Shown: piece after piece, positions 1-43,884 of the stretch
How positions within the stretch are numbered: position 1 is the stretch's first letter
Layout of the letters: each line of letters starts with the position of its first letter
The notes under the pieces: generated by a model
Databases searched by the model: none
The model's input: only the letters and a program-made list of their open reading frames with translations
Told to the model about the DNA's origin: nothing
Program-made: the position numbers and the translations under genes
From: Dehalococcoidia bacterium
GTDB taxonomy: Bacteria; Chloroflexota; Dehalococcoidia; GIF9; AB-539-J10
Reading direction: 5' to 3'
Assembly: GCA_030611085.1 (NCBI GenBank)
Contig: JAUWQI010000010.1
Span: 1-43,884, forward strand
DNA length: 43,884 nt

Positions 1-139
1 ACAGTGCACTGGGGTATTTGACACCTGCAGAGTTTGCCAGAAGATACTACGAGGAAAACCAGGTGGAAGAGGTTAAACAGCCAGTGGAGAAAGTAGGAAG
101 TCTCTCATTGTAGGTGGTACTAAAAATGGGGGCACCCCA
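1..139 (+). mobile_element. 3' end of an IS3/IS481-like insertion sequence
   Basis: The window opens inside a transposase gene that stops at 113. About 26 bases later the sequence ends in the CA expected at an IS3-family right end (CA at 138-139). From 140 onward the reading frame matches DAHP synthase exactly, starting in the middle of its conserved GPC-A-V-E motif, which places the junction at 139/140. The right-end reading GGGGGCACCCCA resembles IS3-group terminal repeats. The left end lies outside the window, so the inverted-repeat pair and target duplication cannot be checked here. Confidence 0.6.
3..113 (+). CDS. Transposase, C-terminal fragment (integrase core, IS3/IS481 type)
   Basis: Reading frame 3 from the window edge encodes 36 residues beginning S-A-L-G-Y-L-T-P-A-E-F and ending at a TAG at 111-113. 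The pattern (H)SALGYLTPAEF is the typical extreme C-terminus of rve-type (DDE) transposases of the IS3 and IS481 families, just after the catalytic Glu helix. The catalytic residues themselves lie upstream of the window. The frame is open to the window edge, so this is truncated by the window and not necessarily broken. Family assignment between IS3 and IS481 is uncertain. Confidence 0.65.
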   Translation, partial: SALGYLTPAEFARRYYEENQVEEVKQPVEKVGSLSL

Positions 140-848
140 TGCTGTAGAGAGCGAGGAGCAGCTTATGGCGGCGGCAAGCGTTATAAAGAAGGCTGGGGCC
201 TGTATTCTGCGTGGTGGCGCCTTTAAACCACGTACCTCGCCCTTCAGCTTTCAAGGGCTGGAGGAGGCTGGGCTGGAATTGCTGGCACAAGCCAGGGAAC
301 GATTCGGTATACCTGTGGTCACTGAAGTAGTAGACTCTCATGAGGTCGGTCTGGTTTTAAAATATGCCGATATCCTTCAGGTTGGGGCCAGAAATATGCA
401 AAACTTTGCCTTGCTGACCGAGATTGGCAAGAGCAAGCACCCCGTTATCTTGAAGCGTGGCTTATCGGCTACTGTTACCGAGTGGCTTACAGCGGCTGAT
501 TACATATTGGCGGAAGGAAATAACCAGGTTATTCTGTGTGAGAGGGGTATCAGGACATTTGAAGATAGTACTCGGTTCTCCCTGGATGTTGGTTCGATAC
601 CGGTGGTTAAGAAATTCAGTCACTTACCTTTAATTGTCGACCCCAGCCACGCTGCTGGTCATTACTCCCTGGTTCCGGCAATGGCCAAGGCAGTTGTGGC
701 TGCCGGCGTTGATGGGCTTCTCATCGAAGTCCATCCTAATCCTAAGAAAGCTTTGGTAGATGGCCTTCAGTCCCTCAGTCCGTCGGACTTTGCCAGGTTG
801 ATGGAGGAGCTCAGTCCAATTGCCAAGTCGATAGGCAGATATATCTAA
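126..848 (+). CDS. aroF: 5'-truncated DAHP synthase (AroF, type I-beta), fused to IS end
   Basis: This is 3-deoxy-7-phosphoheptulonate synthase, first step of the shikimate pathway (PEP + erythrose 4-phosphate). Conserved features seen are RGGA-KPRTSP, the LKRG lysine, ILCERGIRTF, VDPSHAAG (metal His), IEVHP (metal Glu) and VDGLQSL (metal Asp). What is missing is everything before A-V-E-S, including the first barrel strand and the metal-binding Cys of the GPC motif. Full-length relatives are roughly 270-340 residues; this one is about 240. The missing part is replaced by IS-derived codons M-G-A-P-H, which put a His where the Cys should be. An SD-like AGGTGG (112-117) sits 8 nt before ATG 126, and an in-frame GTG at 114 is an alternative start. 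The gene is probably inactive, but the frame is intact. The tryptophan operon at the other end of the window depends on this pathway. Confidence 0.8.
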   Translation: MGAPHAVESEEQLMAAASVIKKAGACILRGGAFKPRTSPFSFQGLEEAGLELLAQARERFGIPVVTEVVDSHEVGLVLKYADILQVGARNMQNFALLTEIGKSKHPVILKRGLSATVTEWLTAADYILAEGNNQVILCERGIRTFEDSTRFSLDVGSIPVVKKFSHLPLIVDPSHAAGHYSLVPAMAKAVVAAGVDGLLIEVHPNPKKALVDGLQSLSPSDFARLMEELSPIAKSIGRYI

Positions 849-1182
849 ATGGAACACAGGGACTCAGCGACGGTAGAGTTCGTGATTCCTGATTGGCAAG
901 CCTCAGCTTAACCTCCTCTTATCTTCTCGAGCTGGTTAGATTCTCCATGGCATTCAGGTTCTGGTTTGGTAAATCAGCTCTTTGCCATCAAGCTTGGCCA
1001 ATGCCCAAATATAGGAGATTGTTTGTTTTGTCACCCTGTGCGCTAGCGAAGGGTCTAGAGATTCTTCGCTTTGCTCAGAATGACAAGAGGCGAAGGGCTC
1101 AGAATGACAGGAGAGAATTGCTAAACAACCTCAAATATAAATCGTTGCTCAAAAACTCTATTATCAGCTATACTAAACTTAT
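849..1182. other. Non-coding gap with repeat remnant
   Basis: No credible gene is seen between aroF and the tRNA-like sequence. A 99-residue open frame on the plus strand here is composition noise; its middle is translated from the dispersed repeat at 1031-1110. No clear promoter or terminator was recognised. Confidence 0.5.
1031..1110. repeat. Dispersed short repeat, 'cagaatgac' type
   Basis: The segment holds the words gggtctagagattcttcgc and two copies of ctcagaatgaca about 25 nt apart. The same vocabulary (aatctagagaccc, cattctgag, cgaagcaat) recurs at 13509-13659, 22519, 35991, 36221 and 39466, on either strand. It looks like a small non-autonomous palindromic (REP/MITE-like) family rather than a gene. 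Confidence 0.6.
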
Positions 1183-1254
1183 GCCAGTGTAGCTTGAGGG
1201 TAGAGCAGCGGTTTTGCAAATCGTCAGTTGTCGGTTCGAATCCGCTCGCTGGCT
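1183..1254 (+). tRNA. tRNA-like cloverleaf, anticodon UGC by spacing (Ala), with Cys-like acceptor
   Basis: A 72-nt cloverleaf can be drawn. The acceptor GCCAGTG/CGCTGGC has one G-U pair, the D arm is GCTT/GAGC, the anticodon stem is GCGGT/ATCGT, and the T loop is TTCGAAT with a T stem carrying one mismatch (T-C). The 7-nt anticodon loop is TTTGCAA, so positions 34-36 read TGC (Ala). However, there is no G3-U70 pair, which AlaRS requires, and the discriminator base is T73; C3-G70 with U73 fits tRNA-Cys. A one-base slip would make the anticodon GCA (Cys). CCA is not encoded. The SD of the next gene directly follows the 3' end. It may be a real variant or a decaying tRNA gene. Confidence 0.6.
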
Positions 1255-1264
1255 TGGAGGTAAT

Positions 1265-2038
1265 ATGAGTAAATTTGTTGACAAATTACAACATCTTTCT
1301 AAATCTGCAGCACCATCTATAGGGTTTCATCCAGTTGCCAGCAAACCGAAGAGTTCAGCGATGTTGCTTATCGCCGGGCTGTCTGGGGTGGATGTTAAAA
1401 AAGCTGAAGTTCTAGCTAATAGTATAGTAGATGCTGGGCTGATACTGAGCCAAAGCATTGAGGGTATTGGGCAAGTAGCCGAGGTCATGGGTGATATCCC
1501 TTTGGGGATACTTGTGAAGGATGTGAGTGAAGGGAAGTTGGATAAGCTTGTTGAGTCAAGCTGTGACTTTGTAGTTTTTGATGTGAAGATGCCCTTAGTA
1601 GAATTTCGCCAGCAGGGAATAGGTAAATTTCTTATGATAGAACCTTCGTTGGATTGGGGTCTGATTAGAGCTATTAATCGTCTTGATGTGGATGGTGTGT
1701 TTATTGATAGAGGTAAGGAATCTTTTATTACTGTGGAGCGGCTGCTTATTTATCACCGTTTCAGCGATTTGTTGAATAAGCCTCTTGTAGCAATTTTACC
1801 TTCTCTGGTCACTAATGCTGAGCTTGCCAATTTATGGCAAGCTGGGATAGATGGTATAGTTACCCCTCCAGCACAGCCGAAGAAGTCGCTCACTGAACTA
1901 AGGAGAATAATTGATAATTTGCCTAAGGGGGCTAATCGCCGTCGGGGCAAGGCAGATGTAATACTTCCTCATTATGGTGGGGGTGAGGATATTGAAAGTG
2001 ATGAGGAAGAGGAAGAAGAGGAGGAAATCCTAAAATAA
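1265..2038 (+). CDS. Conserved hypothetical protein with barrel-like pattern and acidic tail
   Basis: The protein has 257 residues and I do not recognise the family by name. The start at ATG 1265 is chosen because GGAGG (1256-1260) sits 4 nt upstream; a longer frame would run back into the tRNA. The middle shows repeated strand-helix units with strands such as AMLLIAGLSG, IPLGILVKDV, DFVVFDVK, GKFLMIEPS, VDGVFIDRG, LVAILPS and GIDGIVTPP. This suggests a TIM-barrel fold, but no catalytic signature stands out. The C-terminus ends in a run of eight glutamates after D-E, unusual for a barrel enzyme. The gene stands alone between a tRNA-like sequence and a repeat-rich gap. Confidence 0.75.
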   Translation: MSKFVDKLQHLSKSAAPSIGFHPVASKPKSSAMLLIAGLSGVDVKKAEVLANSIVDAGLILSQSIEGIGQVAEVMGDIPLGILVKDVSEGKLDKLVESSCDFVVFDVKMPLVEFRQQGIGKFLMIEPSLDWGLIRAINRLDVDGVFIDRGKESFITVERLLIYHRFSDLLNKPLVAILPSLVTNAELANLWQAGIDGIVTPPAQPKKSLTELRRIIDNLPKGANRRRGKADVILPHYGGGEDIESDEEEEEEEEILK

Positions 2039-2379
2039 AAAGTAAAAATGCAAAATGACAAAGTAAAATTAAAAAAGAATTTAATGAATGTCCACGCTAT
2101 CGAGATTGCCACGCCTTGCGTTCACGATAACATTTGCGTATCAACTATCAGGAGAGCAAACCTTGAAGGTTGTTACTGGCCAGCTTTTATGAAGCACTAC
2201 TAGTATCAGCGTTAATGTGATTGAGACTCAGACAGCCGCAGAGGTTATCAATATCCTCGCCACTAATGTACTAACCCTAAAGGGAAGGAAATGATTTTTT
2301 TGCATTTTGCACTGTAAATTTGATTTTTATGTTTAATTTTTGATATTTATTGATATTATTTAGGATTTAGTCATAGATT
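2039..2379. repeat. AT-rich inverted-repeat arms around a 240-bp spacer
   Basis: The gap begins with A-rich sequence (aaaagtaaaaatgcaaaatgac) and ends with its T-rich partner (tttgcattttgcac, then gatttttatgtttaatttttgat). These resemble the two arms of the AT-rich palindromes at 8783, 20251 and 23543. Here the arms are separated by about 240 bp of non-AT-rich sequence with no plausible gene. It may be an inserted or older form of the same element. Confidence 0.45.
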
Positions 2380-2994
2380 ATGGAGACGAGCCTTGGCTTA
2401 TTTTTATTGACAGCAGCGGCAATTTCCCTTACTGGGGTTATGTTACCCGGGCCGCTTACTGCGGCTACTATAGCCAAGGGTTATAACGATAAAAATGCTG
2501 GCGCTCTCATTGCAGTTGGGCACGCGGTCATTGAAATGCCGCTCATAGCTGCCATTTACTTTGGATGCGGTCACTTCATAGGGTCTCCACATGTTATCAA
2601 AGTCATATACATTGTAGGTGGCTTGGCGCTATTTTACCTGGGCTTTCGTGTGTTGCGATTCCGCGATGGTGCTCCAAGTGAAGTGGTTGGTCTCCCGTCT
2701 AGCTCTCTGGTTACTGGTATAGTCATCACAGGCACTAACCCTGCTACTTATATATGGTGGGCATTTGTAGGTACACCTTTAATAACTGGGGCTACTGAAT
2801 TTGGGCTTAGTGGTATTCTTTTCTTCACATTGGTGCATTGGCTTTGTGATTTGGCGTGGAGTGAATTTCTCTCTGTGGGTACATTTAAGTCAAGGAGATG
2901 GTGGACACAGAAGGTCCAGAGAATCGTGTTTACGGTCTGTGCTTTGATTTTGATTGGTTTTGGTGTGTGGTTTTGCTCTTCTGCCTTCCTCTAG
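2380..2994 (+). CDS. LysE/RhtB-family amino-acid exporter-like membrane protein
   Basis: A 204-residue integral membrane protein with about six hydrophobic segments: near 5-25, 40-62, 72-90, 108-130, 140-160 and 182-203. The N-terminal G-V-M-L-P-G-P-L-T motif matches the family's conserved P-G-P (usually GxxPGP), and G-T-N-P-A-T-Y-I-W-W matches its second conserved NP motif. Length is typical for LysE/RhtB. The family exports amino acids or related small molecules; the substrate cannot be told from sequence. The upstream SD is weak. The gene ends 12 nt from the convergent stop of guaB3. Confidence 0.8.
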   Translation: METSLGLFLLTAAAISLTGVMLPGPLTAATIAKGYNDKNAGALIAVGHAVIEMPLIAAIYFGCGHFIGSPHVIKVIYIVGGLALFYLGFRVLRFRDGAPSEVVGLPSSSLVTGIVITGTNPATYIWWAFVGTPLITGATEFGLSGILFFTLVHWLCDLAWSEFLSVGTFKSRRWWTQKVQRIVFTVCALILIGFGVWFCSSAFL

Positions 2995-3006
2995 AGGACT
3001 GGAAAG

Positions 3007-4152
3007 TCAGGGGACATGCTGGATTGCCTGGAAATACTTTCCTTCTGTCTTTATAGTGGGGGCAATAATCATCTTAACTTTGTGCATTTCTTTAATAGTT
3101 CGAGCGCCGCAAACTCCCATGCTGGTGCGCAAAGCTCCAACCAGATTTTGAGTGCCGTCGGTGACAGAGGTGGGACCGAAGAGGATTTGCTCCATTGGAG
3201 CGATGATATCCACTCTAACACGTGTCCCTCTAGGTAATGCTGGATGAGAATGGGACATGCCCCAATGGTAACCTCTTCCAGGAGCCTCTGTGGCTTGGGC
3301 TAAAGGCGAGCCGAGCATAACTGCGTCAGCGCCTGCAGCGAATGTCTTGCATAAGTCACCGCCAATGCGAATACCCCCGTCGGTTATCACTGATACATAC
3401 TTACCATTTTCCTTGAAATAAGTTTCTCTGGCGGCAGCAGATTCAATGGTAGCGGTTATCTGGGGGACTCCCACGCCGATGACCTCTCTAGTAGTACAAG
3501 CAGCCCCGGGACCAACACCGACTAAAATGGCATCAATTCCTGTTTGCATCAACTCTAATGCCGCGCTATAGCTACAGCAATTGCCTACTATAATAGGCAA
3601 GGATATCATCTGGCATAGCTCGGGTAAAATAAGTCCTCGATAGCTCTTGGAAATATGCCTGGCTGTGGTAACTGTAGACTGCACCACAAGCACATCCATC
3701 CCAGCGTCCTTAGCTATGGGGGCTAGTCGTTTGGTTTTAGTCGGAGTTATCGATGCAGCACAAATGCTACCTGCTTGCTTTATTGCTTCAATACGCTCGC
3801 CAATAAGCTTGTCCTTGATGGGCTGGGAGTAAATCTTCTGAAGCAGGGAAGTGACCTCCGTTTCAGGAGTTTGAGCAATTTGCTCCAGGATTTCATCAGG
3901 ATTTTCGTAGCGTGTTTGTATGCCCTCAAGGTTTAGGACAGCTAATCCACCAACTTGGCTAAATTTGATAGCAGAGGAAGGGTTAACAACGGCATCCATA
4001 GCTGAGGCTAGAATGGGAATGGAGAATGTAAAATCTCCTAAAGCAAAGCTTATATCTGTTTGGTCAGGGTTAACGGTGGTATCTCCAGGCACAAGAGCGA
4101 CCTCATCAAATCCGTAGGTCCGCTCCATTTCTTTGAATTTAGGGCGAGGCAT
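3007..4152 (-). CDS. guaB3: IMP dehydrogenase family protein, GuaB3 type
   Basis: A 381-residue (beta/alpha)8 protein of the IMPDH/GMP reductase family. Visible are an N-terminal [12 protein letters not shown], an ASAMDAVV loop, [20 protein letters not shown] (position of the catalytic Cys loop), [15 protein letters not shown] and [11 protein letters not shown]. The paired CBS domains of classical GuaB are absent, and the length and C-terminal half match the GuaB3 subgroup known from actinobacteria, cyanobacteria and chloroflexi. IMPDH makes XMP from IMP with NAD+. IMPDH activity is known for some GuaB3 proteins but is inferred here. A strong promoter lies 31 nt upstream of the start. Confidence 0.85.
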
Positions 4153-4182
4153 TTTTCTTCGCTTAGTGTAAAGTTGCCATAA

Positions 4183-4211
4183 ACTATACCTGCAAAGTGG
4201 GCTGAAGTCAA
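4183..4211 (-). promoter_or_regulatory. Sigma70-type promoter for guaB3
   Basis: On the minus strand TTGACT (4211-4206) and TATAGT (4188-4183) are separated by exactly 17 nt and face guaB3. The predicted leader is about 25 nt. Confidence 0.7.
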
Positions 4212-4309
4212 GGATACGGGATACTTATCTAAGCCAAACTTTAAGAATCCCTTTCTAATTTCGAGAGTATCTATCGCCTTTTCCCATTCCACGATATTAG
4301 CACTCGCGC

Positions 4310-4939
4310 TTATTTCATCTGGCGGCTGTGTATTAGTGGAAGGAACATACCACTAGTGGCCTGATAACTTCTGTACTCCTCGCCGAAGACTTGACTAAGA
4401 AGCTTCTCCTCCGATTTCGCCTGAAAGTGGAATAGGGGCACTGAAGAAAGGAAAATCAGCATAAAAAGAAAGTCTTTGAAGAACAGGAAAAACCCGAGGT
4501 AAGCTAGCATTTTTGATGCATATTGAGGATGCCGAATATAGTGGTATATGCCTGTCTTGATGATTTTGTGCCCTTGTTTTAAGTGGGCACACCGTGGCTC
4601 GTTAAATTCGCCGAAGGAGGCAATTGCCCACCAGGATAAATGTATCCCTGCGAATGAAAGCGCCAAGCCTATCAACTGAAGGGGTAAATCAAGGTGGCAC
4701 GAGAAGGGTAGGAACATATCGGGATAGCCTCGCAGGAGGAAAAGGATTGCAAATCCCAGCGAGACAATGATAAATACCCTGTCGAATACCACAGTAACCA
4801 GAGCCAATGGTCGGAAGGGCGCTGGCATTTCGGGGGCAGCTTTTCGCATTCTGCTAAGTCTCATATACTTTATCCAGATGGCAAGGAATGTCACTATCCC
4901 TAGCACTATGAGAACCTTCATCAAGAAGACATTTAACAT
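4310..4939 (-). CDS. Isoprenylcysteine carboxylmethyltransferase (ICMT/PEMT)-like membrane protein
   Basis: A 209-residue protein with about five hydrophobic segments: near 5-25, 45-70, 83-105, 140-158 and 160-175. Its C-terminal half carries the family signature T-G-I-Y-H-Y-I-R-H-P-Q-Y followed by E-E-K-L-L-S-Q-V-F-G-E-E-Y-R-S-Y, the SAM-binding region of ICMT/PEMT-like methyltransferases. The bacterial family methylates varied lipids or small molecules; no prenylated protein target is implied. The start may be at 4939 or at the internal Met codon beginning at 4921. It is separate from guaB3, which has its own promoter. Confidence 0.8.
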   Translation of the reverse strand: MLNVFLMKVLIVLGIVTFLAIWIKYMRLSRMRKAAPEMPAPFRPLALVTVVFDRVFIIVSLGFAILFLLRGYPDMFLPFSCHLDLPLQLIGLALSFAGIHLSWWAIASFGEFNEPRCAHLKQGHKIIKTGIYHYIRHPQYASKMLAYLGFFLFFKDFLFMLIFLSSVPLFHFQAKSEEKLLSQVFGEEYRSYQATSGMFLPLIHSRQMK

Positions 4940-5083
4940 TTGCTCATCATACCTTAGTTCTACCCTCTATTTTGGAGACTTGTGTCCAGCTTGCCCCTAC
5001 CGCTAGAGGTCTTTCCAGCCGACCCTTATTCTCAACGAAGTTGCTATTCCACGCTGACATGTTATCAGGATTAGCAATATAAT

Positions 5084-5131
5084 CAAAGACATATTCCACC
5101 GGCGGTGTAGAAGCTTATCTTAATATGAGCC
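5084..5131. repeat. Direct repeat, copy 1 (downstream of exoD)
   Basis: It contains caaagacatattccaccgg, then gtgtagaagcttatct, then gagccat. The same blocks occur in the same order and orientation at 5762-5817 on the other side of the ExoD gene. Copy 2 carries a few extra bases after ccaccggcg. Confidence 0.75.
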
Positions 5132-5156
5132 ATTGTACTCATTCCTATGCCTTAAC

Positions 5157-5747
5157 CTACAGATGATATAAAGCTAATCCGCCAGCTATCAGCAAAGGTA
5201 TCACAACGGCAACTGCCGCCAAACCCAGCAGCCCTCCGCTCAGAATAAATAAACCATCGTTGCTCGCCAGCCCAAAACCCATAAGAAAGATGGTAAAGGC
5301 GAGAATGGCATTGGTGCCTGGAATAGGCATTAGCATAACAAGAGCTACAATAAGGATTACCGCGCCCACAAGGAATCGGGAAAGCCTTCTTTCACCCAGA
5401 TTTTCAAGGCGTGGCTTCGAGAACCTCTCAATCCTTCTCAAGAAAGGAATCCCCCTCTTTTGGATAACGGCAACCATTCTTGGGCTTATGTTTTTGCTGC
5501 GAACCCTCTGGGGTAGGAAAGGGGAGCTTCTGCCCAGCATCAGTTGAAGAGCCAACAGAATAATAAGCAAGGTGAAGGGAGTAGTAAATCCGCCTACCGG
5601 AAAGAGGAACGCTGTCAGTAAAGACACTGCTACAAGCAGGAAGCCAATCCCCCTCCCGGACATGATATCCAGAAGCGCTCCCACCTTGAGCTCATCGGGG
5701 GTAGCAGCCTTGATGAATTCTTCCAGTTCTAGGGATAGTTTCTGCAT
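5157..5747 (-). CDS. exoD: ExoD-family membrane protein
   Basis: A 196-residue protein of the exopolysaccharide synthesis ExoD family (named from rhizobial ExoD). An N-terminal amphipathic part (KLSLELEEFIKAA, DELKVGALLDIM) is followed by hydrophobic segments near 33-65, 125-150 and 160-192. The R-G-I-G-F-L-L-V motif, P-F-T-L-L-I-I-L-L-A-L-Q-L-M-L-G-R and the M-P-I-P-G-T-N-A segment are typical. Its biochemical role is not settled in any organism. The gene is bracketed by two copies of a direct repeat of about 50 bp, so it may have been moved or duplicated as a unit. Confidence 0.8.
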   Translation of the reverse strand: MQKLSLELEEFIKAATPDELKVGALLDIMSGRGIGFLLVAVSLLTAFLFPVGGFTTPFTLLIILLALQLMLGRSSPFLPQRVRSKNISPRMVAVIQKRGIPFLRRIERFSKPRLENLGERRLSRFLVGAVILIVALVMLMPIPGTNAILAFTIFLMGFGLASNDGLFILSGGLLGLAAVAVVIPLLIAGGLALYHL

Positions 5748-5761
5748 TTTTGCCTCTCACA

Positions 5762-5817
5762 CAAAGACATATTCCACCGGCGCCAGGGTGTAGAAGCTTA
5801 TCTCCGTACGAGCCATT
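5762..5817. repeat. Direct repeat, copy 2 (upstream of exoD)
   Basis: It repeats the blocks caaagacatattccaccgg, gtgtagaagcttatct and gagccat of copy 1 at 5084-5131, with about 7 extra bases in the middle and a few substitutions. Confidence 0.75.
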
Positions 5818-6023
5818 TCATAGCTCGCTTATATTATAGTGCAAAGGTTAAAAACGCAAAAGCTATCAGACTGATAGGTTTGAGGGAGACGGGCCAGGCC
5901 AAAAATCGCCCCTGAATTTAAGTTCTCCGCGCATTAGTTCACGGAGTTTTGGAAGTTTAGCTTGATGGTCATCTGAGATTCTCGCTGATCAATAGTTAAG
6001 AGTTACTCTGAAGTCAAGGCAAG
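5818..6023. other. Intergenic stretch upstream of rsmI
   Basis: There is no gene here. A short imperfect hairpin (actccgtg/cgcg-like words around 5920-5955, ctccgcgcattagttcacggag) is visible. Its role is unknown. Confidence 0.35.
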
Positions 6024-6052
6024 TGGATAAAATCGCAACTATCAGCTATAAT
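6024..6052 (+). promoter_or_regulatory. Promoter for rsmI operon, giving a near-leaderless mRNA
   Basis: TGGATA (6024-6029, 4 of 6 matches to consensus) and a perfect TATAAT (6047-6052) are spaced by 17 nt. The expected transcription start is only a few nucleotides before the GTG at 6063, and no SD is present, so translation is likely leaderless. Confidence 0.6.
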
Positions 6053-6062
6053 CAGTTAAGTC

Positions 6063-6884
6063 GTGCCCATTCTCTATGTTATCGCTACTCCCATTGGCAA
6101 TCTGGAGGATATCTCTTTGCGTGCTTTGCGCCTCTTGAAAGAAGTGAAAGTTATTGCTGCTGAGGATACACGCACGGCACGACACTTGCTTAATGCCTAT
6201 AATATAAAGACCCCTGTAATTAGCTATCATGAGCATAGTAAAAGAGCTAAACTTGATTATCTATTGGGTTGTCTTGAAGAGGAGGATGTGGCTTTAATTT
6301 CTGAGGCTGGTATGCCGGGGCTAAGTGACCCTGGCTATGAGCTTATTGTTGCTGCTATTGACCGTGGGATTCCTATAGTACCTGTTCCTGGCGCCTCAGC
6401 AGTGATTGCTGCCGTAGCGGTTTCTGGCCTGCCGATTGACCAGTTCCTTTATCTCGGTTTTCTGCCTCGCCGTCGTGGGCAGAGACAGCGACTTCTTAAT
6501 TCTATAGTTGATGAGTCAAGAACTATAGTGGCTTTTGAGGCTCCACATCGCATTGGGGAAACATTGAGCGATATTGGCGAAATTTTAGGAGACAGGCGAC
6601 TGGCAGTATGTCGTGAGCTTACCAAGATTCATGAGGAAGTTTTCAGAGGTAAGGTAAGCCAGGCGAGGGAACATTTCACCGAGCCAAAGGGGGAGTTCAC
6701 CCTAGTTATTGAAGGTAAGCTCCGAGGGGAGGTCGAAGTTACTGAAGAGGTGGAAAGGAAGTTACGGGAGTTTTGTTGCCAGGGGATTGGTGCTAAGGAG
6801 GCAATATCTCAAATGTCTGAACTTAGTGGCTTATCAAGGAAGAAGCTCTATCAAGCTTGGTTAAAACTTAAGAAGGAGGATTAA
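6063..6884 (+). CDS. rsmI: 16S rRNA (cytidine1402-2'-O)-methyltransferase
   Basis: A 273-residue tetrapyrrole-methylase-fold enzyme that uses SAM to 2'-O-methylate C1402 in 16S rRNA. The N-terminus M-P-I-L-Y-V-I-A-T-P-I-G-N-L-E-D-I, the A-A-E-D-T-R motif near 35, S-E-A-G-M-P-G-L-S-D-P-G and P-G-A-S-A-V are family hallmarks, and length is normal. The GTG start at 6063 gives the expected N-terminus. It is the first gene of a likely three-gene transcript with the zinc-ribbon miniprotein (1-nt gap) and metG. Confidence 0.93.
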   Translation: MPILYVIATPIGNLEDISLRALRLLKEVKVIAAEDTRTARHLLNAYNIKTPVISYHEHSKRAKLDYLLGCLEEEDVALISEAGMPGLSDPGYELIVAAIDRGIPIVPVPGASAVIAAVAVSGLPIDQFLYLGFLPRRRGQRQRLLNSIVDESRTIVAFEAPHRIGETLSDIGEILGDRRLAVCRELTKIHEEVFRGKVSQAREHFTEPKGEFTLVIEGKLRGEVEVTEEVERKLREFCCQGIGAKEAISQMSELSGLSRKKLYQAWLKLKKED

Positions 6885-6885
6885 A

Positions 6886-7089
6886 ATGCGTCGTGGCTGC
6901 ATTGCTGTAAGTAAGGTTCAATGTGATAGCTGTCACAAATTTCTTGAATATGGAGAGCGATATTTAGCAATTGATGATGAGGAGGGAAAGAGGCAACATC
7001 TTTGTGTTGATTGCTGCCTTAGCCGAGGTTACGCTTCCTATAGAGCGGAAAGGGGTGAGCAAATAATTACCTTTTTCCCGGAAGGCTAG
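6886..7089 (+). CDS. Small zinc-ribbon-like protein
   Basis: A 67-residue protein with two paired-cysteine knuckles, C-D-S-C-H near residue 13 and C-V-D-C-C near 40, consistent with one bound zinc. I do not recognise the family. AAGGAGG (6873-6879) is a strong SD 6 nt before ATG 6886, and the gene starts 1 nt after the rsmI stop, so the two are coupled. Its place between an rRNA methyltransferase and MetRS suggests a translation-related role, but that is inference. Confidence 0.7.
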   Translation: MRRGCIAVSKVQCDSCHKFLEYGERYLAIDDEEGKRQHLCVDCCLSRGYASYRAERGEQIITFFPEG

Positions 7090-7118
7090 CTATAAGGAGA
7101 TGATTTTAGGAGAAGCTC

Positions 7119-8804
7119 TTGAGTGAGCGAATTTTTATAGGTGTTGCTTGGCCTTATGCTAATGGTCCTCTGCATTTAGGACATGTTACTGGGGCGTATC
7201 TGCCAGCAGATATTTTTGCCCGCTATCACCGCCTCAAAGGCAATGATGTGTTAATGGTTTCAGGTAGCGATCAGCATGGGGCGCCAATTACAATCCGCGC
7301 TGAACAAGAATCTACCACGCCACAAGAAGTAGCAGCTAAATATCATCGGCAATTTGTTGATTGCTGGCGGAAACTGGGCATCTCTTTTGACCTATTTACC
7401 ACCACCCACACTGCAAATCACACTCAGGTTACCCATGATATGTTCCTCACTTTGCTCAACAAGGGCTATATTTACAAGGATAAAATGCTTCAGGCTTATT
7501 GCCCCAAGTGCCAGCGTTCTCTTCCCGACCGCTATTTGGAAGGCACCTGTCCGTACTGTGGCTTTCCCAAAGCGAGAGGTGACGAATGTGATGAATGTGG
7601 CAAGCCTTTAAGTTCTTCGGAGCTTGAGGAGGCTCATTGCTATTTGTGTTCCACTCCAGTTCGTTTTGAATCCTCTGAGCACTTCTTTTTACGCCTTACT
7701 TCTTTTCAGGATAAGTTGAAGGAGTGGGTAAAGAAGCAAACTCATTGGCGGCACAGTGTGCTTGGCACTACATGGAAATTTTTGGATGAAGGATTGAAAG
7801 ACAGGGCGATAACTCGTGATTTAGATTGGGGAGTAACTATACCGCAATCAGGCTTTGAGCATAAGCGTATTTATGTGTGGTTTGAGGCAGTTAGCGGTTA
7901 TTTATCAGCAAGTAAGGAGTGGGCGAAATTACAAGGCGACGATTTAGCCTGGCAAGATTTTTGGCAAGGGGATAGCAAGAGTTTCTATTTCATCGGCAAG
8001 GATAATATTTTTTTTCATACTCTTGTTTGGCCGGCGATGCTGATGGGCTATGGCGGTTTAAATCTCCCTTATGATGTTCCCGCCAACGAATTTTTGACTA
8101 TTGAGGGCAGGAAACTTTCTACTAGCCGAAACTGGGCTGTTTGGCTTCCTGATTATCTGGAGCGGTATGAGCCAGACTCTCTGAGGTATGCATTGGCGGC
8201 AAATATGCCTGAGGCTGGAGATAGCGATTTTTCCTGGCATGAATTCCTTCGTCGCAATAATAATGAACTGGTAGCTACCTATGGCAATTTAGTTCATCGT
8301 GTTCTTACCTTTGCTTATCGCAATTTCGATGGAGTCGTGCCCACGCCAGGTGAACTTGATGAGAAAAGCCAGGAATTGCTTCATAAGTGTGAGACTACCT
8401 TGGGCAATGTGGATAGCTTGCTTTATCGTTGTAACTTTAAAAAGGCGGTGGGAGAGGCTATGTCTTTGGCACAAGAAGCTAATCGGTATCTTGATGAGCA
8501 AGCTCCGTGGAAGACAATCAGGAAGGAGCCACAAACTTCAGCTAAATCTGTCTATACCGTTTTATCCCTGCTGTCAACCTTGAAAACCATTTTCTATCCT
8601 TTTCTTCCTTTCAGCTCTGAGAAACTTCATAAGTTTCTTGGCTTCGGTGGTAGTGTGAAGGAAGTAGGGTGGAGACTTCAGCCACTACCTCCGGGGCAAA
8701 AGCTTCGCCAACCACAGCCATTATTTGCTAAGCTGGATGATAGTATTATAGCTCAGGAAACCGACCGACTGGGCTCTATGAAAGAAAATCAAGATGTAAA
8801 ATGA
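7119..8804 (+). CDS. metG: Methionyl-tRNA synthetase
   Basis: A 561-residue class I synthetase charging tRNA-Met and initiator tRNA. The HIGH motif is H-L-G-H (19-22). The connective domain has four cysteine pairs (128/131, 144/147, 157/160, 174/177), the two-zinc-knuckle type. The KMSKS loop reads K-L-S-T-S (332-336). The anticodon-binding helical domain follows, and there is no C-terminal tRNA-binding EMAP domain. The start is TTG 7119 with AGGAG at 7108-7112; it yields M-S-E-R-I-F-I-G-V-A-W. The last about ten codons (MKENQDVK) run into an AT-rich palindromic repeat and are probably repeat-derived. Confidence 0.93.
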   Translation: MSERIFIGVAWPYANGPLHLGHVTGAYLPADIFARYHRLKGNDVLMVSGSDQHGAPITIRAEQESTTPQEVAAKYHRQFVDCWRKLGISFDLFTTTHTANHTQVTHDMFLTLLNKGYIYKDKMLQAYCPKCQRSLPDRYLEGTCPYCGFPKARGDECDECGKPLSSSELEEAHCYLCSTPVRFESSEHFFLRLTSFQDKLKEWVKKQTHWRHSVLGTTWKFLDEGLKDRAITRDLDWGVTIPQSGFEHKRIYVWFEAVSGYLSASKEWAKLQGDDLAWQDFWQGDSKSFYFIGKDNIFFHTLVWPAMLMGYGGLNLPYDVPANEFLTIEGRKLSTSRNWAVWLPDYLERYEPDSLRYALAANMPEAGDSDFSWHEFLRRNNNELVATYGNLVHRVLTFAYRNFDGVVPTPGELDEKSQELLHKCETTLGNVDSLLYRCNFKKAVGEAMSLAQEANRYLDEQAPWKTIRKEPQTSAKSVYTVLSLLSTLKTIFYPFLPFSSEKLHKFLGFGGSVKEVGWRLQPLPPGQKLRQPQPLFAKLDDSIIAQETDRLGSMKENQDVK

Positions 8805-8866
8805 AAAATCAAAATTTTTGAACCTTACTTTGTAATTTTAACTTTTGCATTTTAATTTTTGATGTT
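8783..8866. repeat. AT-rich palindromic repeat between metG and ftsH
   Basis: The left arm (aaatcaagatgtaaaatg, then aaaaatcaaaatt) pairs imperfectly with the right arm (aattttaacttttgcatttt, then aatttttgat). It overlaps the 3' end of metG and touches the ftsH stop. Related copies are at 2039, 20251 and 23543. It lies between convergent genes and could act as a bidirectional terminator. Confidence 0.6.
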
Positions 8867-10703
8867 AGTCTGCCTGTGGCGTTAGTCCTTCAAATATCTT
8901 ATTGAGCTCAGGTTCCTCTAGAGTCTCATGAGTAATGAGTTCTTTAGCTAGCTGTTTTAGTTTTGCTTTGTTCTCAGTCAAGATTTTTTTGGCAGTGTTA
9001 TAAGCCCGCTGGATAATGTTGTGTACCTCTTCATCAATTTCCTGAGCTACTTTCTCGCTGTAATCTCGTTGTTCACTGATCTCACGACCCAAAAAGACGA
9101 GTTCCTGTTTTTGTCCAAAGGTTCGCGGACCTAATTTCTTGCTCATTCCATATTCAGTAACCATTTTTCTAGCTAGTTTAGTTGTTTGTTCCAAATCATT
9201 CTGTGCCCCGGTGGTTACCTCTCCAAAGGCAATCTCCTCAGCGGCATGTCCACCCAAGCTCACTGCCAATCTATCGTTGAATTGAGACTTAGTCCATAGA
9301 TAGTGGTCTTCGGTTGGCAGGAAACGCGTCCAGCCTCCCGCCATTCCTCGGGCGACGATGGTGACCTTATGCACGGGGTCAGCATTAGGTAACATTCTGG
9401 CCGTTAAGGCATGTCCACTTTCATGGTAAGCAATTATCTCCTTTTCCTTAGAACTTATCACACGGCTTTTTCTTTCTGGACCAGCAATAACCCGGTCGGT
9501 AGCATCCTCAAGCTCCTTTAGTGTGATGTCTTTGCGGTTGCGTCGGGCAGCTAAAATAGCTGCTTCATTAATTAGGTTAGCCAGGTCAGCACCGCTGAAC
9601 CCCGGCGTTTCCTTAGCTATTATCTCTAGGTTGACTTCCTTAGCCAGTGGCTTGCCTTTGGCGTGTACCTCCAGAATAGCTTTACGACCTTTTATATCAG
9701 GCAGATCAATGACGATATGGCGGTCAAATCGACCAGGGCGTAGTAAGGCAGGGTCAAGGATGTCGGGGCGGTTGGTGGCAGCCATGACGATGACATTGGT
9801 ATTGGTATCGAAGCCATCCATTTCAGCCAGAATTTGATTTAGGGTTTGTTCCCTTTCATCGTGTCCCCCGCCCAAGCCAGCGCCACGGTGTCGCCCTACA
9901 GCGTCAATTTCGTCCACAAATATAAGACAAGGTGTATTACGCTTAGCTTGCTCAAAGAGGTCCCTAACTCTAGCAGCGCCAACACCGACAAACATCTCCA
10001 CAAATTCACTGCCGCTGATAGAGTAAAAAGGCACGTTGGCTTCCCCAGCTATAGCTTTGGCTAGTAATGTTTTGCCTGTTCCCGGGGGTCCTACTAGGAG
10101 TACACCTCGGGGGATGCGTCCCCCCAAGGCATGAAATTTCTGGGGTGATTTAAGAAATTCCACTACTTCTTGAACCTCTTCCTTTGCCTCGTCGGTTCCA
10201 GCAACATCAGCGAAAGTTATGGAGGGTTTGTTGTCAGAGCTTAATCGTGCTCGGCTCTTACCGAAGTTGAAAGCCTGGGTGCCAGCCCCGCGGGCTGAGC
10301 GGAAGAAAAAGTAGAATAAAAGCCCCAGCAGCATAATGGGCAAAACGACTTGCAGGGCTACCATTCCCCAGTCACGGTTACCAGCTTCAACATCAAGGCT
10401 TACCCCGCCTTCGCCGACGCTGATTCCGTTAGCGCTAAGGAAATCCACTAGGTCATTGGTGCTGCCATAATAATCTGCACTATATTTTTTCTCCTCTCCA
10501 TACAAACCCAAAAGGGTATTTCCATTCTGCGACACATGGTCAATTTCGCCCTGTTTAATGTAGGTGATGAATTCAGTAATCGCTACTTCTTGAGGCTTGC
10601 TGCCATGTGGCAAAAAGGCGAATACGAGAGCCACTGCCACTGCTAAGAGCAGCAAATAAAAAAATCCGCTATGCCGCCAGTTCGATTTCATGTTCAATTC
10701 CAT
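8865..10703 (-). CDS. ftsH: ATP-dependent zinc metalloprotease FtsH
   Basis: A 612-residue membrane AAA+ protease that degrades unassembled membrane proteins and regulators. TM1 is at about 12-31, a periplasmic-type FtsH_ext domain at 36-110, and TM2 at 113-134. Walker A is GPPGTGKT (205-212) and Walker B IFVDEID (261-267). The SRH region [18 protein letters not shown] is intact. The zinc site is HESGH (427-431) with Asp near 503 (Q-N-D-L-E-Q-T-T). The M41 segment usually R-G-x-A-x-G-Y-T reads R-G-M-A-G-G-W-T. It is monocistronic with its own promoter, divergent from rsfS. Confidence 0.95.
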
Positions 10704-10795
10704 TATAGCAAAGATACTTCAAATAGAAAAACAACCTCTAGCGCTTATAGTATCTCTGCAGGGGCAAGAGAGGCAAACCTGCTGTGTATAGTCAT

Positions 10796-10824
10796 AATAT
10801 AGGTGGTAAAAGAGTTTTAGTCAA
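10796..10824 (-). promoter_or_regulatory. Promoter for ftsH
   Basis: On the minus strand TTGACT (10824-10819) and TATATT (10801-10796) are spaced by 17 nt and face ftsH, leaving a leader of roughly 85 nt. Confidence 0.6.
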
Positions 10825-10855
10825 ACTCTGTTTAATCAACAATCGAACAACATTC

Positions 10856-10885
10856 TTGGGGAAACTTTACTGAAGGTGGTATAAT
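10856..10885 (+). promoter_or_regulatory. Promoter for rsfS, with very short leader
   Basis: TTGGGG (10856-10861) and a perfect TATAAT (10880-10885) are spaced by 18 nt. Transcription should begin near 10892, immediately before AGGGAGG (10894-10900), which overlaps the GTG start. Confidence 0.55.
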
Positions 10886-10899
10886 ATAAATTAAGGGAG

Positions 10900-11256
10900 G
10901 TGAATACCCTTCTGGAAGCGGAAAAGATAGCCCATCTAGCTGCAGAAGTTGCTTCTGAGAAGCAAGCAAGCGATGTTGCTATGCTAGATGTAAGAGGTGT
11001 ATGTTCATTTGCAGATTACTTTGTTATTTGCACCGGAGACACTAATCGCCATATTGAAGCTATCTGGCAAGGCATTGATGAGGTGATGAGGCATAGGAGT
11101 ATCGGCCCTCATCATAAGGAAGGAACCTCTGATTCGGGTTGGATGCTTGCTGACCTTGGTTCGGTCATTGTTCATATATTTGCCCCGGCAGAGCGGGATT
11201 ATTACCAACTGGATGAGCTTTGGAGTAAAGCGATTCCTGTGGTTAGGATTCAGTGA
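10900..11256 (+). CDS. rsfS: Ribosomal silencing factor RsfS (Iojap family)
   Basis: A 118-residue protein that binds ribosomal protein uL14 (L14) and blocks 30S-50S joining under starvation. Conserved A-E-V-A-S-E-K-Q-A-S-D, L-D-V-R-G-V-C-S-F-A-D-Y-F-V-I-C-T-G, E-G-T-S-D-S-G-W and D-L-G-S-V-I-V-H-I-F-A-P are present, and length is normal. The start is ambiguous: GTG 10900 gives the usual M-x-x-L-L-E-A N-terminus but lies inside the SD-like AGGGAGGTG, whereas CTG 10912 would be properly spaced from it. It stands alone between divergent ftsH and convergent ndk. Confidence 0.92.
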   Translation: MNTLLEAEKIAHLAAEVASEKQASDVAMLDVRGVCSFADYFVICTGDTNRHIEAIWQGIDEVMRHRSIGPHHKEGTSDSGWMLADLGSVIVHIFAPAERDYYQLDELWSKAIPVVRIQ

Positions 11257-11266
11257 GTGACTTAGA

Positions 11267-11713
11267 TTAGCTAATCCACTTATCAATTTCCCTATCGTAG
11301 TCAAGAATTTCCTCTCCTGAGAAGAACAAATCTATTTCCTTAGAGGCGTTTTCTAGTGAATCAGAGCCGTGGATTAAGTTGTATCCAATATCGATGCCGA
11401 AATCGCCTCTAATAGTGCCAGGGTGAGCGTTGGCTGGGTCAGTTTCCCCCATCATTTGCCTTATTATCTCTACGGCATTTTCTCCTTGGAAGACAATGGC
11501 GATGATAGGGCTAGAAGTAATGAAATTTACCAGACCATCGAAGAAAGCTTTACCTTTATGAACGGCATAATGGCGCTGAGCCAAAGCTTTATCCATGTGC
11601 AACATTTTCAAAGCCACGATTTTGAGCCCTTTTCTCTCAAGTCGAGTGATGATTTCACCTGCCAATCCTCTTTGGATGGCATCGGGTTTGATAAGCACTA
11701 AACTTCTCTCCAT
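11267..11713 (-). CDS. ndk: Nucleoside diphosphate kinase
   Basis: A 148-residue enzyme that equilibrates NTP and NDP pools through a phosphohistidine. The ATP-binding start E-R-S-L-V-L-I-K-P-D-A, the segment R-G-D-F-G and the catalytic His115 in N-L-I-H-G-S-D-S are all present. Length is standard. It follows the thioesterase-HAD gene by 15 nt on the same strand and probably ends the transcript that starts upstream of thiL or tsaB. Confidence 0.95.
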   Translation of the reverse strand: MERSLVLIKPDAIQRGLAGEIITRLERKGLKIVALKMLHMDKALAQRHYAVHKGKAFFDGLVNFITSSPIIAIVFQGENAVEIIRQMMGETDPANAHPGTIRGDFGIDIGYNLIHGSDSLENASKEIDLFFSGEEILDYDREIDKWIS

Positions 11714-11728
11714 TTTGAGATTACTCCT

Positions 11729-12793
11729 TTACACCCTTCGAATTAGGGTGATTAAATCCACTCCTTCTAGGGAATCAACCACATTGTCAGCCTCATTCAA
11801 TTCTTCCTTGGGGTGAGTATTAGTTACAGCTAGACATTTCATTCCGACAGCTTTAGCTGCTTTGATACCAAGTGGGGAATCCTCAATTACAATGCAATCC
11901 TTGGACTCAGCCCCTAGTTTTTGAGCAGCTAAAAGATATGTTTGTGGGATTGGCTTGCTTTCAGCCGCCTCATTGCCACAAACAATGCAGTCAAAGTGTT
12001 CTCCTATGTCAAGTTCATCACTGATAAAATCAACAGTTTCCTTCGGTGCCGAAGAGACTAAGGCTAGCTTGAAATTCCCCTTCTTAATTGTCTCCAGTAG
12101 TTTAATTGCCCCGGGAAATGGCTTAATGTTTCCTCCTGCCTTAGTTCGGAACCCCGATTCCTTTTCCTGAGCTATGATTTTGATATCTTCTTCGCAAAGT
12201 TCCTCTCCGAGAACGCTGCGAATTATGAAGTCATTCCTAGCGCCAAATAGTTTGGTAAAATCTTCCTTGGTAAACTCCACCTCTCTTTTGGCGAAAGTCT
12301 CTTTCCAGGCGGCAAAATGGAATGAGTTAGAATCGGCAATAACTCCATCCATATCCCAGAGGATTGTCTTTTTTGATTGTCTCCAGATATAAAATAAAGA
12401 GCTGCCCTCAGCTATAACTGTGTTATCTTTAAGGGCAAGCACTCCCTTGGTTTCCACTAGTCTTTTTGTCAAGTTGGTGACCCATGCGGAGATTTGGATT
12501 GGCTCATTGATAGGTGCCACCTGTTTAAACCTTACCTCGCTTTTAGCGGTAACGCCAAAATCAATCCCATGGCAAAGAATGGCGTAAGCAGTTATTTCGT
12601 CAAGGAGGGTGTAGAGAATGCCACCATGGGTAACATTTCTCCAGCCTTGGTGGTATTCCCCTGGGGTGAACTCAGCCCTGACTTTCTCCCCGTCATAAGT
12701 AGGATTCAGTTTTAGCCCTATGGGATTATCTTGGCCACAGGCAAAACAAAGAGAGCTCTCGAAATCTTCAAGGTCTAATTTGGGAATTTTCAT
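11729..12793 (-). CDS. Hotdog thioesterase fused to HAD-superfamily phosphatase
   Basis: A 354-residue two-domain protein. Residues about 1-138 are a PaaI-like hotdog domain: C-F-A-C-G-Q-D-N-P-I-G-L near 16-27, then T-H-G-G (56-59) and D65 of the H-G-G-x(5)-D pattern, typical of acyl-CoA thioesterases. Residues about 141-354 are a beta-phosphoglucomutase-like HAD domain: D-M-D-G-V (D147, D149), V-S-S-A-P-K-E, S-K-P and V-I-E-D-S-P-L-G-I. There is almost no linker. HAD enzymes of this branch dephosphorylate small metabolites; substrates of both halves are unknown. The start overlaps the tsaB end by 26 nt, so the genes are coupled. Confidence 0.85.
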   Translation of the reverse strand: MKIPKLDLEDFESSLCFACGQDNPIGLKLNPTYDGEKVRAEFTPGEYHQGWRNVTHGGILYTLLDEITAYAILCHGIDFGVTAKSEVRFKQVAPINEPIQISAWVTNLTKRLVETKGVLALKDNTVIAEGSSLFYIWRQSKKTILWDMDGVIADSNSFHFAAWKETFAKREVEFTKEDFTKLFGARNDFIIRSVLGEELCEEDIKIIAQEKESGFRTKAGGNIKPFPGAIKLLETIKKGNFKLALVSSAPKETVDFISDELDIGEHFDCIVCGNEAAESKPIPQTYLLAAQKLGAESKDCIVIEDSPLGIKAAKAVGMKCLAVTNTHPKEELNEADNVVDSLEGVDLITLIRRV

Positions 12794-13481
12794 TTATTAT
12801 TCTCCTTCGCTTAGGTTCTGTTATATGAGGAGGGCGAAGGTACAAAGGCTGCAGGGCAGCTAAATCATCGTGCTCCCCCGTGTTAAGCTTTTGCCAACCT
12901 AACATAGCTAAGGAACCGGCTCGGCGTAACCTAACAAAAGGTTGTGGTATTATAGCTTTTTTGCCTAAATTTTGCTTTAATTCAGCTTCCGTATTTGAAG
13001 GGATTTCACCACAAAAAATGGTTTCTCGCTTAATTCGCTGACACAAAGCCTCAATTGTAGTTAAATGTTCTTCCTTCAGGCAGCGCCATTCATTACCTTT
13101 TTGTTGATAAAGGGCGGCGGCAATTTCCTCACGACCAGCTTTGTGGATGGGACATAAAGGCAAGTTGGTATAAGCAAAGGGGTAAGCCTCAGCTTCCAGG
13201 GTGCTTATACCGAGTAAAGGAATATTTAAGGAGAAAGCCAACCCCTTGGCTGTGCTTATTCCTACCCGTAGCCCGTTGAAGCTCCCTGGACCTTTAGCTA
13301 CGAGGATTGCTTCTATGGAGCTTGGCTCTACCTTAGCTTGTTCTAGCAGACGAAGCAAATTTGGCAGCAGTTCTACAGTATGGTTTTGCGCTGATTGCCA
13401 GGTTAGCTCAGTTAAAATCTCACCCTTATGAGACAAAGCAATGCTGGCGATATTAGAAGAAGTATCTATGGTTAACTCCAT
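12768..13481 (-). CDS. tsaB: tRNA threonylcarbamoyladenosine biosynthesis protein TsaB
   Basis: A 237-residue ASKHA-fold partner of TsaD in t6A synthesis at A37 of ANN-decoding tRNAs. The start M-E-L-T-I-D-T-S, the motif G-P-G-S-F-N-G-L-R-V-G-I-S-T-A-K-G-L-A and Q-N-H-T-V-E-L-L-P match TsaB. The C-terminal portion (R-R-A-G-S-L-A-M-L-G plus P-L-Y-L-R-P-P) is also typical. The C-terminus overlaps the next gene by 26 nt. tsaE lies just upstream, beyond a 141-bp gap filled with repeat sequence; tsaD is not in the window. Confidence 0.92.
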   Translation of the reverse strand: MELTIDTSSNIASIALSHKGEILTELTWQSAQNHTVELLPNLLRLLEQAKVEPSSIEAILVAKGPGSFNGLRVGISTAKGLAFSLNIPLLGISTLEAEAYPFAYTNLPLCPIHKAGREEIAAALYQQKGNEWRCLKEEHLTTIEALCQRIKRETIFCGEIPSNTEAELKQNLGKKAIIPQPFVRLRRAGSLAMLGWQKLNTGEHDDLAALQPLYLRPPHITEPKRRRIINENSQIRP

Positions 13482-13508
13482 AGCATTTCCTTATTTAACA
13501 TCCACGTC

Positions 13509-13659
13509 TGTCATTTTGAGCCATTCGCTCCTTGTCATTCTGAGGGAGCGGAGCGACCGAAGAACCTCCTCTTCACTGCGTTCAGAGCTTCAGCTCACCA
13601 GGATAAAAACTCCGCGAGGAATCTAGAGACCCTTCTCCTTCACTTCGTTCAGGGTGACA
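13509..13659. repeat. Composite dispersed repeat between tsaE and tsaB, overlapping tsaE 3' end
   Basis: A chain of repeat words fills the gap: gtcattttgag, gtcattctgagggagcgga, cactgcgttcagagcttc, gaggaatctagagaccc, and cttcacttcgttcagggtga. The last block forms the 3' end of tsaE. It resembles the copies at 1031 and 39466 and looks like two or three elements joined. Confidence 0.65.
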
Positions 13660-14144
13660 TTAAATTCCTTGTTTAAGGTAGATTTGAGTTGTTTTATTAA
13701 TTCCAAGTAGCGCTTCCCCTGAGCTTTTAGGCAAATGGTGCGTTGTGCTTCAGAATCGGGGATGTAGTTTAGTGTGATAAGCAGATTATCCCGAGGCAAT
13801 ACCTGCAATCCTTTCTCTGCCCACTCAACTACGCAAACTCCATTGCCATAAAGGTATTCCTCCAATCCTAGGTCGGCAATTTCCTCAATGTGGTTAAGGC
13901 GGTAGAAGTCAATGTGGTATAGGGGAAGCCTGCCATGATACTCCTTGACGATGACAAAAGACGGACTAAAGGCGTATTCTTTTATATCCAGTCCCTGAGC
14001 GATGCCCTGGACAAGACAGGTTTTGCCTGTTCCTAAATCGCCCATAAGAAGAAAAGTATCGCTTCTTTGGGCTAATTGTCCCAAGCAGCTTCCTAGAAGC
14101 TGAGTTTGCTCTGGGCTATGCGAATTTAACTTCAAGGATTTCAT
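13623..14144 (-). CDS. tsaE: tRNA threonylcarbamoyladenosine biosynthesis ATPase TsaE
   Basis: A 173-residue P-loop ATPase that drives the TsaB-TsaD-TsaE cycle. Walker A is G-D-L-G-T-G-K-T, followed by F-S-P-S-F, H-I-D-F-Y-R-L and V-V-E-W-A-E-K-G, all TsaE hallmarks. The start at 14144 (M-K-S-L-K-L-N-S) is preferred; a frame opening at 14186 would add 14 unlikely residues and extend further into thiL. It overlaps the 3' end of thiL by 29 nt. The last 12 residues (N-V-T-L-N-E-V-K-E-K-G-L) are encoded by the dispersed repeat, not by ancestral tsaE sequence. Confidence 0.9.
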   Translation of the reverse strand: MKSLKLNSHSPEQTQLLGSCLGQLAQRSDTFLLMGDLGTGKTCLVQGIAQGLDIKEYAFSPSFVIVKEYHGRLPLYHIDFYRLNHIEEIADLGLEEYLYGNGVCVVEWAEKGLQVLPRDNLLITLNYIPDSEAQRTICLKAQGKRYLELIKQLKSTLNKEFNVTLNEVKEKGL

Positions 14145-15144
14145 TTCGGAAGTGTTCCCACCCCCTCCCTTCATAAGGGATAACATTTCCTTTGCTATCC
14201 ACCAAGGTCACTCGATTTGGTAAAGTTTCCTCCGTTATGTCACCAATTACGGTTACGGGACAGTTTAGAGCATGCTTAACCTGTTCTATAACCCGTTTGT
14301 TAGCGGTAAAAAGCAGTTCGTAGTCTTCTCCGCCGTATAAAGCTAGCTGTTCATAGTTAGGAAAGTTTGCTTTGACCAAGGGGTGCACAGGCACCTGCTC
14401 TACTTTCACCTTGGCGCTGACTTTGCTGGATTTACATATATGGTCGAGGTCAGCGACAAGCCCGTCGCTTATATCTATAGCACTCTTAACTCCCTGCTCG
14501 ACTAGAATTTGTCCTTCTTTCACCTTTGGCATGGGCTGGAGGTGACCATGTCTCAAAATAGTGCTCGTTTCGGGGGCTAAGCTGATTTTCCCTTGGAGCA
14601 TTTCTAAGCCGGCTGCTGATAACCCTAGGTGTCCTGTGACAGCTATTTGCTCGCCAGACATAACGGTCGAGCGCTTAAGTATTGTTTTGCTTTTGGAACA
14701 GCCTATGACAGTAATGGTGATAACAACGCTAGGAGCAGTAGCCAGATTGCCTCCAGCTATAGCCACACCAAATTCCTCAGCTAGAGGCAGTATGCCGTTA
14801 ATAAATTGGGAGACATTCTCCACTTCGAGCTCCCTGGGCAACGCCAGGGAGATTAGAGCATACTGGGGAACGCCGCCCATGGCAGCTATATCGCTTAAAT
14901 TCACTGCCAACGCCTTCCAGCCCAATTCCTCCCAAGTCACAGTGTTTAGGTCGAAGTGTACATCTTGAACTAGAGTATCTGTAGTAGCAAGCTGGATGTG
15001 GTTATCGCTTTGCCACGCGGCGGCGTCGTCGCCAATGCCAACTAAAAGTTGCTGCCAGGAAGTCTGTTGGGGGTTTTTGAGTTTATCGGTGATGTTATGT
15101 ATGAGGTCAATTAAGCCAAATTCCCCAAGCTCGGATAGCTTCAT
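14116..15144 (-). CDS. thiL: Thiamine-monophosphate kinase
   Basis: A 342-residue PurM/AIR-synthase-like kinase converting thiamine monophosphate to the diphosphate. G-I-G-D-D-A-A-A, T-T-D-T-L-V-Q-D-V-H-F near 50-65, N-L-S-D-I-A-A-M-G-G, A-G-G-N, the I-D-I-S-D-G-L-V-A-D segment and G-G-E-D-Y-E-L-L-F are all present. The start at 15144 (M-K-L-S-E-L-G-E-F) matches the family; a frame to 15264 is upstream noise. It leads the minus-strand set thiL-tsaE-tsaB-fusion-ndk, and other thiamine genes are absent nearby. Confidence 0.92.
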   Translation of the reverse strand: MKLSELGEFGLIDLIHNITDKLKNPQQTSWQQLLVGIGDDAAAWQSDNHIQLATTDTLVQDVHFDLNTVTWEELGWKALAVNLSDIAAMGGVPQYALISLALPRELEVENVSQFINGILPLAEEFGVAIAGGNLATAPSVVITITVIGCSKSKTILKRSTVMSGEQIAVTGHLGLSAAGLEMLQGKISLAPETSTILRHGHLQPMPKVKEGQILVEQGVKSAIDISDGLVADLDHICKSSKVSAKVKVEQVPVHPLVKANFPNYEQLALYGGEDYELLFTANKRVIEQVKHALNCPVTVIGDITEETLPNRVTLVDSKGNVIPYEGRGWEHFRNEILEVKFA

Positions 15145-15382
15145 TGTTTGGTTATTATAGCACTTTAATAATCTGCTTGTAATACTATAGTCATTGTGGG
15201 GGCACTGTGTAATCGTTAATTCTGGAAGAGTAGGGCAGCTATGAGATAGCGGTCCTAGAGCCAATTACGCTATCTATGATAGCGAGGTTCAAATTAAGTA
15301 TCATTATCGGGTTAATTATGATATAAATACTACTCAAAGGGGAATGGTGGGGTATAAATTACCTTATCGTTGATTTATCGGT

Positions 15383-15411
15383 TTAAATTATGGTCGTTAG
15401 TGTGTTATACT
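15383..15411 (+). promoter_or_regulatory. Candidate promoter for the rpsF-jag operon
   Basis: TTAAAT (15383-15388) and TATACT (15406-15411) have 17-nt spacing. The -35 box is weak. The leader to rpsF would be about 24 nt. The rest of 15145-15441 shows no gene. Confidence 0.5.
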
Positions 15412-15441
15412 GTGAGGAAATTTGGTATTTAGGTAAGTAAA

Positions 15442-15729
15442 ATGTGTGATTATGAATTAGTGACTATAATTAATCCCGAGGTGGATGAAGAAGGTGTGTC
15501 TAAAATCATAGATAAAGTAAGCAAGTCCATCGATGACAGAGGTGGCGTAGTGGATGAGGTGGCTAAATGGGGGAGAAGGAGGTTAGCTTACCCTGTAAGG
15601 AAATTCATGGAGGCTAATTACATCTTAACTCGCTTTAAGTTAGAGCCGAAATTTATTAAGGAAGTTGAAGCAGAGATTAGGGCTTCAGAGGAGATTCTGC
15701 GGCATCTTGTAGTGAAAGCGGAGGCTTGA
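15442..15729 (+). CDS. rpsF: 30S ribosomal protein S6
   Basis: A 95-residue bS6. The start Y-E-L-V-T-I-I-N-P, the V-A-K-W-G-R-R-R-L-A-Y-P-V-R-K-F-M-E-A-N-Y core and C-terminal E-I-L-R-H-L-V-V-K are typical. It binds the central domain of 16S rRNA together with S18, whose gene is two genes downstream. The first gene of a long plus-strand operon; ssb begins 1 nt after its stop. Confidence 0.95.
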   Translation: MCDYELVTIINPEVDEEGVSKIIDKVSKSIDDRGGVVDEVAKWGRRRLAYPVRKFMEANYILTRFKLEPKFIKEVEAEIRASEEILRHLVVKAEA

Positions 15730-15730
15730 T

Positions 15731-16513
15731 ATGGCAAGCTTAAGTAAAGTAATACTGATTGGCAATTTAGGCAGTGACCCTGAGATGAAGTACACACCCG
15801 ATGGCAAAGCGGTTACCTCTTTTCGCATGGCTACTAATCGCCGTTACACTACTTCTGCTGGGGAGAGTAGGGAAGAAACCGATTGGTTTAGGATTACTGT
15901 TTGGGGCAAGCAAGCTGAGAGTTGCAATCAATTCTTAACTAAAGGTAGGCAAGTTTATGTTGAAGGAAGATTGCATGCTAGCAATTGGCAAGAACAGGAT
16001 GGTCAGATGAGTACTAGCCTCGAGGTAGTTGCAGATCGCGTGGGTTTCCTTAATAGAACTGCAACCGAGGCTTCCCTTCCAGAAGAAGGTAAGCTTGAAC
16101 CTAGGGATTTACCTTTCGATCCCAGTGAGGGAGTTGGAAGAGTTATACTTATTGGCAATTTAGGTTCCGATCCTGAAATGAGATACACACCTAGTGGCAA
16201 AGCGGTTACCTCCTTTCGCATGGCTACTAATCGTCGTTATACCACTTCTGCTGGGGAGAGTAGGGAAGAAACCGATTGGTTTAGGGTTGCTGCTTGGGGC
16301 AAGCAAGCTGAGAGTTGCAATCAATTCTTAACTAAAGGGAAACAAGTTTATGTTGAAGGAAGATTGCATGCGCGCGACTGGCAAGGACAAGATGGGCAGA
16401 TGCGTACTAGCCTTGAGGTAACTGCGGACAGAGTGATTTTCCTTGGTGCAAGGGCTGTAGCTGCTCTTCCTGAGGAGGGGGGGCTTGAGCCTGGGGATTT
16501 GCCCTTTGACTAA
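15731..16513 (+). CDS. ssb: Single-stranded DNA-binding protein with two tandem OB folds
   Basis: A 260-residue SSB made of two near-identical copies. The first OB fold is about residues 1-108 and the second about 132-239. The repeat period is 131 codons (393 bp; GGCAATTTAG at 15761 and 16154), and long stretches are identical in DNA. Each copy ends in an acidic E-P-x-D-L-P-F-D tail, so the SSB-partner docking tip occurs both internally (about 127-130) and at the C-terminus, each with an Asp after the Phe. Normal bacterial SSB has one OB fold per chain and forms tetramers; two per chain, as in Deinococcus-Thermus, suggests a dimer. The rpsF-ssb-rpsR order is classical. Confidence 0.93.
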   Translation: MASLSKVILIGNLGSDPEMKYTPDGKAVTSFRMATNRRYTTSAGESREETDWFRITVWGKQAESCNQFLTKGRQVYVEGRLHASNWQEQDGQMSTSLEVVADRVGFLNRTATEASLPEEGKLEPRDLPFDPSEGVGRVILIGNLGSDPEMRYTPSGKAVTSFRMATNRRYTTSAGESREETDWFRVAAWGKQAESCNQFLTKGKQVYVEGRLHARDWQGQDGQMRTSLEVTADRVIFLGARAVAALPEEGGLEPGDLPFD

Positions 16514-16531
16514 AATAAAGGAGAGGGAAAT

Positions 16532-16840
16532 TTGGTTAATACTGGGAGACTAAGTAACACTGGGAATGTAAGGGAGAGAAGGAAGTTTATTGCCAAACCA
16601 GCATTCTGTCCTTTTTGTGCCGGGAAAATGAAAATAAATTATAAAGATGTTTCTATGCTATCTCGCTATGTTTCTGGTCGTGGCAAGATCGAGTCACGGC
16701 GAAGGACCAAGGCTTGTGCTAAACACCAACGGCGTCTGGCACAAGCTATAAAGAGAGCTCGTTTTCTAGCTTTGTTGCCTTACGCTCCAAGGCATATCTG
16801 GAAGACTGGTGGTGTGGGCTTACATCGAGCGAGATCTTAA
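16532..16840 (+). CDS. rpsR: 30S ribosomal protein S18
   Basis: A 102-residue bS18 with K-P-A-F-C-P-F-C near residue 25 (zinc-ribbon-like cysteines) and the conserved core [42 protein letters not shown]. The start is TTG 16532 with a GGAGAGGG SD at 16519-16526. The N-terminal 20 residues are poorly conserved in the family. rplI, which often follows, is absent; rpmH comes 10 nt later. Confidence 0.94.
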
Positions 16841-16849
16841 AGGAACTGG

Positions 16850-16990
16850 ATGCCAAAGCGTACTTATCAACCAAAGAGGATTTCTCGGAAGCGCAAATTA
16901 GGCTTTCGAAGTAGGATGGCCAGTCGGGGTGGGAGGCGAGTGCTTAAGGCAAGGCGCCTTAAAGGAAGGTGGAAGTTGACTCCAGCTTAG
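16850..16990 (+). CDS. rpmH: 50S ribosomal protein L34
   Basis: A 46-residue bL34: it starts [16 protein letters not shown], continues [19 protein letters not shown], and ends K-G-R-W-K-L-T-P-A with TAG at 16988-16990. AAAGGA (16839-16844) serves as the SD. rnpA follows after 9 nt, the usual pairing. Confidence 0.95.
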
Positions 16991-16999
16991 TTCTATCCT

Positions 17000-17362
17000 A
17001 TGAAGGAACCTCGAACTTTAACTAAGAGAGCACAATATGTTTTAGTTTATCAACAAGGCAAAGTAAGGGTAGATAGTTTATTAGTGATGAAGACACTGCC
17101 CAATGGTTTGAGCTTGAGCAGATGTGGGTTTTCTGTGACCAAGAAAGTAGGCAAGGCAGTGCAGCGTAATCGGTTGAAGAGGTTGCTTAGAGAGATAATG
17201 AGGTTGCAAGTACTAAAGCCGGGATGGGATATTGTCTTTATTGCCCGTCATGGGGCAGTTGCTGCTGATTTTCACCAGTTGGAAAGGGCTGTAATTAAAT
17301 TGCTAAATCGAGCTCGGTTATCGGAAGAAAGTGATGAGACAATTAGTGCTAGACTTAATTAA
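17000..17362 (+). CDS. rnpA: Ribonuclease P protein component
   Basis: A 120-residue basic protein that binds RNase P RNA and aids 5' processing of tRNA precursors. The start L-T-K-R-A-Q-Y, C-G-F-S-V-T-K-K-V-G-K-A-V-Q-R-N-R-L-K-R-L-L-R-E (RNR motif) and G-W-D-I-V-F-I-A-R are family features. Its 3' end overlaps yidD by about 32 nt. Confidence 0.94.
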   Translation: MKEPRTLTKRAQYVLVYQQGKVRVDSLLVMKTLPNGLSLSRCGFSVTKKVGKAVQRNRLKRLLREIMRLQVLKPGWDIVFIARHGAVAADFHQLERAVIKLLNRARLSEESDETISARLN

Positions 17363-17543
17363 ATTATATCAAACTACAGTGTCGGAAGTTACCCCACATT
17401 CTTGTCGTTTCCAGCCTACATGCTCTCATTATGCTTGTGAGGCGATTGAGAAATACGGGTTTATCAAAGGTAGCTGGCTAACTATTAATCGATTGGCTCG
17501 CTGTAATCCTCTTTCTAAAGGTGGTTATGACCCGTTGCCTTAA
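17331..17543 (+). CDS. yidD: Membrane protein insertion efficiency factor YidD
   Basis: A 70-residue protein with L-I-K-L-Y-Q-T-T-V-S, C-R-F-Q-P-T-C-S-H-Y-A and a C-terminal C-N-P-L-S-K-G-G-Y-D-P-L-P, all diagnostic. It is thought to assist YidC-dependent membrane insertion. Start is GTG 17331 or ATG 17334; both lie inside rnpA. It normally abuts yidC, but here one gene separates them. Confidence 0.93.
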   Translation: MMRQLVLDLIKLYQTTVSEVTPHSCRFQPTCSHYACEAIEKYGFIKGSWLTINRLARCNPLSKGGYDPLP

Positions 17544-17564
17544 TTGTAATTCTAGATTATTGAA

Positions 17565-18764
17565 GTGAAGCAAGTAAAGATTTTATTCCTCATTGTATTT
17601 TCTCTTTTTATTTTAATCCTGACTTCTTGTATGCCTGGTAGTGGAACTCAACCAGCACAAGGGTGGTCAGGTACTGTTTTTCATGATGGCGTGCTCTATG
17701 TGGGCTCTATGGATGGTAGGGTGGTGGCGGTAGATCCGTCCACCAGAAATCTAGAATGGTCTTATGCCCTTGCTGTGCACTCTGGTGGAGGCATGATGTC
17801 GTGTGGCCAAACATCTGTTCCAACTGCTATATACGGCACACCGGCTGTAGATGGGGATTTGGTCTATGTTGGTAGTTACAACGGTAAGGTTTTGGCATTG
17901 AACACATCGGCTAGAAGCCAGAAGTTGCCTTTTCCTCAGAAGAGAAGTGGAGAGTGGGAGCGGACTTGTTCCGGAGGCATAGTGGGTAGTCCAGTAGTAG
18001 ATGGGGATGCCGTATATATAACCAGCTCGAACGGCAAGGTGTATTCTCTGGATAAGGAGTTTGGTGATTTAAATTGGGAGTCGGATATTCTGGATGAGAA
18101 GCTATGGACAACCCCGATGATTGAGGGCGATACTGTCTATGTGAGCACTTTTGACGGGCATATTTATACCTTATCAACTGAAACTGGCAAGAAACTGCCT
18201 TGGACTTTCAAATCAGATGTGGGTTTTATTTCTTCGCCCATGCTTTATGACAATTCCATATTTGTGGGCTCTTTTGATAACAAGCTCTATGTTATAAAGG
18301 TAGGTGATGATGAACCAAAGTGGGAATTTTCTGGTGGCAGGTGGTTTTGGGCTACTCCTGTGGTTAAAGATGGAGTTGTTTATGCTGGCTGCCTCAACGG
18401 TAAAGTTTATGCTATTGATGCCGAGACAGGCGAAGGGTTATGGGAGTTTGATACTAAAAACTTTGACCCTAAAGGTAAAGGAAGCCCGATAGTTTCCACG
18501 CCAATTTTGGTAAGCGATTCTTTAGTGGTAGCTGCTGATTCGGGTAATGTGTATGTCATTAACTCGAAGACGGGCATCGGCGAGCGAATTAAGAATCCAG
18601 AAAGTAATGGTAAGTCAACTATTGGTGCCATTGTTCGAGCACCCCTTTGTGCTCACGAAGGAATGGTTTACATCCACGCCCAGGATAATTGCTTATATGC
18701 TTTAGATATTGGCGAGGAAAGGATAAGTTGGAGACTTCCTTTATCCGTTAAACAGGAATCGTAA
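17565..18764 (+). CDS. PQQ-repeat beta-propeller lipoprotein (BamB-like fold)
   Basis: A 399-residue secreted lipoprotein. The signal peptide has a hydrophobic core at 6-19 and lipobox L-T-S-C (Cys22). The mature part is at least seven PQQ-like blades with recurring patterns such as V-D-G-D-L-V-Y-V-G-S-Y-N-G-K-V, V-Y-V-S-T-F-D-G-H-I-Y and V-Y-A-G-C-L-N-G-K-V-Y-A-I-D. The fold is shared with BamB of the outer-membrane assembly complex and with PQQ enzymes, but no PQQ-binding residues are evident. It lies between yidD and yidC, 2 nt from the latter, so it is probably made together with the insertase. It may help fold or anchor exported proteins (inference). The start is GTG. Confidence 0.85.
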   Translation: MKQVKILFLIVFSLFILILTSCMPGSGTQPAQGWSGTVFHDGVLYVGSMDGRVVAVDPSTRNLEWSYALAVHSGGGMMSCGQTSVPTAIYGTPAVDGDLVYVGSYNGKVLALNTSARSQKLPFPQKRSGEWERTCSGGIVGSPVVDGDAVYITSSNGKVYSLDKEFGDLNWESDILDEKLWTTPMIEGDTVYVSTFDGHIYTLSTETGKKLPWTFKSDVGFISSPMLYDNSIFVGSFDNKLYVIKVGDDEPKWEFSGGRWFWATPVVKDGVVYAGCLNGKVYAIDAETGEGLWEFDTKNFDPKGKGSPIVSTPILVSDSLVVAADSGNVYVINSKTGIGERIKNPESNGKSTIGAIVRAPLCAHEGMVYIHAQDNCLYALDIGEERISWRLPLSVKQES

Positions 18765-18766
18765 TT

Positions 18767-19552
18767 ATGGAATTATGGAATACAATTATTCTCAACCCTG
18801 TGCTTAATGGGTTAATTGCTTTGAGTAGCACTTTAGAGAATAGCTTTGGGCTGGCTATTATTGCTCTTACCATCATTGTTCGTATAATAATTCTGCCTCT
18901 TACCTTAAAACAACTCAATTCCACTAAAGCTATGCAAAGTATGCAGCCTAAGATTCAAGAGCTACAAAAGAAATATGGTAAAAACCAGAAAAAACTGCAG
19001 CAGGAAATGATGAAAGTCTACAAGGAAGCTGGTATGAATCCTGCAGGCTGCATATGGCCTATGTTAGTTCAGCTTCCTGTTTGGATTGCTCTGTATCAAT
19101 CCATTATGAGGGCTCTGGCTACCACGCCAGAAAGTTTACTGGATTTATCTCAGCATCTTTATTCTTGGGAGTTAGTAAGTCAGGCGTTTCCTTTAAGTAG
19201 CCACTTCTTGGGGCTTAATCTAGGGCTCACGGGTGGTGGTTCGGGGATTGGCGGTTTTATTTTAGCTATCATAGTTGGTGCTACGATGTGGGTGCAGCAA
19301 AAAATGACCACTGCGCCTTCCCTTGACCCAAAGCAGCAGTCAATGAACAGTATGATGCAGATGATGATGCCGCTCATGTTTGGTATGTTTGTCTTAATGT
19401 TCCCCGGCGGCTTAGGTCTTTTTTGGGTAGTTTCTAATGCGATTGGCATTGTGATTCAATATTTCATTGGTGGTGGCTGGGGTTATCTTAAATTTCGTTC
19501 TCCAGCACAGACGGGACCAACGGCAGTAAGCAAACGAGCATCACAGAAATGA
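18767..19552 (+). CDS. yidC: Membrane protein insertase YidC (Oxa1 family)
   Basis: A 261-residue short (Gram-positive-type) YidC, without the large periplasmic domain of proteobacteria. TM segments are near 8-50, 92-112, 155-180 and 195-230. The conserved Arg of the hydrophilic groove lies in I-I-V-R-I-I-I-L-P-L-T; the basic coiled hairpin Q-P-K-I-Q-E-L-Q-K-K-Y-G-K-N-Q follows, then G-C-I-W-P-M-L-V-Q-L-P-V-W-I-A-L-Y. The tail is basic. jag follows. Confidence 0.94.
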   Translation: MELWNTIILNPVLNGLIALSSTLENSFGLAIIALTIIVRIIILPLTLKQLNSTKAMQSMQPKIQELQKKYGKNQKKLQQEMMKVYKEAGMNPAGCIWPMLVQLPVWIALYQSIMRALATTPESLLDLSQHLYSWELVSQAFPLSSHFLGLNLGLTGGGSGIGGFILAIIVGATMWVQQKMTTAPSLDPKQQSMNSMMQMMMPLMFGMFVLMFPGGLGLFWVVSNAIGIVIQYFIGGGWGYLKFRSPAQTGPTAVSKRASQK

Positions 19553-19604
19553 TTGTAGGCTAAGTCGGCACCAAAGCAGATTGCTAAAACGGGAAATTTG
19601 CGGT

Positions 19605-20237
19605 ATGGAAGAGCTAGAGATAACTGCTAAACCGGGGGAACAAGCGATAGAAGAAGCGGAGAGGCAATTAGGGATGAGTCGTGACCAATTTGAGGTGGCA
19701 GTTATGTCAGAGGGCAAGTCGGGAGTTTTTGGGATAGGAGGCGAAGAAGCTGTAATTAGGGTAAAACCACTAACTCCACCAGAAGAAGATGTAGTCAAAG
19801 TAGCTACTGATGTTTTGACCAAGCTACTTGAATTGATGGAGGTAAATGGTAAGGTTGAAGTATTATCCCATGAAATACCGATTGCTTTGAATATTGAAGG
19901 TGATGATTTAGGTATCTTGATTGGTCGTCGAGGGCAGACTTTGGCTTCGCTGGACTATATTGTTAAACTCATAGTAGCGGGGCAGTTAAAGGTATGGTTG
20001 CCATTAAGTGTTGATGTTGCCGGGTATAAAAAACGCCGCGATGAGTCTTTGCAAAGGCTAGCCTTAAATCTAGCGGAGCAGGTGGAATCGAGGCATCGTG
20101 CTGTGACTTTAGAGCCAATGTCAGCTTATGAGCGTCGTATTGTTCACTTAACCTTGGCTGACCATCCCGATGTAACGACTCATAGCTTAGGTGAAGGTGT
20201 GAATAGGCAGGTAGTTATTTTACTAAAGCAGGGCTAA
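19605..20237 (+). CDS. jag: RNA-binding protein Jag/KhpB
   Basis: A 210-residue three-domain protein: Jag_N (E-I-T-A-K-P-G-E-Q-A-I-E-E-A, with G-V-F-G-I-G), a KH domain with G-I-L-I-G-R-R-G-Q-T-L-A-S-L-D-Y-I near 100-120, and a C-terminal R3H domain (R-R-I-V-H-L-T-L-A-D-H-P-D-V-T-T-H-S-L-G-E-G). It is an RNA binder linked to cell-division and envelope control in Firmicutes. The start at ATG 19605 fits the family; a TTG at 19581 would add eight odd residues. It ends the operon. Confidence 0.9.
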   Translation: MEELEITAKPGEQAIEEAERQLGMSRDQFEVAVMSEGKSGVFGIGGEEAVIRVKPLTPPEEDVVKVATDVLTKLLELMEVNGKVEVLSHEIPIALNIEGDDLGILIGRRGQTLASLDYIVKLIVAGQLKVWLPLSVDVAGYKKRRDESLQRLALNLAEQVESRHRAVTLEPMSAYERRIVHLTLADHPDVTTHSLGEGVNRQVVILLKQG

Positions 20238-20250
20238 TTTAAGAAGCACC

Positions 20251-20361
20251 GAAATAGAAAATTAAAAATCAAAGTTCAAAAGTCAAAATGACAGAGCAAA
20301 AGTTAAAAAATTTGCATTTTGAGTAGTCATTTTGACTTTTTATTTTTGTCTTTTGCATTTC
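20251..20361. repeat. AT-rich palindromic repeat upstream of ileS
   Basis: The left arm (aaattaaaaatcaaagttc, aaaagtcaaaatgac) is the inverse of the right arm (gtcattttgactttttattt, ttgcatttc) across a 35-nt centre containing agagcaaaagttaaaaaa. The 23543-23627 element on the far side of ileS is a close relative in opposite orientation. It can fold as a long hairpin, possibly ending the jag transcript. Confidence 0.7.
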
Positions 20362-20403
20362 AAAGGGATTCGTTTAGAGGTTAGAATTTAGGATTTAAGT
20401 TTT

Positions 20404-23400
20404 ATGTTCCGAGAAGTAAGCAGCAGGATAGACTTCCCCCAGCTAGAAGAAGGTATCCTTCGTTTTTGGAAAAAACATGAGATTTTTAACAAGAGCATTG
20501 AGGCAAGGGAAGGGGCGCGGCATTATGTCTTCTATGAGGGTCCACCTACCGCTAACGGCAACCCCGGGGTTCATCATGTGCTATCTCGACTGTTTAAGGA
20601 TATTGTTTGTAGGTACAAAACAATGAAAGACTATCATGTACTACGCAAGGCAGGATGGGATACTCATGGATTGCCAGTAGAGCTGGAGGTGGAGAGCGCT
20701 CTTGGTTTTACCAACAAGGCACAAATTGAAAAATATGGAGTGTCTCGCTTCAATCAACATTGTCGAGAAAGCGTTTTTGGCTACATTAAGGAATGGGAAA
20801 CCATGACCGAACGCATTGGCTGTTGGTTAGATATAGAGCACCCTTATATAACCTTGGACAATAGCTATATTGAATCTTGCTGGTGGATAGTGAAAAAGTT
20901 ATGGGACAAAGGTTTGATTTACCAAGGTTATAAGGTAACGCCGCATTGTCCTAGATGTGGCACATCACTTAGCTCCCACGAGGTTGCGCTGGGCTATAGA
21001 GATGATGCTGAGGACCCTTCGATTTACATAAAGTTTAAACTCCATATTCCTTCATTATTGAATCGGGAGACAGCTCTCAGCTCCGTTCTTGAACCTACCA
21101 TCTTGGGCAGTAAGCCCGTTTATTTTCTTGCTTGGACGACTACTCCATGGACATTGCCTGGCAATACTGCTTTAGCTATAGCTCCCAGTGCTGAGTATAG
21201 CGTAATGGAAGGGGAAGATGATTGCCTTATTGTAGCTACCTATCTTATAGATAAGGTTGGGCTTGAGGGTTACACTCAGCTAGGGGTTGTTTTTGGTGAA
21301 AGTCTTGTGCATCTTGAATATGAGCCTTTGTTTAACCCCCATAAATTTGATGTGCCGAGGTTGAACTTGCCAGACTTGAAAGTGGAGGAAACAAGCGAGG
21401 ATTTAACCTATCCTGTGATTGGTGCTGATTTTGTCTCTCTAGATGAAGGTACTGGTGTTGTTCACATTGCTCCTGCCTTTGGTGAAGTTGATTTTGATGT
21501 CGGAAGGGACAGTGGGCTTGATTTCGTTCACATGGTAAATTTAGAAGGGAAAATGACAGGCAGTTATCCTTTTTCGGGCAAGTTCGTCAAGGATGCAGAC
21601 TCTTTTATCCTTGAAGACTTAAAATCACGAGGATTGCTTTACCGCAGTGAGAGGATTGTTCATACCTATCCTTTTTGCTGGAGGTGTGAATCGCCTTTGC
21701 TCTATTATGCGAAGAAAGCGTGGTATATCAAGACAACGGCAGTCAAAAGCAAGCTCATTTCTGGTAATGATGAGATAAATTGGCATCCTGATTATATTAA
21801 GCATGGTCGTTTTGGCGATTGGTTAGAGAACAATGTTGACTGGGCTTTTTCTCGGGAGCGGTATTGGGGGACCCCTCTTAACATTTGGCACTGTTCCTCC
21901 TGTGGCAATTATGAGTGTGTTGGTAGCATTAGTGAATTAACATCGAAGCCAAATCTTATCGGTTTCCCCGTATCCCTTGATTTGCACCGTCCTTATGTGG
22001 ATGAAATTACCTTTGCTTGTCCTAAATGTGGTGGCGAGATGCGGCGCATACCTGAGATAATGGATTGCTGGTTTGATTCTGGGGCTATGCCTATAGCTCA
22101 GTGGCATTATCCCTTCGAGAATAAGGATAAGTTTGAGCAAAATTTTCCCGCTGATTTTATTTGTGAGGCTGTGGATCAAACTCGGGGCTGGTTTTATAGC
22201 TTACACGCTATATCTACCTTACTCTTCGGGCGTCCTTGCTTTAAGAATGTTATTTGCCTCGGTCATGTTGTCGACGCCCGAGGTGAGAAAATGAGCAAGT
22301 CGAAGGGCAATGTAATTGACCCGGAGGCAGTGGTCAATAGCTATGGGGCTGATGCCCTGAGGTGGTATATGTTGATTTCTGCATCGGGGGAAGACAATCA
22401 TAGGTTCTCTACTCAAATGCTTGCGGCAGAGTCGCGAAAATTTCTGCTTACCTTGTGGAACACTTATTCCTTTTTTACACGTTATGCTAATATCGACCAT
22501 TTTGTTCCTCAGCCCCTATGTCATTGCGAGGAGCGAAGCGACGAAGCAATCTCTCCCTCTTTGCTGGATAATTGGATTGCCTCAAGGCTTAATCAGCTTG
22601 TAGCTGAGGTAACAGGTGCTGTGGACAATTATAATCCCACATTGGCGGCACGCAAGATTGAGGAATTTGTGGACAACCTCTCCAATTGGTGGGTAAGGCG
22701 AAGTCGGCGCCGATTTTGGAAAAGTGAGAATGATGCGGATAAATTGGCAGCATACACTATATTATATCGGTGCTTGGTAACTTTATCTCAGCTTTTGGCT
22801 CCCTTCATACCATTTATTGCCGAGGAGCTTTATCAAAACCTTGTTCGCTCTGGTAGCTCTCAGGCTGTGGAAAGCGTGCACTTGACTGATTTCCCTGTAG
22901 CGGATGAAACCAAAATCGATGACAAGCTAAACAGCGATGTTGAGGTGGCTATGAAGATATCCAGCTTGGGCAGGGCAGCGCGAGCTAAAGCGAAGATTAA
23001 AGTGCGCCAGCCTTTGGGGAAAATGGTGGTTAAAGTAGGCTCGACAGCGGAAGAGAATGCTTTACATAAATTAGCCCACGAAATATTAGAAGAGGTAAAT
23101 GTCAAGGAGATTGACATTTTGGGCACTGGCGGAGTGAATCAACCTCCTGAGAAATTCCCTGCTGATATACCTGGCTACTGTATAGCCAGCGATGCCAAGT
23201 ATAGGGTGGCTATAAGCACTCAGCTAACTTCTGAATTAGTGGCTGAGGGGATAAGCAGGGAAATTGTGCGCCGCCTTCAGACTATGCGCCGTGCTGCTAA
23301 GTTCGATATTGCCGACCATATCATTACCTATTATCAGGCTGAGAAGGAAGTCAAACAAGTGATGGCTGACTTCGCTGGCTATATTAAGCGGGAAACATTA

Positions 23401-23502
23401 TCTCAGGAGCTTACCGATAGCCTCCCTCCAAACGAAGCTTATACTGAGAAACACCGCATCTCAAACAGCGATGTTTTATTAGCGGTAAAGAAAGTAACTT
23501 AG
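20404..23502 (+). CDS. ileS: Isoleucyl-tRNA synthetase, type 2 (IleS2-like)
   Basis: A 1032-residue class I synthetase. The HIGH region reads P-P-T-A-N-G-N-P-G-V-H-H-V, followed by K-A-G-W-D-T-H-G-L-P-V-E. The CP1 editing domain has W-T-T-T-P-W-T-L-P-G-N-T and G-T-G-V-V-H-I-A-P-A-F-G. KMSKS is exact in G-E-K-M-S-K-S-K-G-N. The anticodon-binding domain and C-terminal extension follow. The overall pattern is the eukaryote-like type 2, a group known for mupirocin tolerance. Residues 706-718 (C-H-C-E-E-R-S-D-E-A-I-S) are a dispersed repeat read in frame and sit between the catalytic core and the anticodon-binding helices. Both flanks carry AT-rich palindromes. Confidence 0.95.
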   Translation: MFREVSSRIDFPQLEEGILRFWKKHEIFNKSIEAREGARHYVFYEGPPTANGNPGVHHVLSRLFKDIVCRYKTMKDYHVLRKAGWDTHGLPVELEVESALGFTNKAQIEKYGVSRFNQHCRESVFGYIKEWETMTERIGCWLDIEHPYITLDNSYIESCWWIVKKLWDKGLIYQGYKVTPHCPRCGTSLSSHEVALGYRDDAEDPSIYIKFKLHIPSLLNRETALSSVLEPTILGSKPVYFLAWTTTPWTLPGNTALAIAPSAEYSVMEGEDDCLIVATYLIDKVGLEGYTQLGVVFGESLVHLEYEPLFNPHKFDVPRLNLPDLKVEETSEDLTYPVIGADFVSLDEGTGVVHIAPAFGEVDFDVGRDSGLDFVHMVNLEGKMTGSYPFSGKFVKDADSFILEDLKSRGLLYRSERIVHTYPFCWRCESPLLYYAKKAWYIKTTAVKSKLISGNDEINWHPDYIKHGRFGDWLENNVDWAFSRERYWGTPLNIWHCSSCGNYECVGSISELTSKPNLIGFPVSLDLHRPYVDEITFACPKCGGEMRRIPEIMDCWFDSGAMPIAQWHYPFENKDKFEQNFPADFICEAVDQTRGWFYSLHAISTLLFGRPCFKNVICLGHVVDARGEKMSKSKGNVIDPEAVVNSYGADALRWYMLISASGEDNHRFSTQMLAAESRKFLLTLWNTYSFFTRYANIDHFVPQPLCHCEERSDEAISPSLLDNWIASRLNQLVAEVTGAVDNYNPTLAARKIEEFVDNLSNWWVRRSRRRFWKSENDADKLAAYTILYRCLVTLSQLLAPFIPFIAEELYQNLVRSGSSQAVESVHLTDFPVADETKIDDKLNSDVEVAMKISSLGRAARAKAKIKVRQPLGKMVVKVGSTAEENALHKLAHEILEEVNVKEIDILGTGGVNQPPEKFPADIPGYCIASDAKYRVAISTQLTSELVAEGISREIVRRLQTMRRAAKFDIADHIITYYQAEKEVKQVMADFAGYIKRETLSQELTDSLPPNEAYTEKHRISNSDVLLAVKKVT
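22519..22556 (+). repeat. Dispersed repeat inserted in frame in ileS
   Basis: The words tgtcattgcgaggagcgaag and cgacgaagcaatctc are the standard 'tcattgcgag...cgaagcaat' palindrome, the same family as 35991 and 39466. It keeps the reading frame and adds about a dozen residues. Confidence 0.75.
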
Positions 23503-23542
23503 ATTCTAAATTCTAGTTGCTAAGTTCTAAATAAAGCTCTTT

Positions 23543-23627
23543 GAAATGCAAAATGACAGAGCAAAAGTTAAAAAGTTTGGCATTTAGAGTTGGCATTTCG
23601 ACTTTTGAACTTTGACTTTTAATTTTC
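23543..23627. repeat. AT-rich palindromic repeat between ileS and the HtrA gene
   Basis: The left arm (gaaatgcaaaatgac, agagcaaaagttaaaaag) faces a right arm (cgacttttgaactttgactt, ttaattttc). The sequence shares long words with 20251-20361. It sits between convergent genes, so it may end transcripts from both sides. Confidence 0.7.
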
Positions 23628-23644
23628 CGTATTTGGTGCCTCTT

Positions 23645-24799
23645 TTAGCCCCATGGTGGTAAGCCTCCCTTCAGCGTGGCAGCGGTTATTTTGGTGTCCT
23701 TACCCCTAATATAGGTTATTTCCACTTCATCACCAACATTACAACTTTTTATGGCTTGTGCTAGAGCTCCGTTAGTGTCTATTTCTTTATCATTAAATCT
23801 AATGATAACATCGCCTTCTTTCAATCCTGCGGCCTCAGCAGGGCTATTGGGGAATATCCCAGGACTATTAGATGTTTTTATAATGAGTGCTCCTTTGTCC
23901 GCTGAAAGGCCATATTCCGCAGCTACAGAGGGAGTGACAGTTGTGGTGCTCACTCCTAGCCAGGGATGTTCCACATAGCCTTTATTAATTAATTTTTGGA
24001 TTATGGGCTCAGCACTATTAATGCTTATGGCATAGCCCATGCCTTCTATGCCCACTCCAGCAAGTTTAGCGCTGGTGATGCCTATAACCTCCCCAGCCAT
24101 GTTTACCAGCGGACCTCCACTATTGCCGGGGTTAATAGGCGCAGTGGTTTGGATTAAGCCGGAAAGGGTATTTCCCTGAACAGTTACTGAAACATTCAAC
24201 CTGCTGACGATACCCTCAGCCGCGGATATTCCTTGCCCTAGGGCATTGCCGATAGCCACTACCCAATTGCCTATAGCAAGTGAGTCTGAATTACCCAGGC
24301 GGGCATAATAAGGCAAGTCTGAGGTATCTATCTTGAGCACTGCTAAATCAGTCAAGGCGTCGGTGCCTATTACCTTGGCAGGGAAGGCTTGACCATCAGC
24401 TAATTCCACTTGCACGCTTTTGGCATTTTCCACCACGTGGTTGTTGGTGATAATGTGCCCTTCATTATCAATAACCACCCCAGAGCCAGCAGTGGTCTGT
24501 GTGTACTCTCGGCCGAAAAAATCATGAAGTAGCATCTCACTGGTGACAGCAACTACTGAAGGCATCACTTGCTCGACGACATCAGCAATGGAAGGTAATG
24601 GTATAGCTGGATGGTCATTGCTTGAGGGAAATGTCCAATCGGGATCGGTGTGTTCACTCGGGCTACCGGGAGAGGGTGAAGTAGGTGGGGGTGAGGTAGG
24701 TGTTGTTGTCCAGGGCAAGGAAATGGAGCACCCACTGGAGCCTAGAATTAGGACTACCAGCATCACCGCGGTAAGGATACATCTAAGATCCTTTAGCAT
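23645..24799 (-). CDS. HtrA/DegP-family serine protease, lipoprotein form
   Basis: A 384-residue exported protease. The signal peptide (hydrophobic 9-20) ends in a probable lipobox with Cys24 (G-S-S-G-C), then a Pro/Ser/Thr-rich linker to about 65. The trypsin-like domain has the triad His121 (T-N-N-H-V-V-E), Asp151 (L-T-D-L-A-V-L) and Ser227 (N-P-G-N-S-G-G-P-L). One PDZ domain lies near 280-375, with G-L-K-E-G-D-V-I. HtrA proteins degrade misfolded envelope proteins; a single PDZ is like DegS or HtrA of Gram-positives. It is divergently transcribed from the PadR gene, which could regulate it (inference). A TATAAT (24813-24808 region) lies just upstream. Confidence 0.92.
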   Translation of the reverse strand: MLKDLRCILTAVMLVVLILGSSGCSISLPWTTTPTSPPPTSPSPGSPSEHTDPDWTFPSSNDHPAIPLPSIADVVEQVMPSVVAVTSEMLLHDFFGREYTQTTAGSGVVIDNEGHIITNNHVVENAKSVQVELADGQAFPAKVIGTDALTDLAVLKIDTSDLPYYARLGNSDSLAIGNWVVAIGNALGQGISAAEGIVSRLNVSVTVQGNTLSGLIQTTAPINPGNSGGPLVNMAGEVIGITSAKLAGVGIEGMGYAISINSAEPIIQKLINKGYVEHPWLGVSTTTVTPSVAAEYGLSADKGALIIKTSNSPGIFPNSPAEAAGLKEGDVIIRFNDKEIDTNGALAQAIKSCNVGDEVEITYIRGKDTKITAATLKGGLPPWG

Positions 24800-24856
24800 T
24801 TTGAGTTTATTATATCACCTCGCCAGAAAAATTTTAGCTGCAGCTATGAACCAAAG

Positions 24857-24885
24857 TGACTTAATCTATCGGGGGGTGGTATACT
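24857..24885 (+). promoter_or_regulatory. Promoter for padR-type gene, near-leaderless
   Basis: TGACTT (24857-24862) and TATACT (24880-24885, preceded by TGG) are spaced by 17 nt. The expected start of transcription is about 5 nt before the ATG at 24897, and no SD is seen. Confidence 0.5.
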
Positions 24886-24896
24886 AGCATGATAAG

Positions 24897-25229
24897 ATGT
24901 CTCAACTTTATGCTCGCGAATTATTGAGGGGTGTGGTAGAGCCTTTGCTACTTTTTCTTATCGGTGAGTCACCTATGCATGGCTACCAGATTGCCAAAGA
25001 GCTAGAGAAAAGAAGTCTGGGACATTTTAGGCTTACGGAGAGCACTATTTATTCTGCATTGCGCCGTTTGGAGAGCAAGGGGCTTGTATTAAGCTGGTGG
25101 CAGCGAGTTGCCCGAGAGCAAAAGCGGCGGTGCTATGAGCTAACAGAAAAAGGCCATCAAATCTTGGCTGAAGAGTTGGCTCAGTGGCGAAAGTTCCATA
25201 GTGCGGCTAACAAAGTCCTAAACAGTTAG
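24897..25229 (+). CDS. PadR-family transcriptional regulator
   Basis: A 110-residue winged-helix protein. The pattern L-L-F-L-I-G-E-S-P-M-H-G-Y-Q-I-A-K-E-L, T-E-S-T-I-Y-S-A-L-R-R-L-E-S-K-G-L-V, R-R-C-Y-E-L-T-E-K-G is the PadR signature (helix-turn-helix plus wing). It lacks the long C-terminal helix of subfamily 1, so it is subfamily-2-sized. PadR proteins are usually repressors of their own and adjacent genes. The neighbours are the divergent HtrA gene and the downstream MBL gene, 36 nt away. Confidence 0.88.
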   Translation: MSQLYARELLRGVVEPLLLFLIGESPMHGYQIAKELEKRSLGHFRLTESTIYSALRRLESKGLVLSWWQRVAREQKRRCYELTEKGHQILAEELAQWRKFHSAANKVLNS

Positions 25230-25265
25230 GATGAAAAAGCAAGTCTCGGTGTCAAAGGCAAAAGT

Positions 25266-26039
25266 GTGGAAATCCAAGTCTTAGGGGCTCACGCCGCTGA
25301 GGCAAAGGGCGCAAGATTAACTTCTCTGTTGATTGATGAGGTCCTAGCCATAGATGCTGGAGGACTTACCGCGGCCCTTTCTTTTCCCCAGCAAGGGGAA
25401 ATTAAGGCTGTATTGCTTACTCATCACCATTTTGACCACACTCGGGATTTGATTACTCTGGGCGCTAACGCTGGTTACTGGCGAGGGCAGATAGAGGTTT
25501 ATGGCTTGCGCTACACCCTCGATGTTGTCACCTCTTGCTTACTTGATGGCAAGATATATGCCAATCTTCTGGAGTATCCCAGTAAAGAGAAGCCATCTCT
25601 TCTGCTCAAGACCATTGAGCCTTATAAGAAAGAGGTTATTGCGGGATATGATGTCTTAGCACTGCCGGTAAAACATTCCGTGCCCACTGTTGGCTATCAA
25701 ATCACTTCTCCAGATGGAAAGAGCCTATTTTATACTGGTGATACCGGGCCTGGATTATCCCAATGCTGGCTGCATATTTCTCCTCATTTGTTTATCACTG
25801 AAATTGCTGGACCTAATGAGTTTGGAGATTGGCTCAAAGGTGTTGGTCATTTGTCAGCTAATCTCCTCAAAGAGGAGCTTATTCAGTTTAAGGAACTAAA
25901 AGGGTATCTGCCACACATTATTGCTATTCATATTGGGAATCCTTACGAGCAGCAGATTGGAAAGGAAGTAGCCCGGCTAGCTGAGGAGCTAGGAGCTGAT
26001 ATAAGCCTGGGGCATGAGGATATGAAAATCACCTTATAG
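25266..26039 (+). CDS. Metallo-beta-lactamase-fold hydrolase
   Basis: A 257-residue MBL-fold protein. The metal-binding motif T-H-H-H-F-D-H (H-x-H-x-D-H) lies near 57-63, followed by a downstream His in V-K-H-S-V-P-T-V-G, Asp in Y-T-G-D-T-G-P and His in I-A-I-H-I-G-N. The layout recalls class II cAMP phosphodiesterases and RNase Z-like hydrolases; the substrate is unknown. Start is GTG 25266. It follows the PadR gene on the same strand, so they may be co-transcribed. Confidence 0.85.
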   Translation: MEIQVLGAHAAEAKGARLTSLLIDEVLAIDAGGLTAALSFPQQGEIKAVLLTHHHFDHTRDLITLGANAGYWRGQIEVYGLRYTLDVVTSCLLDGKIYANLLEYPSKEKPSLLLKTIEPYKKEVIAGYDVLALPVKHSVPTVGYQITSPDGKSLFYTGDTGPGLSQCWLHISPHLFITEIAGPNEFGDWLKGVGHLSANLLKEELIQFKELKGYLPHIIAIHIGNPYEQQIGKEVARLAEELGADISLGHEDMKITL

Positions 26040-26123
26040 TCTAAGAATCGGGAATCTAGGGTCGCTAGTTCACAAAGAAGGCAATTTGGTGGCTAGTTCT
26101 GATTCCGAAGTCAACAAATGGAT

Positions 26124-26174
26124 AAAAAAGCCAATGGTGGCTGGCGCCACAGCAGTGGTTTGCCATGGCGCCAG
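26124..26174 (-). terminator. Probable terminator after trpB2
   Basis: Arms CTGGCGCCA (26141-26149) and TGGCGCCAG (26166-26174) form a 9-bp GC-rich stem. On the minus strand a further small GCCA/TGGC stem and a run of six T (26129-26124) follow, consistent with rho-independent termination of the 26-33 kb operon. It separates convergent genes. Confidence 0.6.
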
Positions 26175-26184
26175 TAATTTTGTC

Positions 26185-27549
26185 TCAGGCTATCTTTGGT
26201 AGTTGAGCCAATGCCTCCTTTATCTTCTCATCGGGATACTCATAGTCTTGGAGCTTGCCCGAGAGATAGGCATCATAGGCAGCCATGTCAACATGTCCAT
26301 GTCCGCTATGAGCCAGCAATATGGTTTTTGACTCACCAGATTCCCTGCACTTGAGGGCTTCGTCAATAACCACCTTAATAGCATGGTTTGGCTCGGGAGC
26401 GCTGATAATGCCCTCAGTGCGAGCAAAGGTTATGCCAGCCTCAAAGGTGGCAAGTTGATGCTCAGCTCTAGCTTCAACTTGCCCCAATCTTTCCAAGTGG
26501 CATATGATAGGTGCCATTCCATGATAGCGAAGGCCCCCGGCATGGATTGGGGGTGGAATAAAACCATGCCCCAGGGTAAACATCTTAATTAAAGGGGTAA
26601 GGCCAGCTACATCGCCGAAGTCATAGGCATATGGCCCTTTGGTTACAGTAGGGCAGCTCGCCGGCTCGACATTGATGATACGCAAGTCTGGCTTTGTCCC
26701 ATCAATTTTATCTTTTACGAAGGGTAGATACAGACCGGCGAAGTTTGAGCCGCCGCCAATGCAGCCCACGATAATATCGGGATAGGCATCTGCTTTCTCC
26801 ATTAGCTTCTTTGCCTCCAGACCATTGACAGTTTGATGCAGCAGGACATGGTTAAGCACGCTGCCCAGAGCATAGTGGGTATCATCGCGAGACACGCAAT
26901 CCTCTACTGCCTCGCTGATAGCAAGCCCCAAGCTACCGGGACAATCGGGGTCTTTTGCCAGCATGTCTCGTCCTGCCTGGGTATCTGGGCTGGGGCTGGG
27001 AATACATTTAGCTCCCCAGGTCTCCATCATGACACGGCGGTAGGGTTTTTGGTGATAACTAATAGCGACCATGTAAACTTTAATCTCAATGCCAAAACAA
27101 GCACCGCCAAAAGATAGGGCGCTTCCCCACTGCCCAGCTCCGGTCTCGGTGGTAATTCGCTTTACTCTCTCTTGTTTGTTGTAATAAGCTTGAGCTACAG
27201 CAGTATTGGGCTTATGGCTACCAGGGGGGCTTGACCCCTCATATTTGTAGAAAATCTTGGCTGGCGTGTCCAAGGCTTTCTCCAACCTATGTGCCCGAAA
27301 CAAGGTTGTAGGTCTCCATAACCTGTAGATGTCCCGCACCTCTTCCGGTATTTCAATCCACCTCTCAGTGCTCACCTCTTGCTTGATTAATTCCATAGGA
27401 AATAAAGGAGTTAAGTCGTTGGGAGTCACTGGCTTCCCTGTGGCTGGGTGTATAACTGGTGGTAATGGCTCAGGCAAATCTGCCTGGATGTTATACCAAT
27501 ATCTTGGTATCTCTTCTTCGTCCAGAGTAAATTTTGTTCTCTTATCCAT
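26185..27549 (-). CDS. trpB2: Tryptophan synthase beta-like protein, TrpB2 type
   Basis: A 454-residue PLP enzyme. The N-terminal [11 protein letters not shown] and [14 protein letters not shown] are TrpB2 signatures. The PLP lysine is in [13 protein letters not shown], and the phosphate cup is in [11 protein letters not shown]. It is distinct from the TrpB1 in the trp operon (36848-38053). TrpB2 uses serine and indole but is thought not to pair with TrpA, serving indole salvage or related chemistry. It ends the oxidoreductase operon. A micro-ORF ends 13 nt upstream and overlaps its SD region. Confidence 0.92.
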
Positions 27550-27562
27550 TTTTATTCTCCTT

Positions 27563-27637
27563 TTATTTGTTAATTTGTGGGTTTAATAGATTATTCCTCT
27601 CGGCCCCAGAGGGCCAGTTCTGCAATACAATAAACAT
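27563..27637 (-). CDS. Micro-ORF upstream of trpB2 (candidate leader peptide, 24 aa)
   Basis: The strong SD GAAGGAGGG precedes ATG 27637 and a 24-residue frame starting [14 protein letters not shown] that stops with TAA at 27563-27565. The stop overlaps the SD of trpB2 (AAAGGAG), so the two can be translationally coupled. A second micro-ORF at 35947-35979 shares the SD, the TTGAATATG context and the pattern M-x-x-(V/I)-L-Q-x-W. The DNA can also form alternative short hairpins (GGCCC/GGGCC or CCTCT/AGAGG) after the Trp codon. Function is unknown; it may be a regulatory leader or a real peptide. Confidence 0.55.
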
Positions 27638-27657
27638 ATTCAACCCTCCTTCAAATG

Positions 27658-28218
27658 CTAAAGTCCAGTAACCATATTTCGCCCTTCCTCAAAGGCGCTC
27701 AAACTTTTCTTTAGTGCCTCTTCTTTGCCGACGAAAGATTTTTCTAGCTCTGAGTGGATAAGCTCAGCGGGGATGGAGTGGGTTGCCTCAACGAAGGCTC
27801 CCAGCAGCACCAAGTTGGCACTCTGGCTGGTGCCAGTGATATGAATGCTTGTTTCAATAGCTGGGAGCTTGATTAGTTGGATATCTTCTTTTTTTGATTT
27901 GGCTTGGAATCCAGCGCTTTCGATAATCATCATTCCACCAGGGCGCACCCGGCTTTCAAAGTCCTTAAACTGGGATGATTCGGCAATGATTATCACCTCA
28001 GCCTGAGATAATAGCGGGGAAGTTATTTCTTCATTGGAGTAGATAATAGTACACTCAACAAGCCCGCCTCGCTTGGAGATGGCATAAGAAGGGAACCAGG
28101 TTACATTTTTGTACTTGGTCACGGCTGCTGAAGCAAGCAGTAATCCAGCGGTAAGTATGCCACCACCGCCAAGCCCAGTCATTATTACTTCGTCTCTAGT
28201 AGGTAATTCTTGCCTCAT
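27658..28218 (-). CDS. 2-oxoacid:ferredoxin oxidoreductase, gamma subunit
   Basis: A 186-residue protein of the POR/KOR gamma family: G-L-G-G-G-G-I-L-T-A-G near the N-terminus (Rossmann-like), A-I-S-K-R-G-G-L-V-E-C-T-I near 48-60, and G-T-S-Q-S-A-N-L-V-L-L-G near 130. It completes a four-subunit enzyme with the next three genes upstream (beta, alpha, ferredoxin delta), which oxidises a 2-oxoacid to acyl-CoA and CO2 with reduced ferredoxin. The exact substrate (2-oxoglutarate, branched or aromatic 2-oxoacids) cannot be decided. Confidence 0.88.
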   Translation of the reverse strand: MRQELPTRDEVIMTGLGGGGILTAGLLLASAAVTKYKNVTWFPSYAISKRGGLVECTIIYSNEEITSPLLSQAEVIIIAESSQFKDFESRVRPGGMMIIESAGFQAKSKKEDIQLIKLPAIETSIHITGTSQSANLVLLGAFVEATHSIPAELIHSELEKSFVGKEEALKKSLSAFEEGRNMVTGL

Positions 28219-28235
28219 AATAATCCTTTCCTCTA

Positions 28236-29015
28236 CTACTCAATTTTATCAACATTCTTAAACTCACCCAGCGGAAACTCGGGTATCATCTTTTCCTCCA
28301 TCCACTTTAGGGAATCGATAGGTGATAGATGCCAGTTAGGTGGACAAGCGACAAGAATCTCGATGAAGCTGAAGCCAGCTTTGCTCATCTGTTTACCAAA
28401 AGCAACCTTTATATACTCTCTAGTCCGCTCGTAGTTGTAGGGATTGTTAACAGCGCCACGAGCAGAATAGGCGGTGCCTTTAAAAGTAGCTATCATTTCA
28501 GCAGCATGAATTGGGAATCCACTTTTGATTGCATCTCGTCCCTCGGGAGTGGTTGTAGTTTTCTGTCCCACCAAGCTAGTAGGCGCCATCTGCCCCCCGG
28601 TAGTCCCGTAAACGGCATTATTTAGCATCATGATGGTAATTTTCTCGGCGCGAGTTAACACTCCTAGCAAGGGGTCAGCACCAATGGCTAGTAATCCGCC
28701 ATCTCCTTGTACAGTAAATACAATATTATCTGGGTAAACATGCTTGATAGCAGTAGCCATATCAGGTGGGCGACCATGTGGGGTAAGTACGCTGTCTATG
28801 TCTAACATGCCAAGCAGGAAGGAATTGCAGCCTATATCGAAGACGCCTATCGTCTCATCGCCCATGCCCATCTCTTCTAAGGCTTCGGCAATAGCCCGAG
28901 CAACAAGTGGCTCATGGCAACCAGGGCAATAAACAAAGCCAGCCGTCTGTGGGATTAGTAATCTTGGTCTTCCCGTAACTCTTTCCCTAGTCATCGCTTC
29001 GGTCTTCTCAGTCAT
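28236..29015 (-). CDS. 2-oxoacid:ferredoxin oxidoreductase, beta subunit (TPP-binding)
   Basis: A 259-residue thiamine diphosphate subunit. The F-V-Y-C-P-G-C-H motif has the proximal cluster cysteines, and a further Cys lies in D-I-G-C-N-S. The TPP motif is G-D-G-G-L-L-A-I-G followed about 30 residues on by M-L-N-N-A-V-Y-G-T-T-G-G-Q. H-G-R-P-P-D-M-A-T-A-I-K precedes it. These match KorB/VorA-type beta subunits. It sits 17 nt from gamma and 27 nt from alpha. Confidence 0.9.
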   Translation of the reverse strand: MTEKTEAMTRERVTGRPRLLIPQTAGFVYCPGCHEPLVARAIAEALEEMGMGDETIGVFDIGCNSFLLGMLDIDSVLTPHGRPPDMATAIKHVYPDNIVFTVQGDGGLLAIGADPLLGVLTRAEKITIMMLNNAVYGTTGGQMAPTSLVGQKTTTTPEGRDAIKSGFPIHAAEMIATFKGTAYSARGAVNNPYNYERTREYIKVAFGKQMSKAGFSFIEILVACPPNWHLSPIDSLKWMEEKMIPEFPLGEFKNVDKIE

Positions 29016-29042
29016 AATGCTCTCCGGTTTCTTCTGTCGCGC

Positions 29043-30128
29043 TCATTTCATCACTTCGATTTTAGCTAAAATCTTATCTGGGAGAATCATGCCGCCATCG
29101 GTAGGCATGTGGCGGTCAAGTATATTTACCAAACCAACCTCAGTATGGCTCTCCACAGCTACTCTAACATCATCAACCAATTGTCCTAAAGAATCTTCCA
29201 CTGCTAAAAATCTACTGCCTTGGCTCGCCTTTTGCCTGAGTACTTCATAGGGAAAGGGCCAGGCAGTTATCAAACGAATTAACCCTGCCTTAATACCTTC
29301 AGTGCGTGCCATGTTAACAGCTTCTTTGGATACCCTAGCTGTGTAACCGTAAGCAACCAAAATCAGCTCAGCATCTTCTGTTTTGTAGCCTTCGTATCGC
29401 AACTCAGATTCCTGCATCCGTTTTATTTTCTGGTCTAAGTTCAGCAGCAGGGCTTGGTAGCTAGGGTAGCGAGCAAATAAATCCCCAGCATGCTCCACAA
29501 CGCGTCGTTTGCCATCTTTATGTCTCCCTTTACCTGTTACTGCCCAATCCTTGTCTGGCATGGGACCAAAGTCAATTTTCTTAACTTCAATCGTCTCGCG
29601 CAATCGCCCTATAATGGCATCTGATATAACTACCACAGGGTTGCGGTATTTATCAGCCAGATAGAAGGCAAGTTGAGTCAGGTCACAGCACTCCTGTGCA
29701 GAGGCAGGAGCAAGGACAATATTTCTATAATCGCCATGGCCTCCGCCCCTGGTGCACTGGAAATAATCCTGCTGAGCATGTCGAATAGGCCCTCCTCCAG
29801 GTCCTCCTCTCTGCACATCGATAACCACACACGGAAGTTCAGCATTAGCCATATCTGACATAGTTTCTTGCATAAGAGACCAGCCTGGACTTGAACTCGA
29901 TGTCATGGCTCTAATCCCTGTAGCGGCTGCCCCGTAAAGCATATTTATGGAGCCCAACTCGCTCTGCGTTTGCACGAAAATCCTCCCCATCTTGGGGAAC
30001 TCACGGGCGAACCACTGGGTTATTTCATTTTGGGGAGTTATAGGATAGCCGAAAAAGGCTTGGCAGTCAGCAACAGTTGCTCCCCGTGCAATAGCTTCAT
30101 TGCCCTCGATAAACATTCTCTCGCCCAT
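29043..30128 (-). CDS. 2-oxoacid:ferredoxin oxidoreductase, alpha subunit
   Basis: A 361-residue alpha subunit with the pyrimidine-binding TPP domain (F-F-G-Y-P-I-T-P-Q-N-E, E-L-G-S-I-N-M-L-Y-G-A-A-A-T-G, T-S-S-S-S-P-G-W-S-L-M-Q-E) and the transketolase-C-like domain (V-A-Y-G-Y-T-A-R). Both features are typical for KorA/VorB proteins. CoA is bound at the interface with beta. It is in the oxidoreductase operon between the ferredoxin and the beta subunit. Confidence 0.9.
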   Translation of the reverse strand: MGERMFIEGNEAIARGATVADCQAFFGYPITPQNEITQWFAREFPKMGRIFVQTQSELGSINMLYGAAATGIRAMTSSSSPGWSLMQETMSDMANAELPCVVIDVQRGGPGGGPIRHAQQDYFQCTRGGGHGDYRNIVLAPASAQECCDLTQLAFYLADKYRNPVVVISDAIIGRLRETIEVKKIDFGPMPDKDWAVTGKGRHKDGKRRVVEHAGDLFARYPSYQALLLNLDQKIKRMQESELRYEGYKTEDAELILVAYGYTARVSKEAVNMARTEGIKAGLIRLITAWPFPYEVLRQKASQGSRFLAVEDSLGQLVDDVRVAVESHTEVGLVNILDRHMPTDGGMILPDKILAKIEVMK

Positions 30129-30157
30129 ATCGTAACCTCCTCAATAAAACTGCTGGC

Positions 30158-30394
30158 TCATACTGACACCTCGCTGCTGAAGTTCAAATATACTTCGATA
30201 GCAGCTCCAGGGCAGAGCATGGCGCAAAACCCACAGGTATTGCATTCCTCGGGTTTAATGAAGGAGGGCAGCAGATACCCCTGGGGAGTGATTTTCTCTC
30301 CGGTGATCACAAGACATCCCCGGGGGCAGAACTTTACACAGTAACCGCATCCCTGGCATTCATTTTCATTAATAATTACTTCAGGTTTTACCAT
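30158..30394 (-). CDS. 2-oxoacid:ferredoxin oxidoreductase, delta subunit (2[4Fe-4S] ferredoxin)
   Basis: A 78-residue ferredoxin with two clusters, C-Q-G-C-G-Y-C-V-K-F-C-P near 15-26 and C-N-T-C-G-F-C-A-M-L-C-P near 51-62. The start at ATG 30394 (M-V-K-P-E-V-I-I) is chosen: it is 7 nt after the stop of the upstream Fe-S gene. An open frame back to 30541 would overlap that gene. It passes electrons from the catalytic subunits to soluble ferredoxin. Confidence 0.88.
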   Translation of the reverse strand: MVKPEVIINENECQGCGYCVKFCPRGCLVITGEKITPQGYLLPSFIKPEECNTCGFCAMLCPGAAIEVYLNFSSEVSV

Positions 30395-30401
30395 AGTTCT
30401 A

Positions 30402-31100
30402 TTAGCCTTGCATAGCACACAAAGCCCCAGTGGGGCAGGCTTTAGTGCAGGCGCTGCAAAATTTGCAGCCAGATTCCTTAAAGGAGCCGGCGATTGGCCC
30501 GATTTCAAGCCTGTCATTTCGAGTAACAAATCCAAGGGCACCTACGCCTATTAGCTCCTGGCATACCCTAACACAGAGGCCACAGGAGATACACAGGTTG
30601 TAGTCCATAAAAAGAGATTCCTCCGTGACCACTGGTAGATTGCGAGGCTTATAAGGGGGTAAACCATCGGGAATCCCGATGTAATCAGCCACCTTCCTTA
30701 ACTCACAGTCGTGAAAAAGGGAGCAACACCGCTCTGCAAGCGGCACCCCCTTTTTACATTCCTGTTGAGGCTCACACTGGTCTCGATACTCACAGCTTAA
30801 ACAAATATGTGGATGCTGGCTAAGGATGGCCCCAAGGAAACATCGTCGGCTCTCCTGGACCCGAGGCGTATTTGTGTGGACAACCATGCCATCTCTGGCT
30901 GGAGTAATGCACGCTGAGGGAAAACCCGGCATCCCTTCAATCTCTACGGCACAGAGACGACAGGAACCAAAAGGAGAGAGCTTGGGGTGGTGACACAGTG
31001 TGGGAATGTAAATGTCCGCCTTTTGCGCCGCCTCAAGTACGGTTATTCCCCTACTTGTTTTAATCTTAATGGCATCAATTTCTAGCGTGATTTTATCCAT
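30402..31100 (-). CDS. NuoG/HydA-N-terminal-like Fe-S protein
   Basis: A 232-residue protein carrying the Fe-S module seen at the N-terminus of NuoG, FdhA and [FeFe]-hydrogenases. The 2Fe-2S motif is C-x(11)-C-x2-C-x(13)-C (near 36-64), the His-Cys cluster H-P-H-I-C-L-S-C-x5-C, and two 4Fe-4S sites are C-I-S-C-G-L-C-V-R-V-C and C-K-F-C-S-A-C-T-K-A-C-P. No molybdopterin or H-cluster domain follows. It is coupled to the oxidoreductase genes (7 nt), so it may route electrons from or to that enzyme (inference). Its start is 4 nt after the acyl-CoA synthetase stop. Confidence 0.85.
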   Translation of the reverse strand: MDKITLEIDAIKIKTSRGITVLEAAQKADIYIPTLCHHPKLSPFGSCRLCAVEIEGMPGFPSACITPARDGMVVHTNTPRVQESRRCFLGAILSQHPHICLSCEYRDQCEPQQECKKGVPLAERCCSLFHDCELRKVADYIGIPDGLPPYKPRNLPVVTEESLFMDYNLCISCGLCVRVCQELIGVGALGFVTRNDRLEIGPIAGSFKESGCKFCSACTKACPTGALCAMQG

Positions 31101-31104
31101 GTCT

Positions 31105-32763
31105 TTAAGAACCTGAAATCTTAAGCTTACCCTCCGCCCACATATCTCGCAATGCCCTCTTCATGACTTTCATTGTGCCTGTCATAGGCAACTCATCCAT
31201 AAATATCACATAATCAGGGATCCACCATCCGGGAAACCTGGAACGCAGCGGCTTTAGTATATCTTCCTCTGACAGCTTACCTTTGTATTCCTCTTTCAGT
31301 GTGACGGTTGCCACTGGTCTCTCATCCCACTTGGGGTGAGGGACTCCGAAAACCGCTGCCTGACGAATTGCAGAGTTTTCCATGATAGCATTCTCTAAAT
31401 CTACTGAGGAAATCCATTCACCTCCTGACTTAATTATATCCTTGAGCCGGTCTAGAATATGAAGGTAGCCATCCTCCTCTACTATGGCTAGGTCTCCGGT
31501 ATGCAGCCACCCATCCCGGAATACTCCGCTAGTGGCTTCGGCATCATTGTAGTATTCTTCTGCTGGCCAAAGACCTTTGGTGATGACTTCCCCTATCTCC
31601 TTGCCATCCCAAGCCACATCTTTTCCGGTATCCACATTCACCACGCGCACTTCCACGCCTGGTATGGGTAAACCTTGATAAGTCATTCTCTCAAGATACT
31701 TTTCTCGGGACCATCCATCCATATGCTTTCGGTGAGAGGTAACAGTGGTGAAGTTAACACGCCCTTCAACCATGCCGTAAGTCCAATGGCACTTTATTCC
31801 CCTTTTATCCATCATCTCCATCAACGCTTTGTTGGGAGCTGTGGCCCCGGAGAAGACCTTCTTCAAACTGCTAAGGTTATATTTTCCCTTCTCCCACTCT
31901 TGCATAGCGAACATCACTACCGTGCTGGCTCCTTGGAAATAGTTTACCTTCTCTTTTTCTATCAATCTAAGCTGGTCATCGGGAGAGGGATGAGGCCCTG
32001 GCCACACTAGCTTGCCACCCGACATCGCTGTTGACCACTGGAAATTGTGTGAATTGACGTGGAAAAGATTTACTACAGGCATAACTGTGTCGTCTTCATG
32101 GAAGTCTTCTTGATCGGCACCACTGCAACCCAGGCAACGCAAGACAATGGAGCGAGGAGACCATCCTATTCCCTTGGGTCGTCCAGTAGTACCACCAGTG
32201 TAACACAAGACCGCCAGAGAATTTTCTGGTAAATCATCGGGAAAATCATAAGTGGTTGAAGCCTCGCGAAGTAGCTCCTCGTAGGAATAAAGAGGAGAAA
32301 GCTTCGTCTTGAGGAGCTTTTCCGCTGGAGTTAACACCACATAAAGCTCCACAGTTTTTAACTCTTCACTTATTTCCTCGAGGAGGGGAACGAGGTCCTC
32401 GTCAACGAACATTATCTTATCTTTGGAGTGATTGATGGCATAGACTAAATGCTCTCTACTATATCGTATATTGGTCGGATGAAATACTGCACCCATCATT
32501 GGCACGGTATAGGATAGTTCACCATGCCTGTGAGTATTCCAGGCGAAGGTAGCAACTTTATCACCCTGCTCTATGCCTAACTTCTCTAAAGCATTAGCCA
32601 GACGGCATATCCTTTCATATTCCTCATGCCAGGTACACCGGAACTCCTCACTCTGATGGTCGGGACTGTAGATGCCCTCCTTATCACCAAAGTACAAGAC
32701 AGCTCTCATCAAAAGAGGCCTCAGTTGCATCTGGTAAGTTTCTTTTACATATTCAATAGGCAT
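31105..32763 (-). CDS. Acyl-CoA synthetase (AMP-forming)
   Basis: A 552-residue ANL-superfamily enzyme: ATP-binding Y-T-G-G-T-T-G-R-P-K-G, the motif G-W-L-H-T-G-D-L-A and hinge D-R-L-K-D-I-I-K-S-G-G-E, and a catalytic lysine in M-T-G-T-M-K-V-M-K-R near the C-terminus. The Y-G-M-T-E motif reads Y-G-M-V-E. The layout resembles medium or long-chain fatty-acid or aryl-acid CoA ligases. As first gene of the oxidoreductase operon it may activate an acid that is linked to the oxidoreductase's acyl-CoA product. The specificity is unknown. Confidence 0.88.
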   Translation of the reverse strand: MPIEYVKETYQMQLRPLLMRAVLYFGDKEGIYSPDHQSEEFRCTWHEEYERICRLANALEKLGIEQGDKVATFAWNTHRHGELSYTVPMMGAVFHPTNIRYSREHLVYAINHSKDKIMFVDEDLVPLLEEISEELKTVELYVVLTPAEKLLKTKLSPLYSYEELLREASTTYDFPDDLPENSLAVLCYTGGTTGRPKGIGWSPRSIVLRCLGCSGADQEDFHEDDTVMPVVNLFHVNSHNFQWSTAMSGGKLVWPGPHPSPDDQLRLIEKEKVNYFQGASTVVMFAMQEWEKGKYNLSSLKKVFSGATAPNKALMEMMDKRGIKCHWTYGMVEGRVNFTTVTSHRKHMDGWSREKYLERMTYQGLPIPGVEVRVVNVDTGKDVAWDGKEIGEVITKGLWPAEEYYNDAEATSGVFRDGWLHTGDLAIVEEDGYLHILDRLKDIIKSGGEWISSVDLENAIMENSAIRQAAVFGVPHPKWDERPVATVTLKEEYKGKLSEEDILKPLRSRFPGWWIPDYVIFMDELPMTGTMKVMKRALRDMWAEGKLKISGS

Positions 32764-32857
32764 TTTCTTCCCCTTTCACTGTTCGTTCAGCACTTCTTTT
32801 CCGGCTCTCATATTCTGAGTATCTAAAGGGTGCTTTGTGCTGTTAAAAACCAAAACA

Positions 32858-32886
32858 ATTATGGTGATGTATCTGCACATTGTCAA
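32858..32886 (-). promoter_or_regulatory. Promoter for acyl-CoA synthetase operon
   Basis: On the minus strand a perfect TTGACA (32886-32881) and CATAAT (32863-32858) are spaced by 17 nt. It lies 95 nt upstream of the synthetase start. Confidence 0.65.
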
Positions 32887-32914
32887 TTTGCCCATTTTGA
32901 ACTCGTTTTCAGTT

Positions 32915-34216
32915 CTATCTCATAAGACCAGGAAGAAATAATGCGATTTGTGGAAAAGCTACCAATAGAGCCAAGGAAACTATACAAGCGGCAAAATAGT
33001 AACTTACACCTTTGAAGATGGTCTCAAGGGGCACATCTGGGGCTAAACCCTTGACAACATACACATTTATGCCTACTGGTGGGGTAATCGCCCCCATAGT
33101 TGTGGCCATCATTAACATTATCCCAACCCAGATGGGGTCATAACCCAAAGCCATGGCTAGTGGGAAGAAGACGGGGATGGTAACCACGAGAAACCCCAAT
33201 GCATCCATAAGGCAGCCACCAATGATATAGATGACCAATACTATTGCCAGAACAGCAACAGGGGGTACGGGGAGGGCAGATGCCCAATCCGCCAGGAAAA
33301 AGGGGAGCCTGGTCACTGCTAGGAAGCGGCCAAAAATCACTGCTCCAGTGACGAGAACCATAACCATGCAGGATGTGCGTAGCGTTTCCAGAGCGGCTTT
33401 AGTGAATCTTTGCCAGGTGAGTTCTCGCCTGACCAGGGCGATAATTATGGCACCAAAGGAGCCAGCAGCCCCGGCTTCGGTAGGGGTGAACCAGCCGGCA
33501 TAAAGACCACCTAAGACCAAACAAAATAAAACTAGCACTTCTATAACCCCAGGGAGAGCAGCTAGCTTTTCCTTGAAGCTTGTCTTTGGTCCCGCGGGAC
33601 CAAAGTGAGGATTCCGTCGGCAAAGGATGTAAATGGTGACCAGAAATAGGACACCCAGAACAATCCCAGGGAAAATACCGCCGAGGAAGAGCTTAGTTAT
33701 GGATTGTTCGGTTTGCAACCCGATAACGATGAGGATGACGCTGGGGGGAATAACCACACCCAATGTGCCGCCGGTGGCAACAGTGCCTGTACTCAACACC
33801 GGGTCATAATTGTATTTCTCCATCTGGGGCAGGGCTACCGTGCCCATAGTAGCTGCCGTAGCTGAATTGGAACCACAGATAGCAGCAAAAAACTCATCAG
33901 CCACTATTGTAGCCATAGCTATCCCCCCACGCATCTGCCCTACCCACTTATATGCCGTATCATAGAGCCGCACGCTTATCCCGGAGTTGAGGCAAATGTA
34001 ACCCATGAAAATAAAGAGAGGGATGACACTAAGACCATAGGATGAGAACTGTCCCCAGATATCTGAGCTTAATATGTGAAGTGCTGCCTGCGGCGAAACA
34101 AAATAGCTCATGCCAAGAAAGCCAGCCAGCGCCATAGCAAAACCCACTGGCAGCCTCAGAAACATCAGCGTGAGCATGCCAATGATGCCAATGATAGCAA
34201 TTATGGTAGGACTCAT
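32915..34216 (-). CDS. dctM: TRAP transporter large permease, DctM-like
   Basis: A 433-residue membrane protein with about 12 hydrophobic segments: the large permease of tripartite ATP-independent periplasmic transporters, driven by an ion gradient. L-R-L-P-V-G-F-A-M-A, I-C-G-S-N-S-A-T-A-A-T-M-G, G-T-L-G-V-V-I-P-P-S, F-T-P-T-E-A-G and I-T-P-P-V-G-I-N are family motifs. Its first four nucleotides overlap the dctQ stop (ATGA-type overlap), so the two are coupled. Confidence 0.92.
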   Translation of the reverse strand: MSPTIIAIIGIIGMLTLMFLRLPVGFAMALAGFLGMSYFVSPQAALHILSSDIWGQFSSYGLSVIPLFIFMGYICLNSGISVRLYDTAYKWVGQMRGGIAMATIVADEFFAAICGSNSATAATMGTVALPQMEKYNYDPVLSTGTVATGGTLGVVIPPSVILIVIGLQTEQSITKLFLGGIFPGIVLGVLFLVTIYILCRRNPHFGPAGPKTSFKEKLAALPGVIEVLVLFCLVLGGLYAGWFTPTEAGAAGSFGAIIIALVRRELTWQRFTKAALETLRTSCMVMVLVTGAVIFGRFLAVTRLPFFLADWASALPVPPVAVLAIVLVIYIIGGCLMDALGFLVVTIPVFFPLAMALGYDPIWVGIMLMMATTMGAITPPVGINVYVVKGLAPDVPLETIFKGVSYYFAACIVSLALLVAFPQIALFLPGLMR

Positions 34217-34698
34217 CGCTTCACTGCCTCAGTCAGCGACTTCAAGAAATCCACCAGCAATGCTAAGCACAGGAGGGCGCAGCCAATGGCCACCGCATAT
34301 ATGAAAGGGAAAAAGATTATATGTAGCGATTCGGATACCGACCCCATTTCCCAATAGTGGGTAGCGAGTTTGATGATTTGCCAGGTCGCCATTCCAAATA
34401 GAACCATGCCGGCAAAGAACATAATGCTATCAATAATTGCTTGAACCCGCGGTCGAAATCGGGATACCATTATCTCTACGCAGGTGTGACCTCGCTGCCT
34501 CTGAGTATAGCCTAAAGCGAAGGCAACCACTAAAGCTGCTAGCCACCCAATAACTTCGGTAGTGCCAGCGAAAGGCACCCAGACCTTCCGCATAATCATG
34601 TTGACCACAGTGAAGAGCATCATTGTTACCAAAATGCCGCTAGCTATCCAACTGAGCCACCGATTTAAAGTGCTGATAATCTTTTCTAAATAAGCCAT
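34213..34698 (-). CDS. dctQ: TRAP transporter small permease, DctQ-like
   Basis: A 161-residue membrane protein with four predicted helices (near 13-35, 47-66, 85-105, 128-150). The pattern R-W-L-S-W-I-A-S-G-I-L-V, M-R-K-V-W-V-P-F-A-G-T-T-E-V-I and R-G-H-T-C-V-E-I fits DctQ. It stabilises the large permease. It is separated from dctP by a 143-nt gap that contains an inverted repeat. Confidence 0.9.
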   Translation of the reverse strand: MAYLEKIISTLNRWLSWIASGILVTMMLFTVVNMIMRKVWVPFAGTTEVIGWLAALVVAFALGYTQRQRGHTCVEIMVSRFRPRVQAIIDSIMFFAGMVLFGMATWQIIKLATHYWEMGSVSESLHIIFFPFIYAVAIGCALLCLALLVDFLKSLTEAVKR

Positions 34699-34748
34699 TT
34701 TTACACCATAAACATTTCAGGCTACGCAACCATCTAAAACCTGCTACC

Positions 34749-34807
34749 CTTTATAGAGGGTGCCCTTGGTAAATTGCGCCACAGACTAATGGACACCCTC
34801 TATAGGT
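34749..34807 (-). promoter_or_regulatory. Inverted repeat between dctP and dctQ
   Basis: Arms tttatagagggtgccc (34750-34765) and ggacaccctctatag (34791-34805) form a near-perfect stem with a 25-nt loop in the leader between dctP and dctQM. Without a clear U tract it resembles an RNA-processing or stabilising hairpin, which could raise binding-protein level relative to the permeases (inference). Confidence 0.45.
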
Positions 34808-34841
34808 CTGGAATCTATATGGAACCCACGGCTTGTGTGGC

Positions 34842-35897
34842 TTACTTGCTGTATTTTGCACAAAGCTCAGCTAGCCTATCCAGGTATTCATTCCCGGGTA
34901 GCCCTTTGGCCGCCATATCCGCTAGATACTTATTAACTATGGGCTTGAGCAGTTCATCCCATTTAGCCTTCTCTTCCGAGGAAATGGTGATGATTTCAAA
35001 GCCGCATTCCTCCTTCGCCCACTTTATAGACTCCTCAGTATGCTTATCCATATATTCGCCGGTCCACACTGATTGCTCCAAACTAAGGTCATTCATAACC
35101 TTTTTCACATCTGCAGGTAGGGAATCCCACTTGTCTTTGTTCATTACTACGACGAATAAGCAACCTATACATGGCGACCAATCAGTAGCATAATGGCAAG
35201 TCTCAGCATATTTGAAGTCGAGAAGTGTCTCGAGAGAGGAGACATAGCCCTTGACCACTCCCTTGGCTAGGGCTTCAGGCACCTCAGATTGAGGCATGCC
35301 TACCGGGGCTGCTCCCAGTGCTTTCATAATTGGCACCACTGCTCCTGAGGAGCGTAGCTCTAAACCTCTAAGGTCTTCCAGTTCTCGCACCGGGTCTATG
35401 GTTACAATGTGGTTTGGTCCGGCGGTATACATGTAGAGCACTTTGAAATCAGCTAGCGATGCTGGGTTGAACTCGTTATAAGCCTCCCACAGGACCCGGC
35501 TAGCCACTGCTGTATTGGGGAACTTGATAGCGGGGTTCTCCATGCCAAGCATCAGAGAGAAACGACCTGGCTCGTAGGAGAGGCAGGAACAGCCTATATC
35601 AGCCACACCGGCGTTCACTCCGTCAAACATGGCTGGGGCGGTGAGCAAGGTTCCGCCAGGGAAGGTATCGATTTCAACCTTGCCATTAGTGCGATTCTCT
35701 ACCTTATCTACCCAGTCCTCCATCGACACACAAGGGAAAGTAGGTGCAGGTGGGAAGTGGGCAAAGGTCAACTTTATGGGTTCGCCCGTGGTTGGCGGTG
35801 TCGCCGGTTTTCCACACCCGCTGACCGCTAGCAACGTTATCGCTATTATTACTATGACTATCGATTCTACAAACTTCAGCGTCTTTTTAGTTTTCAT
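34842..35897 (-). CDS. dctP: TRAP transporter substrate-binding protein, DctP-like lipoprotein
   Basis: A 351-residue extracytoplasmic solute receptor. The signal peptide's hydrophobic core is about 12-24, with lipobox A-V-S-G-C (Cys28). Mature features include I-K-L-T-F-A-H-F-P-P, T-F-P-G-G-T-L-L, L-R-S-S-G-A-V-V-P-I-M-K-A-L-G-A-A-P-V-G-M-P and W-D-S-L-P-A-D-V-K-K-V. The R-x-S-G segment corresponds to the usual carboxylate-binding region (family: R-x-P or R-x-x-G). The ligand is probably an organic acid. A micro-ORF lies in its leader. Confidence 0.9.
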   Translation of the reverse strand: MKTKKTLKFVESIVIVIIAITLLAVSGCGKPATPPTTGEPIKLTFAHFPPAPTFPCVSMEDWVDKVENRTNGKVEIDTFPGGTLLTAPAMFDGVNAGVADIGCSCLSYEPGRFSLMLGMENPAIKFPNTAVASRVLWEAYNEFNPASLADFKVLYMYTAGPNHIVTIDPVRELEDLRGLELRSSGAVVPIMKALGAAPVGMPQSEVPEALAKGVVKGYVSSLETLLDFKYAETCHYATDWSPCIGCLFVVVMNKDKWDSLPADVKKVMNDLSLEQSVWTGEYMDKHTEESIKWAKEECGFEIITISSEEKAKWDELLKPIVNKYLADMAAKGLPGNEYLDRLAELCAKYSK

Positions 35898-35946
35898 TTA
35901 ACATCTCCTTGTTTTGTTGTTTCTAATCTTTGTATTTTGGCGCCGA

Positions 35947-35979
35947 CTAGCAGCACCAGGTCTGTAGTATAGTGAGCAT
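35947..35979 (-). CDS. Micro-ORF upstream of dctP (candidate leader peptide, 10 aa)
   Basis: AAAGGAGG lies 7 nt before ATG 35979; the 10-residue frame M-L-T-I-L-Q-T-W-C-C stops at TAG 35947. The block GGAGGTTTGAATATG plus codons for x-x-I-L-Q-x-W parallels the 27563-27637 micro-ORF, and differences between the two are mainly conservative (F/L, V/I, N/T; Leu as TTG versus CTA). The gap to dctP is about 50 nt with a second SD. Function is unknown. Confidence 0.5.
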   Translation of the reverse strand: MLTILQTWCC

Positions 35980-35990
35980 ATTCAAACCTC

Positions 35991-36025
35991 CTTTATTGAG
36001 ATTGCTTCGATTTGCTCGCAATGAC
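35991..36025. repeat. Dispersed repeat upstream of micro-ORF and dctP
   Basis: ctttattgagattgcttcg is followed by atttgctcgcaatgac, a palindromic 'attgcttcg...cgcaatgac' unit. The same ctttattgagattgcttcg word begins the copy at 39466. It sits 17 nt after the trpA stop. Confidence 0.7.
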
Positions 36026-36041
36026 ATTGATTTGAATTTTT

Positions 36042-36851
36042 CTATGATTCATCGAGAGCCTCTCTCAATTGTCTGGCAAAACTTTGAACTAAGCTTAAAG
36101 ATTTGTCTTCCTCCATAAGCTGAATGATGCGACTGCCTACAATTACCCCGTTGACTATTTTGCCCATTTGCCTGGCTTGTTGTGGGGTAGATATTCCAAA
36201 TCCCAGACAAAGGGGATGAAATTGCTTCCCCTTCGCTGCGCTCAGGGTCGCAGTGGTGCTTCTCACCTTGGTCACAAATGCCGCTAAGCCTGGAGGTAAT
36301 TTTTCTCTGGCTCCGGTGACTCCCATCACTGAAACCAGATATATGAAGCCACGAGATTTTTGGGCTACAAGCTGAATGCGTTCTTCAGTGCTAGTGGGGG
36401 TCAGGAGGTAGATGAGATCAATGCCATGATCTTGCGTGATAAGCTCTAAGTCATAGCCTTCCTCTGGAGGTAGGTCAGGAATAATCAGGCCGTCAATTCC
36501 GGATCTGGCACAAGCATCACAAAATTCATCAAGACCATAGTTAAAAATTGGATTGAAATAGCTCATAAATATTAGAGGGACTTTAACCTGCTGATTCAAT
36601 TCCTTGGCTACTTCAAGGCAAATTTTCGGAGTGACTCCGTTTTGTAAGGCACGAAAACTTGCCTTTTGTATGGTGATACCATCTGCTATAGGGTCAGAGA
36701 AAGGGATGCCTAGCTCTATCAAATCGCATCCACTTTCAGCGAGGAGAGGGACTACCCTCAAGGTTGCCTCGATGCTGGGATAACCTACAGTGATATAAGG
36801 AATAAAAGCTGTGTGATTGGGCTGGGCAAAAGCAGAGGCAATACGGCTCAC
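36042..36851 (-). CDS. trpA: Tryptophan synthase alpha chain
   Basis: A 269-residue TIM barrel that splits indole-3-glycerol phosphate into indole and G3[14 protein letters not shown] (catalytic Glu), P-D-L-P-P-E-E (catalytic Asp) and L-G-F-G-I-S-T-P are intact. Residues about 199-212 ([14 protein letters not shown]) have no counterpart in other TrpA and coincide with a dispersed repeat at 36221-36252. They fall in the loop before the strand L-C-L-G-F-G, so the enzyme may still fold. Overlaps trpB by 4 nt. Confidence 0.93.
36221..36252 (-). repeat. Dispersed repeat fragment in frame within trpA
   Basis: attgcttccccttcgctgcg then ctcagggtcgca resembles the repeat words of 39466 (gattgcttcg, ccttcacttcgttcaggg). 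It adds about 13 residues without breaking trpA. Confidence 0.6.
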
Positions 36852-38053
36852 AATTTTACTCCTAATGCCCTAGCTACAATGTCAACATCTTTATCACCTC
36901 GACCAGAAAGGTTAACAACGATAATTTGCTTCTTAGGGAGAGAACTCGCCATTTTGACAGTGTAGGATATGGCATGTGCTGGCTCAAGTGCTGGGATAAT
37001 ACCCTCAGTTTGAGAAAGGAGATGGAAAGCCTCCAGCGCCGCGTTATCGTCCACAGCTACATAAGTGGCTCTCCCTACGGCTTTATAATAGCTGTGTTCC
37101 GGACCTACACCAGGATAATCCAGTCCAGGAGCGATGCTGTGCGTCTCGCGAATCTGTCCAGCGTCATCTTGGAGAACATAGGATTTTGCCCCATGGAGCA
37201 CTCCTACTCTTCCTGCAACTAGGGAGGCAGCGTGTTGTAGGGTCTTGATTCCTTTTCCTGCCGCTTCTACCCCGATGAACTTGACATCCCTGTCATTCAC
37301 AAAGGGATGAAAAATCCCAATGGCATTGCTTCCACCACCTACACAGGCAATTATATAATCAGGTAAGCGGCCGCATTTTTCTAAAATTTGTTGTTTTGTT
37401 TCCTTCCCTATGATTGACTGAAAATCACGCACCATTGTGGGGTAGGGGTGAGGACCTACCACTGAACCCAGAAGATAGTAAGTATCTCTTACATTGGTTA
37501 CCCAGTCTCTTATTGCTTCATTGATGGCGTCCTTCAAGGTTTTACTGCCTGAGGAAACGGGGCGCACCTCTGCACCTAATAGTTTCATACGGAAGACATT
37601 GAGAGGCTGACGACTTATATCCTCCTCTCCCATATAGACGATGCAATCCAGTCCTAGCTTAGCACATACGGTAGCCGCAGCCACCCCATGCTGCCCGGCG
37701 CCAGTCTCAGCGATGATTCTTCGCTTTCCCATTCTCTTAGCAAGAAGGCCTTGCCCTAGAGCATTATTTATCTTATGGGCACCGGTATGAGCTAAGTCTT
37801 CCCTTTTAAGGAAGATTTGGGTACCTCCGCAATGCTTTGTAAGCCTTTCAGCAAAGTAAAGGGGTGTTGGCCTTCCTGAGTAATCCCGCGACAAGGAATC
37901 AAACTCAGCCCAGAAGGATGGGTCATGCTTTGCTCCCTCATAAGCAGCATTCAATGCATCCAGAGCCGGTATGAGTGTTTCTGGCGCGAACCTGCCGCCA
38001 AATTGCTCAAAATAGCCACTTGAATCAGGCAGTTGCTTAGCTTCTATTCTCAT
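36848..38053 (-). CDS. trpB: Tryptophan synthase beta chain (TrpB1)
   Basis: A 401-residue PLP enzyme joining indole and serine. The start [15 protein letters not shown], the PLP lysine in [19 protein letters not shown] and the phosphate cup G-G-G-S-N-A-I-G are classical for the TrpA-dependent TrpB1. It overlaps trpF by 17 nt upstream and trpA by 4 nt downstream. Confidence 0.95.
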
Positions 38054-38693
38054 CAGATTTCCTTACTGCTCCAATGAATGTCTTAATCTTGGCTATATCC
38101 TTGACTCCATCCACCTCCACTCCGGAGGAGACATCCACTCCCCAAGGTGATACTATCTCAATTGCTTGAGCTACATTATTCGGGTCAAGCCCTCCAGCGA
38201 TAATCACTGGAAATCTCTTTGCTACTTGCTGAGCTAATTTCCAGTTGAAAGTCAGTCCTGTTCCGCCATATTTGCCTTCAGCCTGGGAATCAAGGAGGGG
38301 GACGAATCTTTGTGTGGAAAGTAATTTAGCTCCCTCGTCCAGTTCAGCGCAGATTTCTTCAGTACACTGTTGACCTATCCGGATAGCCTTAATTATTGGT
38401 CGGGTAATTCCACAGCAATATTCCCAGGGCTCATCGCCACTTAGCTGGACCCAATCTAAAGCACAAAAATCGGCAATTTCATTTACTTCAGAGACAGGCA
38501 TATTGACAAAGACGCCGACTGTCTTCGCAGTCTTGTTTTCTTTCTTTAGGATACTGATTATCTCGCATGCCTTGACAGGTGTTACCTGTCGTCGGCTGTG
38601 AGCAAAGACTAGTCCAATAAAATCAGCGCCAGCTTCAACTGTTGCTAGCGCATGAGCCTCTTCTGTAATCCCGCAAATCTTTATGCGTGTCAT
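38037..38693 (-). CDS. trpF: Phosphoribosylanthranilate isomerase
   Basis: A 218-residue barrel enzyme performing the Amadori rearrangement of PRA. K-I-C-G-I-T (catalytic Cys), [17 protein letters not shown] and G-V-D-V-S-S-G-V-E (catalytic Asp) are present. Length is normal. Overlaps trpC by 4 nt. Confidence 0.94.
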
Positions 38694-39457
38694 AGTAATA
38701 ATTCTTTCATCTTGCCCAAAACATCATCGGCAGTAACCAGGGCTTCGCCAACAAGTATGGCGTTAACTCCCCACTCCTCAAGCTTTTCGATATCCTTCCG
38801 ACTTTTAATGCCGCTCTCGCTGACTACAATCCGTTGTTGTGGGATGGGGGGGCGCAGTCGGCGGGTTGTAGCGATATCAAGGACAAAGGTATTGAGGTCT
38901 CGATTGTTAATTCCGATGATTTCCGCTCCACTAAGAAGTGCCCTCTCTACTTCACCTTCATTATGAACCTCAACCAGACATTTTAAACCGAGGCTATGGC
39001 TCACCGAAAGGAGTTCCTCAAGCTGGTTTTGGCTTAAAATAGCTGCTATTAGCAATAAGGCATCAGCACCATAGGCACATGACTCATATAGTTGATATGG
39101 GGTAAAAATGAAATCTTTCCTCAGTAGCGGAAGCTCAACTACCTCTCTAATTGCTGCCAGATGCTCAATGCTACCGTGGAAATAATTTGCCTCAGTTAGC
39201 ACTGAAATGGCGGCAGCGCCACCTTTAACATAGGTCTTAGCTAACTCGGCGGGATTAAGGTTGGGACGAAGAATCCCTCGTGATGGGGATGCCTGCTTTA
39301 TTTCGGCAATCAGTCGAATGTGGTTGCCTCTAAGGGCAGAAGCAAAGTCCAGCGGCGGCTTCTGCTGGGCAATGCGCTCTTCTAGACAACTTAATGGCAG
39401 CGTCTTCTTTCTTTGCTCAACCTCTTCTTTTTTTGAGGCAATGATTTCATCTAACAT
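38690..39457 (-). CDS. trpC: Indole-3-glycerol phosphate synthase
   Basis: A 255-residue barrel enzyme. A-E-I-K-Q-A-S-P-S-R-G (catalytic Lys), A-A-I-S-V-L-T-E, L-L-R-K-D-F-I, G-I-N-N-R-D-L-N-T-F and S-E-S-G-I are present. It starts 6 nt after the trpD stop and overlaps trpF. Confidence 0.95.
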   Translation of the reverse strand: MLDEIIASKKEEVEQRKKTLPLSCLEERIAQQKPPLDFASALRGNHIRLIAEIKQASPSRGILRPNLNPAELAKTYVKGGAAAISVLTEANYFHGSIEHLAAIREVVELPLLRKDFIFTPYQLYESCAYGADALLLIAAILSQNQLEELLSVSHSLGLKCLVEVHNEGEVERALLSGAEIIGINNRDLNTFVLDIATTRRLRPPIPQQRIVVSESGIKSRKDIEKLEEWGVNAILVGEALVTADDVLGKMKELLL

Positions 39458-39463
39458 CTTTCT

Positions 39464-40540
39464 TTATTGAGATTGCTTCGCTTCTCCTTCACTTCGTTCA
39501 GGGCTTCGGCTCACCGCAATGACGTTACTCAGGCTCTGACTGAACTCGATTAGCTCATCAAGTTTGGCTTGGGCCCTTCCGCTGTCAATTACCTCTTTAG
39601 CAATGCGAGTGCCTTCTTTAAGGTTTGATGCTTGGTTACCAGCAATCAAGACAGCAGCAGCATTTATAACTACTATATTTCGTCTGGCTCCCACCTCTCC
39701 GTTCAATATACTGCGCAGTATCTCACTATTTTGCTTCGCTGTTTCTCCTTTAATCTCTGCCATACTCGCTCTGGCAAACCCAAAATCTTCAGGGGAAACT
39801 TTATAAGGTGGCGATATCCTATCTTGGGTAACATCCCACACTAGCGATTCTCCACTAATTGTGATTTCATCCATGCCATCCATGCCATGCACTATTAGAG
39901 AATGCTTTGTGCCTAAACGCTGGAGGACAGAGGCTACCTTCTCTCCTAATTCCTTAGAAGGAACACCAATGACCTGAAACTCAGCATGAGCGGGATTAGT
40001 CAAGGGACCAAGGATGTTAAACACGGTGCGGATTCCAATTTCACGCCGAGGCGCAGCGGCATACTTCATTGATGGGTGAAAGGTGGGGGCAAACATAAAG
40101 CCAATGCCCACCTTCTCCAAACATTGAGCTACCGCTTCGGCTCCAAGGTCAATTCTTACCCCCAATGCCTCAAGGACATCGGCACTGCCGCAATGACTGG
40201 ACATTGCCCGATTGCCATGCTTGGCTACCTTAAGTCCGGCACCAGCGGCAACGAAAGCCGCCGTTGTGGAGATATTAAAAGTGAAGGAGCCATCACCACC
40301 AGTGCCACAGGTATCAATCACGGGCGGGGTAGCCATGACAGGTATTGCTTTAGCTCGCATGACACTCACTAGCCCAGCAATCTCATCTACCGTTTCCCCT
40401 TCAATGCGAAGTGCGGTGACAAATGCGCCAAATTGAGCTGGTGTTGCCTCGCCACTCATTATCTCCTCCATTACCTCGGCTGCTTGCTCCATATTCAGCG
40501 AATTGCCACAGACGAGGGTTTCAATGGCTTCCTTGATCAT
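39464..40540 (-). CDS. trpD: Anthranilate phosphoribosyltransferase
   Basis: A 358-residue enzyme transferring phosphoribose from PRPP to anthranilate. The PRPP loop C-G-T-G-G-D-G-S, N-I-S-T-T-A-A-F, K-H-G-N-R-A-M-S-S-x-C-G-S-A-D and G-P-L-T-N-P are intact. The C-terminal about 17 residues ([17 protein letters not shown]) are encoded by a dispersed repeat, making the protein longer than usual. It overlaps the unknown membrane protein gene by 4 nt. Confidence 0.94.
   Translation of the reverse strand: MIKEAIETLVCGNSLNMEQAAEVMEEIMSGEATPAQFGAFVTALRIEGETVDEIAGLVSVMRAKAIPVMATPPVIDTCGTGGDGSFTFNISTTAAFVAAGAGLKVAKHGNRAMSSHCGSADVLEALGVRIDLGAEAVAQCLEKVGIGFMFAPTFHPSMKYAAAPRREIGIRTVFNILGPLTNPAHAEFQVIGVPSKELGEKVASVLQRLGTKHSLIVHGMDGMDEITISGESLVWDVTQDRISPPYKVSPEDFGFARASMAEIKGETAKQNSEILRSILNGEVGARRNIVVINAAAVLIAGNQASNLKEGTRIAKEVIDSGRAQAKLDELIEFSQSLSNVIAVSRSPERSEGEAKQSQ
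39466..39524. repeat. Dispersed repeat forming the 3' end of trpD
   Basis: ctttattgagattgcttcg, ctccttcacttcgttcagg, gcttcggctcaccgcaatgac. It shares its opening with 35991 and its middle with 13509-13659. The trpD stop codon lies inside it. Confidence 0.7.
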
Positions 40541-41184
40541 TTGGTGTGCTCCTCTTTAGCTATCTTACGAACTTCAGTTTTCAGTGGGCCTATCTCCCAA
40601 CCTCCGCTTACTTGAGCTATGCTTACCTCTCGTCTTGATTCGATGTCACGATCATATACATCTTTATAATATGCCACCAGGAATCCCCGCCCCCCATTTC
40701 GCTCTAAGGATAATCGGCGCGTTATTTCCCTCTCTTTATCATTGGTAGCCATGCTGCCAATATCGTACCGTTGGGATTCGCCCTTAGCGCCTTCAGTAAG
40801 CGAATATACATCAATGGCTGGCCCAGGACCAATATTTCTAAGTGTGCACGTCAATTGCTGAGGTAGTTTTCCTTTCCTTACGTTGGACAATATTTCCCTC
40901 TTATCCTCATCAGTAAGTGATTCCTCTATGTCTATTATAGGGCGAACTGCATCATACTTCTGTTCCTTCACCTCTTCAGCCATTTTCATGCCAGCGCCTG
41001 CTTGTTTCTTTGTCGCTTCGGCAATTTGCGTCGTAGAATACGTATATACTGTTGTCACAGCAATCAGGCCAGCTAAAAGAACCAAGTTCAGTATTGGAGC
41101 TTTATCAACATTGCAGAATCCAATGACTGCTACTGCTAGAATCATTATAATAACGGCCACTGCAAGAATCCTTTCCTTTTTCAA
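40537..41184 (-). CDS. Unknown membrane-anchored protein inside the trp operon
   Basis: A 215-residue protein I do not recognise. Two N-terminal hydrophobic segments (about 6-23 and 30-50) are followed by a short coiled-coil-like stretch (T-Q-I-A-E-A-T-K-K-Q-A-G-A-G-M-K-M-A-E-E-V) and a soluble C-terminal domain with L-R-N-I-G-P-G-P-A-I-D-V, reminiscent of beta-sandwich modules in other membrane-anchored bacterial proteins. It overlaps trpG by 4 nt upstream and trpD by 4 nt downstream, so it is fully embedded in the operon and regulated by the same T-box. No tryptophan enzyme resembles it. Confidence 0.8.
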   Translation of the reverse strand: MKKERILAVAVIIMILAVAVIGFCNVDKAPILNLVLLAGLIAVTTVYTYSTTQIAEATKKQAGAGMKMAEEVKEQKYDAVRPIIDIEESLTDEDKREILSNVRKGKLPQQLTCTLRNIGPGPAIDVYSLTEGAKGESQRYDIGSMATNDKEREITRRLSLERNGGRGFLVAYYKDVYDRDIESRREVSIAQVSGGWEIGPLKTEVRKIAKEEHTK

Positions 41185-41780
41185 AGTTCACCTCCGCGAT
41201 TCTTATGTTTCATCCCTAAAAAGTTTCGTAGTATGTCCTTGCCCACGTCAGTCATAATTGATTCAGGGTGGAACTGAACACCCTCTACGGGAAACTGGCG
41301 GTGGCGCAGCCCCATAATCATGCCCTCCTTTGTCCATGCGCTAACTTCAAAACAATCGGGCAAATCATCACGCATTACTGCCAGGGAGTGGTAGCGGATG
41401 GCAGGGAAGGGATTAGGTAATCCGATGAAAATCTCCTTGCCATCATGATAGATAAGCGATGACTTGCCATGCTTAATTTCGCCAGCTCGGTCAATCTTGG
41501 CTCCGTAGCTATATCCGACGCATTGGTGCCCCAGGCAGACCCCTAAGATAGGAATGCGGCTGCCGAAATGGCGAATAACCTCATTGGAGATGCCGGCTTG
41601 CTCTGGGGTACCTGGACCGGGGGAAATGACGATATATTGGGGATGCTTCATCTCAATTTCATTCAGGCTCACTTTATCATTACGATCTACCCATATCTCC
41701 TCTCCCAGTTCACTCAAGTACTGAAAGAGGTTATAGGTAAAGCTATCGTAGTTATCTATCAGCAAAAGCATATTGGTCAA
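41181..41780 (-). CDS. trpG: Anthranilate synthase glutamine amidotransferase component
   Basis: A 199-residue class I amidotransferase. L-L-I-D-N-Y-D-S-F-T-Y-N-L, the nucleophile Cys in G-V-C-L-G-H-Q, and G-V-Q-F-H-P-E-S (His, Glu) complete the triad. It supplies ammonia to TrpE. The start is at 41780 or at the Met codon at 41771; both overlap the trpE end. In some bacteria the same protein serves PabB (dual function), and none is seen here. Confidence 0.94.
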   Translation of the reverse strand: MTNMLLLIDNYDSFTYNLFQYLSELGEEIWVDRNDKVSLNEIEMKHPQYIVISPGPGTPEQAGISNEVIRHFGSRIPILGVCLGHQCVGYSYGAKIDRAGEIKHGKSSLIYHDGKEIFIGLPNPFPAIRYHSLAVMRDDLPDCFEVSAWTKEGMIMGLRHRQFPVEGVQFHPESIMTDVGKDILRNFLGMKHKNRGGEL

Positions 41781-43200
41781 CCTCCGCTTGGTCTATAGCG
41801 GTGAGCATCGCCTGGGCTTTGCTCAAACTTTCTTGATATTCACGCTCAGGGATACTATCGGCGACGATGCCACACCCTGCCTGAATATAGGCGGTGTTAT
41901 CCTTGATAATGATAGTGCGGATGGTAATGGCAGTATCCATGTTTCCCGAGAAGTCGAAGTAGCCTACTGCGCCGGCATAAGGTCCTCTCTTTTCTCTTTC
42001 CAGTTCAGCGATAATCTCCATAGCTCGAATCTTGGGTGCACCGGAAACAGTGCCCGCAGGGAAGCAGGCACGCAGAGCATCGAACTGGGAAAGTCCTGTT
42101 CTTAGCTTACCTTGAACATGGGATACCAAATGCATAACATGGGAATAGCGTTCCACATCCATAAGCTGAGTTACCTTAATCGTGCCTGGCTCGCTAATTC
42201 TCCCAATGTCATTACGCCCCAGGTCAACAAGCATAATATGTTCGGCTCGTTCCTTCTCGTCCTTCTTAAGTTCCTCCTCCAGTGCCAGGTCTTCTATGGC
42301 ATCCTTGCCCCGAGGGCGAGTGCCAGCGATGGGGTGGTTGGATACTACGCCGTCCTCTACCCGCACCAAAAGCTCAGGAGAAGCGCCCACAATATAAAAG
42401 CCATCCAGGTGGAGATAGTACATATAGGGGGAGGGGTTGATAGAGCGCAGCGCCCGATATATAGCAAATGGAGTGGCGTGGGTAGGTCTGGCTAGCCGTT
42501 GTGACAGGACAACCTGGATTATATCGCCAGCGTAGATATGCTCCTTAGCTTGGGATACCCCAGCCTCAAATTCTGCTTGGGAAAAGTTCGATGACACATC
42601 ACTGAGAGCTGTCAGTTGAGGGCTATCAACTGTCGGCCGAATTGGTTGCCCTAGCCTATCCGCCAGGTCATCAATCTTGTCAGTTGCCTTCTGATACGCT
42701 GCCTCGATATCTCCATCCAACTGAGCGTGGGAGATAATCTTGATTCTGTGAGTGATATGGTCGAAAACAAGGAGGGTATCAACCAACATCAGTATAGACT
42801 CAGGAAGACCTAAAGGGTCATGGTTAGGTGAGGGCAGCCTCTCAAAGTAACGCGCAGCCTCATAGCTCAGATAACCAACCATGCCACCGTGGAATCTGGG
42901 CAGGTCAGCAATCGGCACGGGATGAAATTGACTAAACTCCTCCTCCACCAGGTGCAATGGGTCAAGGGGGTTCTCAATTCCTGTCTTTAACACCAGGGAA
43001 GGTTCGGTGCCAATGAAGCTATAGCGAGCCAGCCGCTCTCCCCCTTCAACGCTCTCCAAAAGGAAAGAGTAGTTTCCGCGAGCTACCTTGAGATAAGCAG
43101 ATACCGGTGTTTCTAGGTCGGCATTAACCTCACGGTAAACTGGCACTAGATTACCCTGCTTCTTTAATTGGCGAACCTCATCTAGCGTTGGATAATACAT
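41752..43200 (-). CDS. trpE: Anthranilate synthase component I
   Basis: A 482-residue chorismate-utilising enzyme. Start at ATG 43200 (M-Y-Y-P-T-L-D-E-V) is chosen because GAGGAGCG lies just upstream; a frame opening at 43266 would run into the T-box terminator. L-L-E-S-V-E-G-G-E is the tryptophan feedback site. D-I-I-Q-V-V-L-S-Q-R, G-T-R-P-R-G, V-D-L-G-R-N-D and G-C-G-I-V-A-D-S match chorismate-binding motifs. Controlled by the upstream T-box and likely feedback-inhibited by Trp. Confidence 0.95.
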   Translation of the reverse strand: MYYPTLDEVRQLKKQGNLVPVYREVNADLETPVSAYLKVARGNYSFLLESVEGGERLARYSFIGTEPSLVLKTGIENPLDPLHLVEEEFSQFHPVPIADLPRFHGGMVGYLSYEAARYFERLPSPNHDPLGLPESILMLVDTLLVFDHITHRIKIISHAQLDGDIEAAYQKATDKIDDLADRLGQPIRPTVDSPQLTALSDVSSNFSQAEFEAGVSQAKEHIYAGDIIQVVLSQRLARPTHATPFAIYRALRSINPSPYMYYLHLDGFYIVGASPELLVRVEDGVVSNHPIAGTRPRGKDAIEDLALEEELKKDEKERAEHIMLVDLGRNDIGRISEPGTIKVTQLMDVERYSHVMHLVSHVQGKLRTGLSQFDALRACFPAGTVSGAPKIRAMEIIAELEREKRGPYAGAVGYFDFSGNMDTAITIRTIIIKDNTAYIQAGCGIVADSIPEREYQESLSKAQAMLTAIDQAEVDQYAFADR

Positions 43201-43540
43201 ATCGCTCCTCGATAAATAAAAAGCCTCTCGCCCAAGGGGCGAGAGGCTTAACCTTCGCGGTGCCACCCTTTTTAGTCAGTCCTCAAAATTATAGGAGGAG
43301 GTCTTGACCATCTCTTTTCCAGGTACGGAAGTAAATCTCCCTTTTTACCTCGATACCCTGAGCTTTTAACGGTGCCCTTCCGGCAAAGCCTACTCGCGCT
43401 TTACAAGCTTTCGGTTTGCAGCTCCCAGGTCCATTCCAACCTTGCGCAAGTATCGGCTCACACCTTACCCGACTCTCTGAACTCCGCCTCGAGCTGTACT
43501 AATCCTGTTCTCAGCCTTTCCCTTATTTAATTTTTAACCC
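43201..43540 (-). promoter_or_regulatory. T-box riboswitch leader, tRNA-Trp specific (predicted)
   Basis: On the minus strand the leader carries the universal T-box word AGGGTGGCACCGCG (43269-43256), followed by a terminator hairpin. Stem I elements are visible: GGATTAGTA, CAGAGAG (AG bulge) and GTGTGAGCC. The specifier loop is read as GGAATGGACC with TGG (43433-43431), the Trp codon. Uncharged tRNA-Trp binding stabilises an antiterminator and switches on the trp operon. The specifier assignment is by eye and fits the operon content. Confidence 0.88.
43218..43249 (-). terminator. T-box intrinsic terminator upstream of trpE
   Basis: Stem gcctctcgccc/gggcgagaggc with a short AAG-type loop, followed on the minus strand by TTTTTATTT. 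It competes with the antiterminator that includes the T-box sequence. Confidence 0.88.
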
Positions 43541-43544
43541 AGCA

Positions 43545-43573
43545 ATTCTATACAGGCGGTTTAGATTTGTCAA
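43545..43573 (-). promoter_or_regulatory. Promoter of the trp operon
   Basis: On the minus strand TTGACA (43573-43568) and TAGAAT (43550-43545) are spaced by 17 nt, just upstream of the T-box leader. Confidence 0.8.
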
Positions 43574-43763
43574 ATAGTAATTAGGCTGTGTGCTGATTTG
43601 TGTGGAAAAGTGATAAGGTGGTAAGAACTCTGGAGCAAAGAAAATAAAGGAGAGGAGGTCTTACCACCAAAGGCTAAGAGCCAGGAAAAGGGTATCACAA
43701 TTCTGTTAGGGCTTGACAGATTGCAAAGTGGAAAGGGCGAGAGATGAGGTAGGATGGGTTTAA
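43574..43763. other. Intergenic gap with inverted repeat before the right-hand IS
   Basis: Arms ggtggtaaga (43617-43626) and tcttaccacc (43659-43668) form a perfect 10-bp inverted repeat with a 32-nt loop. A TTGACA at 43712 lacks a clear -10. No credible gene was found. Confidence 0.45.
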
Positions 43764-43884
43764 TGGACACCAAAGTCAGGTAAAATACAAAGACGGAGGT
43801 GTCAAAATGAAAAGGCTCCCACAAGGAAGATACACGAAGGAGTTTCGGGAAGAAGCAGTGAAACTGGTAACGGAAGAGAGCATA
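43764..43884 (+). mobile_element. 5' end of an IS3-family insertion sequence
   Basis: TGGACACCAAAGTCAGGTAA at 43764 begins with the TG of IS3-family ends and precedes a transposase start 43 nt downstream. The element runs off the window. Its left end does not clearly match the right end at 139, so the two edge elements may differ. Confidence 0.6.
43807..43884 (+). CDS. IS3-family transposase OrfA, N-terminal fragment
   Basis: The SD GGAGGTG (43796-43802) precedes ATG 43807. The 26 visible residues include R-Y-T-K-E-F-R-E-E-A-V-K-L-V, the start of the helix-turn-helix of HTH_Tnp_1 (OrfA) proteins. It is cut by the window edge. Confidence 0.75.
   Translation, partial: MKRLPQGRYTKEFREEAVKLVTEESI

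Follow-up and report, generated by a model that had tools for sequence, protein, structure and literature searches.

The stretch of DNA analysed here, which we call the window, comprises 43,884 nucleotides of a Dehalococcoidia bacterium (contig JAUWQI010000010.1, assembly GCA_030611085.1). On its minus strand a trp operon (trpE, 43266, to trpA, 36042) is followed by a TRAP transporter (35897-32915), an AMP-forming ligase, ferredoxin-like proteins, a 2-oxoacid:ferredoxin oxidoreductase and trpB2 (27549-26185), the named closest relatives of which are mostly from Dehalococcoidia MAGs. Two micro-ORFs are embedded in this order, one flanked by the gene for the oxidoreductase gamma subunit and trpB2, the other placed between trpA and dctP. 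The features are as follows:

26185..27549, minus strand: trpB2 (TrpB-like PLP enzyme), the gene behind micro-ORF 1 (NCBIfam NF009057, 725 bits; TIGR01415, 637 bits)
27563..27637, minus strand: micro-ORF 1, 24 aa, starting MFIVLQNW (read from the sequence)
27601..27616, minus strand: hairpin of micro-ORF 1, TGGCCC(TCTG)GGGCCG, beginning at the Trp codon (pairs counted in the aligned set; about -10 kcal/mol)
27614-27616, minus strand: Trp codon TGG of micro-ORF 1, in frame in all orthologous hairpin leaders
27644..27652, minus strand: Shine-Dalgarno sequence (SD) of micro-ORF 1, GAAGGAGGG, then TTGAAT before the ATG (read from the sequence)
34842..35897, minus strand: dctP, TRAP solute-binding protein, the first gene behind micro-ORF 2 (NF037995, 104 bits)
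35938..35958, minus strand: hairpin of micro-ORF 2, TGGTGCTG(CTAGT)CGGCGCCA, opening at the Trp codon, with the stop TAG in the loop
35947..35979, minus strand: micro-ORF 2, the sister copy, MLTILQTWCC (read from the sequence; model R1, 52.6 bits, this copy having been in the R1 training set)
35956-35958, minus strand: Trp codon of micro-ORF 2 (read from the sequence)
35987..35994, minus strand: SD of micro-ORF 2, AAAGGAGG, then TTTGAAT before the ATG (read from the sequence)
36042..36851, minus strand: trpA, directly upstream of micro-ORF 2 (translation reads by eye as tryptophan synthase alpha; the adjoining upstream trpB is TIGR00263)
43232..43521, minus strand: T-box with specifier UGG (GAA-UGG-ACC), upstream of trpE, with a leader that contains no micro-ORF (RF00230, 89.7 bits, gathering threshold 93)

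The T-box scores just under the Rfam gathering threshold, and a default search of the window therefore misses it. The cassette between trpA and trpB2 (27658-35897) could serve the salvage of aryl acids into Trp; its oxidoreductase is a closer match to general 2-oxoacid families than to indolepyruvate families. A 22-nt repeat, CTTTATTGAGATTGCTTCG(A/C)TT, occurs in two copies of 95% identity, at 35991-36012, right before micro-ORF 2, and at 39462-39483, within the coding end of trpD, and looks dispersed.

Micro-ORF 1 (ATG TTT ATT GTA TTG CAG AAC TGG CCC TCT GGG GCC GAG AGG AAT AAT CTA TTA AAC CCA CAA ATT AAC AAA TAA) is, as the initial annotation of this DNA had it, a frame of 24 residues behind a strong SD upstream of trpB2. 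Its stop abuts the trpB2 SD (TAA-AAGGAG), and trpB2 starts 13 nt past that stop. The second copy, 8.3 kb away (ATG CTC ACT ATA CTA CAG ACC TGG TGC TGC TAG), does share the SD and start context and begins MLTILQTW, as had also been noted, and is 10 rather than 24 residues long. The two copies are 79% identical over 38 nt. Allowing up to three mismatches, the string of SD and start is found at only these two places in the window (shuffles averaged 0.37 and reached two in 5/100), and in the window's own genome the pattern M-x-x-[IV]-L-Q-x-W behind an SD is likewise confined to the two micro-ORFs; a third match to the peptide pattern in that genome contains an in-frame stop and lacks an SD. Overlooked in the initial annotation were the T-box of the trp operon and the fact that both TGG codons open a GC hairpin.

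The arrangement of SD, ATG, short ORF and TGG-opening hairpin is widespread in relatives, as read in 70 regions upstream of trpB2. A typical leader consists of a strong SD, an ATG, 4-8 codons and a TGG at the hairpin base, with peptides that include MFITLQLW, MPISLQMW, MLALLRTW, MELNMW, MTAYMW, MSTMSWKW, MIILSRTW and MREAGFRW. More distant families of Dehalococcoidia carry MHSRYWPAGP, MARISRYWPPWA and one leader with a TTG start, and the leader also occurs in some records nominally assigned, by their deposited labels, to other phyla. A third copy, MFIVLQTWRWPCQRV (MFIVLQTW) with the hairpin GCGCTGGC(CTT)GCCAGCGC, lies in a genome of the same family (G005), where a T-box precedes it and an ABC_sub_bind gene follows. 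A fourth, shorter micro-ORF, MNFIFTW, with a hairpin of its own, stands in that genome before the gene following the ABC_sub_bind gene. This fourth micro-ORF (L007 1-340, G005:C113, minus strand) has the hairpin GGCGCACT(TTA)AGTGCGCT, and lies between ABC substrate-binding and permease-like genes; downstream of it, a stem resembling a terminator, GAATCCTCCC/GGGAGGATTC, runs into a T-rich tail.

It had been suggested that frames of this kind be sought in related genomes upstream of both trpB2 and TRAP dctP genes. Many Dehalococcoidia have them before trpB2, and there the Trp codon is in frame; before the relatives' other dctP genes, no such leader ORF was found. The peptide pattern M-x-x-[IV]-L-Q-x-W itself did not generalize: across relatives it gave mostly chance matches inside genes, the one in G005 alone being real and alone having an SD.

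The relation between start codon and hairpin was examined in 165 regions upstream of trpB2, among which 39 distinct ones hold an SD-ATG together with a TGG-opening hairpin. In all 39 the TGG is in frame with the ATG, without the frame having been imposed, at distances of 15, 18, 21 or 24 nt only; control windows gave 10 matches in 1,854, with frames split 6/2/2. A scan that accepted every hairpin located 12-30 nt past an SD-ATG yielded 44 leaders. The stem base carries TGG in 39 of them; for the remaining five the scan took a neighbouring, out-of-frame ATG, and the stem begins with TGG even so. A literal pattern blind to both gene and frame (SD, ATG, TGGCCC-4-GGGCC) matched 15 times in 15 of 100 whole genomes, always before trpB2 and always in frame, while its reversed control gave a few matches over the same genomes. 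It should be noted that these counts overstate the number of events, because the hairpin letters of the pattern come from the same set and related genomes are not independent; the leaders nonetheless span several families. Matches of model R1 below E = 1e-3 likewise all precede trpB2, except micro-ORF 2 and a trpX-like gene in G005. Two weaker R1 matches (E = 0.0036 and 0.01) were unconvincing on inspection. In 301 genomes of the phylum the pattern produced, besides the window, only chance-like matches (18 genomes, with a similar number in the control), and the single match of that scan with a genuine look, MKIMAW in G429 and G441, seems to lie antisense within a gene. Taken as sequence comparisons, these data support the view that the small ORF is a conserved and presumably translated leader linked to tryptophan genes.

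Selection on the peptide as such, which the initial annotation had proposed, is a different matter. With the Trp codon set aside, all close pairs together give a dN/dS of 0.55, as against 0.96 and 1.03 when the frame is shifted. Independent pairs give 0.61, and among them synonymous changes are not significantly in excess (p = 0.11). These values lend the proposal weak support: the Trp codon and frame are kept, and the remaining residues and the length vary. Synonymous changes at Ser and Thr codons are seen in the group MSTMSW-x-W. One stem pair changes from C-G to G-C in five of 14 sequences with the stem kept, the pairs being counted on a 14-sequence alignment because two alignments of all leaders misplaced the 3' arm of the hairpin. 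No peptide family model matched the leader peptides. As far as sequences can tell, what is selected is the Trp codon and the reading frame, with the other residues weakly constrained, and such weak selection does not make an arrest-peptide family.

Beyond the reading frame, the leaders are variable. The Trp codon is single in 30/39, and the distance from it to the stop ranges from 1 to 28 codons, the stop in some leaders lying one codon past the Trp. From the stop to the start of the gene there are 33-86 nt in 33/39. In G095 (L209) no hairpin leader lies upstream of trpB2; an ORF, MPGLPAQEINAKPRLNWD, with Trp as its last residue but one, stops there a few bases short of an in-frame ATG, itself upstream of the start taken for trpB2; this ORF could be similar to rtpLP of Bacillus subtilis (discussed below). 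In other lineages the Trp codon is missing or reduced. In genus g9 the place of the leader is taken by AAGGAGG and, after a short spacer, ATG-TAG; aligned species share these elements, whereas their flanks mostly differ. Start-stop forms after a strong SD in g9 and G006 (loci L060, L065, L071, L076, L084, L100, L107, L109-L111, L115 and L116) read ATG TAG, and also GTG TAG or ATG TAC TAA. Genus g91 has one-codon ORFs without a Trp codon (ATG TTT TGA, ATG AAT TGA and GTG ACC TGA at L205, L213 and L217), and g45 genomes have MDWG or MNWG at the leader place. Two g4 genomes keep the ORF (MFNIKTW and MFNIETW) and lack the 3' arm of the hairpin.

The T-boxes read in relatives precede trpE, trpB2 or the G005 transporter. 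Those of trpE run directly into the gene with no micro-ORF, and those of trpB2 usually lead into one. Many of the relatives' trpB2 leaders have a T-box just upstream, and neither window copy has one directly upstream; the UGG specifier was read for the window's T-box only. In G011 the leader ATG lies 2 nt past the trpA stop, with no T-box. Since the leader ORF thus also occurs without a T-box, behind trpA, it travels with trpB2 and not with the T-box. The link to dctP is positional: micro-ORF 2 sits at the 3' end of trpA, where relatives have the trpB2 leader. As the order in relatives is trpA-leader-trpB2, the TRAP/ligase/oxidoreductase cassette probably entered between these two genes in the lineage of the window, with a leader now on each side, and a duplication may be the reason for the two copies. 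Of the proposed leader family linked to indole/acid metabolism and transport, the association with tryptophan genes endures and that with dctP is not general.

The B. subtilis anti-TRAP gene rtpA, with its leader rtpLP, is a known case in which a Trp T-box and a Trp leader ORF are paired (PMC2311275; Chen & Yanofsky 2003/2004, to the extent cited in PMC11255114). There a Trp T-box is followed by a short ORF with Trp codons before a gene of Trp regulation, giving two readings of tRNA-Trp charging, a layout that many of the relatives' trpB2 leaders, with their upstream T-box, would share. However, rtpLP has three Trp codons and its complete translation prevents that of rtpA, whereas the trpB2 leaders usually have a single Trp codon. 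The block in rtpLP arises because the ribosome at the leader stop covers the rtpA SD, and the Trp codons of rtpLP are not known to lie at a hairpin. The trpB2 leaders differ in their conserved hairpin at the Trp codon, in their target, trpB2, and in the position of their stop, which in 33/39 is too far from the gene for a ribosome to cover its SD; the window copies, moreover, have no T-box of their own. Micro-ORF 1, at 13 nt and with its stop abutting the trpB2 SD, would fit, and blocking as in rtpLP is possible at this copy.

In the 1:2 pause hairpin of trpL, the Trp codon lies in the 5' arm and the stop in or near the loop, and the trpB2 leaders share this layout. Classical trp attenuators comprise trpL of enterobacteria and those of Corynebacterium and Streptomyces (PMC1262725). 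All 39 leaders have the Trp-codon ORF behind an SD that characterizes trpL; unlike trpL, none of the 39 has an intrinsic terminator with a U-tract before the structural gene (on average 1.7 T in the 8 nt past the hairpin). The Rfam Trp leader models matched neither the window nor the leaders, for which only tRNA and T-box models reached gathering thresholds and sub-threshold matches were to unrelated families. T-boxes before trpE and trpB-like genes of Dehalococcoides have been published (PMC2494555). They concern the same genes and the same amino acid, and a T-box is directly upstream of many leaders; the text of that paper makes no mention of leader peptides. The leader ORF differs from these T-boxes in also occurring without one and in being absent behind the trpE T-boxes read. 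TnaC, to which micro-ORF 1 was initially compared, resembles the leaders in being short with one important Trp, yet they have no constant Trp-to-stop spacing, few residues before the Trp and no conservation of the other residues; attenuator-type Trp leaders and rtpLP are the more apt comparison. A search of Rfam, Pfam, NCBIfam and the literature, covering few subscription papers, returned no description of a trpB2 leader. It therefore appears to be a variant of Trp leader ORF not described before, outside the trpL, rtpLP and TnaC families, and on our best reading the closest analogy in logic would be the B. subtilis T-box with rtpLP.

The leaders share a conserved architecture and reading frame, a Trp codon at the base of the hairpin and linkage to trpB2 and T-boxes. 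From these features, we suggest that this is probably a tryptophan leader ORF that senses Trp supply through the UGG at the hairpin base. The ribosome would load at the strong SD, translate 5-8 codons and meet the UGG at the very start of the GC hairpin. Following the accepted logic of attenuators, it would wait there and hold the 5' arm open if charged tRNA-Trp were scarce; when tRNA-Trp is plentiful it would run on, stop in or soon after the hairpin and leave, and the hairpin would close and lower trpB2 expression. Sensing by stalling is proposed, and for the sign of the regulation induction by Trp starvation, as with the T-box. The same control may extend to the window's TRAP cassette behind micro-ORF 2 and to the G005 ABC transporter behind its T-box. 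Weighing against this reading are the Trp-less ORFs of g9 and g91, the two g4 genomes whose ORF has no 3' hairpin arm, the single Trp codon of most leaders, the failure to find an alternative structure or a terminator, and the shared ancestry among leaders.

Several rival readings set against a tryptophan-sensing leader place the function elsewhere. A structural RNA, such as a processing or stability hairpin or a protein site, with an incidental reading frame, would fit the hairpin, which is the strongest feature, and the covariation at one pair; nevertheless, the Trp codon is in frame in 39/39, the length between ATG and TGG changes only in multiples of three and the g4 genomes retain the ORF without the hairpin, making this reading very improbable. 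We put a shade less faith in a TnaC-type arrest leader whose nascent peptide would respond to free tryptophan or indole: a short leader with a single critical Trp before a TrpB-like enzyme, and the synonymous Ser and Thr codon changes of the MSTMSW-x-W group, speak for it, but merely 5-8 residues precede the Trp, the others are poorly conserved and the Trp-to-stop distance varies. Least credible of all is that nothing more than a local DNA repeat lies behind the two window copies. Their identity, and a cassette that appears inserted between trpA and trpB2, such that one duplication may have made both, are compatible with it, but orthologous single copies before trpB2 in many genomes refute it as a full explanation, in keeping with what had been argued initially.

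The alternative that deserves most attention, although we consider it unlikely, is a constitutive ribosome-loading or reinitiation ORF, which feeds ribosomes to trpB2 or holds them off and whose Trp codon is no sensor. Genera g9 and g91 have, instead of the Trp version, strong SDs followed by start-stop or one-codon ORFs, the trpA stop of G011 is 2 nt before the leader ATG, and reinitiation at leader ORFs has been proposed to be common in bacteria (PMC4833913). Against this, the TGG at the hairpin base is invariant wherever the hairpin exists, and the stop-to-start distance is mostly 33-86 nt, as compared with the reinitiation peak at 10-16 nt in PMC4833913. As the Trp codon is missing or reduced in g9, g91 and g45, ribosome loading may be an older or shared function, and the lineages that have start-stop ORFs only argue against a universal role of Trp.

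How a Trp-sensing leader would act on trpB2 was considered for 32 folded leaders, in which the mean accessibility of the downstream SD is 0.26 both in the free RNA and with a ribosome parked on the UGG, giving no sign of SD sequestration of the ermC type; no alternative structure was found in the leaders. Left as candidates for the output would be Rho acting together with a pause of RNA polymerase, or an obstacle to ribosomes travelling onward from the leader or trpA. We tentatively entertain, as a possibility and not as our expectation, a Trp-sensing leader with a new output, in which the waiting ribosome would act through the hairpin as a pause or roadblock, without terminator or SD sequestration, layered on the T-box, and with the start-stop ORFs of some genera keeping only ribosome loading.

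To our knowledge, tandem sensing of tRNA-Trp by a T-box and a leader ORF has one well-studied case, the Bacillus anti-TRAP operon. A similar pairing appears in Chloroflexota, in uncultured anaerobes, and there on trpB2 and not on the biosynthetic trpE. The start-stop versions raise the question of what minimal ORFs do, and the SD-ATG-n-TGG-hairpin arrangement is a compact signature for finding Trp-regulated transporters. If our reading is true, trpB2 would be controlled apart from Trp biosynthesis.
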